Part shown: piece by piece, positions 1-64,000 of the stretch
Layout: each line of letters opens with the position of its first letter
Position numbering within the stretch: position 1 is the first letter of the stretch
Source of the DNA: Microbacterium pumilum
GTDB lineage: Bacteria > Actinomycetota > Actinomycetes > Actinomycetales > Microbacteriaceae
DNA: 64,000 bases
Direction: 5' to 3'
NCBI RefSeq assembly: GCF_039530225.1
Contig: NZ_BAAAOH010000001.1
Coordinates: 2,790,001 to 2,854,000, forward strand
Made by a program: the position numbers and the translations under genes
The notes under the pieces: generated by a model
What the model was told of the DNA's origin: nothing
What the model saw: only the letters and a program-made list of their open reading frames with translations
The model's database searches: none

Positions 1-236
1 TGCGGGTTGATCCGCTGGACAGCCTGGGCGAGCACGTGGGCGGCCGAGTGCCGGAGGATGCCGAGCCCGTCAGGGCTGTCGATCGTGATCGGCTCGACGG
101 CATCCGTCGCGTGCACGACCGTCGCGAGGTCTTTGAGCTCGCCGTTCACCCGCAGGGCGATGACGGAGCGGTCGGGGTACAGCGCGAAGCCGTCGGCCGG
201 GAGGGGCGCGGCAGAGGGGGTGTCGACGTCAGTCAC
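1..236 (-). CDS. thrS: Threonyl-tRNA synthetase, N-terminal fragment
   Basis: Only the first 78 codons lie in the window; the gene runs off the left edge. The product would charge tRNA-Thr with threonine in the cytoplasm. The visible part begins at a GTG with GGAGAG upstream and reads as a ubiquitin-like TGS domain (about residues 15-60) followed by ILRHSAAHVLAQAVQ, the start of the HxxxH-type editing domain typical of ThrRS. The gene is divergent from the hydrolase gene that follows. I see no anomaly in the visible part. Confidence 0.9.
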   Translation of the reverse strand, partial: MTDVDTPSAAPLPADGFALYPDRSVIALRVNGELKDLATVVHATDAVEPITIDSPDGLGILRHSAAHVLAQAVQRINP

Positions 237-323
237 AGGGGAACTCTCCAGGAAGTGGCTCGGGTTCCAGGCTATCCTCTGCCCGCATGCGCGAGAGCCG
301 CGACGGCTCCTCCTGGGGGCAAT

Positions 324-1490
324 ATGCTGAGCGGCGTCGGCGTGGCCGTGGTCGCGCCGCAACTCGGGGCACAGAGCACACGACCGGGGGTCGACATGGG
401 TGGGGCCGGAACGACGTCGGGTATCGACATCGAGGCGACGCCTCGTGAGCATCGACCGCTGCGCTGCGGCGAGCCCAGGATCTACCAGTTCGCCACCGAA
501 GACGGCGTCGTGCTGCGCCTTACGCGCTTCGAGGGCGGAGCCAAGGGGCCGGTCATCCTGTCGCCCGGATTCGGCACGTCGTCGATCGCATACACGATCG
601 ACACCGTCGAGACGAACTATCCCGAGTATCTGTATGAGCACGGCTACGACGTGTGGGTGCTGGACTATCGGGCGAGTCCCCTGCTGCCGTCCAGCGCGAC
701 CCAGTTCACGCTCGACGACATCGCACGATTCGACTACCCGGCGACGGTCCAGAAGGTCCGCGCCGAGACGGGCGCCGAGTCGGTCCAGATCATGGCGCAT
801 TGCGTCGGGTCGCTCACGATGCTGATGTCGCTGGGGCTGGGACTCGAGGGGGTCCGATCGGCCGTCTCGTCGCAGCTCACTCTGCACCCGCGCGCCGGCG
901 CGCTCAACCAGCTGCGGGCCGGCATCTTCGCCGCCGACCTCATCGACGCGGTCGGCATCGACGTTCTCACCACCGACATCGACGACGACCCATCATGGTT
1001 CGAGCGCCTGTACGACAAGGCGCTGGCGTTCTACCCCGAGGGCGACGAGCCGTGCGATCGGCCATTCTGCCGCCGGGTGGCGTTCACGTTCGGCGAGTCC
1101 TACGACCACGACCAGCTCAACCAGGCGACGCACGAGCACATCGACGAGGCGTTCGGGGATGCGAACATCCTGACCCTCCGCCACGTCACGAAGATCATCC
1201 GCGAGGACCACGCGGTGAGCTGGGACGACGATCACGACTATCTGGACGACGTCGCCCGGCTGCGACTGCCGATCTCGTTCATCCATGGCGAGCACAACCG
1301 GCTGTTCCTGCCCGAGGGCAGCGCGCTCACGTACGAGTTCCTCCGCGAGCACAACGGCCCTGACTTCTACACGCGTCAGATCATCCCGGGCTACTCGCAC
1401 ATGGACTGCTTCATCGGCAAAGATGCCGCGCGCGACGTGTACCCGGTCGTGACGGCCGAACTCGACCGCTACAACGGACCCGGCCGGTGA
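324..1490 (+). CDS. Alpha/beta hydrolase with Cys nucleophile, GMC-linked (paralog 1)
   Basis: A 388-residue alpha/beta-fold hydrolase of unknown substrate. The oxyanion segment is around LSPGFGTS (79-86). The nucleophile elbow reads AHCVGS with Cys160 where a GxSxG serine is expected. The late-strand segment GEHNRLFLP has Asn325 where an acidic residue is usual, and His359 in GYSHMD fits the catalytic base. A C-x4-C pair (Cys244, Cys249) is also present in the second hydrolase of this block at 4072-5115, and the two are clearly related. A TATCCT -10-like hexamer at 273-278 fits a transcript starting near 287. I chose ATG 324 for the GGGGGC ahead of it; ATG 396, preceded by GGGGG, is an alternative. 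It probably acts with the GMC oxidase downstream, perhaps on a sterol- or lipid-like substrate (inference). Confidence 0.75.
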   Translation: MLSGVGVAVVAPQLGAQSTRPGVDMGGAGTTSGIDIEATPREHRPLRCGEPRIYQFATEDGVVLRLTRFEGGAKGPVILSPGFGTSSIAYTIDTVETNYPEYLYEHGYDVWVLDYRASPLLPSSATQFTLDDIARFDYPATVQKVRAETGAESVQIMAHCVGSLTMLMSLGLGLEGVRSAVSSQLTLHPRAGALNQLRAGIFAADLIDAVGIDVLTTDIDDDPSWFERLYDKALAFYPEGDEPCDRPFCRRVAFTFGESYDHDQLNQATHEHIDEAFGDANILTLRHVTKIIREDHAVSWDDDHDYLDDVARLRLPISFIHGEHNRLFLPEGSALTYEFLREHNGPDFYTRQIIPGYSHMDCFIGKDAARDVYPVVTAELDRYNGPGR

Positions 1491-1515
1491 TCGTCGCGAT
1501 CGTCTGATTCACCGG
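1484..1515 (+). terminator. Possible stem-loop at end of hydrolase gene
   Basis: Seven-base arms CCGGTGA and TCACCGG flank a loop that itself contains GATCG repeats, overlapping the stop codon of the hydrolase gene. There is no T-tract, so it may be only a weak terminator or processing structure. The rest of 1516-1681 shows no gene or clear signal. Confidence 0.3.
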
Positions 1516-1681
1516 GGTGCGCGTGATTCCCCTGAATGCGCGCGCGTATCCATTGCGGGCAGGCCTCGGGCGTCAGTAGTTTGAGACCCGACGGGCGGAG
1601 CCGCGCTGGGGCGGCTTGCAGCACCCCGAGCGGCCCGTGTCTCCTTCGTCGTGCCGCCGACTCTCGAGGAGAGGAGCACCG

Positions 1682-4075
1682 ATGAACCACGTGGAGCACG
1701 TCGACGCGGTCGTCGTCGGCTCGGGGTTCGGAGCATCAGTCTCGGCCTTCCGCCTCGCCGAGGCGGGCCGCTCGGTCGTCGTGCTGGAGCGAGGTCGCGC
1801 GTACCCGCCGGGCAGCTTCGCACGAAACCCGTACGAGATGAGTCACGCATTCTGGGAGCCGAAGGATGAGCTGCTCGGGCTCTTCGACATCCGTTCGTTC
1901 CGCAAGGTCGAGGCGATCGTGTCATCCGGACTCGGCGGCGGCTCGCTGATCTACGCCAATGTGCTGCTGCGCAAGGACGAGCGGTGGTTCGTCCACGACT
2001 CGCCTCTGCCGGGCGGCGGCTACGAGAACTGGCCGATCGGAAGGCAGGACCTGGATCGCCACTACGACGCCGTCGAGGCGATGATGACGCCGACGCCGAA
2101 TCCCTACCCCGATCTGCCCAAGGCGAAGGCGCTGCGAGAAGCGGCCGAGAAGCTCGGTCTCCAGACGTTCGCACCCGGGCTGGCGATCGCATTCGCGTCA
2201 CGTCCGGGTGGTGAGCCGCTCGCCAAGCAGGTCGTCGACGAGCCCGCCTACGGCAACCTGCACAACATCACCCGGCTGACGTGCCGCCTCTGCGGCGAGT
2301 GCGACATCGGCTGCAACGAGGGATCCAAGAACACGCTCGATCACAACTACCTGTCGGCCGCGACGTATCACGGCGCCGACATCCGCACCCTCTGCGACGT
2401 GGCGGGCATCACGCCGCTCGACGGCGGCGGATACGAGGTGCGCTACACGCGGTACGGCGACCGCGATGAGAACGGCATCCACAGCCGCGCATTCGAGCGG
2501 ATCACATGTGATCAGCTGATGCTCGGCGCGGGCACCTTCGGCACGACCAGCCTGCTGCTGCGCAACCGCGTCGGACTGCCGGCGCTCGGCCGCGCCGTCG
2601 GCAGCCGGTTCAGCGGCAACGGAGACCTGCTCACCTTCTGCTTCGGGGCGGAGGGGACCTCCGAAGCGGGGCAGGTCCGTCTCATCGATCCCGCGTACGG
2701 ACCCGTCATCACCACGGCGCTGCGCAAGCCGGACGGCGTCGACGAAGAGGGCGCCGGGCGCGGCTACTACGTGCAGGAGGCGGGGTTCCCCGACTTTGCG
2801 AACTGGCTCATCGAGACGTCGCAGATGACCGCATCCGTCCACCGCGCAGCGAGCGTCGTCAAGCAGTTCATCGCCTACCGGCTCAAGAATCGCAATGAAT
2901 CCACGATCTCGGCGGAGGTCGCGAAGCTCGTCGGCCAGGGACGACTGACCTCGAGCTCCCTTCCCCTCCTCGGCATGGGACGCGACACTCCGGACGGCCG
3001 CATCATCCTCACCGACGGGGAGCTCGATGTGGTGTGGACCACCGCGACCAGCCAGGAGTACTTCGGCGCGATGCGCTCGACGATGCGCGACATCTCGCAA
3101 GCGCTCGGCGGGCGCTTCCGCGACAATCCGCTGTGGTGGACGAAGCGGGTCGTCACGGTCCACCCGCTCGGCGGGGCGCCGATGGGGAGGCATGTTCACG
3201 AGGGCGTCGTCGACAGCTGGGGCGAGTCGTTCGGGCACCCCGGGCTGTACATCGTCGACGGTTCTTCGGTTCCGGGGCCGGTGGGGCCGAACCCCTCGCT
3301 CACGATTGCCGCGATCGCGAATCGCGCCGTGGAGCATCTGCTCGAGAAGCCCCGCCGACGGCCCACGTCGCGCGCCCGCCAGGCAGAGGTCGCCCAGGAT
3401 CTCGCCGTGGCGGATCCCGTCGCCGGCAGGGGCATGGAGTTCACCGAGAAGATGAAGGGGTTCTTCGCCCTGGGCGAGACCGACCCCATGACCGGGTGGC
3501 GGCTGGGCAGGCACCTCTCGCACCGGTTCATGTTCCACCTCACCATCACGGCCCCGGATGTCGAGCGCTTCGTCGAGCAGGGCGAGCACACCGCGGTCGC
3601 GGAGGGATTCGTGGGGTGCGACCTGCTCGGCGGGGAGCTGCCGGTGCAGCGCGGCTGGGCAAACCTCTTCGTGGCGACCGATGACGCACTGACCCGCGAG
3701 ATGCGCTACCGGCTGTGGTTCAGCGACCTCTCGGGCAACCCGCTCACGATGTACGGCTTCAAGGTCGTCCGCAACGACGTGGGACTCGACATGTGGAACG
3801 ACACCTCGACGCTCTACATCACGATCATGAGGGGCCACGTGCCACCCGGTGTGAACGGCGGGCAGGATGCGCCTGCGGAGGTGATCGGCGCGGGAGTGCT
3901 CCGGATCCTGGTGAAGGATTTCGCCCGCCAGGTGACAACCTTCCGTGGGTCCGGCGGCGGTCCCCTCACGTCGATAGCGAGATTCGGAGCGTTCTTCACG
4001 AAGTCCGTGAAGGATGTCTACCTGCGCCCCGCCCCGCGGGTCGATCCCGTGACGGCTTCACGGGAGGACACGTGA
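1682..4075 (+). CDS. GMC-family FAD oxidoreductase (cholesterol-oxidase-like)
   Basis: A 797-residue flavoprotein. The ADP-binding fold is at the N-terminus (VVVGSGFGASVSAFRLAEAG, about 10-29), followed by SSGLGGGSLIYANV near residue 85, typical of the ChoD-like branch of GMC oxidoreductases. A cysteine cluster CRLCGECDIGC at about 201-211 precedes NEGSKNTLDHNYL. The C-terminal GMC signature (HPLGGAPMG, then GLYIVDGSSVPGPVGPNPSLT) ends near residue 560. About 200 further residues form an extra C-terminal domain that I do not recognise. ATG 1682 follows GGAGAGGAGC at good spacing. The end overlaps the next gene by four bases (GTGA), so the two are translationally coupled. Related actinobacterial proteins oxidise 3-hydroxysteroid or similar alcohols; the substrate here is unknown. 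Confidence 0.85.
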   Translation: MNHVEHVDAVVVGSGFGASVSAFRLAEAGRSVVVLERGRAYPPGSFARNPYEMSHAFWEPKDELLGLFDIRSFRKVEAIVSSGLGGGSLIYANVLLRKDERWFVHDSPLPGGGYENWPIGRQDLDRHYDAVEAMMTPTPNPYPDLPKAKALREAAEKLGLQTFAPGLAIAFASRPGGEPLAKQVVDEPAYGNLHNITRLTCRLCGECDIGCNEGSKNTLDHNYLSAATYHGADIRTLCDVAGITPLDGGGYEVRYTRYGDRDENGIHSRAFERITCDQLMLGAGTFGTTSLLLRNRVGLPALGRAVGSRFSGNGDLLTFCFGAEGTSEAGQVRLIDPAYGPVITTALRKPDGVDEEGAGRGYYVQEAGFPDFANWLIETSQMTASVHRAASVVKQFIAYRLKNRNESTISAEVAKLVGQGRLTSSSLPLLGMGRDTPDGRIILTDGELDVVWTTATSQEYFGAMRSTMRDISQALGGRFRDNPLWWTKRVVTVHPLGGAPMGRHVHEGVVDSWGESFGHPGLYIVDGSSVPGPVGPNPSLTIAAIANRAVEHLLEKPRRRPTSRARQAEVAQDLAVADPVAGRGMEFTEKMKGFFALGETDPMTGWRLGRHLSHRFMFHLTITAPDVERFVEQGEHTAVAEGFVGCDLLGGELPVQRGWANLFVATDDALTREMRYRLWFSDLSGNPLTMYGFKVVRNDVGLDMWNDTSTLYITIMRGHVPPGVNGGQDAPAEVIGAGVLRILVKDFARQVTTFRGSGGGPLTSIARFGAFFTKSVKDVYLRPAPRVDPVTASREDT

Positions 4076-5115
4076 GGCGTCCTACCACTCGCGGCATCCA
4101 TCGCGACGTACCGCACTTCCTGAAGGGGGACGACGGCACCCCGCTCACCCTCATCCGGGTGCGCGGAGAGTCCGCGCCGCGGCGAGGTCCCGTCATCCTC
4201 ATACACGGGGTCGGAATGCGCGGCGAGTCGTTCCGTCCCGGCGGGATCCGATCGCTGGTGGATGTTCTCCTCGACGACGGGTGGGATGTGTGGCTGTTCA
4301 ACTGGCGCGGATCCATCGACCTCGATCCGGTGCCGTGGACGCTCGACGATGTCGCTCTCTACGATCACCCGGCGGCGGTGCGCTACGTCGTGGCAGAGAC
4401 GGGGGCGGCAGCCGTCAAGGTGATCGCCCACTGCCAGGGTTCGACGACGATCTGCATGGCGGCCGTGGCCGGGCTCGTGCCCGAGGTCACGACCATCGTG
4501 TCGAACGGCGTGTCGCTGCACCCGCACGTTCCGGTTGCCTCACGCGCGAAGCTCCATGTGCTCCGGCCGCTCCTCCAGTCACGTGAGGCCTACGTCGACA
4601 TCGCGTGGGGCGATGGACCCGAGCGAGGTATGCGAACCCTGACACGCAACGCCGTGCGCCTCTGGCACTTCGAGTGCGGCAACCCGACCTGCAACATGGC
4701 CAGCTTCGCGCTCGGCTCGGGCCACCCCGCCCTGTGGCTGCACTCGAACCTCACCCACACCACCCACGACTGGATCCGGCACGAATTCGGCAAGATCCCG
4801 ATGAGCTTCTATGCGCAGCTGGCGGCATCCGAACGTGCCGGCCAGATCATGTCGATCCGGCCGCGTCCCGAGCTGCCGACTCGGTATGCGACTGCCCCAC
4901 CGCAGACGCAGGCGAGGTTCGCGCTGTTCGCCGGCAGGCACAACCGCGTCTTCCTCCCCACCAGCCAGAAGACGACGTACGCCTTCCTCAAGCGGCATCA
5001 GCCGGGTCGCCATTCGCTGCACGTGCTCGACGGCTACGGACACGCGGATGTGTTCCTCGGCCGGCACGCCCATCGCGAGGTGTTCCCCAAGATGCTGACC
5101 GAGCTGCACCGCTGA
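4072..5115 (+). CDS. Alpha/beta hydrolase with Cys nucleophile, GMC-linked (paralog 2)
   Basis: A 347-residue alpha/beta hydrolase starting at GTG 4072 inside the stop codon of the GMC oxidase gene, with GGGAGG seven bases upstream. The oxyanion region is HGVGMRGESF (45-54) and the nucleophile elbow is AHCQGS with Cys121. GRHNRVFLP places Asn291 at the usual acid position, and His324 lies in GYGHAD. Cys202 and Cys207 match the C-x4-C of the first hydrolase. Both proteins share the layout 'LDDxAxxDxPA' before the elbow, so they are paralogs. The four-base overlap implies co-production with the oxidase, and a sequential oxidation/hydrolysis role is plausible but unproven. Confidence 0.78.
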   Translation: MRRPTTRGIHRDVPHFLKGDDGTPLTLIRVRGESAPRRGPVILIHGVGMRGESFRPGGIRSLVDVLLDDGWDVWLFNWRGSIDLDPVPWTLDDVALYDHPAAVRYVVAETGAAAVKVIAHCQGSTTICMAAVAGLVPEVTTIVSNGVSLHPHVPVASRAKLHVLRPLLQSREAYVDIAWGDGPERGMRTLTRNAVRLWHFECGNPTCNMASFALGSGHPALWLHSNLTHTTHDWIRHEFGKIPMSFYAQLAASERAGQIMSIRPRPELPTRYATAPPQTQARFALFAGRHNRVFLPTSQKTTYAFLKRHQPGRHSLHVLDGYGHADVFLGRHAHREVFPKMLTELHR

Positions 5116-5122
5116 TCGGTGG

Positions 5123-5791
5123 TCAGGCGGTGCCGAGATGCTTGAGCGCCTCGCGTCTGCTCAGCGGGCTCAGGTCGTGTGCCGCGACGTAACCGCGCAC
5201 CCAATCCGGGTCCACGCGTGCATACTCGCGCAGCGCCCAGCCGACCGACTTGCGGATGAAGAACTCCGGATCGCCGAGATTCGGCTTGATGACGTCGGCG
5301 AGCAGCAGCCGATCGACTCGCGAGCCACGGCCGAGCTGGGAGATGATCGCGACCCGCCGGATCCATAAGTCGTCGTCGCGCGACCATCGCCGGATCACCA
5401 TCGCGGTCCCGAGGGGACGGATGTCGAGCAGTTCCGCCATCCGGTGCGCCACTTCGTCCGTGAAGTCCCACCATCGGCCGGTCCGCACCATGTGCTCCAC
5501 GATGTCGACGACCTCGGGCGATCCGCGCACGGGTCTGGTCGCAAGGAGGGCCATCGCGGCATAGCGCTCCTCGCGATGGGTCGCGTCATTCCAGAGTTCG
5601 AGCGAGGCGGAGCGCAGGGCCGTGGCATCCGTCTCGGTCTTCGCACGCGCCCGCGCGATTCGCCGCGCTTCGGGAACCTTGACGCCGAGGTAGGGCATGG
5701 CCGATTTCATGTACGCCTGCTGCCCGGGGGCGAGCGCCGGGTCTGCGGCAGCGCGAAGCGCGGTGCGGATGTCGTCGGCCAGCGCGCTCAC
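5123..5791 (-). CDS. DNA alkylation repair protein, AlkD-like
   Basis: A 222-residue all-helical HEAT-like repeat protein of the AlkC/AlkD glycosylase family, which excises N3- and N7-alkylated purines without base flipping. Motifs seen are WWDFTDEVAHRM, WIRRVAIISQ and FFIRKSVGWALREYARVDPDWV near the C-terminus; the last is the most recognisable AlkD segment. Length is normal for the family. It starts at GTG 5791. The gene is convergent with the upstream hydrolase gene (7 bp gap) and appears to be monocistronic. Confidence 0.85.
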   Translation of the reverse strand: MSALADDIRTALRAAADPALAPGQQAYMKSAMPYLGVKVPEARRIARARAKTETDATALRSASLELWNDATHREERYAAMALLATRPVRGSPEVVDIVEHMVRTGRWWDFTDEVAHRMAELLDIRPLGTAMVIRRWSRDDDLWIRRVAIISQLGRGSRVDRLLLADVIKPNLGDPEFFIRKSVGWALREYARVDPDWVRGYVAAHDLSPLSRREALKHLGTA

Positions 5792-5856
5792 AAGAGCATT
5801 CTCGTCGCCTACCGGCCTGTCGAGAACGTGTCGTCCCGGGGCACGTCCTAGCGGCC

Positions 5857-5893
5857 CCCTCGGCGCTCGTGTGGGGGCACGCCGCGCCGAGGG
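5857..5893. other. Ten-base inverted repeat
   Basis: CCCTCGGCGC (5857-5866) and GCGCCGAGGG (5884-5893) are perfect inverted arms around a 17-base loop, just upstream of the AlkD-like gene. No T-tract follows on either strand. It may be a regulatory hairpin in the 5' region of that gene or part of a longer structured RNA. Confidence 0.4.
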
Positions 5894-6052
5894 AACCTGG
5901 CCCTAGTCAACAGCGCACACGGTTGGTTCCGACGCCCCAGTGGTCGGGTTATCACTGAGGATAGGTCCCCGACCGATCCGCTGGGAAGAGCGGAAAGGTC
6001 ACGGTTTGCCGGGAGAACGCCCGCACGACCGCCGAAGGCGCCCAGAACGCAG
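5894..6052. other. Intergenic stretch with further small inverted repeats, no gene seen
   Basis: No open frame with coding character is visible. Two more self-complementary pairs occur: GGTCGGG (5942-5948) with CCCGACC (5968-5974), and CCGCT (5978-5982) with AGCGG (5989-5993). The stretch lies between the AlkD-like gene and the terminator of the tRNA cluster. I looked for an SRP RNA signature (GGAAGGAAGC-type loop) and did not find one. An unannotated structured RNA is possible. Confidence 0.35.
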
Positions 6053-6054
6053 AA

Positions 6055-6076
6055 AACCCCCGGAAATCCGGGGGTT
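6055..6076 (-). terminator. Rho-independent terminator of the tRNA cluster
   Basis: A ten-base-pair stem (AACCCCCGGA / TCCGGGGGTT) with a two-base loop; read on the minus strand it is followed by TTCTG after the TT that ends the stem. It sits eight bases past the 3' end of the tRNA-Val gene and would end the Gly-Cys-Val transcript. Confidence 0.8.
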
Positions 6077-6083
6077 CTGTCTG

Positions 6084-6155
6084 TGCGCGATACTGGGATC
6101 GAACCAGTGACCTCTTCCGTGTCAGGGAAGCGCGCTACCGCTGCGCCAATCGCGC
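6084..6155 (-). tRNA. tRNA-Val (GAC)
   Basis: A 72-base cloverleaf. Acceptor GCGCGAT pairs perfectly with ATCGCGC and the discriminator is A. The D arm is GCGC/GCGC, the anticodon stem CTTCC/GGAAG with loop CTGACAC gives anticodon GAC, and the T arm contains TTCGATC. CCA is not encoded. It is the last gene of a three-tRNA minus-strand cluster. Confidence 0.95.
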
Positions 6156-6185
6156 CCGTAAGGGCTTTTCAGTTGAGAGGAGTGG

Positions 6186-6256
6186 AGGTGGCGACGGGAT
6201 TCGAACCCGTGTAAACGGCTTTGCAGGCCGGTGCCTAGCCGCTCGGCCACGCCACC
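6186..6256 (-). tRNA. tRNA-Cys (GCA)
   Basis: A 71-base cloverleaf. Acceptor GGTGGCG pairs with CGCCACC and the discriminator is U. The anticodon loop CTGCAAA gives GCA, and the T loop is TTCGAAT. It is the middle gene of the Gly-Cys-Val cluster. Confidence 0.95.
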
Positions 6257-6312
6257 GCGTGTGGTTTGACCCCACGTGCCGTGGTCCCTCCGAGAAGAGA
6301 CCCCTGCACTCG

Positions 6313-6385
6313 AGCGGATGACGAGACTCGAACTCGCGACCCCAACCTTGGCAAGGTTGTGCGCTACCAACTGCGCTACATCCGC
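6313..6385 (-). tRNA. tRNA-Gly (GCC)
   Basis: A 73-base cloverleaf with acceptor GCGGATG/CATCCGC, discriminator U, anticodon loop TTGCCAA (anticodon GCC) and T loop TTCGAGT. It is the first gene of the minus-strand tRNA cluster, so the promoter should lie between 6386 and the divergent tRNA-Val at 6530. Confidence 0.95.
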
Positions 6386-6529
6386 ATGCCCGGATCGCTC
6401 CGGGCGCTTGAACGACTTTAGCCGATGATCCGCACGGTGCAAAACCAGCGCGGGCCGCGCGTGTCATAGACGCGCGTTCGTGCCGGTGGGCGGCATCCGG
6501 TAGGATCGAGACTCGGCCCGCAGGGCCCT

Positions 6530-6602
6530 GGGCGATTGGCGCAGTTGGTAGCGCGCTTCCTTCACACGGAAGAGGTCATCAGTTCGAGTCTGGTATCGCC
6601 CA
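6530..6602 (+). tRNA. tRNA-Val (CAC)
   Basis: A 73-base cloverleaf with acceptor GGGCGAT/ATCGCCC and discriminator A. The anticodon stem is CTTCC/GGAAG with loop TTCACAC, giving CAC. Its body closely resembles the tRNA-Val(GAC) gene on the opposite strand at 6084-6155, so the two are probably duplicates that diverged in the anticodon and acceptor stem. Its own terminator follows. Confidence 0.95.
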
Positions 6603-6609
6603 CGAGTCA

Positions 6610-6639
6610 GGCTTCCGGAATCCGGGGGCCTTTCTCTTT
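6610..6639 (+). terminator. Terminator of tRNA-Val (CAC)
   Basis: GGCTTCCGG pairs with CCGGGGGCC (nine pairs, two of them G-U) around a three-base loop, followed by TTTCTCTTT. This is a canonical intrinsic terminator starting eight bases after the tRNA. Confidence 0.8.
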
Positions 6640-6651
6640 GCGCGACGTGCG

Positions 6652-7176
6652 TCACTCTCCCACCGGCCAGCCGTAGCGCTGGTGCAGCGCGGCTGCGACG
6701 CGTGAGAACCGGTCGAGGTCGAGAGCGGATGCCTCGCGTCGCATTCCCTCGGCGTGCACGCTGTAGACCTGCTCGATGTCGATCCACGACGGGCGGCCCT
6801 GGGTGTCCCATGGACCCGAGCCGATCGCGAGGAAGTCGCGATCGCCGTCGTGCGCCTTGCTGGTGAGACGGACCGCATACACGCGGTCCGCGTCCTGGCG
6901 CCCGATGATGAGGACCGGACGGTCTTTGCCACGCCCATCGTTCTCGGTGTAGGGCACCCACGTCCAGACGATCTCACCCGCATCCGGATCGCCGTCCGTG
7001 GCGGGTGAGTAGGTGATCCGCAGACCGTTCCGGTCCGGCGGAGGGATCTCGACCGTGGCGGAGACGCCGGAACGACCTTCGCCGCCGGCGGGTGGGGCAT
7101 CCCGTGCGGAAGGTCGTGGGGTGGGCTTCAGCAGCCGCGCGAGTGTCGAGAACAAGCTCTTCCGCTCTGCCGCCAC
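6652..7176 (-). CDS. PemK/MazF-like protein
   Basis: A 174-residue protein. The first 60 residues are low in structure. The rest resembles the PemK/MazF ribonuclease fold: GEIVWTWVPYTENDGRGKDRPVLII opens the barrel, and SKAHDGDRDFLAIGSG and SWIDIEQVYSVHAEG follow. Classical family members are toxins that cleave mRNA. No small antitoxin gene is adjacent: the upstream neighbour is the ammonium transporter and the other side is a tRNA. This long chromosomal form is therefore likely to be a solitary, possibly non-toxic relative. The fold call is fairly firm; the toxin role is not. Confidence 0.7.
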   Translation of the reverse strand: MAAERKSLFSTLARLLKPTPRPSARDAPPAGGEGRSGVSATVEIPPPDRNGLRITYSPATDGDPDAGEIVWTWVPYTENDGRGKDRPVLIIGRQDADRVYAVRLTSKAHDGDRDFLAIGSGPWDTQGRPSWIDIEQVYSVHAEGMRREASALDLDRFSRVAAALHQRYGWPVGE

Positions 7177-7205
7177 ATCGTCACCCTAGTCGCCGGACAG
7201 CACGC

Positions 7206-7241
7206 GAGAGGGCGCCGCGGTTGCCGCCGCGACGCCCTCTC
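7206..7241 (-). terminator. Stem-loop after the ammonium transporter gene
   Basis: GAGAGGGCG (7206-7214) pairs with CGCCCTCTC (7233-7241), and an inner CGCGG/CCGCG pair extends the hairpin. It lies 16 bases past the amt stop codon. There is no strong T-run, but the position and stability suit a terminator in a high-GC genome. Confidence 0.55.
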
Positions 7242-7257
7242 CTGCGTGGATCTCGGG

Positions 7258-8532
7258 TCAGGACCGGATGTCGGCGAGGACGTAGCCCTCTTCGCCGTGG
7301 ACGATCGTGTCGATGCCGGCGATCTCGTCCTCGTTCTTGACGCGGAAGCCCATCGTCTTCTGGATGACCCAGCCGATGGCGTATGCGAGCACGAACGAGT
7401 AGATCAGCACCGAGAAGGCGGCGATCGCCTGGACCATCAGCTGCGTCAGGTTGCCGCTGTAGATGAGGCCCGTGCTGTTCGCGAAGAAGCCGAGGAACAG
7501 GGTTCCGATGAGACCACCGACGAGGTGGATGCCCACCACGTCGAGCGAGTCATCGAAGCCCCACTTGAACTTGAGCTCGATCGCGACGGCGCAGACGGCA
7601 CCGGCGATGAGGCCGAGGAGGATCGCCCACTCCGGACGCAACGATGCACAGGCGGGCGTGATCGCGACGAGGCCGGCGACGGCGCCGGACGCGGCGCCCA
7701 CAGACGTCGGCTTGCCATCCTTGATCTTCTCCACGATCAGCCAGCCCAGCAGGGCCGCCGCCGGGGCGATGATCGTGTTGACGAACGCGATGGCGGCCGT
7801 GTTGTCGGCGGCCAGCTCAGAGCCGGCGTTGAAGCCGAACCAGCCGAACCACAGCAGGCCGGCGCCGAGGAGCACGAACGGCGGGTTGTGCGGAACCGTG
7901 ATGCCCTTCTGGAACCCGACGCGCTTGCCGAGCACGAGCGCCAGGGCCAGGGCCGCGGCACCGGCGTTGATGTGAACGGCCGTGCCACCTGCGAAGTCGA
8001 TCGCGCCGACACCGAACCAGGTCTGCATGCCATACGTGATCCAGCCGCCGGAAGCGAAGCTGCCGTCGTCGCCGAGGGTGAAGTTGAACACCCAGCTCGC
8101 AACGGGGAAGTAGACGATCGTGGCCCAGACGGCAGCGAAGACCATCCACGCGCCGAACTTGGCGCGATCGGCGATCGCGCCGGACACCAGCGCGACGGTG
8201 ATGATCGCGAACGTCGCCTGGAACGCGACGAATGCGAGCGGCGGATATGCGGCGCCTTCAGGGGTCTCCAGCAGGCTGGACAGGAAGATCTCCGAGGTGT
8301 CGATCGACCACGGGAATTGGATCACTCCCTCCGTCAGCGTCGGGAAGGCGATCGCGTAGCCGTAGATCGCCCAGAGGACGCCGATCAGGCCCATGGCGCC
8401 GAAGCTCAGCATCATCATGCTGATGACGCTCTTCGCTTTGACGAGACCGCCGTAGAAGAATGCCAGTCCGGGCGTCATCAAGAGCACGAGTGCGGCTGCG
8501 AGAAGAATGAATGCTGTGTTTCCTTGATCCAT
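7258..8532 (-). CDS. amt: Ammonium transporter Amt
   Basis: A 424-residue polytopic membrane protein of the Amt/MEP/Rh family, conducting NH4+/NH3 across the cytoplasmic membrane. The first segment and GLAFFYGGLVKAKSVISMMM are diagnostic; about 11 hydrophobic helices follow. The two pore histidines fit VHINAG (about residue 180) and GIHLVGG (about 325). No glnK/glnB gene follows within this window: the stop codon is followed by a stem-loop and the PemK-like gene. A GlnR-type box lies about 90 bases upstream of ATG 8532 (see 8622-8637), so induction under nitrogen limitation is expected. Confidence 0.95.
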   Translation of the reverse strand: MDQGNTAFILLAAALVLLMTPGLAFFYGGLVKAKSVISMMMLSFGAMGLIGVLWAIYGYAIAFPTLTEGVIQFPWSIDTSEIFLSSLLETPEGAAYPPLAFVAFQATFAIITVALVSGAIADRAKFGAWMVFAAVWATIVYFPVASWVFNFTLGDDGSFASGGWITYGMQTWFGVGAIDFAGGTAVHINAGAAALALALVLGKRVGFQKGITVPHNPPFVLLGAGLLWFGWFGFNAGSELAADNTAAIAFVNTIIAPAAALLGWLIVEKIKDGKPTSVGAASGAVAGLVAITPACASLRPEWAILLGLIAGAVCAVAIELKFKWGFDDSLDVVGIHLVGGLIGTLFLGFFANSTGLIYSGNLTQLMVQAIAAFSVLIYSFVLAYAIGWVIQKTMGFRVKNEDEIAGIDTIVHGEEGYVLADIRS

Positions 8533-8621
8533 CTCGGGGGAAACCTCTCTGCGAGGACGCAGGTGTAGCGTCGGGTGTCTTCAGTGTCCACACACCTGGT
8601 TTCGGCTGGCCTGCGTGCCGT

Positions 8622-8637
8622 GTTTCCCTCCGGTTAC
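8622..8637 (-). promoter_or_regulatory. GlnR-type half box upstream of amt
   Basis: Read on the minus strand: GTAAC, six bases, GAAAC. This matches the a/b-site consensus of the actinobacterial nitrogen regulator GlnR (gTnAC-N6-GaAAc). The following second half (CGCAG, six bases, CGAAA) is a poor match. The site is about 90 bases before the amt start codon. Confidence 0.6.
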
Positions 8638-8654
8638 GTAGGGCGCGCTGGCGT

Positions 8655-8667
8655 AAACATCATGTTT
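8655..8667. promoter_or_regulatory. Palindrome upstream of amt
   Basis: AAACATCATGTTT is a perfect 6+1+6 palindrome located 18 bases beyond the GlnR-type box, on the far side from amt. It is unusually AT-rich for this genome. No regulator can be assigned from sequence alone. Confidence 0.4.
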
Positions 8668-8731
8668 CCTGACCCTCGCAGAACCCCACGAATCCGCGTC
8701 GCCGGTGGGTGCGATTGCTGTCCGACGGCGC

Positions 8732-9757
8732 TCAGGAGAGGGTGGATGCCACGAGTCGCGAGATCGCGCGCAGATACTTCTTCCGGTAGCCGCCCGCCAG
8801 CATCTCTTCGGGGAACACCAGATCGAGCGAGACGCCCGTCGCTCGGATCGGCAGTTCGGCGTCGTAGACGCGGTCGATGAACGCGACGAAGCGCAGCGCC
8901 GCAGATTGGTCGGTGAGCGGCTCGACATCGCGCAGACCCACGACCGACAGCCCGTCGATGATGCGGATGTAGCGGGACGGGTGCACCCGCGCAAGGTGAC
9001 CCACCAGATCGGCGAAGGCGTCGTCGGACGCCAGACCGATCGCCGCGGCGTCGGCGATGTCGGAGTCGTACGCGGCCGGCTCGAGCACCTTCGCGTGCCC
9101 GTCGACGGCGCGGTGCCGGTAGTCGTTCCCGTCGATGCGGATGGTCTGGAAGCTGGCGGCCATCGCGTGGATCTCGCGCAGGAAGTCCTGCGCGGCGAAG
9201 CGACCTTCGCCGAGCGCGTTCGGCGGTGTGTTGGATGTCGCCGCCAGCTTGGTACCCGAGCCGACGAGCTCCGCGAGCAGCCGCGTCATCACCATCGTGT
9301 CGCCCGGATCGTCGAGTTCGAACTCGTCGATGCACAGCAGGTCCGACCCGCGGAACAGCTCCACGGTGTTCTTGTACCCGAGGGCGCCGACCAGCGCGGT
9401 GTACTCGATGAACGAGCCGAAGTACTTCCGTCGCGCCGGCATCGCGTGATAGACCGCCGCCAACAGGTGGGTCTTGCCGACGCCGAACCCGCCGTCGAGA
9501 TAGACGCCGGGTTTGAGCTCTGGGCCGCGCTTGGCCCGGCGGAACCAGCCGCCGCCCCCGCGCGCCTGCTCGCCGCCGCCCGAGAACGCGATGAGCAGAT
9601 CCTTCGCCTCCTGCTGTGACGGGAACGCGGCATCCGCCCGGTACGTGTCGAACGTGGCGTCCTCGAACTGCGGTGGAGGCACGAGCGCCGCGACCATCTC
9701 GGCACCCGAGATCTGCGGCATCCGCTCCGTCAGATGGACGATGCCGGTGGCGGTCAT
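8732..9757 (-). CDS. zapE: Cell division protein ZapE (AFG1-like ATPase)
   Basis: A 341-residue AAA-type ATPase of the ZapE/AFG1 family. Walker A is [11 protein letters not shown] (about 90-100) after the family hallmark 'GVYLDGGFG'. Walker B is [14 protein letters not shown], and [14 protein letters not shown] is the sensor segment. In Escherichia coli, ZapE acts on the Z-ring; in actinobacteria the role is inferred. The family motifs are intact and length is normal. It is divergent from the sulfurtransferase gene, and a TAAGACT -10-like sequence lies in the gap. Confidence 0.9.
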
Positions 9758-9877
9758 GAGGAATCCTGTGTCGGAGTCTTACAGAGGCGATGCGCGCGCG
9801 CACCGGGGAATCTAGGGTCGGAGGGCGCGGTTCAACCCTACGCGGTCGCACCTGCCGCCCAGCCCCGAGGAGTCCCG

Positions 9878-10780
9878 TTGTCCGTCGAGACCGACACATC
9901 GTCCGCCAAGTTCGCCGAATACGCCGACCCCGGCCGGCTCGTCACAGGAGAGTGGCTGGAGCCGCGGCTCGGCAGCCCGGGACTCGTCGTGGTCGAGTCG
10001 GACGAGGACGTGCTGCTCTACGAGACCGGCCACATCCCCGGCGCCGTGAAGGTCGACTGGCACACCGAGCTCAACGACCCCGTCGTCCGTGACTACGTCG
10101 ACGGGGCGGGATTCGCAGAGCTGCTCAGCCGCAAGGGCATCGCCCGAGACGACACGGTGGTCATCTACGGCGACAAGAACAACTGGTGGGCCGCCTACGC
10201 CCTCTGGGTGTTCTCGCTGTTCGGGCACCAGGATGTGCGACTGCTCGACGGCGGCCGCGACAAGTGGATTGCCGAAGGTCGTCCCTTCACGACGGATGCC
10301 GCGACACCGACCCCGGCCGAATACCCCGTCGTGGACCGCGACGACACCCTGCTGCGCGCCTACAAGGACGACGTGCTCGCGCACTTCGGCAACCCGCTGA
10401 TCGACGTGCGATCGCCCGAGGAGTACGACGGCTCGCGGACATCGGCGCCCGCCTACCCCGAAGAGGGCGCGCTGCGCGCGGGCCACATCCCCACCGCTCA
10501 GAGCGTGCCGTGGGCGAGGGCGGTCGCGGAGGACGGCGGCTTCAAGCCGCGCGCCGAACTCGACGCGATCTACAGGGGCGACGCAGGGCTGGAGGACGGC
10601 GACTCCATCGTCGCCTACTGCCGGATCGGCGAACGCTCCAGCCACACGTGGTTCGTCCTGAAGCACCTGCTCGGGTTCGAGAACGTGCGCAACTACGACG
10701 GATCGTGGACCGAGTGGGGCAGCGCCGTGCGCGTGCCGATCGTCACCGGATCCGAGCCGGGCGAGCTGCCCTCGCGCTGA
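9878..10780 (+). CDS. sseA: Sulfurtransferase with two rhodanese domains
   Basis: A 300-residue tandem-rhodanese sulfurtransferase (thiosulfate or 3-mercaptopyruvate type). An inactive N-terminal domain ([26 protein letters not shown]) is followed by a C-terminal domain with [10 protein letters not shown] and the active-site loop YCRIGERS, Cys248. I chose TTG 9878 because of GAGGAG six bases upstream and because the actinobacterial family begins about there. The next gene encodes a SufE-like protein, so the pair probably handles sulfane sulfur together. Confidence 0.9.
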
Positions 10781-10817
10781 CCGCCGCGCCATCGACAGCC
10801 GTGGGAGGATGGCGGAG

Positions 10818-11258
10818 ATGACCGTTTCCGCCCTGCCCGACTCGCTCGCCGACATCCGTGACGAGTTCCTCGAGCTCGCCGAGCCCGACCGACTGCAGCT
10901 CCTTCTCGAGTACTCGCGCGAGCTGCCAGCCATGCCCGCGCGTTACGAAGGTCACCCCGAGCTGTGCGAGCGGGTGGCGGAGTGCCAGTCCCCCGTCTAC
11001 ATCGTGATGGATGTCGACGCCGACGGGATCGTGGCGATGCACGCCACGGCACCGCCCGAGGCGCCGACCACGAGAGGATTCGCCAGCATCCTCGCGCAGG
11101 GCCTCACCGGCCTCACTGTCGACGAGGTCCTCGCGGTGCCCGCCGACTTCCCCCAGAGCATCGGGTTGACGCGCGCGGTGTCGCCGCTGCGGATCGCCGG
11201 GATGACGGGAATGCTGATGCGCGCGAAGCGTCAGGTGCTCGCAAAGCGCGGCGCGTGA
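10818..11258 (+). CDS. sufE: SufE family Fe-S assembly protein
   Basis: A 146-residue SufE-like protein. SufE accepts persulfide sulfur from a cysteine desulfurase on a conserved cysteine; here that is Cys56 in ECQSPVY. Other family segments are GHPELCERVAE and GLTGLTVDEVLAVP. I prefer ATG 10818, nine bases after GGAGG at 10804-10808, over ATG 10809, which abuts the GGAGG. It lies 37 bases after the sulfurtransferase gene on the same strand, a pairing often seen in actinobacteria. Confidence 0.9.
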   Translation: MTVSALPDSLADIRDEFLELAEPDRLQLLLEYSRELPAMPARYEGHPELCERVAECQSPVYIVMDVDADGIVAMHATAPPEAPTTRGFASILAQGLTGLTVDEVLAVPADFPQSIGLTRAVSPLRIAGMTGMLMRAKRQVLAKRGA

Positions 11259-11265
11259 ACCCAGG

Positions 11266-11982
11266 ATGATCGTCACCGAGGTCATGCCGCGAAGCCTCGC
11301 GGCGTGCGAGGTGCTGACGGCCGAGGGGCGGGAATGGCTCCGTGAGCGATATCACCGGTCAGACGCCGAGTACGTGCGGCTCAACATGATCACCACACTC
11401 ACGGGCGCGGCATCCGGATCGGACGGTACGAGCGAGACCCTGACCAGCAGGGTCGACCGCCGGGTGCTCGGCGTGATCCGGGCCGACGCCGACGTGGTAC
11501 TGGTCGGTGCCCAGAGCGTCCGCGCCGAGGGATACGTCGTGCCGCGCACTGCGCGGCTCGCGGTCGTCACCTCGTCAGGCGATCTGAGCGGTCATCGGCT
11601 GTCGCTCGGCCCCGATGCGACGCCGGACCGCGTGCTGCTGGTATGCCCCGCGGAGGCTGCCGCACGTCTCGCCGAGCGCACGTCGCAGTACGGCGTGCAG
11701 ATCGTGCCGGTGCCGGGTGGCAGCCACCTCGAGCCGCGCGCGATCATCGAAGCGCTGGCCGCGCGAGGCTACACCCGGATCGTGTGCGAGGGCGGCCCGT
11801 CGCTGGCGACCCAGTTCGCCGATGCCGGGGTCATCGACGAGTACTGCGTCACCGTCGCCCCGGTCGTGGAGCCCGCCGACCGCCCGTTCCTCAACCCGGG
11901 CATCCGCCCCGACACCGAGGTCGTCGGCGCGCTCGTCGACGAGGCGGGCTTCAGCTATCTTCGTCTTCGCGTGCGGCGCTGA
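11266..11982 (+). CDS. RibD C-terminal/DHFR-like reductase (pyrimidine reductase family)
   Basis: A 238-residue protein with the RibD C-terminal reductase fold, related to the 5-amino-6-ribosylamino-uracil reductase of riboflavin synthesis. Segments supporting this are VRLNMITTLTGAASG near the N-terminus, LGVIRADADVVLVGAQSVRAEGY and IVCEGGPSLATQFADAGVIDEYC. The deaminase half of RibD is absent. Stand-alone actinobacterial members are usually NAD(P)H-dependent reductases of unknown substrate. The gene is eight bases after sufE; its 3' end overlaps the convergent hydrolase gene by 32 bases. Confidence 0.8.
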   Translation: MIVTEVMPRSLAACEVLTAEGREWLRERYHRSDAEYVRLNMITTLTGAASGSDGTSETLTSRVDRRVLGVIRADADVVLVGAQSVRAEGYVVPRTARLAVVTSSGDLSGHRLSLGPDATPDRVLLVCPAEAAARLAERTSQYGVQIVPVPGGSHLEPRAIIEALAARGYTRIVCEGGPSLATQFADAGVIDEYCVTVAPVVEPADRPFLNPGIRPDTEVVGALVDEAGFSYLRLRVRR

Positions 11983-13171
11983 AACCGAGCCGATCGACCC
12001 AGTCGCGGATGCTGGCGCTCCACCGCTCCTGGTCGTAGTTCCACAGCTTGGTGTGGCGGGCGACTTCGAAGACCTTCAAGTCCACGAGATCGGGCCGTGC
12101 GACGACGAGGTCGTGCGAGGCGTCCGACGGAACGAAGCCGTCGTCGTCGCTGTGGAGGATGAGGATCGGATGCCGGAGCTCTGCGGCACGTGCGACCACA
12201 TCGAGCCGGTCGAACGGGATGGCGCTGCCGGCCCGCGTGATCGGCGTCGCCCACTCCGACTGCAGGGCCCCGATCGCGAGGCCGCTGACGGCAGCCGGAA
12301 CGCCCTGGACGTGCGCCTGGTACTCCAAGACGATGCGCCAGTCGATGACGGGCGATTCGAGGATGAGTCCGACGATCGCATCGCGATGGGCCGAGTTGAG
12401 CGACACCTGCAGCGCGATCGCGCCTCCCATCGACCAGCCCATCAGCAGGATGCGCTTGGCCCCCCGGCGGCGTGCGAAGCCGACGGCCGCGTCGACATCT
12501 CGCCATTCCGTCGCGCCGAGTGCATAGGTGCCGGCCCGACTGCGCGGAGCCTCGCCGTCGTTGCGGTACGACACGAGGAGGCTCGTGATGCCGAGCGCGT
12601 GGAAGACCGGCACCGCCCGCAGGCACTCCGCGCGGGTGGTGCCGCGTCCATGCACCTGGATGACCCACACATCGGCGTCGCCGGCGGGGAACAGCCATGC
12701 CGGGCACGGACCGACCCCCGTGCCGATGAGCTCGGGGCTGAAGGGCAGGTGCAGCTCTTCTGCGCTGTCGTAGTACCAACCGCTGAACGACGCGTCCGGC
12801 GAGAGCTGCGCGGTGGTCCCGATGTGCGTCAGGAGTTTGCGCTTGACCGACACGTCGTCCTGCGAGAGCACGGATCCGAGCTTGATGTAATCGGTGGTCC
12901 CGCTCGTGAACAGCCCGTAGCGCCCCGGCAGCTCCGTGTCAGGGGTGCGGGCGAGGGTGATCGTCTGCGCCGACGTGTCGAGCGACAGGATGCGGGTGTC
13001 GGGCCGCCGAAGCTCGGGAGTGACGACACGGCGGGCCATGTGCGCGGACGCGACTCCGAGCGCTGCGAGCACGCCGGCAAGCGCCAGGCTGACCACGGTG
13101 AGCGCGGTTCGCACGCCGGCGATGAGAGAGGGAGAGGCGCCGCGCATCGCGGCGCGCCTGGGGGCGACCAT
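11951..13171 (-). CDS. Membrane-anchored alpha/beta hydrolase
   Basis: A 406-residue protein with one hydrophobic segment at about residues 18-45 and a C-terminal alpha/beta hydrolase domain. The nucleophile elbow is GWSMGG, the acid lies in ILHSDDDGFVP, and the base is probably the His of VARHTKLWN. An HGRGTT segment supplies the oxyanion loop. The domain faces outside if the N-terminal helix is a signal anchor. Substrate is unknown. A TAGGCT -10-like hexamer nine bases before ATG overlaps the TAGTCT of the divergent DUF3000 gene. Confidence 0.8.
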   Translation of the reverse strand: MVAPRRAAMRGASPSLIAGVRTALTVVSLALAGVLAALGVASAHMARRVVTPELRRPDTRILSLDTSAQTITLARTPDTELPGRYGLFTSGTTDYIKLGSVLSQDDVSVKRKLLTHIGTTAQLSPDASFSGWYYDSAEELHLPFSPELIGTGVGPCPAWLFPAGDADVWVIQVHGRGTTRAECLRAVPVFHALGITSLLVSYRNDGEAPRSRAGTYALGATEWRDVDAAVGFARRRGAKRILLMGWSMGGAIALQVSLNSAHRDAIVGLILESPVIDWRIVLEYQAHVQGVPAAVSGLAIGALQSEWATPITRAGSAIPFDRLDVVARAAELRHPILILHSDDDGFVPSDASHDLVVARPDLVDLKVFEVARHTKLWNYDQERWSASIRDWVDRLGFSAAREDEDS

Positions 13172-13183
13172 CGAGGCCTCAGC

Positions 13184-13190
13184 CTAGTCT
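13184..13190. promoter_or_regulatory. Overlapping divergent -10 elements
   Basis: TAGTCT (13185-13190) on the plus strand ends six bases before the GTG of the DUF3000 gene, the geometry of a leaderless transcript. On the minus strand the overlapping TAGGCT lies nine bases before the hydrolase ATG at 13171. The two promoters share bases, so they may exclude one another. Confidence 0.5.
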
Positions 13191-13196
13191 GTCCGC

Positions 13197-13787
13197 GTGG
13201 CTGACCATCGTCCTCCGACGGGACCGGCATCCTTCGAGGAGGCCGTTGCCGCTGTGCGCAGCACGGCGTTCCGCGACGACCTGACCGTCCGCGAGATCCC
13301 CGCCCCCGCAGGACTCGCCCCCGACGCGATCGCGCTCGCCGGCGACGTGCGCCCCGAAGCGGGCGCAGTGGACTCCCCATATGGCACGGGCCGCTTCATC
13401 CTGCTCCACGATCCGGTCGAGCCCGCCCCGTGGGACGGGCCGTGGCGGATCGTGTGCTTCGCGCAGGCGCCGCTCGAGCCCGACATCGGCGTCGACCCGC
13501 TGCTCGCAGATGTGGCCTGGTCGTGGCTCGTCGACGCACTCGCCTCGCGGCAAGCGGGGTTCCACTCGGCCTCGGGAACCGCCACCAAGACCCTCTCGAA
13601 GGGATTCGGCTCGCTCGCCGCCGAAGGTGACGGCGCTCAGATCGAATTGCGCGCCTCGTGGTCGCCGGTGGGCTCTATGGCCCCGCACGTGGAAGCATGG
13701 GCAGAGCTCGTGTGCATGCTTGCCGGGCTGCCGCCGGGCTCGGAAGGGGTTGCGATGCTGGGAACACGAAGGGTGACGGATGGCTGA
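13197..13787 (+). CDS. DUF3000 family protein
   Basis: A 196-residue protein of the actinobacteria-specific DUF3000 family, with the characteristic segments GRFILLHDPVEPAPWDGPWR and HSASGTATKTLSKGFGSL. Function is not known. The GTG start follows a TAGTCT -10 hexamer by six bases and has no ribosome binding site, so the message is probably leaderless. It overlaps the RNase D gene by eight bases. The DUF3000-rnd order is conserved in many actinobacteria, which hints at RNA metabolism but does not prove it. Confidence 0.88.
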   Translation: MADHRPPTGPASFEEAVAAVRSTAFRDDLTVREIPAPAGLAPDAIALAGDVRPEAGAVDSPYGTGRFILLHDPVEPAPWDGPWRIVCFAQAPLEPDIGVDPLLADVAWSWLVDALASRQAGFHSASGTATKTLSKGFGSLAAEGDGAQIELRASWSPVGSMAPHVEAWAELVCMLAGLPPGSEGVAMLGTRRVTDG

Positions 13788-14979
13788 CTATGTCGTGATC
13801 GACGACATAGCCGGCCTGGAGGCCGCCGCGGCCCAGCTCGCGGCCGGAGAAGGACCTGTCGCCGTCGATGTCGAGCGCGCCTCGGGCTTCCGCTACTCGC
13901 AGCGGGCCTATCTGATCCAGGTGTTCCGGCGCGGTGCCGGTGTCTTCCTGTTCGATCCCCCTCCGATCGGCGATTTCCGCGCGCTGCAGAATGCGATCGG
14001 TCAGGAGGAGTGGGTGCTGCATGCAGCGAGCCAGGACCTTCCGTCGCTGCGCGAGCTGTCGCTCGAACCGGTGTCGATGTTCGACACCGAGCTCGCCGCG
14101 CGACTTCTGGGCCACGAGCGGGTGGGGCTCGGCGCGGTCGTCGAGGACACCCTCGGGATCACCCTCGCGAAGGCGCACTCGGCATCGGACTGGTCGACGC
14201 GGCCACTCCCCCAGGCATGGCTGGAGTATGCGGCGCTGGATGTCGAGCACCTGGTCGATGTGAGAGACGCACTTGCGGCGGAGCTCGTGGAGCAGGGAAA
14301 GACCGAGTATGCCGCCGAAGAGTTCCGCGGCGTCCTGGAACGGGTGCCGAAGCCGTTGCGCGGCGAGCCGTGGCGCAGGCTGAGCGGTCTGCACACGGTG
14401 CGCGGGCGCAAGGCGCTCGCGGTCGCGCGAGCACTGTGGACCGCCCGCGAGGACTACGCACGACGCGAGGACGTCGCCCCGGGCAGACTCGTACCCGACC
14501 GCGCGCTCGTGGCCGCTGTGCTCGCCGACCCGAAGTCCAAGCAGGAGCTCGCCGCGGTGAAGGAGTTCACCGGGCGCGCCAGCCGTTCGCAGATCGACCG
14601 GTGGTGGGCGGCCATCGAGGCCGGGCGCGCGAGTGACGAACTGCCGCTGGAGCGCGCGACCGGCGGTGATTCGCTGCCGCCTCCGCGCGCGTGGGCGGAT
14701 CGAAACCCCGAAGCCGACGCACGACTCAAGGCCGCACGGCCGGTGGTCGAGGAGCGCGCCGCAGAACTCGCGATGCCCACCGAGAACCTGCTGACCCCCG
14801 ACCTGCTCCGTCGGCTGGCGTGGTCACCACCGGATCCTGTGACGCCGACATCCGTGTCCGTCACTCTCGAATTGCTCGGCGCGCGCCGATGGCAGATTGA
14901 CCAAACCTCACAGTTGATCGCGGATGCTTTTGTGGGTTCCGTGCAATCGCCCTCCGAGGCGTCCGAAGCCGATTCGTAG
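13780..14979 (+). CDS. rnd: Ribonuclease D (HRDC-domain 3'-5' exonuclease)
   Basis: A 399-residue RNase D. The DEDD exonuclease domain occupies about residues 1-190: VAVDVERASGFRYSQRAYLIQ (motif I), HAASQDLPSL (motif II) and YAALDVEHLVDVRDAL (motif III). An HRDC domain covers about 215-290 (KALAVARALWTAREDYARREDVAPGRLVPD). The family trims 3' ends of structured RNAs. The start overlaps the DUF3000 gene, so the two are co-transcribed. Confidence 0.92.
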   Translation: MADYVVIDDIAGLEAAAAQLAAGEGPVAVDVERASGFRYSQRAYLIQVFRRGAGVFLFDPPPIGDFRALQNAIGQEEWVLHAASQDLPSLRELSLEPVSMFDTELAARLLGHERVGLGAVVEDTLGITLAKAHSASDWSTRPLPQAWLEYAALDVEHLVDVRDALAAELVEQGKTEYAAEEFRGVLERVPKPLRGEPWRRLSGLHTVRGRKALAVARALWTAREDYARREDVAPGRLVPDRALVAAVLADPKSKQELAAVKEFTGRASRSQIDRWWAAIEAGRASDELPLERATGGDSLPPPRAWADRNPEADARLKAARPVVEERAAELAMPTENLLTPDLLRRLAWSPPDPVTPTSVSVTLELLGARRWQIDQTSQLIADAFVGSVQSPSEASEADS

Positions 14980-15019
14980 GTTTCCGCCACCCGGTTCTGC
15001 CACGCCGGAGCGTCCTCCG

Positions 15020-15025
15020 TAGGCT
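15020..15025 (+). promoter_or_regulatory. Candidate -10 element of the fadA-fadB operon
   Basis: TAGGCT lies 28 bases before the GTG of fadA; GGAGG follows at 15045-15049. The same hexamer stands upstream of aceE at 59251. No good -35 is visible. Confidence 0.4.
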
Positions 15026-15053
15026 GACGGCATCCCATGATTTTGGAGGCATA

Positions 15054-16256
15054 GTGGCCGAGATTTCCGACGTCTTCTTCGTCGATGGCATGCGCACACC
15101 CTTCGGGCGCGCCGGCGAGAAGGGCATGTACTGGAACACCCGAGCAGACGATCTCGCCGTGAAGGCGACGATCGGGCTGATGGGGCGCAACCCCGGGGTT
15201 CCGGCGGGTCGCATCGACGACGTGGCCATCGCTGCGACATCGCAGACCGGCGACCAGGGGCTCACGCTCGGGCGCAGCGTCGCGATCCTGGCGGGCCTGC
15301 CGCAAACGGTGCCGGGCTTCGCGATCGACCGCATGTGCGCGGGCGCGATGACGAGCGTCACGACGATGGCCGCCTCGATCGGCGTCGGAATGTACGACCT
15401 CGCCCTGGCCGGTGGTGTCGAGCACATGGGACACCACCCGATCGGCGCCAACACCGACCCGAATCCCCGATTCGTCGCCGAGAAGATGGTCGATCCCGGC
15501 GCGCTCAACATGGGCGTGACGGCGGAGCGCATCTTCGATCGGTTCCCGCACCTCACCAGGGAACGCTCGGACCGGTACGGCATGCTCAGCCAGCACAAGG
15601 CTCAAGCGGCCTACGACGCCGGCAAGCTCCAGCCCGACCTCGTGTCCGTCGCCATCAAGGACGCGGAGGGCGCGTGGGGTCTCGCGACCGTGGATGAGGG
15701 CCGCCGCCCGCAGACCACCATGGAGGACCTCGCCGGTCTGAAGACACCGTTCCGCGCCCATGGGCGCGTCACCGCCGGGACATCGTCGCCGTTGACCGAC
15801 GGTGCGACGATGAGCCTGCTGGCGGGCGGCGCCGCCGTCAAGGAACTCGGACTCGCCCCCAAGATGAAGCTGGTCTCGTTCGCCTTCGCGGGCGTGCAGC
15901 CCGAGATCATGGGCATCGGACCGATCCCGTCGACCGAGAAGGCACTGAAGAAGGCCGGACTCACGATCGATGACATCGGCCTCTTCGAGTTGAACGAAGC
16001 CTTCGCGATCCAGGTGATCTCACTGCTCGACCACTTCGGCGTCGCCGACGACGATCCGCGTGTCAACCAGTGGGGCGGTGCGATCGCGATCGGTCACCCC
16101 CTCGCCGCCTCCGGTGTGCGACTCATGATCCAGCTCGCCGCCCAGTTCGCCGAGCGTCCCGATGTCCGCTACGGCCTCACCGCCATGTGCGTGGGTCTCG
16201 GCCAGGGCGGCTCGGTCGTCTGGGAGAACCCGAACTACGACGGAAAGAAGAAGTAA
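15054..16256 (+). CDS. fadA: Acetyl-CoA C-acyltransferase (thiolase)
   Basis: A 400-residue type I thiolase, the last step of beta-oxidation (3-ketoacyl-CoA + CoA to acetyl-CoA + shortened acyl-CoA). The acylated cysteine is Cys95 in IDRMCAGAMTS. GGAIAIGHPLAASG carries the catalytic His, and the second cysteine is in AMCVGLGQGG. GTG 15054 has TTTGGAGG five bases ahead. fadB begins five bases after its stop, giving the usual two-gene trifunctional operon. Confidence 0.94.
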   Translation: MAEISDVFFVDGMRTPFGRAGEKGMYWNTRADDLAVKATIGLMGRNPGVPAGRIDDVAIAATSQTGDQGLTLGRSVAILAGLPQTVPGFAIDRMCAGAMTSVTTMAASIGVGMYDLALAGGVEHMGHHPIGANTDPNPRFVAEKMVDPGALNMGVTAERIFDRFPHLTRERSDRYGMLSQHKAQAAYDAGKLQPDLVSVAIKDAEGAWGLATVDEGRRPQTTMEDLAGLKTPFRAHGRVTAGTSSPLTDGATMSLLAGGAAVKELGLAPKMKLVSFAFAGVQPEIMGIGPIPSTEKALKKAGLTIDDIGLFELNEAFAIQVISLLDHFGVADDDPRVNQWGGAIAIGHPLAASGVRLMIQLAAQFAERPDVRYGLTAMCVGLGQGGSVVWENPNYDGKKK

Positions 16257-16261
16257 GCGCG

Positions 16262-18421
16262 ATGGCGAAGACCGTTTCCGAACAGTACGCGGACGTCGAC
16301 TTCTCTCCGATCCAGGCGCTCACCGACGGCGAGGTGATCACGAACTCGACCGTGCGCGACATCCGTCTCGGCTCGGGCAAGGTGCTGGCCCTGATCACGC
16401 TCGACAACGGGCGTGACCACAACCGCCCGAACACGCTGGGGCCGGCCACCATGACCCAGCTCGGCGAGACCCTCGATGCGCTCAAGGCACGCGCGGCCGC
16501 GGGTGGGATCCAGGCCGTTGGCATCACCGGCAAGCAGTACATCCTCGCCGCAGGCGCCGACCTCTCCGACATCTCCCGCGTGGGATCCAAGGAGAACGCG
16601 AAGCTCGTTGCTCAGCTCGGCCACAAGGTCTTCGGCGAGCTCGAGGATCTCGGCGTTCCGGTGTTCGCATTCGTGAACGGGCTCGCGCTCGGCGGCGGGC
16701 TCGAGATCGCTCTGAACTCGACGTATCGGACGGTGGATGCCTCGGCCGCGGCGATCGCGCTGCCCGAGGTGTTCCTCGGCATCATCCCCGGGTGGGGCGG
16801 CGCCTACCTGCTGCCGAACCTGATCGGTATCGAGAACGCCCTCGAGGTCGTGATCTCGAACCCGTTGAAGCAGAACCGGATGCTCAAGCCCCAGCAGGCG
16901 TTCGACTACGGGATCTTCGACGCCATCTTCCCTGCGGCGAACTATCTCGAGGACTCGCTGAAGTGGGCTGACGGCGTGCTCAGCGGCTCGGTCAAGGTCG
17001 TCCGCAAGAACGAGCCGGGCAAGATCGAGCGCCTCACCAAATGGCCCATCGCGATCAAGATGGCGCGAGGGATGCTCGAGAGCCGGATCGGCACGGTTCC
17101 GAAGTCGCCCTATGCGGCCCTCGAGCTGCTCGACAAGGCCAAGAGCGGCACCAAGGCAGAGGGGTTCGCCCGCGAGGACGACGCGCTCGCCGACCTCGTC
17201 ACGGGAGACCAGTTCGCGGCATCCATGTACGCGTTCGATCTGGTGCAGAAGCGCGCCAAACGCCCGGTGGGCGCGCCCGACAAGGCTCTCGCCAGGACGG
17301 TCACGAAGGTCGGCATCGTCGGCGCGGGCCTCATGGCCAGCCAGTTCGCGCTCCTGTTCGTGCGCAAGCTGCAGGTTCCCGTGCTCATCACCGACCTCGA
17401 CCAGTCCCGCGTCGACAAGGGTCTGGCGTACATCAACGACGAGATCGGCACGCTCGAAGCGAAGGGCCGCCTCGACGGCGACACGGCGAACCGGCTGCGT
17501 GCGCTCGTGCGCGGCACGACCGACAAGAGCGAATACGCGGACTGCGACTTCGTGATCGAGGCCGTCTTCGAAGAGGTCGGCGTGAAGCAGCAGGTGTTCG
17601 GCGAGATCGAGCAGATCATCGCCGAGGACGCCATCCTCGCCACCAACACTTCGTCCCTGTCGGTCGAGGAGATCGGCGCGAAGCTCGCGAACCCCGAGCG
17701 GCTCGTCGGCTTCCACTTCTTCAACCCGGTCGCGGTCATGCCGCTCATCGAGATCGTGAAGACAGCGGACACCTCGGATGCCGCGCTCTCGACGGCCTTC
17801 GTCGTCGCTCGCGCGCTGGGCAAGAACGCCGTGCTCACCGCCGACGCCCCCGGCTTCGTCGTCAACCGTCTGCTCGCGAAGGTCATGGGCGAGGCGGCAC
17901 GGGCAATCTACGAGGGCACGCCGCTCCTGACCGTCGAGAAGGCGTTCCAGCCACTCGGACTGCCGATGACGCCCTTCCAGCTCATCGATCTGGTCGGCTG
18001 GAAGGTCGCCGCGCACGTGCAGGACACCATGGCGACGGCGTTCCCGGCGCGCTTCTACGCCTCCGAGAACTTCCACCGGCTGGCGGAGCTCACCGAGGTC
18101 GTCGAGAAGGACAGGGCGGGCCGGGTCACGGGTTGGTCGAAGGGGGCCGAGAAGGTCCTGAAGGGTGCCGTCGGCTCCTCCCCCGCAAGTGAAGCCGAGA
18201 TCCTCGCCCGTGTGCAGGATGGGCTCGCGCAGGAGCTCAAGATCATGCTCGACGAGGGCGTGGTTCCCGAGGTCGAAGACATCGACCTGTGCCTCATCCT
18301 CGGTGCCGGCTGGCCCTTCATCGACGGCGGTGCATCGCCCTACCTCGATCGCGAAGGTGCCTCGCAGCGTGTCTTCCACGACACCTTCCACCACCCGGTG
18401 ATCAAGGGCATCGCCTCCTAG
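16262..18421 (+). CDS. fadB: Beta-oxidation multifunctional enzyme (enoyl-CoA hydratase / 3-hydroxyacyl-CoA dehydrogenase)
   Basis: A 719-residue FadB/FadJ-type enzyme. The hydratase domain (about 25-220) contains GITGKQYILAAGADLSDI and NGLALGGGLEIALNSTYR. The NAD-binding domain begins at VGIVGAGLMASQFALLF (about 350), with NTSSLSVEEI and LVGFHFFNPVAVMPLIEIV following. The C-terminal domain supplies dimer contacts. It starts at ATG 16262, five bases after fadA. The C-terminus ends before the dispersed repeat at 18445. Confidence 0.94.
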   Translation: MAKTVSEQYADVDFSPIQALTDGEVITNSTVRDIRLGSGKVLALITLDNGRDHNRPNTLGPATMTQLGETLDALKARAAAGGIQAVGITGKQYILAAGADLSDISRVGSKENAKLVAQLGHKVFGELEDLGVPVFAFVNGLALGGGLEIALNSTYRTVDASAAAIALPEVFLGIIPGWGGAYLLPNLIGIENALEVVISNPLKQNRMLKPQQAFDYGIFDAIFPAANYLEDSLKWADGVLSGSVKVVRKNEPGKIERLTKWPIAIKMARGMLESRIGTVPKSPYAALELLDKAKSGTKAEGFAREDDALADLVTGDQFAASMYAFDLVQKRAKRPVGAPDKALARTVTKVGIVGAGLMASQFALLFVRKLQVPVLITDLDQSRVDKGLAYINDEIGTLEAKGRLDGDTANRLRALVRGTTDKSEYADCDFVIEAVFEEVGVKQQVFGEIEQIIAEDAILATNTSSLSVEEIGAKLANPERLVGFHFFNPVAVMPLIEIVKTADTSDAALSTAFVVARALGKNAVLTADAPGFVVNRLLAKVMGEAARAIYEGTPLLTVEKAFQPLGLPMTPFQLIDLVGWKVAAHVQDTMATAFPARFYASENFHRLAELTEVVEKDRAGRVTGWSKGAEKVLKGAVGSSPASEAEILARVQDGLAQELKIMLDEGVVPEVEDIDLCLILGAGWPFIDGGASPYLDREGASQRVFHDTFHHPVIKGIAS

Positions 18422-18444
18422 GCTGCTGAGGGGGGGCGGCCGGT

Positions 18445-18463
18445 CGCTGAGCTTGTCGAAGCG
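18445..18463. repeat. Dispersed short repeat, copy 1
   Basis: CGCTGAGCTTGTCGAAGCG is a variant of the element whose best form here is CCCTGAGCCTGTCGAAGGG. It lies between the convergent fadB and dxs genes. Other copies are at 33831, 37711, 37728, 37769, 54866 and 54885. Confidence 0.6.
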
Positions 18464-18496
18464 TCCGCCGGCCCCTGAGCTCCGGGACCGCTGGGC

Positions 18497-20446
18497 TCAG
18501 GCGTCCCGGCGCGCGTGCGCCGCGAGGCTGGCGATCTCGGATGTCGCGGGCCGGGCGACCGGGATCCGCGTGCCGAGCACCTGCGAGACGACGTCGTGGG
18601 CGATCTTGGCAGCGGTGAGCCCGGCATCCTCGAGGATCTGCTCGCGCGATGCATGGTCGATGAACTCGTCCGGCACGCCGAGTTCGTCGACGGCGGTGTC
18701 GACGCCGGCTTCGCGAAGCACCTGACGCACGCGCGTGCCGATGCCTCCGACGCGGATGCCGTCCTCGATCGTGATGACCAGGCGATGAGATGCCGCCAGT
18801 TCGGTGACCGAGGGCTGCACCGGGATCGCCCAGCGCGGGTCGATGACCGTTGTGCCGATGCCCTGCGCCCGGAGTCGCTCAGCCACGTCGACGGCGATGT
18901 GCGCCATCGGGCCGATGCCGACGATGAGGACATCCTGCGCATCGGAGCGCACCAGCACATCGACGCCGTCCGCGAGGCGCTCCAGGGCGGGCAGCTCGGG
19001 GCTGACGCCGCCCTTGGGAAAGCGGATGACGGTCGGCGCATCCGAGACCCCGACTGCCTCACGCAGCTCCTCGCGCAGCCGCTCGGCGTCTCGTGGCACC
19101 GCGATGCGGATGTGGGGCACCAGCTGCAGCATCGCGAGGTCCCAGATGCCGTGGTGGCTCGGGCCGTCGGGTCCCGTGACTCCCGCGCGATCGAGCACGA
19201 AGGTGACGCCGGCGCGGTGGAGCGCGACATCCATCAGCACCTGATCGAACGCGCGGTTCATGAACGTCGCGTAGATGGCGACCACGGGATGCAGCCCGCC
19301 GAAGGCGAGACCGGCGGCGGAGGCCACGGCGTGCTGTTCTGCGATGCCGACGTCGAGGGCACGCCCGGGGAATCGCTGCGCGAACGGCAGCAGCCCCGTG
19401 GGCCGAAGCATCGCCGCGGTCATCGCGATCACGTCTTCGCGCTCGTGGCCGATCTCGACGAGTTCGTCGGCGAAGACATCCGTCCAAGCCGGCCCGGCGC
19501 TCGCGCCGCCGACCGTCGCGCCTGTCACGGGATCGATCCTGCCCACCGCATGGAATTGGTCGGCTTCGTCGTCGAGGGCGGGCTGGAAGCCCCGGCCCTT
19601 CTCAGTGATCGCATGGACGATCACGGGAGCGCCGAACTGCTTTGCCAGCTCGAGGGTCTCCATCAGCACCGGCAGGTCGTGTCCGTCGACCGGGCCCAGG
19701 TACTTGATGTCGAGATTGGAGTAGAGAGCCGCGTTGTTGATGAAGCGCGACAAGAAGCCGTGGGTTCCGCCGCGAACGCCGCGGTAGACGGCGCGAGCGG
19801 CGGGGCCGAGACGGCGGAACATCTGGTCGGAGCCGCGGTGGAGGTTGCGGTAGGTGTCGGCGGTGCGGACACGATTGAGATAGCGGGCCATTCCGCCGAT
19901 CGTGGGCGCGTACGAGCGACCGTTGTCGTTGACGACGATGATCAGGTTGCGGTCGTTGTCGTCGGAGATGTTGTTGAGCGCCTCCCACGTCATGCCGCCG
20001 GTGAGCGCACCGTCCCCGACCACCGCGATGACATGCCGGTCCTTGCGACCGGTGCGGGTGAAGGCGCGCGAGATCCCATCGGCCCAGCTGAGCGAGCTCG
20101 ACGCGTGCGATGACTCCACCACATCGTGCGGGCTCTCGGAGCGCTGCGGGTAGCCGGCGAGGCCGCCGCGCGTGCGCAATTCGCTGAAGTCCTGGCGCCC
20201 GGTGAGCAGCTTGTGGACATACGACTGGTGGCCGGTGTCGAAGACGAACGGGTCGAAGGGCGAGTCGAAGACGCGGTGCAGCGCGATCGTGAGTTCGACG
20301 ACACCGAGGTTCGGGCCGAGGTGACCACCGGTCCGAGACACGTTCTCGACCAGGAACTCGCGGATCTCACCGGCGAGCTGTTCGAGCTGCTCAGGGCTGA
20401 GGGCGTCGAGATCGCGGGGTCCTGCGATGTTCGGAAGGATCGCCAT
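18497..20446 (-). CDS. dxs: 1-deoxy-D-xylulose-5-phosphate synthase
   Basis: A 649-residue thiamine-diphosphate enzyme condensing pyruvate and glyceraldehyde 3-phosphate, the first step of the MEP isoprenoid pathway. The ThDP motif GDGALTGGMTWEALNN, the N-terminal GHLGPNLG, DTGHQSYVHKLLTGR and the transketolase-like VGIAEQHAVASAAGLA are all present. ATG 20446 follows AGAGGGAGAT. Length is typical. It is convergent with fadB and appears to be monocistronic. Confidence 0.96.
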   Translation of the reverse strand: MAILPNIAGPRDLDALSPEQLEQLAGEIREFLVENVSRTGGHLGPNLGVVELTIALHRVFDSPFDPFVFDTGHQSYVHKLLTGRQDFSELRTRGGLAGYPQRSESPHDVVESSHASSSLSWADGISRAFTRTGRKDRHVIAVVGDGALTGGMTWEALNNISDDNDRNLIIVVNDNGRSYAPTIGGMARYLNRVRTADTYRNLHRGSDQMFRRLGPAARAVYRGVRGGTHGFLSRFINNAALYSNLDIKYLGPVDGHDLPVLMETLELAKQFGAPVIVHAITEKGRGFQPALDDEADQFHAVGRIDPVTGATVGGASAGPAWTDVFADELVEIGHEREDVIAMTAAMLRPTGLLPFAQRFPGRALDVGIAEQHAVASAAGLAFGGLHPVVAIYATFMNRAFDQVLMDVALHRAGVTFVLDRAGVTGPDGPSHHGIWDLAMLQLVPHIRIAVPRDAERLREELREAVGVSDAPTVIRFPKGGVSPELPALERLADGVDVLVRSDAQDVLIVGIGPMAHIAVDVAERLRAQGIGTTVIDPRWAIPVQPSVTELAASHRLVITIEDGIRVGGIGTRVRQVLREAGVDTAVDELGVPDEFIDHASREQILEDAGLTAAKIAHDVVSQVLGTRIPVARPATSEIASLAAHARRDA

Positions 20447-20713
20447 CCATCTCCCTCTGCGCTCAGCGGAGCCCTCGTCGGGCGGGCGATCCGGTGCTCG
20501 GACGCCGACTCAGAGTCTACCGTGGCGGCCGCACACCGTCTGGGAGGTCCTCACCAGGGTGCGGGTGTGGTACGTCCCTTCTCGGGACCGGTGACGAGCC
20601 CCACGTGGCGTGGCGCTGCGGAGCAGTGGATCGTCCAGGACGTCTCGCAGCGAGGGATGTCGATCACCGGAGCCCTCACGCCCGTGCGCGCCCGCGCGTG
20701 GTCGAACGACACA
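20447..20713. other. Intergenic region between dxs and acnA, no gene seen
   Basis: This is the longest gap without a gene product in the window. It should contain the dxs promoter, but I cannot pick out a convincing -35/-10 pair. Open frames crossing it have no start signal and continue as antisense to dxs or acnA. Confidence 0.5.
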
Positions 20714-20744
20714 AAGCCCCGGACGCTGTCCGCGTCCGGGCCTT
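20714..20744 (-). terminator. Terminator of acnA
   Basis: GGCCCGGACGC and GCGTCCGGGGC (minus-strand reading) form a stem of about ten pairs around a five-base loop, followed by TTTGTG. It begins about 17 bases after the acnA stop codon. Confidence 0.7.
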
Positions 20745-20758
20745 GAGTGACCTCACGC

Positions 20759-23569
<2,811 letters not shown>

Positions 23570-23652
23570 GCGTGTCTCCTTCGTCGGCGGCGGGAGCGGG
23601 CCCAGGGCCCGGCACACCCCATCTTCCCCCGCTCCGGAGCCCTCGGCTAGTG

Positions 23653-23662
23653 AGGTTCACCT
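23653..23662. promoter_or_regulatory. Short palindrome upstream of acnA, IdeR-like half site
   Basis: AGGTTCACCT is a palindrome; on the minus strand it reads TTAGGTGAACCT, resembling the first half of a DtxR/IdeR iron box (TTAGGTnAnnCTnACCTAA). The second half is poor. Aconitase genes are iron-regulated in some actinobacteria, which makes this worth recording. Confidence 0.35.
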
Positions 23663-23680
23663 AATCCGGCGACGAGGCGA

Positions 23681-23704
23681 ATTTATCTTGATGTCAAGAT
23701 AAAT
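23681..23704. promoter_or_regulatory. 24-base perfect palindrome upstream of acnA
   Basis: ATTTATCTTGA, TG, TCAAGATAAAT: two perfect 11-base arms around a two-base centre, very AT-rich against this background. On the minus strand the centre contains TTGACA, so it may overlay a -35 box of acnA. It lies just past the stop codon of the DUF3159 gene. This is the shape of an operator for a dimeric regulator; the protein is not identified. Confidence 0.6.
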
Positions 23705-23707
23705 GTA

Positions 23708-24469
23708 TCACTTCGGAGTGGGCGGGTAGAGCGCTCTGACGGCCAGCCAGGTCACCGCGACCATCGGCGCGAACAGCGGTATGCCCATCACGAGCTTGAG
23801 CGTTCCGAGCGCGGTGACGTTGTCGGCGAAGTAGAGCGGGACCTGCACGATGAGCCGCGCCGCGAACAGGCTCGCCCATGCGATCGCGAGCCAGAAGAAC
23901 GCGCGGCGCTTGCGCTTGTCGCGACGCCACGCCGTTCCCTCCCCCATGAGGAAGCCGACCGCGAGGCCGATGAGCGACCATCCGATGAGCGCCGAGATGA
24001 GGAACGCCGATCCGTACAGGATGTTGGTGATGAAGCCCGGGATGAAGTTGTTGCTCGCCTGTCCCGTGAAAGCGGCGAGCGCCGCGGCGACGCCGGCCGC
24101 GATCAGCCCTCCGACCGCCGCGTTGACCGGCTGGCGCGCGATGAGACGCGCCACGACGAAGACCGCGGCGATGCCGACCGAGAGCGCCAGCGACAGCCAC
24201 AGGTCGCCCTGACCTGTGCTCGGATCGATCGTCACCGTGTAGGCGATGATGAACACGAGCCCCGGGACGACCGACTCCAGGATGCCGCGCCAGCCGCCCA
24301 TTGCGCGCCACACGACGTGCCCCGTCGACTTGCCCTCGGCCGGGTCGAGCCCGGCCCGACGGGCCGCTCCGCCGAGAGCCGCGCTGAGGATGTCGGACGC
24401 CGACTGCGGCGCGCTCTCGCTGCCGGACGACGGCGTCTCTGGGGTGTCCGGGCGCGGTTCGTCGCTCAC
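23708..24469 (-). CDS. DUF3159 family membrane protein
   Basis: A 253-residue protein with a hydrophilic, acidic first 60 residues and then five or six membrane helices (ILESVVPGLVFIIAYTV, LALSVGIAAVFVVARLI and others). It belongs to the actinobacterial DUF3159 family, whose function is unknown. GTG 24469 overlaps the stop of the DUF3710 gene (GTGA). It is the third gene of the dut-DUF3710-DUF3159 operon, an order widely kept in actinobacteria. Confidence 0.88.
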   Translation of the reverse strand: MSDEPRPDTPETPSSGSESAPQSASDILSAALGGAARRAGLDPAEGKSTGHVVWRAMGGWRGILESVVPGLVFIIAYTVTIDPSTGQGDLWLSLALSVGIAAVFVVARLIARQPVNAAVGGLIAAGVAAALAAFTGQASNNFIPGFITNILYGSAFLISALIGWSLIGLAVGFLMGEGTAWRRDKRKRRAFFWLAIAWASLFAARLIVQVPLYFADNVTALGTLKLVMGIPLFAPMVAVTWLAVRALYPPTPK

Positions 24470-25089
24470 GTGGTGCCCGGTGTTGCCGGCATCCGCAGCG
24501 GGATCAGGTCGCGGGGTGGCATAGGCGAGCCGCCTCGCACCACGACGATGGAGCGGAACAGGTCCTCGATCTTCTCGGCCGCCTCGACGTCGGCCGTCGC
24601 CGCTCCGCCGATGACGCCGCGGAGGAACCAGCGCGGACCGTCGACGCCCACGAAGCGCGCGAGGCGCTTGCCCGCGGTGCTGTCCGGGCCCGCGACGACG
24701 GGCACCTCCGCGAGCAGCTCGGGACCGAGCGGTCCCTGGCGCTCCTCGACGCGGCCGCCCTGCTGGCGGATCTGCCCGCGGATCTGCTCGCGCGTCTCCT
24801 CCCACAGTCCCGTCGAGCGCGGCGCGGCGAACGGCTGCACCTGAAGGGTGGAGCCGGCGTAGTCGAGGCCGACCGCGACGATCCGCTTGGTCTGCTCCTC
24901 GACCTCGAGCCGGAGGTTCAAGCCCTCGCGGGGGAGGATCTTGATGCCGCCGAGGTCGATGTACGGACGGACCGGATTCGCCTCGGTCTCATCGAAGGGG
25001 CCCAGGACTGCGCGGTCGGGCAATGCGGGCGCGGCTGTGCGGTCGTCGTCGACGGGGATGCCGTCGTCCGAGGATGTCGGGTCGGTCAT
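24466..25089 (-). CDS. DUF3710 family protein
   Basis: A 207-residue soluble protein of the DUF3710 family. Characteristic segments are [20 protein letters not shown] and the late [11 protein letters not shown]. No catalytic motif is recognised. ATG 25089 overlaps the dut stop codon (ATGA), and its own stop overlaps the next start, so the three genes are tightly coupled. Confidence 0.88.
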
Positions 25090-25538
25090 GCGAGGATTCC
25101 GTCCTTCTTGATTCCGGTCGATCCGAAGCCGCCATCGCCTCGGACGCTCTCGGGCAGAGCCTCGACCGGAATGAACTGTGCGCGCGTGACGGGCATCACG
25201 ATGAGCTGCGCGATGCGGTCGCCGACGGCGATGTCGTACGCCTCATCGAGGTCGGTGTTGAGCAGGGTGACCTTCAGCTCGCCGCGGTAGCCGGCATCCA
25301 CTGTTCCCGGCGAGTTGACGATCGTGATCCCGTGCTTCGTCGCGAGCCCGCTGCGCGGGACGACGAACGCGGCGAAGCCCTCGGGAAGGGCGATGCGGAC
25401 ACCCGTGCCCACGAGGGCCCGCCTGCCGGGTTCGAGGCGCACCGCCTCGGCGGCCACCAGGTCGGCTCCGGCGTCACCGGGATGCGCGTAGGTGGGAACG
25501 TCGGGGGCGATAATGAGGACGTCCACCGTTTCAGTCAC
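25086..25538 (-). CDS. dut: dUTP diphosphatase
   Basis: A 150-residue trimeric dUTPase producing dUMP and pyrophosphate, keeping uracil out of DNA and feeding dTMP synthesis. The five motifs are readable: AGADLVA (I), [14 protein letters not shown] (II), [13 protein letters not shown] (III), GDRIAQLIV (IV) and the C-terminal GDGGFGSTG (V), which closes over the substrate. The GTG start lies six bases after a TACCCT -10 hexamer (minus strand of 25545-25550), indicating leaderless transcription. Confidence 0.95.
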
Positions 25539-25544
25539 CCAACG

Positions 25545-25550
25545 AGGGTA
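25545..25550 (-). promoter_or_regulatory. Candidate -10 of dut (leaderless)
   Basis: Minus-strand TACCCT followed by six bases and the GTG of dut. The same bases abut the ATG of the divergent DUF3093 gene at 25551. Confidence 0.45.
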
Positions 25551-26036
25551 ATGCAGAAGACAGCGCGCAGTGTCGGCCCCCAGTACCGGGAGCGGCTCGG
25601 TCCATCGTTGTGGGCGCTCGTGAGTGCCGCGGTGGCCGCGCCCATGGCGGCGCTGGTGTTCGCCCCGCTCAACACCACGATCGCCCTCGTGATCGGCGCC
25701 GGGGTCGGAGTGGCCATCATCGCGCTGATGGTCGCGGGAGCACCGGTCCTCGATGTGCGCGACGGTGTACTGCGGGCCGGACGCGCTCACATCGATGTCG
25801 ACCTGCTCGGCGACGCGGTCGTCCTGACCGGCGACCCGGCACGCCACGCACGCGGTGCTGGTCTCGACCCGCGCTCGTGGCATGTCATCCGCGGCGGAAT
25901 CGACGGGATAGTGATCATCACCGTGACCGACCCGGACGACCCCACCCCGATGTGGGTGGTGTCATCGCGGACGCCGGACCGGTTCGCTGCGGCGCTCCGG
26001 CTCGCTCAGGCTACGCGGCGCACTCCGAGCAGATAG
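25551..26036 (+). CDS. DUF3093 family membrane protein
   Basis: A 161-residue protein with two adjacent membrane helices (about 17-38 and 42-62) and a C-terminal domain containing [15 protein letters not shown] and [35 protein letters not shown], the pattern of the DUF3093 family. Function is unknown. It is divergent from dut and its end overlaps the convergent DUF4193 gene by 26 bases. Confidence 0.87.
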
Positions 26037-26304
26037 GGCCATCCGCGCCCTCGTGATCGAGTTGCGAGCGATGCTTCACCAGGAAGCAGTTGGAGCATGT
26101 GAATTCGTCCTCCTGCGCGGGCAGCACGACGACGTCGAGCTCGAGGTCGGACAGGTCCGCCCCGGGCAGTTCGAATCCCGAGGGGTTGTCGGCGTCTTCC
26201 ACATCGACCGAGCCCGACAGCTTGTCGGGCACTCGCTCCTTGAGAGCCTCGATCGACTCGCTGTCGTCTTCGGTCTTGCGGGGGGCGTCGTAGTCGGTTG
26301 CCAT
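26011..26304 (-). CDS. DUF4193 family protein (putative zinc ribbon)
   Basis: A 97-residue acidic protein of the DUF4193 family. The C-terminal half carries CSNC and CSEC pairs spaced like a four-cysteine zinc site, after the conserved LDVVVLPAQEDEFTCSNCF. The N-terminus MATDYDAPRKTEDD is typical. Function is unknown. The family is ubiquitous and strongly expressed in actinobacteria. It is divergent from sepH. Confidence 0.9.
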   Translation of the reverse strand: MATDYDAPRKTEDDSESIEALKERVPDKLSGSVDVEDADNPSGFELPGADLSDLELDVVVLPAQEDEFTCSNCFLVKHRSQLDHEGADGPICSECAA

Positions 26305-26514
26305 TCGTAAACGTCTCAACTTCCGGAAATCACTGGGGTGCATTCGCCCTTTCGAGCGGGCATAGTTTGCACGACCTCCCCCGATTTCGCAAATGCACTG
26401 CTGATCGGAGTAGTCCGTGCCGGTGCTGAAACTCGCGGCACGCGCTGGATATTCCCGCTCGCCGGTGTTGGCCGTGTAAGCATGGGCCGACACGCAGGAT
26501 CGGAGGGCGTCCGC

Positions 26515-27546
26515 ATGGAACAGCTCAAGGTGATCGGTACCGAGGACGAGGTGCTCGTCCTGGCGACCGACTCGGGCGAGCGATTCTCGCTCGCCGTCGA
26601 CGAGGTGCTGCGCATGGAGCTCCGCAGGGCACGCCGCGAGCGTGATGCCGAACCATCGGCGAATCGGCCGAGTCCGCGCGAGATCCAGGCGCATATCCGG
26701 GCGGGACTGTCGGCCGAAGAGGTCGCGGCGCTGCTCGGAGCCCGGGTGGAGGACGTCGCGCGGTTCGAGACTCCGGTGCTCGCCGAGCGCGAACACGTCG
26801 TCGCGCAGGCCCTGGCCGTGCCAGTGCTGCTCGGCGGCGATCTCGAAGGCGACGCACATCCCACGTTCGGCTCGGCCGTGCGGGGCAAGCTTGCCGAAGC
26901 GGGTGCGACCGGGGAACGCTGGACCAGCTGGAAAGAGCCGACGGGCTGGATCGTCAAGCTCCAGTTCACCGCGTCGGATGTCGATCACGACGCGCGGTGG
27001 AGCTTCGAGCCGCGTCGCAGCACGCTGTCTCCTCTCAACGCCGATGCGATCCAGCTGTCACGGCAGGGTTCCCTGCCTGACGGACTGATCCCGCGGCTGC
27101 GCGCTCTCGAGACCGTGCCGCCGAAGGATGAAACGCGCTTCGACAGCGGCGCGTTCGGGCCCCGGAGACTTCCCGACGCCGACCTCGAGACGCCAGAGCT
27201 GAGCACGCCGACCGCCCCGGCCGTTCAAGAGGCCGCGATGAAGCGTGCGAACGAGCCCAACGTGACGTCGGCCGAGACCGCCGACCTGCTGGAGGCCCTC
27301 CGCCGCCGGCGTGGGCAGCGTGAGCCGCTGCCAGGTCTGGACGACGTGGCCGCTCCGCGGTCCCACTCCCCCGTCGCCCTGTTCGATGCACTCGAGCCCG
27401 GCTATGACGAGGCCCCCGTCGACACCGATCCGATCCCGGACTACGACGCGCCGGCATCGGCAGTGGCCGAGGCCGGGCGGCGCAAGGGACGCACATCGAT
27501 GCCGTCGTGGGACGAGATCGTGTTCGGAGCTCGCACCGAGGACTGA
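26515..27546 (+). CDS. sepH: Septation protein SepH
   Basis: A 343-residue protein matching SepH (formerly DUF3071), which binds FtsZ and promotes Z-ring assembly in actinobacteria. The N-terminal region (about 1-170) includes the helix-turn-helix-like LSAEEVAALLGARVEDVARFE and the DARWSFEPRRSTLSPLNADA segment. The C-terminal third is disordered and acidic/proline-rich, ending in GRRKGRTSMPSWDEIVFG, the conserved terminal motif. ATG 26515 has CGGAGGGC eight bases ahead. Confidence 0.9.
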   Translation: MEQLKVIGTEDEVLVLATDSGERFSLAVDEVLRMELRRARRERDAEPSANRPSPREIQAHIRAGLSAEEVAALLGARVEDVARFETPVLAEREHVVAQALAVPVLLGGDLEGDAHPTFGSAVRGKLAEAGATGERWTSWKEPTGWIVKLQFTASDVDHDARWSFEPRRSTLSPLNADAIQLSRQGSLPDGLIPRLRALETVPPKDETRFDSGAFGPRRLPDADLETPELSTPTAPAVQEAAMKRANEPNVTSAETADLLEALRRRRGQREPLPGLDDVAAPRSHSPVALFDALEPGYDEAPVDTDPIPDYDAPASAVAEAGRRKGRTSMPSWDEIVFGARTED

Positions 27547-28656
27547 TCAGGCGTAGGCGCCGAGACGGATGAGGGGCACGATGCGCTCCTCGTTCGAGAG
27601 CGAGCCATGCTGCCCGACCATCTTCTGGGCACCCTTGTCGGTCAGCCGGTCGTCGTAGTACACGATCCCCGACCGGGCTGCCACGAGAACATCGCCGATC
27701 CGATCGTGCACCTCGTCCGCGACGGGCCCGAAGAGGCCGGCAGCTATCGCCTCGGAACGTGACAGCACCCACGAGCGGGATGCCTCATGCGCGCGCCAGA
27801 CGGCGAGCACATCGCTCTGGGCGTCATCCTCCGCATAGAGGTGCAGCATCCGGGGCTCACCGCCGATGAGACGCACTCCGTCGACCATTTCGTCGCCTGA
27901 GGCGAGGAGCACATGCCGGTGGAGAGGAATGTCCACCATGCCGTGGTCGGCGGTCACGACGACTCCTGTGCCGCGCGCGATCGCGCTGTCGAGGGTGCGC
28001 GCGGCGGCATCCGCCTGCTCGAGCCCGGCCAACCATTCATCGGACTGCCACCCTCGCCGGTGGCCCAGCCCATCGAGCTCGGGCGCGTACACGTAGACGA
28101 AGGAACCCGGGTTGCGCGCGGCGAGGTCGGCTGCGAGCTCGGCCCGTTCGTCGAGGCCCTCGGCTGCGTGGAACTCGGCACCGCGCAGAATCGCCGCCGT
28201 GAAGCCGGTGTCGGCGTACTCGGCCTTCGACACGGCGAAGCTCGGACGCCCGACGGTCAGTGGCTCGGATCGCTGCCACTCGATCGGCAGGCCGTCGGTG
28301 TCCCAGCCGCGCAACTGGTTCACGACCTCGTCGGTGCCGGGGATGCGGGCGCGATAGCCCACGATGCCGTGCTGGCCGGGCATGGTGCCGGTCAGCAGGC
28401 TCGTGAGGGCGGACGCCGTCGTGCTCGGGAAGACGGTGCGGGCGACATCCCGTTTCGACGAGGCCTGGGACAGGAAACGCGCATGCCCCGTGCGCGCAGC
28501 GAGGTTGTGCGCGCCCAGCCCGTCGAGCACGAAGACGATCGCGCTCGTCGCGGGCCGGAACCAATCCGAACGGCCCTCGAGCGAGGCGAGCATCTGCGGC
28601 ACGACACCGGTGAGGCTCCGGGCCCGTGGCGGGTCCGCGGGTAGGCTGAGGGACAT
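27547..28656 (-). CDS. Nucleotide pyrophosphatase/phosphodiesterase-like protein (alkaline phosphatase superfamily)
   Basis: A 369-residue protein of the type I phosphodiesterase/nucleotide pyrophosphatase fold. Metal and nucleophile motifs are visible: [11 protein letters not shown] (Asp), [15 protein letters not shown] (Thr nucleophile), [14 protein letters not shown] (Asp and His) and TADHGMVD (Asp-His). No signal peptide is evident, so it is cytoplasmic. Substrate is unknown; phosphodiester or phosphonate hydrolysis is the class activity. It is divergent from the topoisomerase gene and abuts sepH. Confidence 0.85.
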
Positions 28657-28721
28657 CGGGGTCAGTCTCGCACACCCGCGGGAGGCCCCTGCCGCTCCGC
28701 CGTCACCGAGGCCTCATCGTC

Positions 28722-31172
28722 ATGCCCGCATCCCGCACCGACTCCTCCCCCGCCGCAGAAGAACGCATCGAAGACGTCGACGTCTCGACCGAGATGCAGG
28801 GCTCCTTCCTCGAGTACGCGTACTCGGTCATCTACTCGCGTGCGCTTCCCGATGCGCGGGACGGACTGAAGCCCGTGCAGCGCCGCATCCTGTACCAGAT
28901 GGCCGATATGGGCCTGCGCCCCGACCGCGGTCACGTCAAGAGCGCCCGCGTCGTCGGCGAGGTCATGGGAAAGCTCCACCCGCACGGCGACGCGCCGATC
29001 TACGACGCGCTGGTGCGCCTCGCGCAGCCGTTCTCGCTGCGCGTGCCGCTCGTCGACGGTCATGGCAACTTCGGGTCGCTGGATGACGGCCCCGCCGCGC
29101 CTCGCTACACCGAGGCCCGGTTGGCGCCCGCAGCGCTCGCGCTGACCGAGAACCTCGACGAAGATGTCGTGGACTTCATCCCGAACTACGACGGCCAATT
29201 CCAGCAGCCGGCGGTGCTGCCTGCGGCCTACCCGAACCTCCTCGTGAACGGTGCGGCCGGCATCGCGGTCGGCATGGCGACGAACATGGCGCCCCACAAC
29301 CTCATCGAGGTCGTCGCGGCCGCCATCCACCTGCTCGAGAATCCGGACGCGACGGTCGAAGACCTCATGGACTTCGTGCCCGGTCCCGACTTCCCGTCGG
29401 GCGGGATCGTGATGGGCCTCGACGGCGTCAAAGACGCGTACACCAAGGGTCGCGGCGCGTTCAAGGTGCGCGGCAAGGTCGCCATCGAGTCGCTGGGCCC
29501 CCGTCGCACCGGCCTGGTCGTGACCGAGCTGCCATACCAGGTCGGTCCCGAACGAGTGATCGAGAAGATCAAGGATGCCGTCCAGGCCAAGCGCCTGACC
29601 GGGATCGCGGATGTCACCGACCTGACCGACCGCAGCCACGGTCTGCGGCTCGTCATCGGCATCAAGACCGGGTTCGATCCGCAGGCGGTGCTCGACCACC
29701 TCTACCGGCTCACCCCGCTCGAGGACTCGTTCAACATCAACAACGTCGCCCTCGTCGAAGGGCAGCCGCAGACGCTGGGGCTCAAGGAGCTGCTGCGCGT
29801 CTACCTCGACCACCGCATTCAGGTCGTCACGAGACGCAGCCGGTTCCGCCTCGCGCGGCGCGAAGAGCGCCTGCACCTGGTCGAGGGACTGCTCATCGCG
29901 ATCCTCGACATCGACGAGGTGATCCAGGTCATCCGCACCTCGGACGACAGCGAGCAGGCGCGCACCCGGCTGCGCGAGGTGTTCGACCTCAGCGAGGTCC
30001 AGGCGGAATACATCCTCGAGCTCCGCCTGCGCCGGCTGACGAAGTTCTCGCGGATCGAGCTCGAGTCGGAGCGCGACTCGCTCAAGGCCGAGATCGCTCA
30101 GCTGCAGGCGCTGCTGGGCAGCGAGGTGCTCATCCGTGCCCAGGTCGCGCGCGAGCTCGAAGCCGCCTCGGACGAGCACGGCACGCCGCGGCGGACGATG
30201 CTGATGAACGCGAAGCCGGCCGCGCCCCGTCCCACCCGCGGTGCGCCGGCTCCCGATCTGCAGATCGCCGACGCGCCCACCGTCGTCGTGCTCTCCACGA
30301 CGGGGCGAGCCGTGCGAGTGGACCTGAGCGAGGGGCAGGATCTCACCGTGCCCGCGCGCAGGAGCAAGCACGACGCCGTCTTGGACACGGCGGCCTCGAC
30401 GATCCGCGGTGAGCTCGGCGCGGTGACGACGGCCGGGCGCGTCGTCCGGTTCAGCCCCGTCGACCTGCCGTCTGTGCCGCCGGCGTCAGTGCAGCTCGCG
30501 GCCGGCGTTCTGCTGCGCGACTATCTCGGCATCCATGACAAGACCGAGCGGGTGATCGCACTCATCCGGTTCGACGACGACACGCCTCTTGCACTGGGCA
30601 CCCGGCAGGGTGTCGTGAAGCGCATCGTGCCCTCGGGTCTGACCCCTCGCCCCGAGCTCGAGATCATCGGACTCAAGCCGGGCGACGCAGTCGTCGGTGC
30701 GGCGTCGGCGGCGGATGACGCGGAGCTCGTGTTCGTGACCAGCGACGCACAGCTGCTCCGTTTCTCCGCCTCCGCGGTCCGACCGCAAGGAGCTCCAGCA
30801 GGTGGGATGGCGGGCATCAACCTGTCGGCCAAGGCGGAGGTCGTGTTCTTCGGCGAGGCATCGGGCGACGACGTGATCGCCGTCACGGTGTCGGGTGCGG
30901 ACGGGGTGCTGCCGGGGACGGATGCCGGTCGGATCAAGGTTTCGCGGTTCGACGACTTCCCCGCCAAGGGTCGCGCGACAGGCGGAGTGCGGGCGCACAC
31001 GTTCCTGCGCGGCGAGGATCGGCTGACGCTCGCGTGGATCGGGCGGACGCCTGCGCTGGCGGTCGGTCCGGACGGCTCGGCGCGGACGCTGCCGCCGGCG
31101 ACCGCCAAGCGCGACGCCTCCGGCCAGCCGCTGCCGGCCGCGATCGGCTCGGTCGGCCGCACCCTCGTCTGA
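28722..31172 (+). CDS. parC: DNA topoisomerase IV subunit A (ParC-like type IIA topoisomerase)
   Basis: An 816-residue type IIA topoisomerase breakage-reunion subunit. The catalytic tyrosine is Tyr129 in APRYTEARL; the quinolone-region segment [17 protein letters not shown] lies just before it. Six-bladed C-terminal repeats follow residue about 500. The usual GyrA-box is not evident, and the partner at 32423-34528 is also of the second-copy type, so I call it topoisomerase IV rather than gyrase. It decatenates daughter chromosomes. Two small genes and an HNH gene separate the two subunits. Confidence 0.88.
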
Positions 31173-31201
31173 CCCCGGCTCGCGAGCGCCATCGAGGTCA
31201 T

Positions 31202-31249
31202 CTGTCAGTCTGACTTGACAAACCACGCACCGTCAATCCAGACTGACAG
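31202..31249. promoter_or_regulatory. Inverted operator pair with embedded promoter
   Basis: CTGTCAGTCTG (31202-31212) and CAGACTGACAG (31239-31249) are perfect inverted 11-base arms, 26 bases apart. The left arm also contains the palindrome GTCAGTCTGAC (31204-31214), and TTGACA (31215-31220) lies between the arms. The right arm ends two bases before the ATG of the small HTH gene. The layout suits repression by that HTH protein. Confidence 0.55.
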
Positions 31250-31251
31250 GC

Positions 31252-31467
31252 ATGGAGTCATGGGATCTCGAATCGCTTCGTACCACCGATCCGGCCACAG
31301 GGCTGCGCGCGGTCGGTGCATTGCACCGTCTCGCCGAAAAGGTCGAGGCGCTGCATGTCGCCGCGGCGCGACGCGCCGGATGGTCATGGGAGCAGATCGG
31401 CGACGCACTCGGCGTCACGCGCCAGTCGGTGCACACGAAGTATGGAAAGCGGGAAGGCAATGTTTGA
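31252..31467 (+). CDS. Small helix-turn-helix protein
   Basis: A 71-residue protein. The C-terminal half AGWSWEQIGDALGVTRQSVHTKYGKR is a clear helix-turn-helix; the N-terminal half (TGLRAVGALHRLAEKVEALHVAAAR) should be an amphipathic dimerising helix. Similar proteins are found beside Clp N-domain genes in actinobacteria and are expected to be transcription factors. Its end overlaps the next gene by eight bases, and the inverted operator upstream points to autoregulation. The start is fixed by the operator and by the conserved length; no strong ribosome binding site is seen. Confidence 0.75.
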   Translation: MESWDLESLRTTDPATGLRAVGALHRLAEKVEALHVAAARRAGWSWEQIGDALGVTRQSVHTKYGKREGNV

Positions 31468-31921
31468 GCGATTCGCCCGGGAAGCCCGGTCTGCGGTGGA
31501 GGGAGCACGGCGCGAGGCGGGTCGCCGCGGCGACAGGCGGATCGGCACGGAACACCTGCTGCTCGCCCTGCTGCACGACCGCGCGGTGGCTCAGACCGTG
31601 GGCGTCGATGCCACAGCCGCCGAGAAAGCCGCCGACCAGCTCGATCGTGACGCGCTTGCGGCGATCGGCCTCACCATCGGAGAGTTCGAGCCGACAGGAT
31701 CGGCGGGCGCCAGGCGGGTTCCGCGCATGACGTCCGGCGCCAAGTCGGTGCTCCAGGGCGCCCTCGTCACCGCGACGGCCGAGAAGGCGCGAGCCATCAC
31801 GTCACGCCATCTGCTCCTCGCGCTGCTCGACCGGCACGAACCGGATCCCGCGGCAGCCCTGCTCGACGCGCTGCACGTCGACCCGTCGTTGCTGCGGAGC
31901 CGCCTCACGACGGCGGCATAG
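31460..31921 (+). CDS. Clp N-terminal repeat domain protein
   Basis: A 153-residue protein made of two Clp-N repeats: FERFAREARSAVEGARREAG with RRIGTEHLLLALLHD, and MTSGAKSVLQGALVTATAEKA with ITSRHLLLALLD. This is the substrate/adaptor-binding domain of ClpC/ClpB, here without any AAA ATPase module. It may bind Clp partners or client proteins, or modulate ClpC. It is translationally coupled to the HTH gene before it. The 3' end overlaps the convergent HNH gene by 17 bases. Confidence 0.82.
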   Translation: MFERFAREARSAVEGARREAGRRGDRRIGTEHLLLALLHDRAVAQTVGVDATAAEKAADQLDRDALAAIGLTIGEFEPTGSAGARRVPRMTSGAKSVLQGALVTATAEKARAITSRHLLLALLDRHEPDPAAALLDALHVDPSLLRSRLTTAA

Positions 31922-32348
31922 CGCCGACCTGCGCACTCGTCAGGGCCCTGTCGCCGTCCATCACAGGAGAGTCACCGGCGCCCACCGGCGCGGCCATGAT
32001 CGAGGGTTCCGACATCAGCAGCGCCAGGACCTCGCGGTGACGCAGCAGAAACGCTCGCTCGTCCAGGCGCTTGCGCCGCAGCCACCGCGTCACCTCATCG
32101 TTGCTCTTGCTGGCGTTGCATGAGCGGCACGCCGGCACGATGTTCTCGATCGTGTAGCGGCCGCCTCGCGAGAGTGCGAGGACGCAATCGCGCTGGAGCG
32201 CGGCATCCGTCGCACCGCAGTATGCACAGCCGCCCCAGGCTTCACGGATCCTCGCCCACTGAGAGACGGTGAGGTCGTTGTCGGCGGCATCCATGCGGCG
32301 CTTTCGCTTTCGAGCGGCACGCACGCGCCTGCTCCCGCCGACTGCCAT
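31905..32348 (-). CDS. HNH endonuclease-like protein with altered first His
   Basis: A 147-residue protein with a basic N-terminus. The HNH fold is readable: zinc pair CAYC (41-44), then RDCVLALSRGGRYTIENIVP and the second pair CRSC (74-77), followed by NASKSN. The first catalytic histidine of 'DHvxPLSRGG' is replaced by Cys55. The region after residue 110 is not conserved-looking. It could be a nuclease with altered chemistry or a non-catalytic DNA-binding protein. It sits between parC and parE but is probably unrelated to them in function. Confidence 0.75.
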   Translation of the reverse strand: MAVGGSRRVRAARKRKRRMDAADNDLTVSQWARIREAWGGCAYCGATDAALQRDCVLALSRGGRYTIENIVPACRSCNASKSNDEVTRWLRRKRLDERAFLLRHREVLALLMSEPSIMAAPVGAGDSPVMDGDRALTSAQVGAMPPS

Positions 32349-32422
32349 GGCGTCAGGTTAACCACGGCGTCGCCGCTCGGGCGGCAGACACGCTCGGCGG
32401 CCGTCACTCGGCGAGCGACCCG

Positions 32423-34528
32423 CTACGCGTCGATCGCGTCGCGAGACAGACGGTGCGAGGACTCGACGATGAACTCGCGGCGCGGGGCGACCTCGTTGCC
32501 CATCAGCAGTTCGAAGATGTGACCAGCGCTCTCGGCGTCCTCCAGGCGCACGCGCCGCAACAGACGCCCGCCCCGGTCCATCGTCGTGGTGGCGAGCTGA
32601 TCGGCGTCCATCTCACCGAGTCCCTTGTAGCGCTGGACTGGTTCGTGCCAGCGTCGTCCGGACTTCGTGACCTTCGTGAGCAGGGTGTGCAGCTCGGGCT
32701 CGCTGTAGGTGTAGATCGTCTCGTTCGGCTTCGTGCCGGGGTTCATGACGATCACGCGGTGAAGCGGTGGCACGGCCGCGAACACGCGCCCTGCCTCGAC
32801 CAGTGGGCGCATGTAACGGAAGAACAGGGTGAGCAGCAGGGTGCGGATGTGGGCGCCGTCGACATCCGCGTCGCTCATCAGAATCACCTTGCCGTAGCGT
32901 GCCGCATCGAGATCGAACGAGCGACCCGAGCCCGCGCCGATCACCTGGATGATCGAGGCGCACTCCGCGTTGGAGAGCATGTCGCTGACAGAGGCTTTCT
33001 GCACGTTGAGGATCTTGCCGCGGATGGGCAGCAGCGCCTGGAACTCGCTGTTGCGCGCGAGCTTCGCGGTGCCCAGTGCCGAGTCGCCCTCCACGATGAA
33101 GAGCTCGGAGTGGGCGACATCCGATGAACGGCAGTCGACGAGCTTCGCGGGAAGCGAGGAGGACTCGAGGGCGTTCTTGCGCCGCTGGGTCTCTTTGTGC
33201 GAGCGCGCAGAGATGCGCGCCTTCATCTCGGCCACGACCTTGTCGAGAAGCAGCGCCGTCTGATTCTTGTCGTCGCGCTTGGGAGACGTGAATCGCGCCG
33301 TGAGCTCTCGCGTCAGGACATTGTTGACGATCTGGCGCACCGCGGGCGTGCCGAGGACCTCTTTCGTCTGCCCCTCGAACTGCGGCTCCGGCACCCTGAC
33401 GGTGAGGACCGCGGTCATACCGGCGAGGATGTCGTCCTTCTCGAGCTTGTCGTTGCCGACCTTGAGACGCCGGGCGTTCTGGTCGACCTGGGCGCGCAGC
33501 ACCTTCATGAGTCCCTGCTCGAACCCCTGCTGGTGCGTGCCGCCCTTGGGCGTCGCGATGATGTTCACGAACGAGCGCGAAACTGTCTCGTATCCGGTCC
33601 CCCAGCGCAGTGCGATGTCGACGTGGCACTCGCGCTCGACGTCGGTGGGCACCATGGCGCCGGTCGGCTGGAGCACCGGCACGGTCTCGGTGAAGGTCCC
33701 GGAGCCGGTGAGCCGCCAAGTGTCGGTCACCGCGGAGTCGGGAGCGAGGAAGTCGACGAATTCCGAGATGCCGCCGTCGTAGCGATACCTCGTCTCGACC
33801 GGCTGATCCGTGCTCGAAGCGCCTGCGGTTGGTGAGCCTGTCGAAGCACGTTCGTCTCGCACCACGATCTCGAGTCCCGGGACGAGGAACGCGGTCTGGC
33901 GAGCGCGCTGCGCCAGATCGTCGAGGTTGAAGGCGGCATCCTTCGTGAAGATCTGCCGGTCCGCCCAGTAGCGGATGCGGGTGCCGGTGACGCCTTTCGC
34001 GGCACGCCCGGTAACCCGCAGCTCGGAATTCGTCTCGAAGGGCGTGAACGTCGATGACGGCGATCCGTTCGAGAACACGCCGGGTTCGCCGCGGTGGAAG
34101 GACATCGCCCACGTCTTGCCGTTGCGATCCACCTCGACGTCGAGCCGCTCGGACAGGGCGTTCACGACGGATGCGCCGACACCGTGCAGTCCGCCCGAAG
34201 CGGCGTACGAGCCGCCGCCGAACTTGCCGCCGGCGTGGAGCTTGGTGAAGACGACCTCGACACCCGAGAGGCCGGTGCGGGGTTCGATGTCGACCGGGAT
34301 GCCGCGCGCCTGGTCGCGCACCTCGACGCTGCCGTCCGCGTGCAGCACGATGTCGATACGCGATCCGTGCCCGCCGAGAGCTTCGTCGACGGAGTTGTCG
34401 ATGATCTCCCACAGGCAGTGCATCAGGCCGCGGGAGTCGGTCGAGCCGATGTACATGCCCGGCCGCTTGCGGACCGCTTCGAGTCCCTCAAGCACCTGGA
34501 GGTGATGGGCGGAATACTCGGAGGTCAC
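32423..34528 (-). CDS. parE: DNA topoisomerase IV subunit B (ParE-like type IIA topoisomerase)
   Basis: A 701-residue ATPase subunit of a type IIA topoisomerase. N-terminal GHKL motifs are EIIDNSVDEAL, DQARGIPVDI and GGKFGGGSYAASGGLHGVGASVVNAL. The TOPRIM domain contains FIVEGDSALGTAKLARN and LMSDADVDGAHIRTLL. The EGDSALG form, not EGDSAGG, and the pairing with the ParC-like gene favour topoisomerase IV. GTG 34528 is chosen because VTSEYSAHHLQVLEGLEAVRKRPGMYIG is the family start. A repeat-derived insert (ERASTGSPTAGASS) lies at about residues 226-239. Confidence 0.9.
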   Translation of the reverse strand: MTSEYSAHHLQVLEGLEAVRKRPGMYIGSTDSRGLMHCLWEIIDNSVDEALGGHGSRIDIVLHADGSVEVRDQARGIPVDIEPRTGLSGVEVVFTKLHAGGKFGGGSYAASGGLHGVGASVVNALSERLDVEVDRNGKTWAMSFHRGEPGVFSNGSPSSTFTPFETNSELRVTGRAAKGVTGTRIRYWADRQIFTKDAAFNLDDLAQRARQTAFLVPGLEIVVRDERASTGSPTAGASSTDQPVETRYRYDGGISEFVDFLAPDSAVTDTWRLTGSGTFTETVPVLQPTGAMVPTDVERECHVDIALRWGTGYETVSRSFVNIIATPKGGTHQQGFEQGLMKVLRAQVDQNARRLKVGNDKLEKDDILAGMTAVLTVRVPEPQFEGQTKEVLGTPAVRQIVNNVLTRELTARFTSPKRDDKNQTALLLDKVVAEMKARISARSHKETQRRKNALESSSLPAKLVDCRSSDVAHSELFIVEGDSALGTAKLARNSEFQALLPIRGKILNVQKASVSDMLSNAECASIIQVIGAGSGRSFDLDAARYGKVILMSDADVDGAHIRTLLLTLFFRYMRPLVEAGRVFAAVPPLHRVIVMNPGTKPNETIYTYSEPELHTLLTKVTKSGRRWHEPVQRYKGLGEMDADQLATTTMDRGGRLLRRVRLEDAESAGHIFELLMGNEVAPRREFIVESSHRLSRDAIDA
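33831..33850. repeat. Dispersed short repeat inside parE, copy 2
   Basis: GGTGAGCCTGTCGAAGCACG carries the element core GAGCCTGTCGAAG within the parE reading frame. On the coding strand it contributes residues RASTGSP, in a hydrophilic loop between IVVRDE and PVETRYRYDGG. The frame is kept. Confidence 0.65.
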
Positions 34529-34696
34529 AATTCTCAAGCGTATCCGGGGGCGGCGACGGCGTCGGGGTGACACGCTCCAGGCGGATGCGGGGTACGCGCA
34601 CAGCGAAATGTCATCGGTTCGCGGCATTCTGGTAACAAACGCGTGGTTGTATTTCTTACCTGCACCGGAGTTCTACATATACGAGGAGGCACCGAG

Positions 34697-34918
34697 ATGA
34701 ACACGCTATCCACACCGACCGAGCCGGGTGTCGTTCTCGAGCACCGACTGACGGCGCTGGACCGCTGCGATTCCTGTGGTGCCCAGGCCTATATCGCCGC
34801 AGAGGTGAACGGAAGCGAGCTCCTGTTCTGCGCACACCACGGCCGCAAGTACGAAGAGAAGCTTCGTGCGATCGCGACCAGCTGGCACGACGAGACGGCA
34901 CGCCTGATCGAGTCCTGA
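34697..34918 (+). CDS. DUF7455 family small protein
   Basis: A 73-residue protein. It has a CDSCGAQAY segment and LLFCAHHGRKYEEKL, giving Cys-x2-Cys and Cys-x2-His, a plausible zinc site. The family is often encoded near the principal sigma factor in actinobacteria, and sigA is 3.6 kb away here. ATG 34697 follows GAGGAGG at good spacing, and a TACATAT -10-like sequence precedes it. Function is unknown. Confidence 0.85.
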   Translation: MNTLSTPTEPGVVLEHRLTALDRCDSCGAQAYIAAEVNGSELLFCAHHGRKYEEKLRAIATSWHDETARLIES

Positions 34919-34919
34919 C

Positions 34920-35960
34920 TCAGCCTCCGAGATACTCGCGGCTGACCAGCGGCGAGATCCGAACGGCGATCTCCTCGCCGATGCTGGCGAACGCCTCAGC
35001 GAGATCCGTCGCAGAGGCGGCCCCTTCGCCGTAGAACGTCACCTCGTCACCGAGGAGCGCTTCAGGCCAGCGTTCCACGACGCTCTCGAGACGATCGACG
35101 CGCAGGAGTGCCCGCGGGCCCGAGGGACTCGCGACCACGACACGGCCCGCCAGCGTCGACGGCAGACCGTGCAAGGCGCCCAGGGCAACGTGGGCGCCTT
35201 CGTCATCGATACGGATGACGGGTGCCGAGAGCGTGGCGATGGGCCGGATGCCGAGCATCCCCTCGTCTGGTCCCCCGGCCGGCCGGATTCCATACGCGAA
35301 AGCGCCGATCCGGACCAGATCGTGACGTAACTCGGGGCGCGCGAACGCGGCTGCACTGGCGGTGAGGTGGCGGACCGAAGGTCTCAGCCCTGCGCGCTCG
35401 GAGGCCTCGACGGCCGCGATGAACTGCGCGGACGCGGCATCGTCTTCTTCGTCCGAGGCCTCCGCGAGGTGGCTCCAGACGCCGACCACACCTATCGCGC
35501 CGGTCGATTCGAGGGCGGCCGCATCAGCCGCAGCCGCATCCCATTCCTCGGGTCGGATGCCGTTGCGGTGCAGGCCGGTGTCGATCTTGAGGTGCACCCG
35601 AGCCGGCTGAGCGATCTCCCGCGCGATCCGGGCGACATCGTGGAGCAGATCCCGGTCGCCGACCCCGAGATCGAGTCTGAGGTCGATCGCGGTGCGGATC
35701 TCGTCGTCCGAGCCGGCGAGCCACACGAAGATCCGTGCATCTTCGCCCAGCGTGGCGCGAACGGTGGCGCCGGTCTGCACGTCGAAGGCGCCGAACCACC
35801 GAACACCCGCCGTCCACGCGCGCTGGATGATCGGTACGAGGCCGTGGCCGTAGGCGTCGTCTTTCACGACGAGCATGTGCTCGGAGGGCGCGATCTCGCC
35901 TCGGATGTGCCGGAGATTCGCGGCGAACGCGTCGAGGTCGATCCTCAGCGCGGAGGTCAC
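34920..35960 (-). CDS. alr: Alanine racemase-like protein, PLP-lysine half
   Basis: A 346-residue fold-type III PLP protein. The barrel has Lys33 in VVKDDAYGHG, the Schiff-base lysine; HLKIDTGLHRNG; and HDLVRIGAFAYGI with the Arg that contacts the pyridine nitrogen. The C-terminal beta domain is present but reduced: I cannot find the [SG]YG tyrosine motif nor the 'MD' carboxylate-binding motif normally there. Both are present in the gene just upstream (35957-36616), which overlaps it by four bases (GTGA). Alanine racemase makes D-alanine for peptidoglycan. I infer that the two products form one enzyme. Confidence 0.85.
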   Translation of the reverse strand: MTSALRIDLDAFAANLRHIRGEIAPSEHMLVVKDDAYGHGLVPIIQRAWTAGVRWFGAFDVQTGATVRATLGEDARIFVWLAGSDDEIRTAIDLRLDLGVGDRDLLHDVARIAREIAQPARVHLKIDTGLHRNGIRPEEWDAAAADAAALESTGAIGVVGVWSHLAEASDEEDDAASAQFIAAVEASERAGLRPSVRHLTASAAAFARPELRHDLVRIGAFAYGIRPAGGPDEGMLGIRPIATLSAPVIRIDDEGAHVALGALHGLPSTLAGRVVVASPSGPRALLRVDRLESVVERWPEALLGDEVTFYGEGAASATDLAEAFASIGEEIAVRISPLVSREYLGG

Positions 35961-36616
35961 GGTCGGTGCTCCCGCACGGCGCGAAGGCCCACCGCGGTGA
36001 CGAGTTCACCCGAGGTGAGACCCGTGACGGCGACCCATTCCTCGATCGACGGCTCGCCGCCATCCGATCCACCGAAGAAGACCACTTCATCTCGGCGTCG
36101 CACCGGCGTTTCGCCGATGTCGACGACGCAGACGTCCATCGCGACCCGTCCGACGATCGGATGCCGCTCCCCGGCGATCGAGACCGACACCCGGTTGCCC
36201 AGAGCCCGCACGATGCCCTGCGCGTACCCGCCCACGACGAGCGCGACGTGCGTATCGCGCTCGGCGCGGTGCGTGTACCCGTAGGAGACTCCCTCGCCGG
36301 CGCGGAGCACCTTGACCGACAGCACGCGGCCGGACAGCCGCATCACCGGATGGAAGCCGTCAGCGAGGCCCAGCAGCGCCTCGGCGTGCGGGGAGCCGAC
36401 GTCCGCGTCAGCGACCGCAAGCCCGGCCGCGGCGAGGGTGCCGGCGACCTCCGTGAAGCCGTGCCCGTACGCGTCGGCGGGCATGCCGACGAGCGTGCCC
36501 TCGGGCAGGGCGAGCACCTTGACGTTCTCGCGCAGCGCGGCATGCGAGATCTGCGCGACGGGCGCGCTGCGCGTGGAACCGGCAGACGCGGAGGCATCCA
36601 GGTCGGCCGCAGTCAC
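35957..36616 (-). CDS. Alanine racemase-like protein, catalytic-tyrosine half lacking the PLP lysine
   Basis: A 219-residue protein. A shortened N-terminal barrel segment keeps PADAYGHGF but has Pro46 where the PLP lysine should be. The C-terminal domain is complete: GEGVSYGYTHRAERDTHVAL (Tyr112, equivalent of the catalytic Tyr), GGYAQGIVRAL and VGRVAMDVCVVDIG. It is therefore complementary to the following gene, with which it overlaps. GTG 36616 lies seven bases after a minus-strand TAGTCT, so a leaderless transcript is likely; an upstream in-frame ATG at 36664 would overlap the divergent promoter and is less likely. Confidence 0.8.
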   Translation of the reverse strand: MTAADLDASASAGSTRSAPVAQISHAALRENVKVLALPEGTLVGMPADAYGHGFTEVAGTLAAAGLAVADADVGSPHAEALLGLADGFHPVMRLSGRVLSVKVLRAGEGVSYGYTHRAERDTHVALVVGGYAQGIVRALGNRVSVSIAGERHPIVGRVAMDVCVVDIGETPVRRRDEVVFFGGSDGGEPSIEEWVAVTGLTSGELVTAVGLRAVREHRP

Positions 36617-36622
36617 GCCATC

Positions 36623-36629
36623 TAGACTA
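36623..36629. promoter_or_regulatory. Overlapping divergent -10 elements (alr pair / ATP-grasp gene)
   Basis: TAGACTA: the plus strand reads TAGACT (36623-36628) towards the ATP-grasp gene and the minus strand TAGTCT (36629-36624) towards the racemase pair. The two -10 boxes share five bases. Confidence 0.45.
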
Positions 36630-36644
36630 TCGGGGACCCCCGAT
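36629..36644. promoter_or_regulatory. Palindrome between the alr pair and the ATP-grasp gene
   Basis: ATCGGGG, two bases, CCCCGAT: perfect seven-base arms centred between the divergent starts, next to the shared -10 boxes. It could be an operator, or a hairpin in the leader of the ATP-grasp transcript. Confidence 0.45.
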
Positions 36645-36662
36645 CCCCATCCCGGAGCATGC

Positions 36663-37685
36663 ATGCCTTCTCAGGGCCTCGGCCTCGCGCCCCGCCTTCG
36701 TTATCTCGCAGGACGCGCACGGCGCATCGATGTCGGCTCGGTGTTCGAGCGCGCCAAAGAGACGTCCGCACATCACGGCAAGTGGATGCCTGCCGTCGTC
36801 GTCGACATGCTGTGGTCGGCCGGCTTCAAGCAGGTGGGATTCCAGGACTACGTCGACTACGACTTCGCGATTCTGAACGCCGCCGAACGGGCGACCTACA
36901 TGACCCATCCGGTCTCGAACGAGCTCTCACAGAAGTACGACCACCCCGACTACCGGCACATCTTCCAGGACAAGGTCGAGTTCGACCGCGTCTTCTCGGA
37001 GCATCTCCATCGCGAGTGGATGGTGGTCGACGCGGGAAACGCCTCCGAGCTGCGTGCGTTCACCGAGCGCCAGGGCACCATCGTGACGAAGGAGCCCGTC
37101 GGCCAGGCCGGGACGGGCGTGCACCGCTACCACGCGGCCGAGGTCGACGATTGGGATGCCTTCCACGCCGGCCTGTTCGCCCGCGGCGAGCTCCTCGTCG
37201 AAGAGGTCATCGTGCAGCATCCGGACCTTGCCGCCGTGTGCCCCGGAACCGTCAACACCACCCGCGTGACCGCCTTCTTCGACGGCGAGCGGGCCCACAT
37301 CCTCGCGATGGCGCAGAAGTTCGGCCGGGGTGCCGTCTCGGACCAGATGACCTTCGGCGGTTTCTACACGATGCTCGACGAGAACGGCCATGCCTTGGGT
37401 GCCGGTTATGACTCGCACGCGCACGTCCACGAGACGCACCCCGATTCGGGGTTCCGGATCGCCGACTTCCGGCTGCCGATGATGGACGAGGTCCGAGCCT
37501 TCGTGGATCGCGTCGCACGTGTCGTGCCGCAGGTGCAGTACGTCGGCTGGGACATCGTCGTGACACCCACCGGACCTGTGCTCGTCGAGGGCAACTGGGG
37601 TGCCGGCGTCTACGAGAACAAGCCGAGCGTCACCGGCATCCGCACCGGTAACAAGCCCCGCTATCGCGAGGCCATCGGGTTCTGA
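36663..37685 (+). CDS. ATP-grasp ligase, sugar-transfer-associated type
   Basis: A 340-residue protein resembling the sugar-transfer-associated ATP-grasp family. The ATP-binding part includes GTIVTKEPVGQAGTGVHRY (a flexible Gly-rich loop with Lys), ELLVEEVIVQHP and NTTRVTAFFDG. The metal-binding C-terminal part is YVGWDIVVTPTGPVLVEGNWGAG. Such enzymes join a carboxylate to an amine using ATP; the substrate here is unknown. ATG 36663 follows CGGAG. It is divergent from the split alanine racemase and convergent with the F420-ligase-like gene, so a shared cell-envelope or peptide-tailoring role is possible. Confidence 0.75.
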   Translation: MPSQGLGLAPRLRYLAGRARRIDVGSVFERAKETSAHHGKWMPAVVVDMLWSAGFKQVGFQDYVDYDFAILNAAERATYMTHPVSNELSQKYDHPDYRHIFQDKVEFDRVFSEHLHREWMVVDAGNASELRAFTERQGTIVTKEPVGQAGTGVHRYHAAEVDDWDAFHAGLFARGELLVEEVIVQHPDLAAVCPGTVNTTRVTAFFDGERAHILAMAQKFGRGAVSDQMTFGGFYTMLDENGHALGAGYDSHAHVHETHPDSGFRIADFRLPMMDEVRAFVDRVARVVPQVQYVGWDIVVTPTGPVLVEGNWGAGVYENKPSVTGIRTGNKPRYREAIGF

Positions 37686-37707
37686 CGTTTCGATGTCTCA
37701 GCGACCG

Positions 37708-37789
37708 GTCCGTAAGCCTGCCGAACCGGTCCCTGAGCCTGTCGAAGGGTCACTCGTCCGGTCGAACCGATCCCTGAGCCTGTCGAGGG
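37708..37789. repeat. Cluster of three dispersed short repeats, copies 3-5
   Basis: Three same-orientation copies lie in the gap between convergent genes: CGTAAGCCTGCCGAA (37711-37725, degenerate), GGTCCCTGAGCCTGTCGAAGGG (37728-37749) and GATCCCTGAGCCTGTCGAGGG (37769-37789). GGTC/GAACCG segments also recur between them, so the unit is larger than the core. The last copy reaches the stop codon of the F420-ligase-like gene. Confidence 0.7.
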
Positions 37790-38488
37790 CTAGGCGGGCC
37801 GGACGACGCCCAGTGGCGTGGACTGGTGGCCCTGGCCGAGCGGGTTGTCCTTCAGGATCGCGACGAGACGCTTCTCGCCGGCCCGATCGAGGGTCGACCC
37901 CAGGATGTTGCCGCCGAGATCGTTGATGTCGACGACCGCAACCTCCGCAGTGCCGCCGAGCAGCGACTTCAGGTGCGCCGACACCTCGCGCGGACGCTCC
38001 GGGCCGAGAACGACCGCCTTGTTGTAGGGCGGGATGGTGCCACTGGTCGGGCCGTCGATGGCGCGCGCCTTGTCGCCCGCGATGCGATAGAAGTCGCCCT
38101 TGCGGCCGAACAGCTTGGTCACGGCCGAGACCGCTGCCGCGAACAGGATGCGGATCGTGCCGCACTCGCGCAGCGCCATCTCCATCGTCTCGGGCATGCC
38201 GAGGCCGATCCCGTACGGCGTGCGCACCACGAACTTCGAGAGGAACAGCGCGAGTCGACGCGGCTTGATGTCCTCGACGAGATAGGACCGCCCCTGCGTG
38301 ATCGCCACGATCTTCTCGGTGACGAACAGGATGTCGCCGGGCTGCACGACATCGGTCGCGTACTGGCTGACGAACGCGTCTAGGTCGTCACCCGGCATCA
38401 CGACATGCGTGCGGATCGGGATCCGCGACACCTTCTCGCCGTTTAGTTCTACAGTCAGCGCCTTGCCGGCGTTGGCTTCGGACATCAC
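37790..38488 (-). CDS. Coenzyme F420-0:L-glutamate ligase-like protein
   Basis: A 232-residue protein of the CofE-like family. The N-terminal [22 protein letters not shown] and [19 protein letters not shown] match the family start. [22 protein letters not shown] and [12 protein letters not shown] (metal-binding acidic residues) follow. True CofE adds gamma-linked glutamates to F420, but no other F420 gene is visible in this window, so the substrate may differ. Its neighbour is an ATP-grasp ligase. The start overlaps the sigA stop by four bases (ATGA). Confidence 0.75.
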
Positions 38489-39924
38489 TCGAGGTAGTCC
38501 CGCAGCGACTGCGAACGGGAGGGATGCCGCAGCTTCGCCATCGTCTTGGACTCGATCTGACGGATCCGCTCGCGCGTGACGCCGAACGTGTCGCCGATCT
38601 GGTCCAGGGTCTTGGGCTGGCCGTCGCCGAGGCCGAAGCGCATCCGGATCACGCCGGCCTCACGCTCCGACAGGGAGTCGAGCAGCGACTCGAGCTGGCG
38701 CTGCAGCATCGTGAAGCCCACCGCGTCTGCCGAAACAACAGCCTCGGTGTCTTCGATCAGGTCGCCGAACTCGCTGTCGCCGTCCTCGCCGAGCGGGGTG
38801 TGCAGTGAGATCGGCTCGCGGCCGTACTTCTGCACCTCGACGACCTTTTCGGGCGTCATGTCGAGTTCGCGGCTCAGCTCTTCGGGCGTGGGTTCGCGGC
38901 CCAGGTCCTGCAGCATCTGCCGCTGAACGCGGGCGAGCTTGTTGATGACCTCGACCATGTGGACAGGGATGCGGATGGTGCGCGCCTGGTCGGCCATGGC
39001 GCGGGTGATCGCCTGGCGGATCCACCACGTCGCGTAAGTCGAGAACTTGAAGCCCTTGGTGTAGTCGAACTTCTCGACAGCACGGATGAGGCCCAGGTTG
39101 CCCTCCTGGATGAGGTCGAGGAACTGCATCCCACGGCCGGTGTAACGCTTCGCGAGCGAGACCACCAGACGAAGGTTGGCGCCGAGCAGGTGCGACTTGG
39201 CGCGCTGGCCGTCACGGGCGACCCACTGCAGGTCGAGGCCCGTCTGGTTCGACTTCTCGGCCGGCGTCATGTGCGACAGCTTCTCTTCGGCGAACAGGCC
39301 CGCCTCGATGCGCATCGCGAGCTCGACCTCTTCGGCCGCGTTCAGCAACGGGACCTTGCCGATCTGCTTCAGGTAGTCCTTGACCGGGTCGGCGGTCGCT
39401 CCGGTGATCTGCGTCGAGTAGACCGGGATGTCGTCCTCGTCGTTCGACGAGATGATGATGGCTCCGGTCGGGAGCGGCTCCGCGAATGCCGGCTTCGTCT
39501 CGTCTTCGTCCTCGTCGTCCTCGGCGTCGCCGTCGGCGGCCTCGTGATCGGCTTCGGGCTCGGCGGCCGCATTCTTCGCCTTACTGGCGGTGGGTGCGGC
39601 GGGCTCATCGCCGTCGGCATCCGCGTCGATGTCTACGACGACTTCTGCCAGCTCGGACTCGTCGAGGTCGGCATCGACATCCAGTTCGACGTCATCGTCG
39701 AGCTCTTCGACATCGCCCTTGCCTGCGGCCTTGGCCGGCGCCTTGGCGCCCTTGGTGGCGGCCTTGCCGGCCGGCGCCTTAGCGGTCGCGGACTTCTTTG
39801 CGGCCGTCGTCTTCGGCGCGGCCTTGCCGGCCGGCGCCTTCTGAACGGAATCGTCTGGGACCGTATCGCTCGCGGCGTCCTTCTGGCCGCGCGCGCGGGT
39901 CGTGGTGGTCGTGTCTGAGGTCAC
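38485..39924 (-). CDS. sigA: Principal RNA polymerase sigma factor
   Basis: A 479-residue group 1 sigma-70. A Lys/Ala-rich N-terminus with [11 protein letters not shown] repeats (about 28-75) is followed by an acidic stretch. Region 1.2 begins near [25 protein letters not shown]. Region 2 contains [42 protein letters not shown]. Region 4 has [36 protein letters not shown] 39924 with GAAAGGCG upstream is the most likely start; an upstream frame extends to 40041 without support. The TTGACA at 39999-39994 may be part of its promoter. Confidence 0.95.
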
Positions 39925-40141
39925 GGTTCGCCTTTCACCGACGGACGGAGTGTCGCTCGTCCCCCGGTAGATTTCGGACACTAGTAAGACCCTTGTCAAG
40001 TCCCCGCCCTGCTGAGGAAGCCTCGCGGGACCGGTTGACAACGGGTCAGATCATCTATTGTCTCACACTTGCCATGGACTGCAGACGTCCATGCCGACAC
40101 GATGAGTGAAACGCGCGCCGCGCGTCGGGCATTCCGCGCGG

Positions 40142-41059
40142 TCAGCGCTTGTCGTCGTCGCCGGTGGGTCGGGTCGCGAGGAAGCGCTCGAGCTCGGCGG
40201 CGAGTTCGTCGGCGCTGGGGAGGTCACCGGTGTGGATCATCGGCGTCGCGAGCGTCGATCCGGCCATGTAGGCGTCATACCGCTCTTCGAGACCCTGCAC
40301 CATTCGAGACAGCTCGTCGCTCCCCGCGACCTGCTCGTCCACCTTCGCGAGGTATTCCCGGTTCTCTTCGCGGAGGTCGTCGCCCGTGAATACGAGCCCT
40401 GTCGCGACGGTGAGGCTGTCGAGACCCGCCAGAGCCGCAGCTGGATACTCGGTGTCGCCCAGGTAGTGAGGAACCAGCAAGACGAATCCCGACACGCTCG
40501 CTCCGGACTCGGCGAGTCTGTACTCCAGCAGATGACCGGCCGTCGATGGCACCTGCGTGTGCGGCTGCCACACCGAGTGCGCCTCGGTGAGTTCGCTGCG
40601 CGTGCCGCTCACGGTCGTGCCGATCGGGCGGGTGTGCGGAACGGGCATCGGGATGGCGTGAACCCACGTGACCGTCGAGATCGCGAAGATCTCCACGAAC
40701 TCCAGTACGGCGGCGGTGAAGGCGTCCCACGCGAAGTCCGGCTCGTATCCGGAGAGGAGGAGGAACGGCTGCCCCAGGGCGTCGTGCGCGAGGGCGAGCT
40801 CGAGCCGCGGCGGGCGATAGTCGGTGAGGTGGTCCTGCTCGAACGAGATGACCGGCCTGCGAGCGCGGTAGTCGAGCAGCACATCGTTGGCGAAGACCGC
40901 GAGCGGAGTGGGATCGAGTTCGTCCTGGAAATAGTCCACGAGCTGACTCACTGCGCTTCCCGCATCCGTGAACCCCGTCAGCGCGATGACGAGCGGCAAC
41001 GCGCGCGGCACCGGCGGGGCGGACGCCGAACGCACGTAGAGCGGACCGGTGAGGGGCAT
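40142..41059 (-). CDS. PAC2 family protein
   Basis: A 305-residue PAC2-type protein, the fold of proteasome assembly chaperone 2. Family segments are LVIALTGFTDAGSAVSQLVDYF, FANDVLLDYRARRP and LLLSGYEPDFAWDAFTAAVLEF. In actinobacteria its role is unclear and it is found with or without a proteasome. The ATG lies six bases after a minus-strand TAGCAT (41071-41066), the leaderless geometry. It is divergent from pepA. Confidence 0.87.
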   Translation of the reverse strand: MPLTGPLYVRSASAPPVPRALPLVIALTGFTDAGSAVSQLVDYFQDELDPTPLAVFANDVLLDYRARRPVISFEQDHLTDYRPPRLELALAHDALGQPFLLLSGYEPDFAWDAFTAAVLEFVEIFAISTVTWVHAIPMPVPHTRPIGTTVSGTRSELTEAHSVWQPHTQVPSTAGHLLEYRLAESGASVSGFVLLVPHYLGDTEYPAAALAGLDSLTVATGLVFTGDDLREENREYLAKVDEQVAGSDELSRMVQGLEERYDAYMAGSTLATPMIHTGDLPSADELAAELERFLATRPTGDDDKR

Positions 41060-41065
41060 GGATCC

Positions 41066-41071
41066 ATGCTA
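41066..41071 (-). promoter_or_regulatory. Candidate -10 of the PAC2 gene (leaderless)
   Basis: Minus-strand TAGCAT, then GGATCC, then the ATG at 41059. Confidence 0.45.
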
Positions 41072-41152
41072 CGAGTCGCATGTGCGCGCGCGGGTCAGGC
41101 TGGTCCCGCTCACAGCGAACAGCAGGCGCCGAGCGACGCACCCGGGGATACC

Positions 41153-41158
41153 TAGGAT
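41153..41158 (+). promoter_or_regulatory. Candidate -10 of pepA (leaderless)
   Basis: TAGGAT, then six bases, then the ATG of pepA at 41165. No ribosome binding site is present in those six bases. Confidence 0.5.
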
Positions 41159-41164
41159 GGGTCC

Positions 41165-42643
41165 ATGTCGTTTCCCGAGCTCGTGTACCGCAGCGATTCG
41201 ATCCGAGACTCTGATGCAGACGCCATCCTGCTGGCGCTTCCGCCTCTCGATGAAGGCGACTTCCCCGTGCTGGACGACTGGCCGGGCGTCAGAGAAGCCG
41301 CGCTCGCCGTCGGATTCACCGGTGCACCGTCGGCGATCCTGCGCATCCACGCCCCCGAGAGCACGGCAAAGCCCCTCGCCGTCGTCGGCACCGGGACAGA
41401 TCCGGATGCCGCCGCATTGCGTGACGCCGTCGGCGCCGCCATCCGCACCATCACCGGGTTCGCGACGATCGCCGTCGCGGCGCCGGTGGCGGACGAGTCC
41501 CTCTGGCCGGCGATCGCCGAGGGTGCGGGTCTGGGTGGATACCGGTTCGAGGGCTACAAGTCCGAGGCGCCGAAGCCCCGCGCATCCCGAGTCGTGGTGC
41601 ACGGATCTGCGGATGCCGACCCGGAGCGCCTCGAGCGTGTGACGGCCGTCGCCTCGGCGGTCGCCCTGGTGAAGGATCTCGTCTCCACGCCCGCCGAGTG
41701 GCTCGGGCCCTCGGACTTCGCAGATCAGGCCGCCGCCTCGGTAGCCGAACTGCCGGTGACCGTCGAGGTGCTCGACGAGGACGCGCTCCGAGCAGGGGGC
41801 TACGGAGGCATCATCGGCGTGGGCCTGGGCTCTGACCGGCCGCCGCGGCTCGTCCGGCTGGAGTACTCCCCCGAAGGCGCCGCGAGGCATGTCGCGCTGG
41901 TCGGCAAGGGCATCACGTTCGACACCGGCGGACTCTCGCTCAAGCCGGCGGCATCGATGGTCGGCATGAAATACGACATGTGCGGTGCGGCCACGGCATT
42001 GGCTGTGCTGCGCGCCGTCGCGACGGTGGGGGCACCCGTCAAGGTGACCGCCTGGCTGTGCATCGCCGACAACATGCCGTCGGGTCGGGCTACCCGGCCG
42101 GGAGACGTGCTGCGAATTCTCGACGGCACCACAGTGGAGGTGCTCAACACCGACGCCGAGGGCCGGCTCGTGCTCGCAGACGGACTGGTCGCGGCCAGTC
42201 GCGAGCATCCCGACCTCATCATCGACGTGGCGACGTTGACCGGAGCGATCACGATCGCGCTCGGAACCCGGCACGCCGGCGTGATGGGCGAGGGCGCCGC
42301 GGTCGCGGAATATCTCGCCGCCGCATCCGAGACCGGCGAACTGGCCTGGCACCTCCCGCTTCCGGCGCACATGATCGATGACCTCGACTCGCCCATCGCC
42401 GATCTGCAGAACGCCAAGATCGGCGACCCGGCCGGCGGCTCGCTGTTCGCGGGCCTGTTCCTGCGCCATTTCGTAGGGCGCACCAGCGATGACCCGGACG
42501 CAGCGCGCATCCCGTGGGTGCACCTCGACATCGCCGGCGTCGGCATGAACAAGGGTGGACCGTTCGGGTTCACCGACAAAGGTCCGACGGCCGCGACGGT
42601 GCGGACGCTCATCACCCTGATCGCAGGAGAGGCGACACGATGA
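41165..42643 (+). CDS. pepA: Leucyl aminopeptidase (M17)
   Basis: A 492-residue cytosol aminopeptidase with two metal ions. The metal and catalytic residues are in VGKGITFDTGGLSLKP (Lys, Asp) and the M17 signature NTDAEGRLVLAD (Asp, Glu, Arg), with AGSLFAGLFL-type and WVHLDIAGVG segments near the C-terminus. It removes N-terminal residues from peptides. Its stop overlaps the lpdA start (ATGA). The pepA-lpdA-sucB order is kept in many actinobacteria. Confidence 0.94.
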   Translation: MSFPELVYRSDSIRDSDADAILLALPPLDEGDFPVLDDWPGVREAALAVGFTGAPSAILRIHAPESTAKPLAVVGTGTDPDAAALRDAVGAAIRTITGFATIAVAAPVADESLWPAIAEGAGLGGYRFEGYKSEAPKPRASRVVVHGSADADPERLERVTAVASAVALVKDLVSTPAEWLGPSDFADQAAASVAELPVTVEVLDEDALRAGGYGGIIGVGLGSDRPPRLVRLEYSPEGAARHVALVGKGITFDTGGLSLKPAASMVGMKYDMCGAATALAVLRAVATVGAPVKVTAWLCIADNMPSGRATRPGDVLRILDGTTVEVLNTDAEGRLVLADGLVAASREHPDLIIDVATLTGAITIALGTRHAGVMGEGAAVAEYLAAASETGELAWHLPLPAHMIDDLDSPIADLQNAKIGDPAGGSLFAGLFLRHFVGRTSDDPDAARIPWVHLDIAGVGMNKGGPFGFTDKGPTAATVRTLITLIAGEATR

Positions 42644-44013
42644 CCGAGCACGACTTCGACCTCGTCGTTCTGGGCGGAGGCAGCGGCGGCTACGCGGCAG
42701 CCCTGCGGGCGGCGGAACTCGGCCGCTCGGTCGCTCTGGTCGAGAAGGACAAGGTCGGCGGCACATGCCTGCATAAAGGCTGCATCCCGACCAAAGCGCT
42801 TCTCCACGCCGCCGAGGTCGCCGAGGTGACGCGGGATGCATCGACCATCGGCATCCGTGCGTCGTTCGAAGGCATCGACATGGCGGGTGTTCGGGCCTAT
42901 CGGGAGGGAATCGTCGCCAAGAAGTACAGGGGGCTCGAGGTTCTCGTCAAAGCGCGAAAGATCACGGTCGTCACCGGTGAGGGACGGCTCGAGGCAGGCC
43001 CCGCGGTCCGCGTGGGCGACGACCTCTATCGCGGGAAGGATGTCATCCTGGCCACCGGCTCGTACAGCCGGACTCTTCCAGGGCTCGAGATCGGCGGCCG
43101 CATCATCGCCAGCGAGCAGGCGCTGGAGCTGGATACGATCCCCGATCGAGTCGTGATCCTCGGCGGAGGCGTGATCGGAGTCGAGTTCGCGAGCGTCTGG
43201 AAGTCGTTCGGAACGGACGTGACCATTGTCGAGGCGCTGGACCACCTGGTGCCCAACGAAGACGTCACCCTGAGCAAGGCGCTCGAGCGGGCGTTCCGCA
43301 AGCGCGGCATCGCGTACTCGCTGGGTGTTCGGTTCCAGGGCGCGACACAGACGTCGGATGCCGTCACGGTGACTCTCGAGGACGGGAAGACCTTCGAGGC
43401 CGACCACCTCCTCGTGGCCGTCGGGCGCGGGCCCGCGGCGGCGGGACTCGGCTACGAAGAGGTCGGCGTGACCCTCGACCGTGGGTTCGTCGTGACCGAC
43501 GATCGCCTGCGGACGGGCGTCGAGCATGTCTGGGCGGTGGGCGACATCGTGCTGGGCCCGCAGCTCGCCCACCGAGGCTTCCAGCAGGGCATCTTCGTCG
43601 CGGAGGAGATCGCGGGCCTCAAGCCGGTCGTGGTGCCGGACACCCACATCCCGAAGGTCACATACTGCAGCCCCGAAGTCGCCTCGGTGGGCCTCACCGA
43701 AGCGCAGGCGGTCGGCATCCACGGCGCCGACGGCATCAGCTCGTACGAGTACAACCTCGCCGGCAACGGCAAGAGCGAGATCCTCGGCACGGCCGGCATC
43801 GTGAAGGTCGTGCGTGCCAAGGACGGTCCCGTTCTGGGGGTGCACATGGTGGGAGACCGCGTGGGCGAGTTGATCTCCGAAGGCCAGCTCGTCGTCGGGT
43901 GGGAAGCGCACCCGGAAGACGTCGCGCCGTACATCCACTCCCACCCCACCCAGAGTGAAGCGCTCGGCGAGGCATTCCTCGCACTCGCCGGCAAACCACT
44001 GCACGCGCTCTGA
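42640..44013 (+). CDS. lpdA: Dihydrolipoyl dehydrogenase (E3)
   Basis: A 457-residue flavoprotein disulfide reductase that reoxidises dihydrolipoamide in 2-oxoacid dehydrogenase complexes. FAD fold: VVLGGGSGGYAAALRAAELG. Redox disulfide: GGTCLHKGCIPTKALL. NAD fold: VVILGGGVIGVEFASVW. The C-terminal HSHPTQSEALGE carries the base pair His-Glu. It starts inside the pepA stop; sucB follows 63 bases later. Confidence 0.95.
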   Translation: MTEHDFDLVVLGGGSGGYAAALRAAELGRSVALVEKDKVGGTCLHKGCIPTKALLHAAEVAEVTRDASTIGIRASFEGIDMAGVRAYREGIVAKKYRGLEVLVKARKITVVTGEGRLEAGPAVRVGDDLYRGKDVILATGSYSRTLPGLEIGGRIIASEQALELDTIPDRVVILGGGVIGVEFASVWKSFGTDVTIVEALDHLVPNEDVTLSKALERAFRKRGIAYSLGVRFQGATQTSDAVTVTLEDGKTFEADHLLVAVGRGPAAAGLGYEEVGVTLDRGFVVTDDRLRTGVEHVWAVGDIVLGPQLAHRGFQQGIFVAEEIAGLKPVVVPDTHIPKVTYCSPEVASVGLTEAQAVGIHGADGISSYEYNLAGNGKSEILGTAGIVKVVRAKDGPVLGVHMVGDRVGELISEGQLVVGWEAHPEDVAPYIHSHPTQSEALGEAFLALAGKPLHAL

Positions 44014-44076
44014 CGCTTCGCCCGAACCGCATCACTAAGCTAGAACGACATCGGCAATCCTGAAGGAGACAAGCCC

Positions 44077-45870
44077 ATGAGCACTTCCGTGGTCCTCCCC
44101 GCGCTCGGCGAGAGCGTCACCGAGGGAACGGTCACCCGCTGGCTGAAGAAGGTCGGCGACACCGTCGAGGCCGACGAGGGGCTGCTCGAGATCTCCACAG
44201 ACAAGGTCGACACCGAGATCCCGTCGCCCGTCGGCGGCGTGATCGAAGAGATCCTCGTCCAGGAGGACGAGACCGTCGAAGTCGGCGCCATCCTCGCGAA
44301 GATCGGCGATGGCAGTGGGTCCGGTGCAGCGCCTGCGGCGGATGACGCGGCCGCACAGGCCGCTCCGGCCGAGGAGCCGGCCGCCGAACAGGCCGCGCCC
44401 GCAGAACCTGCACCCGCAGACCCTGCGCCCGCTGCAGCGGAGGCGCCCGCCCCCGCCGAGGCGCCTGCACCGCAGTCCGCGCCCGCATCGGGCGGCAAGG
44501 ACGTCGTGCTCCCCGAGCTGGGCGAGAGCGTCACCGAGGGGACGGTCACCCGCTGGCTGAAGTCCATCGGAGACAGCGTCGAGGTCGACGAGCCGCTGCT
44601 GGAGATCTCGACCGACAAGGTCGACACCGAGATCCCTTCGCCGTTCGCCGGCGTGCTCGTCGAGATCCTCGCCAAGGAGGACGAGACGGTGGAAGTCGGT
44701 TCCACCCTCGCGCGCATCGGTGAGCCGGGTGCCGCGGCCGTGACCGCCCCCGAAGCACCGTCGACCGAGAAGCCGGTCGAGGCCGACGCCCCGACCGCGG
44801 CTGAGCCCGACACAGCACCCGAGCCCGCCCCCGCGCAGGAGACTCCGCCGGCGCCGGCACCAGCCCCCGCTGCCCAGGCGCCTGCGCCCGCGGCACCCGC
44901 CCCCGCGGCACCAGCGCCCGCCGCTGCGGCTCCCGCACCGGCGGACGACTCGGATGTCGTCGCGTATGTCACTCCGTTGGTACGTCGTCTCGCACAGCAG
45001 CAGGGCATCGACCTGTCGACGGTGTCGGGAACCGGCGTGGGAGGTCGCATCCGCAAGGAAGACGTCCTGAACGCCGCGGCTGCCGCATCCGCCCCCACCG
45101 CCGAGCAGCCCGCCGCCGCGGCTGCATCGGCCCCGGCACCCGTGGAGATCTCGCCGCTGCGTGGCACCACGCAGCCGATGTCCCGCCTCCGCAAGGTGCT
45201 CGCCGAACGCGCGGTCGCCTCGATGCAGGCCACGGCACAGCTGACCACCGTCGTCGAGGTCGACGTCACCAAGCTCGCGAACTACCGCGACAAGGTGAAG
45301 AACGACTTCGTGGCCAAGACCGGCGACAAGCTCTCGTTCCTGCCGTTCTTCGCCCTGGCCGCTGCCGAGGCTCTGCAGTCGAACCCGGTGATCAACGCCA
45401 CGGTCGACGGCACCGACATCGTGTACCCGGCGAGCGAGAACCTCTCGATCGCGGTGGACACCGAGCGGGGGCTTCTCACGCCCGTGCTTCGTGACGCTGC
45501 GACCAAGAACCTGGCCCAGATCGCCCACGAGATCGCCGACCTCGCGGCGCGCACGCGCGACAACAAGCTCAAGCCCGATGAGCTGGCCGGCGGAACGTTC
45601 ACCCTGACCAACACCGGCTCGCGCGGCGCGCTCTTCGACACCCCCGTGGTCTTCCTGCCGCAGTCGGCGATCCTCGGCACCGGTGTGGTCGTGAAGCGCC
45701 CGGGCATCGTGTCGGTCGACGGCAAGGACGCGATCTCGGTGCGGTCCTACGTTTACCTGGCGCTGTCATACGACCACCGCGTCATCGACGGTGCGGATGC
45801 CGCGCGGTTCCTCGGCGCGGTGAAGGCCCGTCTCGAGGCTGCGGCTTTCGAAAGCCAGCTCGGAATCTGA
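44077..45870 (+). CDS. sucB: Dihydrolipoamide acyltransferase, E2 component (SucB type)
   Basis: A 597-residue E2 with two lipoyl domains (1-78 and 141-216). The lipoylated lysines are Lys43 and Lys181, both in STDKVDTEIPSP. Two Ala/Pro-rich linkers follow each lipoyl domain. A peripheral subunit-binding domain (about 300-340, TPLVRRLAQQQGIDLSTVSG) and a catalytic domain (about 365-597) complete it; the active-site motif is SYDHRVIDGADAARF. It acts with E3 encoded just upstream and with E1 proteins such as AceE (59349-62078). AAGGAG precedes the ATG. In actinobacteria this E2 serves both pyruvate and 2-oxoglutarate complexes. Confidence 0.94.
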   Translation: MSTSVVLPALGESVTEGTVTRWLKKVGDTVEADEGLLEISTDKVDTEIPSPVGGVIEEILVQEDETVEVGAILAKIGDGSGSGAAPAADDAAAQAAPAEEPAAEQAAPAEPAPADPAPAAAEAPAPAEAPAPQSAPASGGKDVVLPELGESVTEGTVTRWLKSIGDSVEVDEPLLEISTDKVDTEIPSPFAGVLVEILAKEDETVEVGSTLARIGEPGAAAVTAPEAPSTEKPVEADAPTAAEPDTAPEPAPAQETPPAPAPAPAAQAPAPAAPAPAAPAPAAAAPAPADDSDVVAYVTPLVRRLAQQQGIDLSTVSGTGVGGRIRKEDVLNAAAAASAPTAEQPAAAAASAPAPVEISPLRGTTQPMSRLRKVLAERAVASMQATAQLTTVVEVDVTKLANYRDKVKNDFVAKTGDKLSFLPFFALAAAEALQSNPVINATVDGTDIVYPASENLSIAVDTERGLLTPVLRDAATKNLAQIAHEIADLAARTRDNKLKPDELAGGTFTLTNTGSRGALFDTPVVFLPQSAILGTGVVVKRPGIVSVDGKDAISVRSYVYLALSYDHRVIDGADAARFLGAVKARLEAAAFESQLGI

Positions 45871-45881
45871 TCGCACGGCCG

Positions 45882-47174
45882 CTACGGCTGCTTCGCAAGG
45901 TGAACGTCGCGAAGCAGCCAGCGGTCGTCGTCGAGCATCACGACGACGAGCTGAGACGCCGCCGCGCCGTCCGCGCCGTCCACCCGCAGCACGGCCATTC
46001 CGCCGAAGTCGTCGAGCAGGGTCGTCGTGCGCTGCGACGGATCGAGGTCGATGGCGCCCGCGTCGAATGCCGCCGCGGGATCGAGCACCACCCCGGCGAG
46101 ACAGCCGACCTCGCCCGCGCAGGTCGTGCGAGCAGCGAGGAGCGCATTCGCCACCGCGACGAGGTCGGCCGGTGCGGCTCCTCCGCCGGCGTCGACCGAG
46201 GTCCCCGCGGTGGGGGACGGCGTCTTGGCGGTAGGCGTCCTCACCGGTGCGGTCGGGTCTGATCCCTGCGTCTCGGCCGTCGCCGGGCCCCCGGCCCCCG
46301 TCGGCCATAACAGCCCGGCCGCCAGCACCGCCGCCGCGGCAGCCGCCGCCAGCATCCACGGCTTCCGCGAGGTCGCCCGCGGTCGTCTGAGCCTGCGCCA
46401 CACACCGGTGGTCGCGCGAGACACCACGTCGGCGAGATCTGCGTCGACGTGGCGGGCGATCGTGTCGACCCACGTGAATGGACGAGGGTCGTCATCGATC
46501 GCCGTGGCCGGCTCGCGATCGACCGCGAAGAAGTCGCGAGCGGCCCGAGGGCCGAGCAGCGAGGTCGCGAGCGGCTCAGGATCTGCGACGGCGAAGAGCT
46601 GCTCCTCGGCAGTGCGCAGATCGTGTGCCGACAGGCGTTCGCTTTCCACTGCCCGCGCCCCGGCAGCGAGGGCGGCGTCGCAGCGCGGGTCTCCCTCGAG
46701 CGTCCGCAGCAGCTGCGCCGTGTGCGCCACGGCTTCGGCATCGGAAACGTCGGTGACGAGGACCGGACGCCCCGCATCCGTGAGCCACCACTGCCCCTTC
46801 ATGCGGGGTGCCGCCTGGATCTCGGTCACGCCGCGGATGAGGCTCACACTCAGCGTGACGATCTCGCCGAGCGACAGCGGCACCCGGCTCGACGATCGCC
46901 GCACGAGGAAGTCCGCCACCCGTTCCACGCACAGCGGCAATGCCAGGCTGTGACCGTCCGCGCGGCGGGCGACATCCAGCGCGGTGAGGACATGACCTTC
47001 CGGGTCGGCTGCCCACCCCGCCCAGTCGGCTGCGAACTGGTCGGCGTCGACGAGCACCCTCGACTCGCCCCCCGCCATTCGGACGAGCATTCCCGACCAG
47101 GGAACGTCTTCCACGCCCACTCGGCGCACCGGGCGGTACGGCGCCAGGAGGCGTTCGTCGGGTTCGGGGGTCAC
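45882..47174 (-). CDS. Membrane-anchored protein of unknown function
   Basis: About 430 residues; I do not recognise the family. An N-terminal cytoplasmic region (about 1-270) is followed by one hydrophobic helix (about 272-292, WMLAAAAAAAVLAAGLLW), a Thr/Pro-rich linker and an extracytoplasmic domain of about 100 residues with two cysteines (TTCAGEVGCLAG). The order of the N-terminal segments (LVLPLCVERVADFL-like region, then PLSLGEIVTLSVSLIRGVTEI, then GQWWLTDAGRPVLVTDV) recalls a degenerate Ser/Thr-kinase lobe without catalytic residues, but this is weak. GTG 47174 and ATG 47222 are both possible starts. It is convergent with sucB and divergent from the DUF4191 gene. Confidence 0.6.
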   Translation of the reverse strand: MTPEPDERLLAPYRPVRRVGVEDVPWSGMLVRMAGGESRVLVDADQFAADWAGWAADPEGHVLTALDVARRADGHSLALPLCVERVADFLVRRSSSRVPLSLGEIVTLSVSLIRGVTEIQAAPRMKGQWWLTDAGRPVLVTDVSDAEAVAHTAQLLRTLEGDPRCDAALAAGARAVESERLSAHDLRTAEEQLFAVADPEPLATSLLGPRAARDFFAVDREPATAIDDDPRPFTWVDTIARHVDADLADVVSRATTGVWRRLRRPRATSRKPWMLAAAAAAAVLAAGLLWPTGAGGPATAETQGSDPTAPVRTPTAKTPSPTAGTSVDAGGGAAPADLVAVANALLAARTTCAGEVGCLAGVVLDPAAAFDAGAIDLDPSQRTTTLLDDFGGMAVLRVDGADGAAASQLVVVMLDDDRWLLRDVHLAKQP

Positions 47175-47286
47175 ACCCCCAAGTGTCCGGACGGACGACG
47201 GCGGCGAGCCTGTCTGCGCCATGCGGTGCACAATCGACGGCCGTCGACCCGGGTGTGGAGGAACAGTGGGTCCGGCTCCGGAAAGG

Positions 47287-47292
47287 TACGCT
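47287..47292 (+). promoter_or_regulatory. Candidate -10 of the DUF4191 gene (leaderless)
   Basis: TACGCT, then seven bases (GGGGGGT), then ATG 47300. The G-run could also serve as a ribosome binding site for a longer message. Confidence 0.4.
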
Positions 47293-47299
47293 GGGGGGT

Positions 47300-48010
47300 A
47301 TGTCCGCGCGCAGTACCGCACCAGAGAAGCGGCCCGGCTTCTTCTCTCAGCTCAGAAGTCTCTACACCTTCACCCACAAGGCCTTCCGGTGGCTCCCCTT
47401 CATGCTGATCGGGATCATCCTGGTCGGAATCGCCGTCGGTGTCGGCATCGGCCTGCTCATCCCGCCGGTCGCGATCTGGAGTGTCATCCTCTGGGGCGTG
47501 ACCGGTCTGATGGCCGGCATCCTGGCAGGGCTCATGGTGATGACGCGCCTCTCGACGCGCGCGATGTACAAGCAGATCGACGGGATGCCGGGAGCCGCCG
47601 GCCACATCCTCTCCACCTCGCTCGGCCGCAGCTGGCAGTCGAGTGATATGCCGGTGGGAGTCAACCCGAAGACGCAGGAGGCGGTCTACCGCGCGGTCGG
47701 CCGTGGCGGCGTGGTCGTCGTCGGCGAGGGCTCGCGCGGCCGTCTCACCCGTCTCGTGAACGACGAGCGCTCGAAGGTCCAGCGCGTCGCATCGGGCGTG
47801 CCGGTCACCGTCATCTACGTCGGGCACGGCGAAGGCGACGTGCCGATCTCGAAGCTCGCGCCGACCATCAAGTCGCTGCCGAAGAAGATCGACCGGTCGA
47901 CGATGGCCGCGGTCATCAAGCGCATCGACTCGGTGTCTCAGTCGCTCGCATCGATGCCGATCCCCAAGGGCATCGACCCCACGAAGGTCCGCGCGCCGCG
48001 ACCCCGCTGA
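47300..48010 (+). CDS. DUF4191 family membrane protein
   Basis: A 236-residue protein with two adjacent membrane helices (about 33-54 and 58-80) and a long cytoplasmic C-terminal domain. MYKQIDGMPGAAGHILSTSLGRSW, GRGGVVVVGEGSRGRLTRLVNDERSK and LKTL-like helices are the DUF4191 pattern. Function is unknown. In actinobacteria the gene lies between the E2 gene and glnA, as it does here. Confidence 0.87.
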   Translation: MSARSTAPEKRPGFFSQLRSLYTFTHKAFRWLPFMLIGIILVGIAVGVGIGLLIPPVAIWSVILWGVTGLMAGILAGLMVMTRLSTRAMYKQIDGMPGAAGHILSTSLGRSWQSSDMPVGVNPKTQEAVYRAVGRGGVVVVGEGSRGRLTRLVNDERSKVQRVASGVPVTVIYVGHGEGDVPISKLAPTIKSLPKKIDRSTMAAVIKRIDSVSQSLASMPIPKGIDPTKVRAPRPR

Positions 48011-48024
48011 CGCGAGTTCATCCC

Positions 48025-48049
48025 CGGGCGAGCCCACGGATCTCGCCCG
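48025..48049 (+). terminator. Stem-loop after the DUF4191 gene
   Basis: CGGGCGAG and CTCGCCCG form an eight-base-pair stem around a nine-base loop, 15 bases past the stop. No T-run follows. The rest of 48050-48135 shows no gene. Confidence 0.45.
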
Positions 48050-48135
48050 AGACCGGGGCTTCGCGCCCGGACCGGGCTGCGGACCGCCACGTGTCGGCGT
48101 CAGGCCGGGTCTCGACGCTCGAGCAGCGCTCGGCG

Positions 48136-48537
48136 TCAGGCGCGGAGCAGCACCGTTCCGGCCGCCTTGTCGTGAACGCCGCGGTTGTCGGCATCCCAGA
48201 TCACTGCGGGAATCACGAGGATGAGCAGCAGGCTGCGCACGATGGGTCGCCACAAACCCGGCCAGCCGCCGGTCACGCGCTGAACGCGCATGCCGAGCAG
48301 CCGGTGGCCAGGGCTGCCGCCGATGGTGGGGATGAAGAGGCACTGCACCACGACGAAGATGAGGGATGTCGCCAGCGGATCGTACGAGAAGAACGCGATC
48401 GAGATGAGCACCGCGCAACCCCAGTCGATGATGATCGCCCATACGCGCCGTCCGAGTGTGGCCAGGCTGCCCGGCCCCGCTGGAGGCAGCCCCAGTCGCT
48501 CTCCAGGATAGGAACCGGGTGCGAGTGCGTCGGGCAT
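48136..48537 (-). CDS. RDD family membrane protein
   Basis: A 133-residue RDD-domain protein with three hydrophobic helices. LATLGRRVWAIIIDWGCAVL contains the R and D that name the family, and GGSPGHRLLGMRVQRVTG is the second signature. Function is unknown; some members affect ion homeostasis. ATG 48537 is preceded by minus-strand TACGCT and six bases, the leaderless pattern. It is divergent from glnA. Confidence 0.87.
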   Translation of the reverse strand: MPDALAPGSYPGERLGLPPAGPGSLATLGRRVWAIIIDWGCAVLISIAFFSYDPLATSLIFVVVQCLFIPTIGGSPGHRLLGMRVQRVTGGWPGLWRPIVRSLLLILVIPAVIWDADNRGVHDKAAGTVLLRA

Positions 48538-48543
48538 ATCTCC

Positions 48544-48549
48544 AGCGTA
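48544..48549 (-). promoter_or_regulatory. Candidate -10 of the RDD gene (leaderless)
   Basis: Minus-strand TACGCT, then GGAGAT, then the ATG at 48537. GGAG could alternatively act as a ribosome binding site. Confidence 0.4.
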
Positions 48550-48560
48550 TCCAGCCGCAT

Positions 48561-48598
48561 GTAACAAACCGGAAATAAAGGTGTCACTGCCGGGCAAT
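48561..48598 (+). promoter_or_regulatory. GlnR-type double box upstream of glnA
   Basis: Four pentamers at exact six-base spacing: GTAAC (48561), GAAAT (48572), GTCAC (48583), GCAAT (48594). This follows the a1-b1-a2-b2 architecture of the actinobacterial nitrogen regulator GlnR. A TACGTT -10-like hexamer (48609-48614) lies just downstream, and glnA starts at 48672. Confidence 0.75.
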
Positions 48599-48671
48599 CC
48601 CCTCCCGGTACGTTGCCAATCAAGCCCGCGCTGCGGGCGGCGAACCCGAATGCCCTACCTCTGGAGCCTCC

Positions 48672-50096
48672 ATGTTCAGTGATTCATCCGAGGTACTGAA
48701 GTTCATCAAGGACGAGGACGTCAAGTTCCTCGACATCCGGTTCACGGACCTTCCTGGTGTGCAGCAGCACTTCAACATCCCCGCATCGACTGTCGACGAG
48801 GAATTCTTCACCGTCGGTCAGCTGTTCGATGGCTCCTCGATCCGGGGTTTCGCGAACATCCACGAGTCCGACATGCAGCTCATCCCCGACGTGACGACGG
48901 CCTACATCGACCAGTTCCGCGAGGCGAAGACGCTCATCATGATCTTCGACATCTACAACCCGCGCAACGGCGAGATCTACCACAAGGACCCGCGTCAGGT
49001 CGCCAAGAAGGCCGAGAAGTACCTCGCCTCGACCGGCATCGCCGACACCGCGTTCTTCGCCCCCGAGGCCGAGTTCTACATCTTCGACGACGTCCGCTTC
49101 GAAGTGAAGCAGAACTCGAGCTTCTACCACGTGGACTCCGAAGAGGGTGCGTGGAACAGCGGCCGCGTCGAAGAGGGCGGCAACCTCGCCAACAAGACCC
49201 CCTACAAGGGCGGCTACTTCCCGGTGAGCCCGGTAGACAAGACGGCCGACCTGCGCGACGACATCACCCTGAAGCTCATCGACGCCGGGTTCACCCTGGA
49301 GCGCTCGCACCACGAGGTCGGCACGGGCGGTCAGCAGGAGATCAACTACCGCTTCGACACGATGGTGCACGCGGCTGACGACATCCTGAAGTTCAAGTAC
49401 ATCGTCAAGAACACGTCCGAGCAGTGGGGCAAGGTCGCGACCTTCATGCCCAAGCCGCTCTTCGGTGACAACGGCTCCGGCATGCACGTGCACCAGTCGC
49501 TGTGGCTCGAGGGCAAGCCGCTCTTCTACGACGAGAAGGGCTACGGGGGCCTCTCCGACCTCGCTCGCTGGTACATCGGCGGCCTCCTGGCGCACGCCCC
49601 GTCGGTGCTCGCCTTCACCAACCCGACCATCAACTCGTACAAGCGTCTGGTCAAGGGCTACGAGGCGCCGGTCAACCTGGTCTACTCGGCCGGCAACCGC
49701 TCGGCCGCCATCCGCATCCCGATCACGGGCACGAACCCCAAGGCCAAGCGCCTCGAATTCCGGGCTCCGGATGCCTCGGGCAACCCGTACCTCGCGTTCG
49801 CTGCGCAGCTCATGGCCGGCCTCGACGGCATCAAGAACCGCATCGAGCCCCACGAGCCGGTCGACAAGGATCTTTACGAGCTGCCCCCCGAGGAGGCGAA
49901 GAACATCCCGCAGGTGCCGAACTCGCTGCTCGACTCGCTCGACGCCCTCGCGGCCGACCACGAGTTCCTGCTCGCCGGAAATGTGTTCACCCCCGAGCTC
50001 ATCGAGACGTGGATCGAGTACAAGATCGAGAACGAGATCAAGCCGATCGCTGCGCGGCCGCACCCGTTCGAGTACGAGCTGTACTTCGGCGTCTGA
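48672..50096 (+). CDS. glnA: Glutamine synthetase, adenylylation-regulated type I
   Basis: A 474-residue GSI-beta glutamine synthetase (glutamate + NH3 + ATP to glutamine). The N-terminal beta-grasp contains [14 protein letters not shown] and [17 protein letters not shown]. Metal and substrate residues are in [33 protein letters not shown] and NRSAAIRIP. Tyr402 in [10 protein letters not shown] is the adenylylation site acted on by GlnE. A GlnR double box lies upstream and a strong terminator downstream. Length is normal. Confidence 0.97.
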
Positions 50097-50114
50097 CCTG
50101 ATTCGCTCCAGCGC

Positions 50115-50146
50115 GAGAAGGCCCCGGGTCGTCCCGGGGCCTTCTC
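50115..50146. terminator. Strong terminator between glnA and glnE
   Basis: A 14-base-pair stem (GAGAAGGCCCCGGG / CCCGGGGCCTTCTC) with loop TCGT. It is symmetrical, so it could end both glnA (plus strand) and the glnA2-glnE transcript (minus strand). Confidence 0.8.
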
Positions 50147-50198
50147 GTCCTTCTGGGCGAATCCACGCGGTGATGCGGGGCTCACGTCCGTGCGCCGC

Positions 50199-53100
50199 TC
50201 AGCCGTAGAAGAGCTTCTCGAAGACCCGCCGCGAGCGACGGGTCGTGCCGAGGTAGTCCTCCTCGACCTGGGTCGCCGATCGAGGGGCGTACTCCAGCAG
50301 ACGCCCGATTCCGTCGAGCCGTTTGCGGTCGCTCGGGAGCAGGTCGCTCGTCTGACCCGAAAGCAGCGTGTTCGCGGAGCGCAGACGGCTGGCCAGCCGC
50401 CACGCCTCGGCCAGCCGGTCGGCATCGTTCGCAGAGACGAGCCCCGCGTCCGTCGCGGCCCGGAGCGCGCCCATCGTCGAGGTCGTGCGCATCCCCGGCA
50501 CGTTGCGGGCGTGCTCCAGCTGGAGCAGCTGCACGAGCCATTCGACGTCGCTGAGCGACCCGGGACCGAGCTTCAGGTGGCGAGCGGGATCAGCGCCCTG
50601 CGGCAGACGTTCGTTCTCGACGCGCGCCTTGATCCGCTTGATCTCGCGGATGCCCTGTCGATCGACGGATGCCGGATACCGGACGTCATCCGCAAGCTCG
50701 GTGAAGGCGCGGATCAGCTTCACACTGCCGGCCACACCCCGACCCCGAAGCAGCGCCTGCGCCTCCCACGAGAGCGACCAGCGCCGGTAGTACTCGGCGT
50801 AGGCGTCGAGAGACCGGGCGATCGGTCCGTTGCGTCCCTCGGGGCGGAGGTCGGCGTCCAGATCGAGTGGCACACGGTGGTCCTCGGAGTATTTGCGCAG
50901 TCCCGCGACGAGCTGCGTCGAGAGCTCGTGGGCACGCTGCGGATCGAGGCCGTTCGGTCGGTAGACGTACATCACGTCGGCGTCCGACCCGAACCCGAGC
51001 TCTCCGCCGCCGAAGCGGCCCATGGCGATGACCGAGAAGTCCAGTGCCGCGTCCTCCGGTGGCACGACGAGTCGGCGGACGGCTCTGAGCGTCGCCTGGA
51101 TCGTGACCTCGGTGATCGTGGTCAGGGAGTCGGCGACCTCCTCGATCGTCACGGTGCCGATGATCGCCGCCATCGCGGTGCGCAGCAGCTCGCGGCGTCG
51201 CAGCGCGCGCACCGAGCGCATCGCATCCTCGATGGTGGTGTGGCGGGTCTGGATCGCGCGTGCCTCCTCCTGCAGCGCGACTCCCGACCGCGGCCGCAGC
51301 GAGGGCGGGTCGTCGAGCCATGCCGCCGATTCCGGAATCCACTCCATGAGCTCGCCGATGTACCGCGACCCGGAGAGCACCCGCGTGAGACTCTCGGCTG
51401 CACCGGACGAGTCGCGCAGCATCCGGAGGAACCAGGGCGTATCGCCCAGGCGCTCGCTCAGACGGCGGAAGGTCAGCAGCCCGTAGTCGGGATCGACCCC
51501 GTCCGCGAACCACCGGATCATCACCGGCATGAGGTGTCGCTGGATGGTGGCCTTCCGGCTCAGTCCTGTCGTCAGGGCCGCGATGTGCCGGAGAGCCCCC
51601 GCAGGGTCGGTGAACCCGATCGCGGCGAGGCGGTCATGCGCCTGCGCGGCCGAGAGCGACCGCTCTTCGGCCGGGAGCGCCGCGACCGCCGACAGCAGCG
51701 GGCGGTAGAAGAGGCGTACGTGGATGTCGCGCACCTCTCGCTTGACCGCTTCCCACTCGCTCCACACCCGCTCGCCGGTGTCGGCGAGTCGACTCGACCG
51801 AGCGAGCACCCGCAGCTCCTCCGGGCGCGACGGCATCAGGTGCGTACGCCGCAGATTCCGCAGCTGCACGCGGTGCTCCAGCAGTCGGAGCACGCGGTAG
51901 TCGTGCGAGAACGCCGCGGCTTCGGCCCTCCCGATGTACCCCTCGGCGGCGAGGGCGTTCAGAGCATCCAGCGTCCCGCGCTGGCGGATCCGGTCATCCG
52001 AAAGCCCGTGCACGAGCTGCAGCAGCTGCACCGTGAACTCGACATCCCGGATGCCGCCGGGCCCGAGCTTGAGCTGGTACAGCATCTCGTCCCGTGGGAT
52101 GTGCTCGGTGACGCGCTCCCGCATCCGCTGCACGCTGTCGACGAAGTTCTCCCGCGCCGCGCTCGTCCAGATCTTGGGCTGCACGGCAAGCACGTAGGCG
52201 TCGCCCAGGGCGGCGTCGCCTGCGATCGGGCGCGCCTTCAGCAGCGCTTGGAACTCCCAGCTCTTCGCCCAGCGGCCGTAGTACGACATGTGCGAATCGA
52301 GGGTCCGCACGAGGGCGCCCTGCTTGCCCTCGGGTCGCAGGTTGGCGTCGACCTCCCACAGCGGCGGTTCGATCTCGATGCTCGTGATCCCCCGCATTGT
52401 CTGCACGGCCAGTCGCGTTGCGATGTCGACGACGCGCGATTCGCTCATCGTCTCGGAAGCCGACTCGTCCGCTCCGGCGACGAAGATCACATCCACGTCG
52501 CTGACGTAGTTGAGCTCCCGAGCGCCGGTCTTTCCCATCCCGATGATCGCGAGCTGCGTGGCGGCGACCTGGTCGCGGGGGAACAGTCCCGCCCCCGCGG
52601 CACCGCTCGACACCCGGGTACGAGCGATGCAGAGGGATGCCTCGAGGGCCGCGCCTGCGGCATCCGCCAGCCGTGCCGCCACCGCGTCGACCACGTCGAC
52701 CGGCGATGCGCTCAGCAGGTCGTAAGCGGCGATCCGTCCGAGTAGGCGGCGGTAGCGGACGCGCAGCTGCACCCACGCGGCCTCTCCCCCGTCCACGGCG
52801 AAGCCGTCCTCGGCGCGAACGGCATCGAGGAGGGATGCCCGCAGCTCGTCGCCCGTGGGCAGCGTGTCGCCGGCGCCGGCGAGGTGGGCGAGCTCGTCAG
52901 GATGACGCAGGTAGAAGTCGGCGAACCCCGTGGAGGCGCCGAGCAGCGCCCACATGGCCTGCCAACCCCGTCGATCGGCCTGCAGGGCACGGACGGCTGA
53001 TGCATCCCTCCGGGTGATGCGCGTCAGCCCAGCGAGCGCCTCATCAGGGTCCGCCGCAATCGCGGTGCCGGCGAGCACGGCGTCGCGCGAGATCCCCGCC

Positions 53101-53201
53101 TCGGACTCGAGCTCGCTAAGCAGCCCCTCGGCGCGAGCGAGCTCGCTGAACCCGAGCCGGGCGAGGACGGTGAGAGAGCTGGATCGTTCGCTCGCGGACA
53201 T
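50199..53201 (-). CDS. glnE: Glutamine synthetase adenylyltransferase/deadenylylase
   Basis: A 1000-residue bifunctional GlnE that adds or removes AMP on the GlnA tyrosine according to nitrogen status. The N-terminal (adenylyl-removing) nucleotidyltransferase domain has GMGKTGARELNYVSDVDVIF (about residue 220). The C-terminal (adenylylating) domain has AMGRFGGGELGFGSDADVMYV (about 725). Helical regulatory segments lie between and after them. It is 15 bases after glnA2 on the same strand and faces its target gene glnA across a shared terminator. Confidence 0.96.
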   Translation of the reverse strand: MSASERSSSLTVLARLGFSELARAEGLLSELESEAGISRDAVLAGTAIAADPDEALAGLTRITRRDASAVRALQADRRGWQAMWALLGASTGFADFYLRHPDELAHLAGAGDTLPTGDELRASLLDAVRAEDGFAVDGGEAAWVQLRVRYRRLLGRIAAYDLLSASPVDVVDAVAARLADAAGAALEASLCIARTRVSSGAAGAGLFPRDQVAATQLAIIGMGKTGARELNYVSDVDVIFVAGADESASETMSESRVVDIATRLAVQTMRGITSIEIEPPLWEVDANLRPEGKQGALVRTLDSHMSYYGRWAKSWEFQALLKARPIAGDAALGDAYVLAVQPKIWTSAARENFVDSVQRMRERVTEHIPRDEMLYQLKLGPGGIRDVEFTVQLLQLVHGLSDDRIRQRGTLDALNALAAEGYIGRAEAAAFSHDYRVLRLLEHRVQLRNLRRTHLMPSRPEELRVLARSSRLADTGERVWSEWEAVKREVRDIHVRLFYRPLLSAVAALPAEERSLSAAQAHDRLAAIGFTDPAGALRHIAALTTGLSRKATIQRHLMPVMIRWFADGVDPDYGLLTFRRLSERLGDTPWFLRMLRDSSGAAESLTRVLSGSRYIGELMEWIPESAAWLDDPPSLRPRSGVALQEEARAIQTRHTTIEDAMRSVRALRRRELLRTAMAAIIGTVTIEEVADSLTTITEVTIQATLRAVRRLVVPPEDAALDFSVIAMGRFGGGELGFGSDADVMYVYRPNGLDPQRAHELSTQLVAGLRKYSEDHRVPLDLDADLRPEGRNGPIARSLDAYAEYYRRWSLSWEAQALLRGRGVAGSVKLIRAFTELADDVRYPASVDRQGIREIKRIKARVENERLPQGADPARHLKLGPGSLSDVEWLVQLLQLEHARNVPGMRTTSTMGALRAATDAGLVSANDADRLAEAWRLASRLRSANTLLSGQTSDLLPSDRKRLDGIGRLLEYAPRSATQVEEDYLGTTRRSRRVFEKLFYG

Positions 53202-53216
53202 CAGTCGGAGGCGGGC

Positions 53217-54554
53217 TCAGAGCATCTCGAGGTTGCTCTTCAACTCGAATTGCGTCACCTGCGAGCGGTAGTCCTGCCACTCCTGGCGCTTGTTGAGAAG
53301 GACGTAGTTGAAGACCTGCTCGCCCAGCGTCTCGGCGACCAACTCCGATTCCTGCATGTATTCGAGGGCGTGATCGAGGCTGGCTGGCACCGGCGCGTAA
53401 CCCAGCGCACGACGCTCCGAATCGCTGAGCGACCAGACGTTGTCCTCCGCCTCGGGGGGCAGCTCGTACTCCTCTTCGATGCCCTTGAGTCCTGCGGCGA
53501 GCATGAGGGCGAACGAGAGATAGGGATTCGCAGCGGAGTCCAACGCCCGATACTCCACGCGGGACGACTGGCCCTTGCTCGGCTTGTACAGCGGAACGCG
53601 AACCAGAGCAGACCGGTTGTTGTGTCCCCAGCAGACGAAGCTCGGAGCTTCATCTCCGCCCCACAGTCGCTTGTACGAGTTCACGAACTGGTTCGTGACA
53701 GCCGAGATCTCGTGCGCGTGCGCGAGCAGACCTGCGATGAAGTGACGGCCGACCTTCGACAGCTGGTACTGCGCGCCCTCTTCGTAGAACGCGTTGAGGT
53801 CGCCCTCGAACAGCGACATGTGGGTGTGCATGCCGCTGCCCGGCTTGCCGCTGAGCGGCTTGGGCATGAACGTGGCATAAACGCCCTGCTCGATCGCGAC
53901 CTCTTTGATCACGGTGCGGAACGTCATGATGTTGTCGGCCGTCGCCAGCGCGTCGGCGTAGCGGAGGTCGATCTCGTTCTGGCCGGGGCCGCCCTCGTGA
54001 TGACTGAACTCGACCGAGATCCCGAGGTCTTCGAGCATCCGCACCGAGCGACGCCGGAAGTCGTGGGCGGTGCCGCCGGGAACGTTGTCGAAGTAGCCCG
54101 CGGAGTCGACCGGCTCCGGTCCGTCAGCGCCGAACGAAGACGACTTGAGGAGGTAGAACTCGATCTCGGGGTGCGTGTAGAAGGTGAAGCCGGCATCGGC
54201 TGCCTTCGCGAGCGACCGCTTGAGGACGTGCCTCGGGTCTGCCACAGCGGGCTGGCCGTCCGGAGTGGTGATGTCGCAGAACATGCGCGCGGTGGGGTCG
54301 ATCTCGCCCCGCCAGGGCAGTGTCTGGAACGTCGTCGGGTCGGGGTGCGCGAGCAGATCCGACTCATAGGAGCGCGTGAGGCCCTCGATCGCCGAGCCGT
54401 CGAATCCGAGCCCCTCGCTGAAGGCCCCCTCGACTTCCGCGGGTGCGATCGCGACCGACTTGAGAGTGCCGATCACATCGGTGAACCACAGCCGGACGAA
54501 CTTCACGCCCCGTTCCTCGATCGTTCGCAGAACGAAGTCACGCTGCTTGTCCAT
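53217..54554 (-). CDS. glnA2: Second type I glutamine synthetase
   Basis: A 445-residue glutamine synthetase of the shorter GSI-alpha kind. Catalytic segments are HPEIEFYLL, EGGPGQNEIDLRYADAL, GSGMHTHMSL and NNRSALVRVP, and the N-terminus has FDGSAIEGLTRSYESD. It lacks the insert of GSI-beta enzymes and the [10 protein letters not shown] context of GlnA. Actinobacterial GlnA2 proteins may act in glutamine or polyamine metabolism, so the exact role is open. AGAGGGG precedes the ATG. It forms an operon with glnE. Confidence 0.92.
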   Translation of the reverse strand: MDKQRDFVLRTIEERGVKFVRLWFTDVIGTLKSVAIAPAEVEGAFSEGLGFDGSAIEGLTRSYESDLLAHPDPTTFQTLPWRGEIDPTARMFCDITTPDGQPAVADPRHVLKRSLAKAADAGFTFYTHPEIEFYLLKSSSFGADGPEPVDSAGYFDNVPGGTAHDFRRRSVRMLEDLGISVEFSHHEGGPGQNEIDLRYADALATADNIMTFRTVIKEVAIEQGVYATFMPKPLSGKPGSGMHTHMSLFEGDLNAFYEEGAQYQLSKVGRHFIAGLLAHAHEISAVTNQFVNSYKRLWGGDEAPSFVCWGHNNRSALVRVPLYKPSKGQSSRVEYRALDSAANPYLSFALMLAAGLKGIEEEYELPPEAEDNVWSLSDSERRALGYAPVPASLDHALEYMQESELVAETLGEQVFNYVLLNKRQEWQDYRSQVTQFELKSNLEML

Positions 54555-54646
54555 CGGATCCCCTCTGACGATCGTGACGGGCGTGTCGGGCCCGCTCCTA
54601 GGCTAGTGCGAGAGGGGCCGGGGAGCGGACGGCGCGCAGTGAACGC

Positions 54647-54832
54647 TCAGTCGTCGCCCCGGGCATCCTCTTCGGCCCAGGCCCGGGAGCGCTCACGGAT
54701 GATCTCGGGAGCCCGAGCGGCCTCCTCGGAGGTGTCGAAGGGTCCGGCGCGGTCCGGCGACGGCGAGGCGTAGCCCTTCTCGACCTCTCCCGTCTTGAGG
54801 TTGTACCAGTACTTCTCGCTGTCGTCGCTCAC
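54647..54832 (-). CDS. Small SPOR-like protein
   Basis: A 61-residue hydrophilic protein: KYWYNLKTGEVEKGYASPSPDRAGPFDT followed by EEAARAPEIIRERSRAW. This strongly conserved little protein is found in many Microbacteriaceae and is often labelled SPOR-domain-like. The pattern of aromatic residues then 'GPFDTxEEA' resembles half a SPOR fold. GTG 54832 has GGAG seven bases upstream. Function is unknown. Confidence 0.75.
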   Translation of the reverse strand: MSDDSEKYWYNLKTGEVEKGYASPSPDRAGPFDTSEEAARAPEIIRERSRAWAEEDARGDD

Positions 54833-54865
54833 GGTGTGCTCCTCTGGTCGCTGCCTGTCGACAGC

Positions 54866-54905
54866 GTCCCTGAGCCCGCCGAGGGTCCCTGAGCCTGTCG
54901 AAGGG
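54866..54905. repeat. Two tandem dispersed short repeats, copies 6-7
   Basis: GTCCCTGAGCCCGCCGAGGG (54866-54885) and GTCCCTGAGCCTGTCGAAGGG (54885-54905) stand head to tail in the gap between the SPOR-like gene and ppgK. Confidence 0.7.
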
Positions 54906-54956
54906 TGCAGGCTCGATCCTAGTGATCCGCACTCCGATCCGCCCGCGTCGCCTCGA

Positions 54957-54962
54957 TAGGGT
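54957..54962 (+). promoter_or_regulatory. Candidate -10 of ppgK (leaderless)
   Basis: TAGGGT, then GGACCC, then the ATG at 54969, without a ribosome binding site. Confidence 0.5.
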
Positions 54963-54968
54963 GGACCC

Positions 54969-55724
54969 ATGGCATCTCAGTCGCTGGCCGTCGGTGTGGA
55001 CATCGGGGGCACCGGGATCAAGGCGGGAATCGTCGACTTGCAGAAGGGTGAGCTGCGAAGCGACCGGATCAAGGTCGCAACGCCCACCGGGGCGGAGCCG
55101 CCGGACGTCCTCGTCGCCGTCAAGGAGGTCCTGTCGATCCTGAAGGTCGACAGCGACCTGGCGCTCGGCGTGGCCTTTCCCGCCATCGTGAAGAACGGCC
55201 GCACCCTTTCCGCGGCGAACGTCTCGCCGAAATGGGTCGGCTTCGAAGCCGAGCAGTTCTTCGAGGACGGCCTGGGTCGCGACATCCACTTCGCCAACGA
55301 CGCGGATGTCGCGGGCGTTGCCGAGATGAGGTACGGCGCAGCCAAGGACCAGCCGGGGCTCACGATCCTCACGACGCTGGGCACCGGCATCGGCTCAGCG
55401 CTGCTGTACAACGGCGTCCTCGTGCCCAACTCCGAGCTCGGTCACGTGCAGCGCGCCAAGCACGGGAAGGATGCCGAGGCGTATGCCGCCTATTCGGCGA
55501 TGGAGCGCGACCACCTGAGCTGGAAGGACTGGGCCGAGCGGCTGCAGTGGTACTACAGCTACATCGAGTTCCTGTTCAGCCCCGACCTGTTCGTCGTCGG
55601 CGGCGGTGTGTCCAAGCACGCGGATCAATTCGTCCCGCTGCTGGACCTGAAGACGCCGATCGTTCCGGCTGTTCATCGGAACAATGCGGGGATAATCGGG
55701 GCCGCCGCGCTCGCGCTCGACTGA
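54969..55724 (+). CDS. ppgK: Polyphosphate glucokinase
   Basis: A 251-residue ROK-family kinase that phosphorylates glucose with polyphosphate (and often ATP), typical of actinobacteria. Phosphate-1 motif: GVDIGGTGIKAGIVDL. The catalytic Asp lies in FANDADVAGVAEM. Phosphate-2: TLGTGIGSALLYNG. VGGGVSKHADQFVPLL is near the C-terminus. It lacks the CxCG(x)C zinc motif of glucose-specific ROK kinases, as expected for PpgK. It ends seven bases before the 3' end of the convergent rnpB gene. Confidence 0.93.
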   Translation: MASQSLAVGVDIGGTGIKAGIVDLQKGELRSDRIKVATPTGAEPPDVLVAVKEVLSILKVDSDLALGVAFPAIVKNGRTLSAANVSPKWVGFEAEQFFEDGLGRDIHFANDADVAGVAEMRYGAAKDQPGLTILTTLGTGIGSALLYNGVLVPNSELGHVQRAKHGKDAEAYAAYSAMERDHLSWKDWAERLQWYYSYIEFLFSPDLFVVGGGVSKHADQFVPLLDLKTPIVPAVHRNNAGIIGAAALALD

Positions 55725-55730
55725 CGAGAG

Positions 55731-56106
55731 GCGAATGGGCCGGCCTGTACGCCGGGTTCTGTCCGGGGGCGTGAGCCCCGTGGACGGTCATCTCTCTCGA
55801 CGACACGTTGCCGTGCCGTTCCAGCGGCCTACCCGGGGACTCGGCGAGCCGCGTCAACATCCCCTGTCTGGCCTTGCTCCGGGCGAGGTTTGCCGTGCGA
55901 GTCGCGTCACCGCGACCCCGGTGGTCTCTTACACCACCCTTTCACCCTTACCCCGGCCGAAGCCGAGGCGGTCTGCTCTCTGTGGCACTGTCTCGCGGAT
56001 CACTCCGGGTGGGTGTTACCCACCGCCCTGCCCTGTGGAGCCCGGACGTTCCTCGGCGCTGCGCGGCGAACCGCGAGCGACGCGACCGTCCAGCCGACCC
56101 ATTCGC
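55731..56106 (-). ncRNA. rnpB: RNase P RNA
   Basis: The catalytic RNA of RNase P (bacterial type A). Read on the minus strand, the conserved core GAGGAACGTCCGGGCTCCAC is followed by AGGGCAGGGCGGTGGGTAAC. The 3' part ends with GACAGAACCCGGCGTACA. The first and last bases form the P1 helix: GAATGGGTCGGC (ending at 56104) pairs with GCCGGCCCATTC (starting at 55744) with a single G-U. Ends are set from P1 and are accurate to a few bases. Confidence 0.93.
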
Positions 56107-56146
56107 GGTGCGAGTCTAGTCGCGTCCCCTCGGAGCCACTCGGTGG

Positions 56147-57892
56147 TCAGCCCTTGAGCGCTGTCTCGGCGATGGTCACGTCCAACGGGAAGTCGATGGG
56201 GAAGTCGCCGAACAGCAGCCGCGCGGCCGAGGCCGCGGCATCCTGAACCGCCTGAGCTGCGGCATCCGCGTGGACGGCCGGTGTGTGCACGATGACCTCG
56301 TCGTGCAGGAAGAACGCGAGATGCGGATGCCGCGCGAAGACCGGCCCGGACCGTTCCGCGGCATCCGTCTCGGCCACCGGCGGGAGCGCGGCGAGCCGGG
56401 TGCGCAGGTCGGCCATCCAGGCGAGCGCCCACTCTGCTGCCGTTCCCTGCACGATGAAGTTGCGTGTGAATCGGCCCCGATCTCGCGCCCAGCGTCGCGC
56501 GCGGGTCTCGTCGACCCCGGATGCCTCGGCCTCGGTCGCCCGTGACTGCGCCTGTGCCCAGCCGTCCGACGGCCCGGGAGACGTCCGGCCCAGCCATGTC
56601 GACACCAGACCTCCGTCCTCGCCGGTCCGCGCCGCGTCGTCGACGAGCCCCATCGCCCGCGGATACGTGCGGCGCAGGCGGGGCACGAGCCGCCCCGACT
56701 CCCCCGTCGTGGCGCCGTACATCGCCCCGAGGATCGCGATCTTCGCCTCCTGACGTGTGGCGACGGCACCGCTGTCGACGACGCCCGCGTAGAGGTCGCG
56801 TCCGCGAGAGGCATCCGCGAGGGCCGTGTCGCCCGCCATCGCCGCCAGCACCCGCGGCTCGAGCTGTGCCACATCGGCGATGACGAGAAGCCAACCAGGT
56901 TCGGCCCGCACCGCCTCTCGAAGCTGACGCGGGATCTGGAGCGCCCCGCCGCCCGACGACGCCCAGCGCCCGGTCACGACCCCGCCCGGAACGTACACGG
57001 GCCGGAAGCGGCCATCGTGCACCCACTCGGCGAGCCACGTCCAGCCGTTGGCAGACTGGAGGCGCGAGAGCTTCTTGTATTCGATCAGGGGCTCTATGAC
57101 CGGATGCCGCTGCTGGGCGAGCTCCCACCGGCTCGTGGACTCGACGAGGACGCCTGCGCGGTGGAGTGCGCGCAGCAGTTTCGGCTGCGAGTCCAGACTC
57201 GCGCCCGGGTCGCCGAGCGCGGCGCGGACACGATCCGCGGCCGCTGCCAGCTTCGCCGGTGATCCCCCACCCAGCGGCCGCGCACCGAGGACCTCGGTGA
57301 GGATGCGGTCGTGGGCGGCGCTATCCCAGGGCAGACCCGCCGCACGCAGCTCCTCGGCGATCAGGGCGCCCGCCGATTCCGCGGCGGTGAGCAGGCGCAG
57401 CCGACCCGGATCGCTCGACGTCGCGATGGCCCGTCGCTGGCGCGCGAACTCGGCTTGGGCCTCTGCCAGTCCCGACGGCGGACCGCTCGGCGCGAGGGTG
57501 GCGCCACCTTCCCAGTCGAACAGTGCGGGAGTCTTCACCTCGGCCGCCGTCGACGCGACGGCATCCCACGCCGCGGCGGCGCGAAGGTCACCGCCATCGG
57601 TGACGAGGGCGGACGAGCGGAGGATGGCGTGGCACAGCCGCAGATCATGGCACTTCGTGACACGGACACCGGCCGCCAGCAGATCGGCGTACCACGCGGG
57701 GGCATCGCTCCAGACCCAGCGCGGCGCCGTCCCTGCTTCGATGTCGCGCACCCACTCCGCGAATTCCGACGCCGACACGTCATGCCTCGACTGCTCGGCG
57801 CCCTCGGTGTCGAGCAGCGCCGCGGAGACCCCGTCATCCGTCCGGCCGAGGACGATCCAGACCGTGCGTTCAGTCCTGTCCGGCGTCGACAT
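56147..57892 (-). CDS. PolA-like DNA polymerase (family A, with degenerate exonuclease region)
   Basis: About 581 residues. The C-terminal 300 resemble family A DNA polymerase: QSANGWTWLAEW, VVTGRWASSGGGALQIPR, the motif A region LVIADVAQLEPRVLAAMAGD, the motif B region ATRQEAKIAILGAMYGATTGESG, and motif C HDEVIV. Motif A reads DVAQLEPR, not DYSQIELR. The N-terminal half is in the position of the 3'-5' exonuclease domain but shows no clear DEDD set, and there is no 5'-nuclease domain. It is a second, accessory polymerase of a kind common in actinobacteria. ATG 57892 overlaps the RNase HI gene by 23 bases, so the two are coupled. Confidence 0.85.
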   Translation of the reverse strand: MSTPDRTERTVWIVLGRTDDGVSAALLDTEGAEQSRHDVSASEFAEWVRDIEAGTAPRWVWSDAPAWYADLLAAGVRVTKCHDLRLCHAILRSSALVTDGGDLRAAAAWDAVASTAAEVKTPALFDWEGGATLAPSGPPSGLAEAQAEFARQRRAIATSSDPGRLRLLTAAESAGALIAEELRAAGLPWDSAAHDRILTEVLGARPLGGGSPAKLAAAADRVRAALGDPGASLDSQPKLLRALHRAGVLVESTSRWELAQQRHPVIEPLIEYKKLSRLQSANGWTWLAEWVHDGRFRPVYVPGGVVTGRWASSGGGALQIPRQLREAVRAEPGWLLVIADVAQLEPRVLAAMAGDTALADASRGRDLYAGVVDSGAVATRQEAKIAILGAMYGATTGESGRLVPRLRRTYPRAMGLVDDAARTGEDGGLVSTWLGRTSPGPSDGWAQAQSRATEAEASGVDETRARRWARDRGRFTRNFIVQGTAAEWALAWMADLRTRLAALPPVAETDAAERSGPVFARHPHLAFFLHDEVIVHTPAVHADAAAQAVQDAAASAARLLFGDFPIDFPLDVTIAETALKG

Positions 57893-58313
57893 CACGTCGG
57901 AAGCCCTCGCCCAGGTCCATCGCCTCGTTCGCGGCGGCATCCGCTCGTGAATTCTCGAGCCGGGGCACCCACTCGAACGTCACATCGCGTCCGTCGATCA
58001 GCGACTGGGCGCGCTGCGCCAGCACTCGCATGTCGGGATGCTTGATCTTCCAGCGGCCGGACATCTGCTCGACGACGAGCTTCGAGTCCATCCGGACGAG
58101 GACGGATGCGGCGGCATCCCGCTCGAACGCGACCTCGAGCCCCGCGATCAGCCCGCAGTACTCGGCGACGTTGTTGCTCGCGACACCCAGCGAGACCCCG
58201 ACTTCGCTCAGCACGACACCCGTCTGTGCGTCGATGACGACCGCTCCCCCGGCGGCGACGCCGGGATTGCCGCGGGATCCGCCATCGGCTTCGACGACGA
58301 AGCGGTGGGTCAC
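57870..58313 (-). CDS. rnhA: Ribonuclease HI-like protein
   Basis: A 147-residue RNase H fold protein. The carboxylates are visible: FVVEADGGSRGNPG (Asp), NNVAEYCGLIAGLEVA (Glu), VRMDSKLVVEQMSGRWKIK (Asp) and ENSRADAAANEA (Asp). It would degrade RNA in RNA:DNA hybrids. GTG 58313 overlaps the stop of the zinc-ribbon gene (GTGA), and its end overlaps the PolA-like gene. Confidence 0.9.
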   Translation of the reverse strand: MTHRFVVEADGGSRGNPGVAAGGAVVIDAQTGVVLSEVGVSLGVASNNVAEYCGLIAGLEVAFERDAAASVLVRMDSKLVVEQMSGRWKIKHPDMRVLAQRAQSLIDGRDVTFEWVPRLENSRADAAANEAMDLGEGFRRDVDAGQD

Positions 58314-59041
58314 AGGCCCGAGTCCTCCCCGCGCACCAGGATGCAGCCGCACTCCGGGCAGGTGACGATGTCGTCATCGGCGGCCTGGCGGAGGACCTGC
58401 AGATCGGTGCCCGCCAGCACCATGTTGCAGCCCTCGCACGTGCGAGCCCGCAGGTATGCCGCGCCGGCGCTCCGCGCCGCGATGCGCTCGTACAGCGCGA
58501 GCAGGTCGGCGGGCACCGTGCCCGAGACCGCGGCACGATCGCGCGTCGCGGCATCGAACGCCGCGGACGCCTCGGCGACCGTGCGCTTCGCCGCGGCGCT
58601 CAGCTCGGAGCCCTCGGCATTGGTCTGCGCGATGAGGACCTCCTGCTCGGCAGCAGCGGCCTCGGCCAGTTCGAGCCGTTCCATGACCTCGAGCTCGGCA
58701 TCCTCGAGATCGCTCTTGCGGCGCGCGAGCGATGCGAGCTCGCTCTCGAGGCCTTGAGCCTCTTTGGGGTTGCTGCTCGCGGCGAGGCGTTCGGCGTCGC
58801 GGGCGGCCCGCGCGTCGACCACGGCCACGTCCGATTCGATGCGCGACAGCTCGATGCGGAGGTCGTCGCGCGATCCCAGCCGGGTCGCGAGCTCCTGTCC
58901 GAGCTCCTGGCGCCGCGCCAGCAGCTCGTGCACGCGCCCCGCCTGGGGCGGATTCCGACGGGCGTGGTCCGCCTGACGGATGCGGGCATCGAGCTCGGCG
59001 ACCTCGATGAGGCGGCGCTGGTCTGCGGGGCTGGCTTTCAC
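58310..59041 (-). CDS. Coiled-coil protein with C4 zinc ribbon
   Basis: A 243-residue protein. Residues 1-190 are a long antiparallel coiled coil rich in Ala, Glu and Arg. The C-terminal 50 carry CEGC and CPEC pairs (TCEGCNMVLAGTDLQ, DDDIVTCPECGCILV), a four-cysteine zinc ribbon. This is the CT398-like family, found upstream of RNase HI in many actinobacteria; its role is unknown but it may bind nucleic acid. It is the first gene of a three-gene operon with RNase HI and the PolA-like protein. Confidence 0.88.
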   Translation of the reverse strand: MKASPADQRRLIEVAELDARIRQADHARRNPPQAGRVHELLARRQELGQELATRLGSRDDLRIELSRIESDVAVVDARAARDAERLAASSNPKEAQGLESELASLARRKSDLEDAELEVMERLELAEAAAAEQEVLIAQTNAEGSELSAAAKRTVAEASAAFDAATRDRAAVSGTVPADLLALYERIAARSAGAAYLRARTCEGCNMVLAGTDLQVLRQAADDDIVTCPECGCILVRGEDSGL

Positions 59042-59107
59042 GCGTCCAACCTACCCCGGGCATCGACAGGGCAACCCGCGCTTGCCGGCGATGCAGGCGG
59101 AAGACGG

Positions 59108-59180
59108 TGGGCCCAGAGAGACTCGAACTCCCGACCACCTCGGTGTAAACGAGGTGCTCTACCAACTGAGCTATAGGCCC
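59108..59180 (-). tRNA. tRNA-Val (TAC)
   Basis: A 73-base cloverleaf: acceptor GGGCCTA/TGGGCCC (one G-U), discriminator A, anticodon stem CCTCG/CGAGG with loop TTTACAC (anticodon TAC) and T loop TTCGAGT. With the GAC and CAC isoacceptors near 6 kb, three valine tRNA species lie in this window. Confidence 0.95.
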
Positions 59181-59250
59181 GCGACGGCAAGTCTACGAGG
59201 TGGCGCGGCGGCGGCGTCACGCTCGTCCGTCCACCGGCCCTCCGACTCGC

Positions 59251-59256
59251 TAGGCT
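59251..59256 (+). promoter_or_regulatory. Candidate -10 of aceE
   Basis: TAGGCT, placing the transcript start at about 59262 and giving a leader of about 87 bases before GTG 59349. The same hexamer stands before fadA. Confidence 0.45.
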
Positions 59257-59268
59257 GACAGATGGTGC

Positions 59269-59285
59269 GTTTGTGCAAGACAAAC
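59269..59285. promoter_or_regulatory. Inverted repeat in the aceE leader
   Basis: GTTTGT, five bases, ACAAAC: perfect six-base arms at about +7 to +23 of the predicted transcript, a good place for a repressor. Confidence 0.45.
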
Positions 59286-59348
59286 AATGTCTGCACCGCT
59301 GATGTTGCGATTCCCTGGCACGACCTGCCAGACGACGAAAGGTCTTAC

Positions 59349-62078
59349 GTGACTGTCAACGACCAGGATCCGTACTCGCAGAGCCCGCTCGACAGCGATC
59401 CCGACGAGACGGCGGAGTGGCGAGAGTCGCTTCAGCAGCTCGTCCAGGCCAAGGGCCACGGGCGTGGTCGCGAGATCATGCTGAGTCTGCTGCAGACGTC
59501 GCACGAGCTCCAGCTCAATGTGCCGCAGGTGCCGACGACGGACTACATCAACACGATCGCGCCCGAGAACGAGCCGGAGTTCCCCGGTGACGAGGCGCTG
59601 GAGCAGCGCTACCGGCGCTGGCTTCGCTGGAACGCCGCCGTCACGGTCCACCGGGCGCAGCGCCCGGGGATCGGTGTGGGCGGTCACATCTCCACCTACG
59701 CTTCGTCGGCGTCGCTCTACGAAGTCGGCTTCAACCACTTCTTCCGCGGCCTCGACGACCCGAACGGCGGCGACCAGATCTTCATCCAAGGTCACGCGTC
59801 GCCGGGCATCTACGCTCGCTCGTTCCTCGAAGGACGCCTGACCGAAGAGCAGCTGGACGGCTTCCGGCAGGAGAAGTCCAAGGCTCCCAACGGCATCCCG
59901 TCCTACCCGCACCCGCGGCTCATGCCCGAGTACTGGCAGTTCCCGACCGTGTCGATGGGCCTCGGTCCGATCAACGCCATCTACCAGGCGATGACGAACA
60001 AATACCTCACCAACCGCGGCATCAAGGACCTCGACGACTCGCACGTGTGGGCGTTCCTCGGCGATGGCGAGATGGACGAGGTCGAGAGCCGCGGTCAGCT
60101 GCAGGTCGCCGCGAATGAGGGTCTCGACAACCTCACGTTCGTCGTCAACTGCAACCTCCAGCGTCTCGACGGGCCCGTCCGCGGCAACGGCAAGATCATC
60201 CAGGAGCTCGAGGCGTTCTTCCGTGGCGCCGGCTGGAACGTCATCAAGGTGGTCTGGGGCGGCGGCTGGGACGAGCTTCTCGCCAAAGACACCGACGGCG
60301 CGCTCGTGCATCTCATGAACACGACCCCGGACGGCGACTTCCAGACGTATCGCGCCGAGAGCGGCGGATTCATCCGCGAGCACTTCTTCGGGCGCGACGA
60401 GCGCACGGCGGCGCTCGTGAAGGACTGGTCCGATGACGAGATCTGGGGCAAGCTCCGCCGCGGCGGCCTCGACTACCGCAAGGTGTACGCGGCCTACAAA
60501 GCGGCCGCCGAGCACAAGGGCCAGCCCACCGTCATCCTCGCCAAGACGATCAAGGGCTACGGTCTCGGCCACCACTTCGAGGGCCGCAACGCGACCCACC
60601 AGATGAAGAAGATGACCCTCGACGACCTCAAGCAGTTCCGCGACGGGATGCGCATTCCGATCACGGACGCGCAGCTCGAGGAGAACCCGTACCTGCCGCC
60701 GTACTTCAACCCGGGCGCCCAGGACGAGACGATCCAGTACATGCTCGAGCGCCGTCGGGCGCTCGGCGGCTTCCTTCCCGAGCGACGCACCCATCACGTC
60801 GGACTGCAGCTGCCGGGCGACGACGCGTACGCGCTGCCGAAGAAGGGCTCGGGCACACAGGAGATCGCCACGACGATGGCGTTCGTGCGACTGCTGAAGG
60901 ACCTGCTGCGTGCCAAGGACTTCGGACACCGCATCGTGCCGATCATTCCGGACGAGGCCCGCACGTTCGGCATGGACGCGTACTTCCCCACGGCGAAGAT
61001 CTACAACCCGCACGGCCAGAACTACACGTCGGTCGACCGCGAACTGCTGCTCGCCTACAAGGAGAGCCCGCAGGGTCAGATCATCCACGTCGGCATCAAC
61101 GAGGCCGGCGCAGTAGCGGCCTTCACCGCGACCGGGACGTCGTATTCGACGCACGGCGAGCCCTTGATCCCCGTCTACGTCTTCTACTCGATGTTCGGCT
61201 TCCAGCGCACCGGCGACGCGCAGTGGGCTGCCGGCGATCAGATGGCGCGCGGCTTCATCATCGGCGCGACCGCCGGTCGCACGACGCTGACCGGTGAGGG
61301 TCTGCAGCACGCCGACGGTCACTCGCACCTGCTCGCTTCGACCAACCCGGCGACGGTGTCGTACGACCCCGCCTACGGCTATGAGATCGCGCACATCGTC
61401 CGCTCCGGAATCGAGCGGATGTACGGCGGCAACCATCCCGACCCGAACGTCATGTACTACCTCACGGTATACAACGAGCCGCTCGTCCAGCCGGCCGAGC
61501 CCGAGGGCGTCGATGTGGACGGCATCGTCCGTGGCATGCACCGCGTCTCGACGGCGGAGGGCGAGGGCCCCCGCGCCCAGATCCTCGCTTCGGGTGTCGG
61601 AGTACCGTGGGCGTTCGAGGCTCAGCAGCTCCTGCGTGACGACTGGGGCGTGCAGGCCGACGTGTGGTCGGTCACCTCCTGGACGGAGCTCCGCCGCGAC
61701 GGACTCGCCGCCGATCAGCACAACTTCCTGCACCCGGAGGAGGAGCCGCGCACGGCTTACATCACGCAGAGGCTGCGGGATGTCGACGGGCCCGTGGTCG
61801 CGGTGAGCGACTTCATGCATGCGGTCCAGGACCAGATCCGCCAGTGGGTGCCCCGGCGGTTCGCGAGCCTCGGCGCGGACGGATTCGGCTTCTCGGACAC
61901 GCGTCCTGCAGCCCGTCGCTTCTTCAAGATCGACGGCCCCTCGATCGTCGTACGGACGCTTCAGTCTCTTGCCGAGGACGGCGTGGTGGATCGCAGTCTC
62001 GCAGCGCAGGCCATCGAACGCTATCGCCTGCACGACGTGACCGCCGGCACGAGTGGCAACGCGGGCGGCGAGAGCTGA
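59349..62078 (+). CDS. aceE: Pyruvate dehydrogenase E1 component, homodimeric type
   Basis: A 909-residue thiamine-diphosphate E1 that decarboxylates pyruvate and passes the acetyl group to lipoyl-E2. ThDP motif: [49 protein letters not shown] and [19 protein letters not shown] are diagnostic of AceE. GTG 59349 has GAAAGG six bases upstream and matches the usual VTVNDQDPY start; an in-frame ATG at 59262 near the predicted transcript start would add 29 residues and is less likely. Partners are SucB-type E2 and LpdA. Confidence 0.96.
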
Positions 62079-62086
62079 CCGACCGC

Positions 62087-63307
62087 ATGCCCGGCCCCGG
62101 CGCGCAGATGGACAAGACCGAGACGCTCGTTTGGCTGCGGCGCATCTCGGGAGATCTCGCGACGGCCACGAACCGGCGCCTCGAGGAGACACTCCCGTGG
62201 TATGCCGAGATGCCTCCCGCGCGCCGTTCGGCGGTGGGTCTCGTGGCTCAGGCCGGCATCACGTCGTTCATCCAGTGGTACGACGACCCCGGCTCGACGC
62301 CGTGGATCGCCGCCGACATCTTCGCCACGGCGCCCCGGGAACTGCTTCGGAGCGTGAGCCTCACCCAGACGCTCCAGCTCATCCGAGTGACGGTCGAAGT
62401 GACAGAAGACCGGATCAAGGACAAGGGCGAGCACCTTCGCGAGGCGATCCTGCTCTATTCGCGCGACGTGGCTTTCGCGGCGGCGGATGTCTACGCCCGC
62501 GCCGCCGAGGCACGCGGACTCTGGGATGCGCGACTGGAGGCGCTCGTCGTCGACTCGATCCTGACCGGCGAAGCCGACGAGGAGCTCCCCAGCCGGATCG
62601 CGGCGCTGGGCTGGCACGGTCACGGTGAAGTCTCCGTGCTCGTCGGCACCACTCCCCCGCTGTTCGACGTCGACCAGCTGCGCCGCACCGCGCGCAAGCT
62701 CGGTGTCGACGTGCTGATCGGGGTCCAGGGCTCCCGCCTGGTGCTCGTGCTGGGTCGCGCCGATCCGCCCAATCGCACCGAGGACATGCCGTCGGACCTC
62801 CCTTTCCCCGAGATCGCCAAGCGGCTCGAGCCGGGATTCGGAAACGGCCACCTCGTCCTCGGGCCCGCCGTCCCTGCGCTCGTGGATGCCAGTCAGAGCG
62901 CGCGTGCGGCGCTCGGCGGATTCGCCGTCGCGCGGGCGTGGCGCCATGCACCTCGACCGGTCGAGGCCGACGACCTCCTCCCCGAGCGCGCGCTGGCCGG
63001 CGACCCGCTCGCCAAGCAGACCCTCGTCGAGCGCATCTACCGCCCGCTGCAGGCGCACAGCGCCGATCTCGTGACGACCCTGTGGAGCTACCTCGACAAC
63101 GGGCGTTCCCTCGAGGCGACCGCGCGGGAGCTGTTCGTCCACCCGAACACGGTGCGCTACCGGCTGAAGCGCGTCTCGGAGGTCATCGGCTGGGATGCCA
63201 CTGGTCCACGTGAGGCGCTGATCCTGCAGACGGCGCTGATCCTCGGTTCGATGGGGCCGGATGCGACCCGTCGACGGCCGCCTGCGGCCCGGAGAACTCA
63301 TCACTAG
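62087..63307 (+). CDS. fasR: PucR-type transcriptional regulator of fatty acid synthesis (FasR-like)
   Basis: About 406 residues. The C-terminal PucR/CdaR helix-turn-helix reads LWSYLDNGRSLEATARELFVHPNTVRYRLKRVSEVIGWD. The N-terminal half (WLRRISGDLATATNRRLEETLPWYAEMPPARRSAVGLVAQAGITSFIQWY) is characteristic of the regulator encoded before fabD in actinobacteria, named FasR in Streptomyces. It controls the fabD operon. ATG 62087 or 62108 may be the start. It follows aceE by eight bases and precedes fabD by 84. Confidence 0.9.
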   Translation: MPGPGAQMDKTETLVWLRRISGDLATATNRRLEETLPWYAEMPPARRSAVGLVAQAGITSFIQWYDDPGSTPWIAADIFATAPRELLRSVSLTQTLQLIRVTVEVTEDRIKDKGEHLREAILLYSRDVAFAAADVYARAAEARGLWDARLEALVVDSILTGEADEELPSRIAALGWHGHGEVSVLVGTTPPLFDVDQLRRTARKLGVDVLIGVQGSRLVLVLGRADPPNRTEDMPSDLPFPEIAKRLEPGFGNGHLVLGPAVPALVDASQSARAALGGFAVARAWRHAPRPVEADDLLPERALAGDPLAKQTLVERIYRPLQAHSADLVTTLWSYLDNGRSLEATARELFVHPNTVRYRLKRVSEVIGWDATGPREALILQTALILGSMGPDATRRRPPAARRTHH

Positions 63308-63309
63308 TC

Positions 63310-63324
63310 TGTGCGACCCGCACA
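63310..63324. promoter_or_regulatory. Inverted repeat between fasR and fabD
   Basis: TGTGC, five bases, GCACA, just past the fasR stop and 68 bases before the fabD start. It is a candidate FasR operator by position only. Confidence 0.35.
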
Positions 63325-63391
63325 AAGCATCTCGTCATTCTTGTGACCGGATCGCCAGAACCACCCGACCGATCCTTGAAAGGATGAACAA

Positions 63392-64000
63392 GTGATCATC
63401 GCGGTCTTCCCTGGCCAGGGCTCCCAGTCCCCTGGCTTCCTCACCCCGTGGCTCGCTCTCGACGGCGCCGCAGATCGAGTGGCCGCCTATTCCGAGTGGG
63501 CGGGCGTGGATCTCACCGCCGCCGGCACCGAATGGGATGCCGAGCAGATCCGCGATACGCAGGTCGCCCAGCCCCTCATCGTGGCTGCCAGCCTTCTGTC
63601 GTGGAACGCGCTGACCGACCGTGATCGAATCGCGGGCGTCGCCGGCCACTCGGTCGGCGAACTCGCCGCGGCTGCGGCCGCCGGCATCCTGAGCGAGGAG
63701 GACGCCCTGCGCCTCGTCGGCATCCGCGGTCGTGCCATGGCGGATGCCGCCGCGGTCGAGCAGACCGGAATGAGCGCCGTGATCGGCGGCGACGAGGCGG
63801 CAGTGGTCGCCCGCCTCGCCGAGCTCGACCTCACTCCCGCGAACTACAACGGCGGCGGGCAGGTCGTCGCCGCAGGCGCCCTCGACGCACTCCAGTCCCT
63901 GTCGGCCGAGCCGCCTGCGGGCACGCGGGTCATACCGCTGCAGGTCGCCGGCGCCTTCCACACCCGCTACATGGCGCCCGCCGTCGAGGCGCTGCGTGCT
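63392..64000 (+). CDS. fabD: Malonyl-CoA:ACP transacylase, N-terminal part
   Basis: The first 203 codons; the gene continues beyond the right edge. FabD moves malonyl from CoA to acyl carrier protein to start fatty acid elongation. It begins VIIAVFPGQGSQSPGF, the family start. The active-site serine is Ser87 in AGHSVGELAAA, RGRAMADAA follows, and the His of GAFHTRYM fits the catalytic base. GTG 63392 is preceded by GAAAGGAT. fabH, acpP and fabF would be expected next. Confidence 0.95.
   Translation, partial: MIIAVFPGQGSQSPGFLTPWLALDGAADRVAAYSEWAGVDLTAAGTEWDAEQIRDTQVAQPLIVAASLLSWNALTDRDRIAGVAGHSVGELAAAAAAGILSEEDALRLVGIRGRAMADAAAVEQTGMSAVIGGDEAAVVARLAELDLTPANYNGGGQVVAAGALDALQSLSAEPPAGTRVIPLQVAGAFHTRYMAPAVEALRA

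Follow-up and report, generated by a model that had tools for sequence, protein, structure and literature searches.

The window, that is the whole stretch of 64,000 nucleotides analysed here, belongs to a genome assembled in one contig of 4.45 Mb. The genus is Microbacterium, as the PAC2 gene near the pair matches records of this genus at 60-82% identity (measured against the first row of the query). It carries on its minus strand two overlapping genes related to alanine racemase (Alr), hereafter BIG and SMALL. The two genes, the codons discussed below and the neighbouring genes are as follows.

34920..35960, minus strand: BIG chain, whole PLP barrel plus degenerate C-terminal domain (346 aa, GTG start)
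35957..36616, minus strand: SMALL chain, barrel unit 1 plus intact C-terminal domain (219 aa, GTG start)
35957..35960, minus strand: stop/start overlap of BIG and SMALL, 4 nt (the overlap has this exact length in 76 of 92 distinct pairs; it depends on the script rule by which start codons were assigned)
35862..35864, minus strand: codon of BIG Lys33, the PLP lysine, Lys39 of the reference enzyme (Lys in 92 of 92)
34974..34976, minus strand: codon of BIG Glu329, at the Ala-gate position Tyr354 (Glu in 77, Asp in 15 of 92)
36479..36481, minus strand: codon of SMALL Pro46, site of the lost PLP lysine (Lys in 0 of 92 SMALL)
36281..36283, minus strand: codon of SMALL Tyr112, second catalytic base Tyr265' (Tyr in 92 of 92)
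36134..36139, minus strand: codons of SMALL Met160-Asp161, equivalent to Met312'-Asp313' (Met in 92 of 92, Asp in 89 of 92)
32423..34627, minus strand: parE/gyrB-type gene anchoring the locus, neighbour of the pair
36663..37685, plus strand: ATP-grasp protein (PF14397), divergent neighbour (13 of the 17 pair-positive relatives have it at the locus)
37790..38488, minus strand: F420-0:gamma-glutamyl-ligase-like protein (PF01996), replaced there by MurT/GatD in 3 of 23 genomes

The preliminary description of this DNA had reported two genes sharing four bases, and this layout was confirmed, on the minus strand (34920-35960 and 35957-36616), as were the motifs on which it relied. The 346-residue BIG product has Lys33 within VVKDDAYGHG and lacks the [SG]YG site; the 219-residue SMALL product has Pro46 at the lysine position and retains SYGYTH (with Tyr112), GYAQG and AMD. 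In Pfam searches, BIG scores 178.9 bits with Ala_racemase_N and just 16.3 bits with Ala_racemase_C (cut-off 25), and SMALL scores 116 bits with Ala_racemase_C and 16.3 bits with Ala_racemase_N (cut-off 24.1), the latter match covering the first 57 positions only. Homology to both families is present when the two products are taken jointly, and neither chain reaches the TIGR00492 equivalog cut-off of 168 bits (138.7 for BIG and 118.5 for SMALL). SMALL is more than a C-terminal half: of the barrel, it has kept the first beta-alpha unit and lost the remainder. The C-terminal domain of BIG is still there in degenerate form; this combination argues that the pair derives from two copies and not from one cut gene. 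The best structural matches of both predicted folds are alanine racemases: the AlphaFold model of BIG (pLDDT 92.1) aligns with the Streptomyces lavendulae enzyme (1vfh) with a TM score of 0.94, and that of SMALL (pLDDT 85.1) with 1xfc with a TM score of 0.79, both scores normalized by query length.

Active-site residues of the two chains

We aligned 92 distinct BIG-SMALL pairs, drawn from Microbacterium and other Microbacteriaceae, with 19 complete Alr sequences, located the active-site columns by motif and numbered them after the Geobacillus enzyme. The 92 pairs were those left from 103 found after dropping 11 that repeated a BIG sequence already counted. The counts do not include locus L157, where BIG is fused to upstream sequence, loci L150, L185 and L214, which are truncated at contig ends, or locus L027; the pairs at loci L222-L249 lie outside the 92.

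Lys39, Tyr43, Lys129, Arg136, His166, Ser204, Arg219 and Gly221 are each present in 92 of 92 BIG sequences, and the Asn203 position is Ala in all of them, as it also is in 14 of the 19 complete Alr. The sites belonging to the partner chain are missing from BIG, Tyr265 falling in a gap in every sequence and Met312 being found in none. Their loss is imperfect at Asp313, which persists in 25 of 92 BIG (5 of 68 Microbacterium-type and 20 of 24 other sequences). SMALL has Lys39 in none of the 92, Tyr265 and Met312 in all, Asp313 in 89 (Asn in three) and Tyr284 in 87 (Phe in five). A single-polypeptide Alr has both the PLP lysine and the tyrosine of the opposite face; in all 92 pairs the lysine is found in BIG alone and the tyrosine in SMALL alone, and the pair jointly has both.

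Column conservation was evaluated over the active-site segments of a solved Alr, as given in the accessible part of PMC3245724. Six of nine chain-A and three of three chain-B segments were used; chain-A segments 61-65, 82-86 and 101-105 were excluded for want of an anchoring motif. Mean conservation in BIG was 0.82 in chain-A segments, 0.38 in chain-B segments and 0.53 elsewhere. The corresponding values were 0.23 (with 57% gaps), 0.93 and 0.35 for SMALL, and 0.81, 0.94 and 0.68 for complete Alr. This partition matches the known dimer interface and is hard to explain unless the products of BIG and SMALL meet in one site. Both genes are under purifying selection, with dN/dS of 0.09-0.25 for BIG and 0.10-0.32 for SMALL (14 comparisons with no locus in common), and their identities covary (r = 0.91 over 4186 comparisons), a correlation to which shared ancestry contributes too.

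A decaying or chimaeric gene, or an assembly artefact, would agree with the unusual architecture, the one point found in favour of such a reading. Its probability is negligible, as conservation refutes it: the arrangement recurs in 92 distinct pairs, dN/dS is well below 1, overlap and synteny are conserved, and the same pair is present in 17 of 22 same-genus relatives. BIG and SMALL very probably constitute a genuine two-gene racemase with one shared active site, present in many genera of Microbacteriaceae. The way residues are reciprocally conserved in the 92 pairs and the purifying selection acting on both genes strongly support an obligate heterodimer with a single working site, as put forward in the preliminary description; we infer both dimer formation and catalysis at the composite site from these sequence data. 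BIG would hold PLP on Lys33, with Tyr37, Lys125, Arg132, His164, Ser202 and Arg217, and the C-terminal domain of SMALL would supply Tyr112 as second base and Met160-Asp161 for substrate binding, like the opposite chain of an ordinary homodimer. As very little barrel is left in SMALL, the BIG-SMALL interface must differ from that of the usual dimer.

It had also been suggested that one of the products had turned regulatory, one partner being catalytic and the other an inactive paralogue modulating its homologue. Each chain by itself does lack one catalytic base, and pseudo-enzyme regulators occur among PLP fold-III enzymes, antizyme inhibitor being an example. A regulator would not need, however, partner-chain segments (as delimited in the accessible part of PMC3245724) conserved at 0.93, nor Tyr265, Met312 and Asp313 in 92, 92 and 89 of 92 SMALL, and BIG is unable to complete its own site. 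Since SMALL keeps the catalytic partner-chain residues, a purely regulatory partner is disfavoured and we consider it improbable. Even less credit is due to a PLP chemistry other than racemisation, such as decarboxylation or deamination. The reaction could be altered by the change at the gate position described below and by the absence of the second base from BIG; nevertheless, both bases of two-base racemisation are present across the pair, along with Lys129, Arg136, His166 and Arg219, the last of which is described as favouring racemisation in the available text of PMC3245724.

Distribution, neighbourhood and origin of the pair

Both genes are adjacent in 17 of the 22 same-genus relatives and not in the other five (G008, G012, G013, G015 and G018). 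Across the family (199 genomes), SMALL-like matches spanning the profile were found under at least 23 of 85 genus labels; an adjacent BIG was confirmed in 19 of them, and in three more the available piece ends inside BIG. Order-wide, matches with E <= 1e-40 outside the family in 198 genomes were all in frames of at least 353 aa, no SMALL-like gene being seen. By record name, SMALL-like proteins come from Microbacterium deminutum, M. terregens and M. trichothecenolyticum, as well as from Diaminobutyricibacter, Diaminobutyricimonas, Leifsonia, Agreia, Pseudoclavibacter and Homoserinimonas. One of these proteins (P0092) carries an out-of-family name, Micromonospora sp. DT81.3, taken from the record as given. 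The genome containing the SMALL of Agreia Leaf283 has a second BIG-SMALL-like set (L265, G198:C1:1756000-1772500), about 41% identical, with BIG before SMALL and located away from the parE locus.

A locus survey performed via the neighbouring PAC2 gene, by which both presence and absence become visible, covered 80 named loci, the best 80 of 487. The pair is present at 54 of them and lacking at 25; L144 ends short of the place. Included in the 54 are L121 (a divergent pair), L150 (SMALL only, at a contig end) and L157, from the metagenome-assembled Microbacterium sp. 69-10, where BIG extends about 220 codons into upstream sequence and the SMALL frame has 192 aa, so that it may be frameshifted or misassembled. 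Upon searching 18 genomes of the 25 pair-less loci, the pair was found elsewhere in five (M. schleiferi FXH-192, M. enclense NIO-1002, L123, L137 and L154). M. enclense is reported as an L-Lys species; strain NIO-1002 (L148/L180) has a disrupted home locus and carries both genes intact at another site. A SMALL-like gene was not found in the other 13 of the 18 genomes searched, which include M. flavum, M. paulum, M. hominis, M. pullorum, M. radiodurans, M. saccharophilum and M. oleivorans.

With respect to gene order, parE and DUF7455 lie on one side of the pair in the window, and the ATP-grasp gene (PF14397), the PF01996 gene and sigA on the other. Among the 17 pair-bearing relatives, parE, DUF7455 and sigA are present in 17, the ATP-grasp gene in 13 and the ligase-like gene in 14. 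In 20 regions from other genera, parE adjoins the pair in 19, and sigA, MurT-GatD and the ligase-like gene are found in 17, 15 and 3, respectively; L263 and L265, the latter being the second Agreia copy, have neither MurT-GatD nor the ligase-like gene. MurT/GatD acts on the D-Glu alpha-carboxyl of the stem peptide, which is the attachment point of type-B bridges, and its location beside the pair therefore supports a bridge role for the latter.

The PF01996 gene and MurT/GatD seem mutually exclusive at the locus. Twenty of 23 genomes have PF01996 there and no MurT_C (PF08353) match genome-wide, and G010, G011 and G021 (loci L076, L077 and L083) have MurT/GatD in its place, the ligase-like gene being assessed at the locus only; PF08353 scores in these three genomes are only 34-36 bits, so misses are possible. 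Both may represent alternative routes to modify the D-Glu alpha-carboxyl. At 13 pair-less loci (L085, L087, L088, L105, L106, L108-L112 and L115-L117; M. arborescens, M. saccharophilum, M. radiodurans and M. oleivorans among them), two tandem ATP-grasp genes occupy the place where others have the pair and one ATP-grasp gene; these are candidate ligases for a Gly-L-Lys bridge. SMALL and the divergent ATP-grasp gene are separated by 46 bases (36617-36662). A DSLD(G/A)VT-like stretch upstream of SMALL recurs in L012 and L018 and is perhaps a common promoter element rather than coding sequence.

Regarding the origin of the pair, loci L198 and L201 (two genomes, genus label g73) encode a full-length SMALL (344 aa) in which Asp replaces the PLP lysine, next to a BIG that keeps the lysine. 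Judged by its sequence, this SMALL looks like the step preceding barrel loss. In a tree of 68 proteins, which included 16 of the 68 Microbacterium-type BIG, BIG is monophyletic (support 99) and consists of an Asp-gate clade of 17 rows (support 91) and a Glu-gate clade of 26 rows (support 99). The full-length SMALL proteins branch among complete Alr and not with BIG; their branch is very long (1.74), and for this reason no sister relationship between BIG and SMALL is claimed here. A duplication would have been followed by reciprocal loss, one copy losing the Tyr and Met-Asp sites and the other the lysine and, later, most of the barrel; we infer this order of losses from the BIG and SMALL sequences. 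Fission or frameshift of one alr was rejected, since both chains have the first barrel unit and a C-terminal domain and the layout is kept in 92 pairs. Of the initial view of an alanine racemase split into two, the complementary halves stand and the single divided gene does not: BIG and SMALL are homologues whose losses complement each other, and the full-length SMALL of L198 and L201 resembles an intermediate.

Substrate of the pair and cell-wall chemotype

One complete alr exists in the window's genome besides the pair (G000:C1:1792975-1794045). BIG-SMALL is hence not the D-Ala supply, and a role as sole D-Ala source is ruled out for this genome. The preliminary description had held that a separate complete alr, combined with no growth or activity effect of the pair, would speak against its reading; the alr found answers half of this, removing the D-Ala role and leaving the heterodimer unaffected. 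An additional long-open-frame racemase match was obtained in 16 of 17 pair-bearing same-genus relatives and in 10 of 10 named pair-bearing genomes searched; for G003, a pair-bearing draft (94% complete), there was no other alr among the matches listed. A search with the C-terminal family only gave, in all 23 named genomes, a match lying in an open frame of 391-664 aa, and the 13 of them that do not have the pair show one C-terminal-family match in 11 cases and two in 2 (G038 and G047).

The Tyr354 position, which is Tyr in 19 of 19 complete Alr of the same alignment, is Glu in 77 and Asp in 15 of the 92 BIG. According to the available text of PMC3485190, Tyr354 and Tyr265' make the constriction that limits Alr to alanine (the role of Tyr354 is also treated in the accessible part of PMC4517790). 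Lysine racemase has Thr at this position and a broad-specificity enzyme Ala, and the side-chain amine of docked D-Lys contacts Thr391 (PMC3485190, same portion). Upon restoring Tyr at the gate, lysine activity was reduced, not abolished (53% in Lyr; PMC3485190, same portion), so the gate residue is one factor among others. An acidic residue at this position would suit a diamino acid as substrate, the omega-amino group of which it would bind. Considering the complete alr together with Glu or Asp at the gate in 92 of 92 BIG, the pair is probably not the alanine racemase of the organism, as it had been taken to be.

Glu-type pairs (Microbacterium, Agreia) would racemise L-Orn to D-Orn, Asp-type pairs (Leifsonia, Diaminobutyricibacter) would racemise Dab, and the resulting D-diamino acid would enter the type-B peptidoglycan bridge. 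All 68 Microbacterium-type pairs and that of Agreia Leaf283 have Glu at the gate; Diaminobutyricibacter McL0608, Diaminobutyricimonas LJ205 and Leifsonia AG29 have Asp, the pairs of these four strains being assigned by identical or near-identical SMALL. Walls of Leifsonia contain Dab and those of Agreia D-Orn; for Diaminobutyricibacter and Diaminobutyricimonas we assume Dab walls from the genus names. As Asp and Glu each form one clade, with one switch event, the match of Asp/Glu to Dab/Orn is weak evidence. The pair of Microbacterium sp. RU33B (L121) falls in the Asp clade and lies at the same locus in opposite orientation; if the Asp gate does indicate Dab, RU33B would be a Dab-type strain. 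None of the protein records matching its SMALL is named M. diaminobutyricum among the best 120 of 594 matches, and the portion of the literature on M. diaminobutyricum available for search yielded no text bearing on this prediction.

The occurrence of the pair was then compared with reported wall chemotypes. In the accessible part of PMC10757982, D-Orn is reported for M. testaceum, M. oxydans, M. galbinum, M. sufflavum and M. radiodurans, and L-Lys for M. arborescens and M. enclense; that of PMC10978784 gives Orn for M. schleiferi and Lys for M. saccharophilum. For species with such explicit sources, five have the pair and Orn, one the pair and Lys, one Orn and no pair, and two Lys and no pair (Fisher p = 0.23); seven of nine species in this small table thus agree with an association of D-Orn with the pair and of L-Lys with its absence. 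Some of the genomes in the table are not from type strains, and M. arborescens was scored from its locus alone. The discordant species are M. radiodurans (D-Orn reported, pair not found) and M. enclense (L-Lys reported, intact pair off the home locus). When the cluster II species M. hominis, M. flavum and M. paulum, which we take to be of the Lys type, are added, the counts become 5/1/1/5 (Fisher p = 0.08). Cluster II is that of PMC10757982, in its accessible part. The pair tends to occur in D-ornithine Microbacterium and to be absent in L-lysine ones, a trend that fits the proposed substrate and does not prove it.

A heterodimeric racemase of the proposed kind could still be a second alanine (or serine) racemase instead of a diamino acid racemase. 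Both chains belong to the Alr family and sequence alone does not fix the substrate; the two discordant chemotypes, and G003 with no other alr among the matches listed, also fit this reading. It is nevertheless unlikely: another racemase gene in a long frame is found in the window's genome, in 16 of 17 pair-bearing relatives and in 10 of 10 named pair-bearing genomes searched, all 92 BIG have Glu or Asp in place of the alanine gate Tyr354, the pair is syntenic with MurT/GatD, and it is usually missing from Lys-type species, where D-Ala is needed too. The product is likely a D-diamino acid for the cell wall. Overall we favour, with some confidence, a heterodimer of alanine racemase fold with one composite site, which would have arisen by duplication and reciprocal loss and would most likely provide D-Orn or D-Dab for type-B bridges. 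The more detailed scenario is evenly balanced between holding and failing: a single origin in Microbacteriaceae by duplication and complementary degeneration, a supply of D-diamino acid for type-B walls, and a gate that reads the side-chain amine, Asp for Dab and Glu for Orn.

Several known systems share features with the pair. VanT, the serine racemase of vancomycin resistance, has both halves in a single chain and a role that differs from that of the pair. Like BIG, its Alr-like domain has the Tyr354 position changed, in this case to Asn (as cited in the available text of PMC3485190). Alr/DadX enzymes (fold type III, TIGR00492) have the same fold and PLP lysine motif as the pair, the same two-base logic of Lys and Tyr from opposite chains and, as expected for the pair, head-to-tail pairing. 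They are, however, homodimers with two sites and both halves in each chain (PMC3245724 and PMC3485190, in their accessible parts), whereas BIG and SMALL have one half each and a Glu/Asp gate. Lyr and Bar also have the Alr fold with a changed Tyr354 position (Thr391 in Lyr, Ala393 in Bar) and basic amino acids as substrates, but they are homodimers and their gate is Thr or Ala, not Glu or Asp (PMC3485190, same portion). PddB makes D-Dab in an actinobacterium; it is a cofactor-independent Dab racemase with weak homology to DapF, and unlike the pair it belongs to an unrelated enzyme type (accessible part of PMC8225329). In the titles and abstract openings of the open-licence literature, among the matches listed, we found no description of a heterodimeric or split alanine racemase, nor of the D-Orn/D-Dab enzyme of type-B walls.

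Textbooks describe alanine racemase, an antibacterial target, as a homodimer, and here its two-fold symmetry appears broken into two genes, each with what the other lacks. Such a natural case, found in many genera of a single family and with an apparent full-length intermediate in one of them, makes the evolution of an obligate heteromer directly testable. Public databases name such proteins 'alanine racemase' or 'alanine racemase C-terminal domain-containing protein', which hides both the two-gene architecture and the candidate D-Orn/D-Dab role. For the family, the pair is a candidate source of the D-Orn or D-Dab of type-B cell walls, a trait used in classifying these bacteria.
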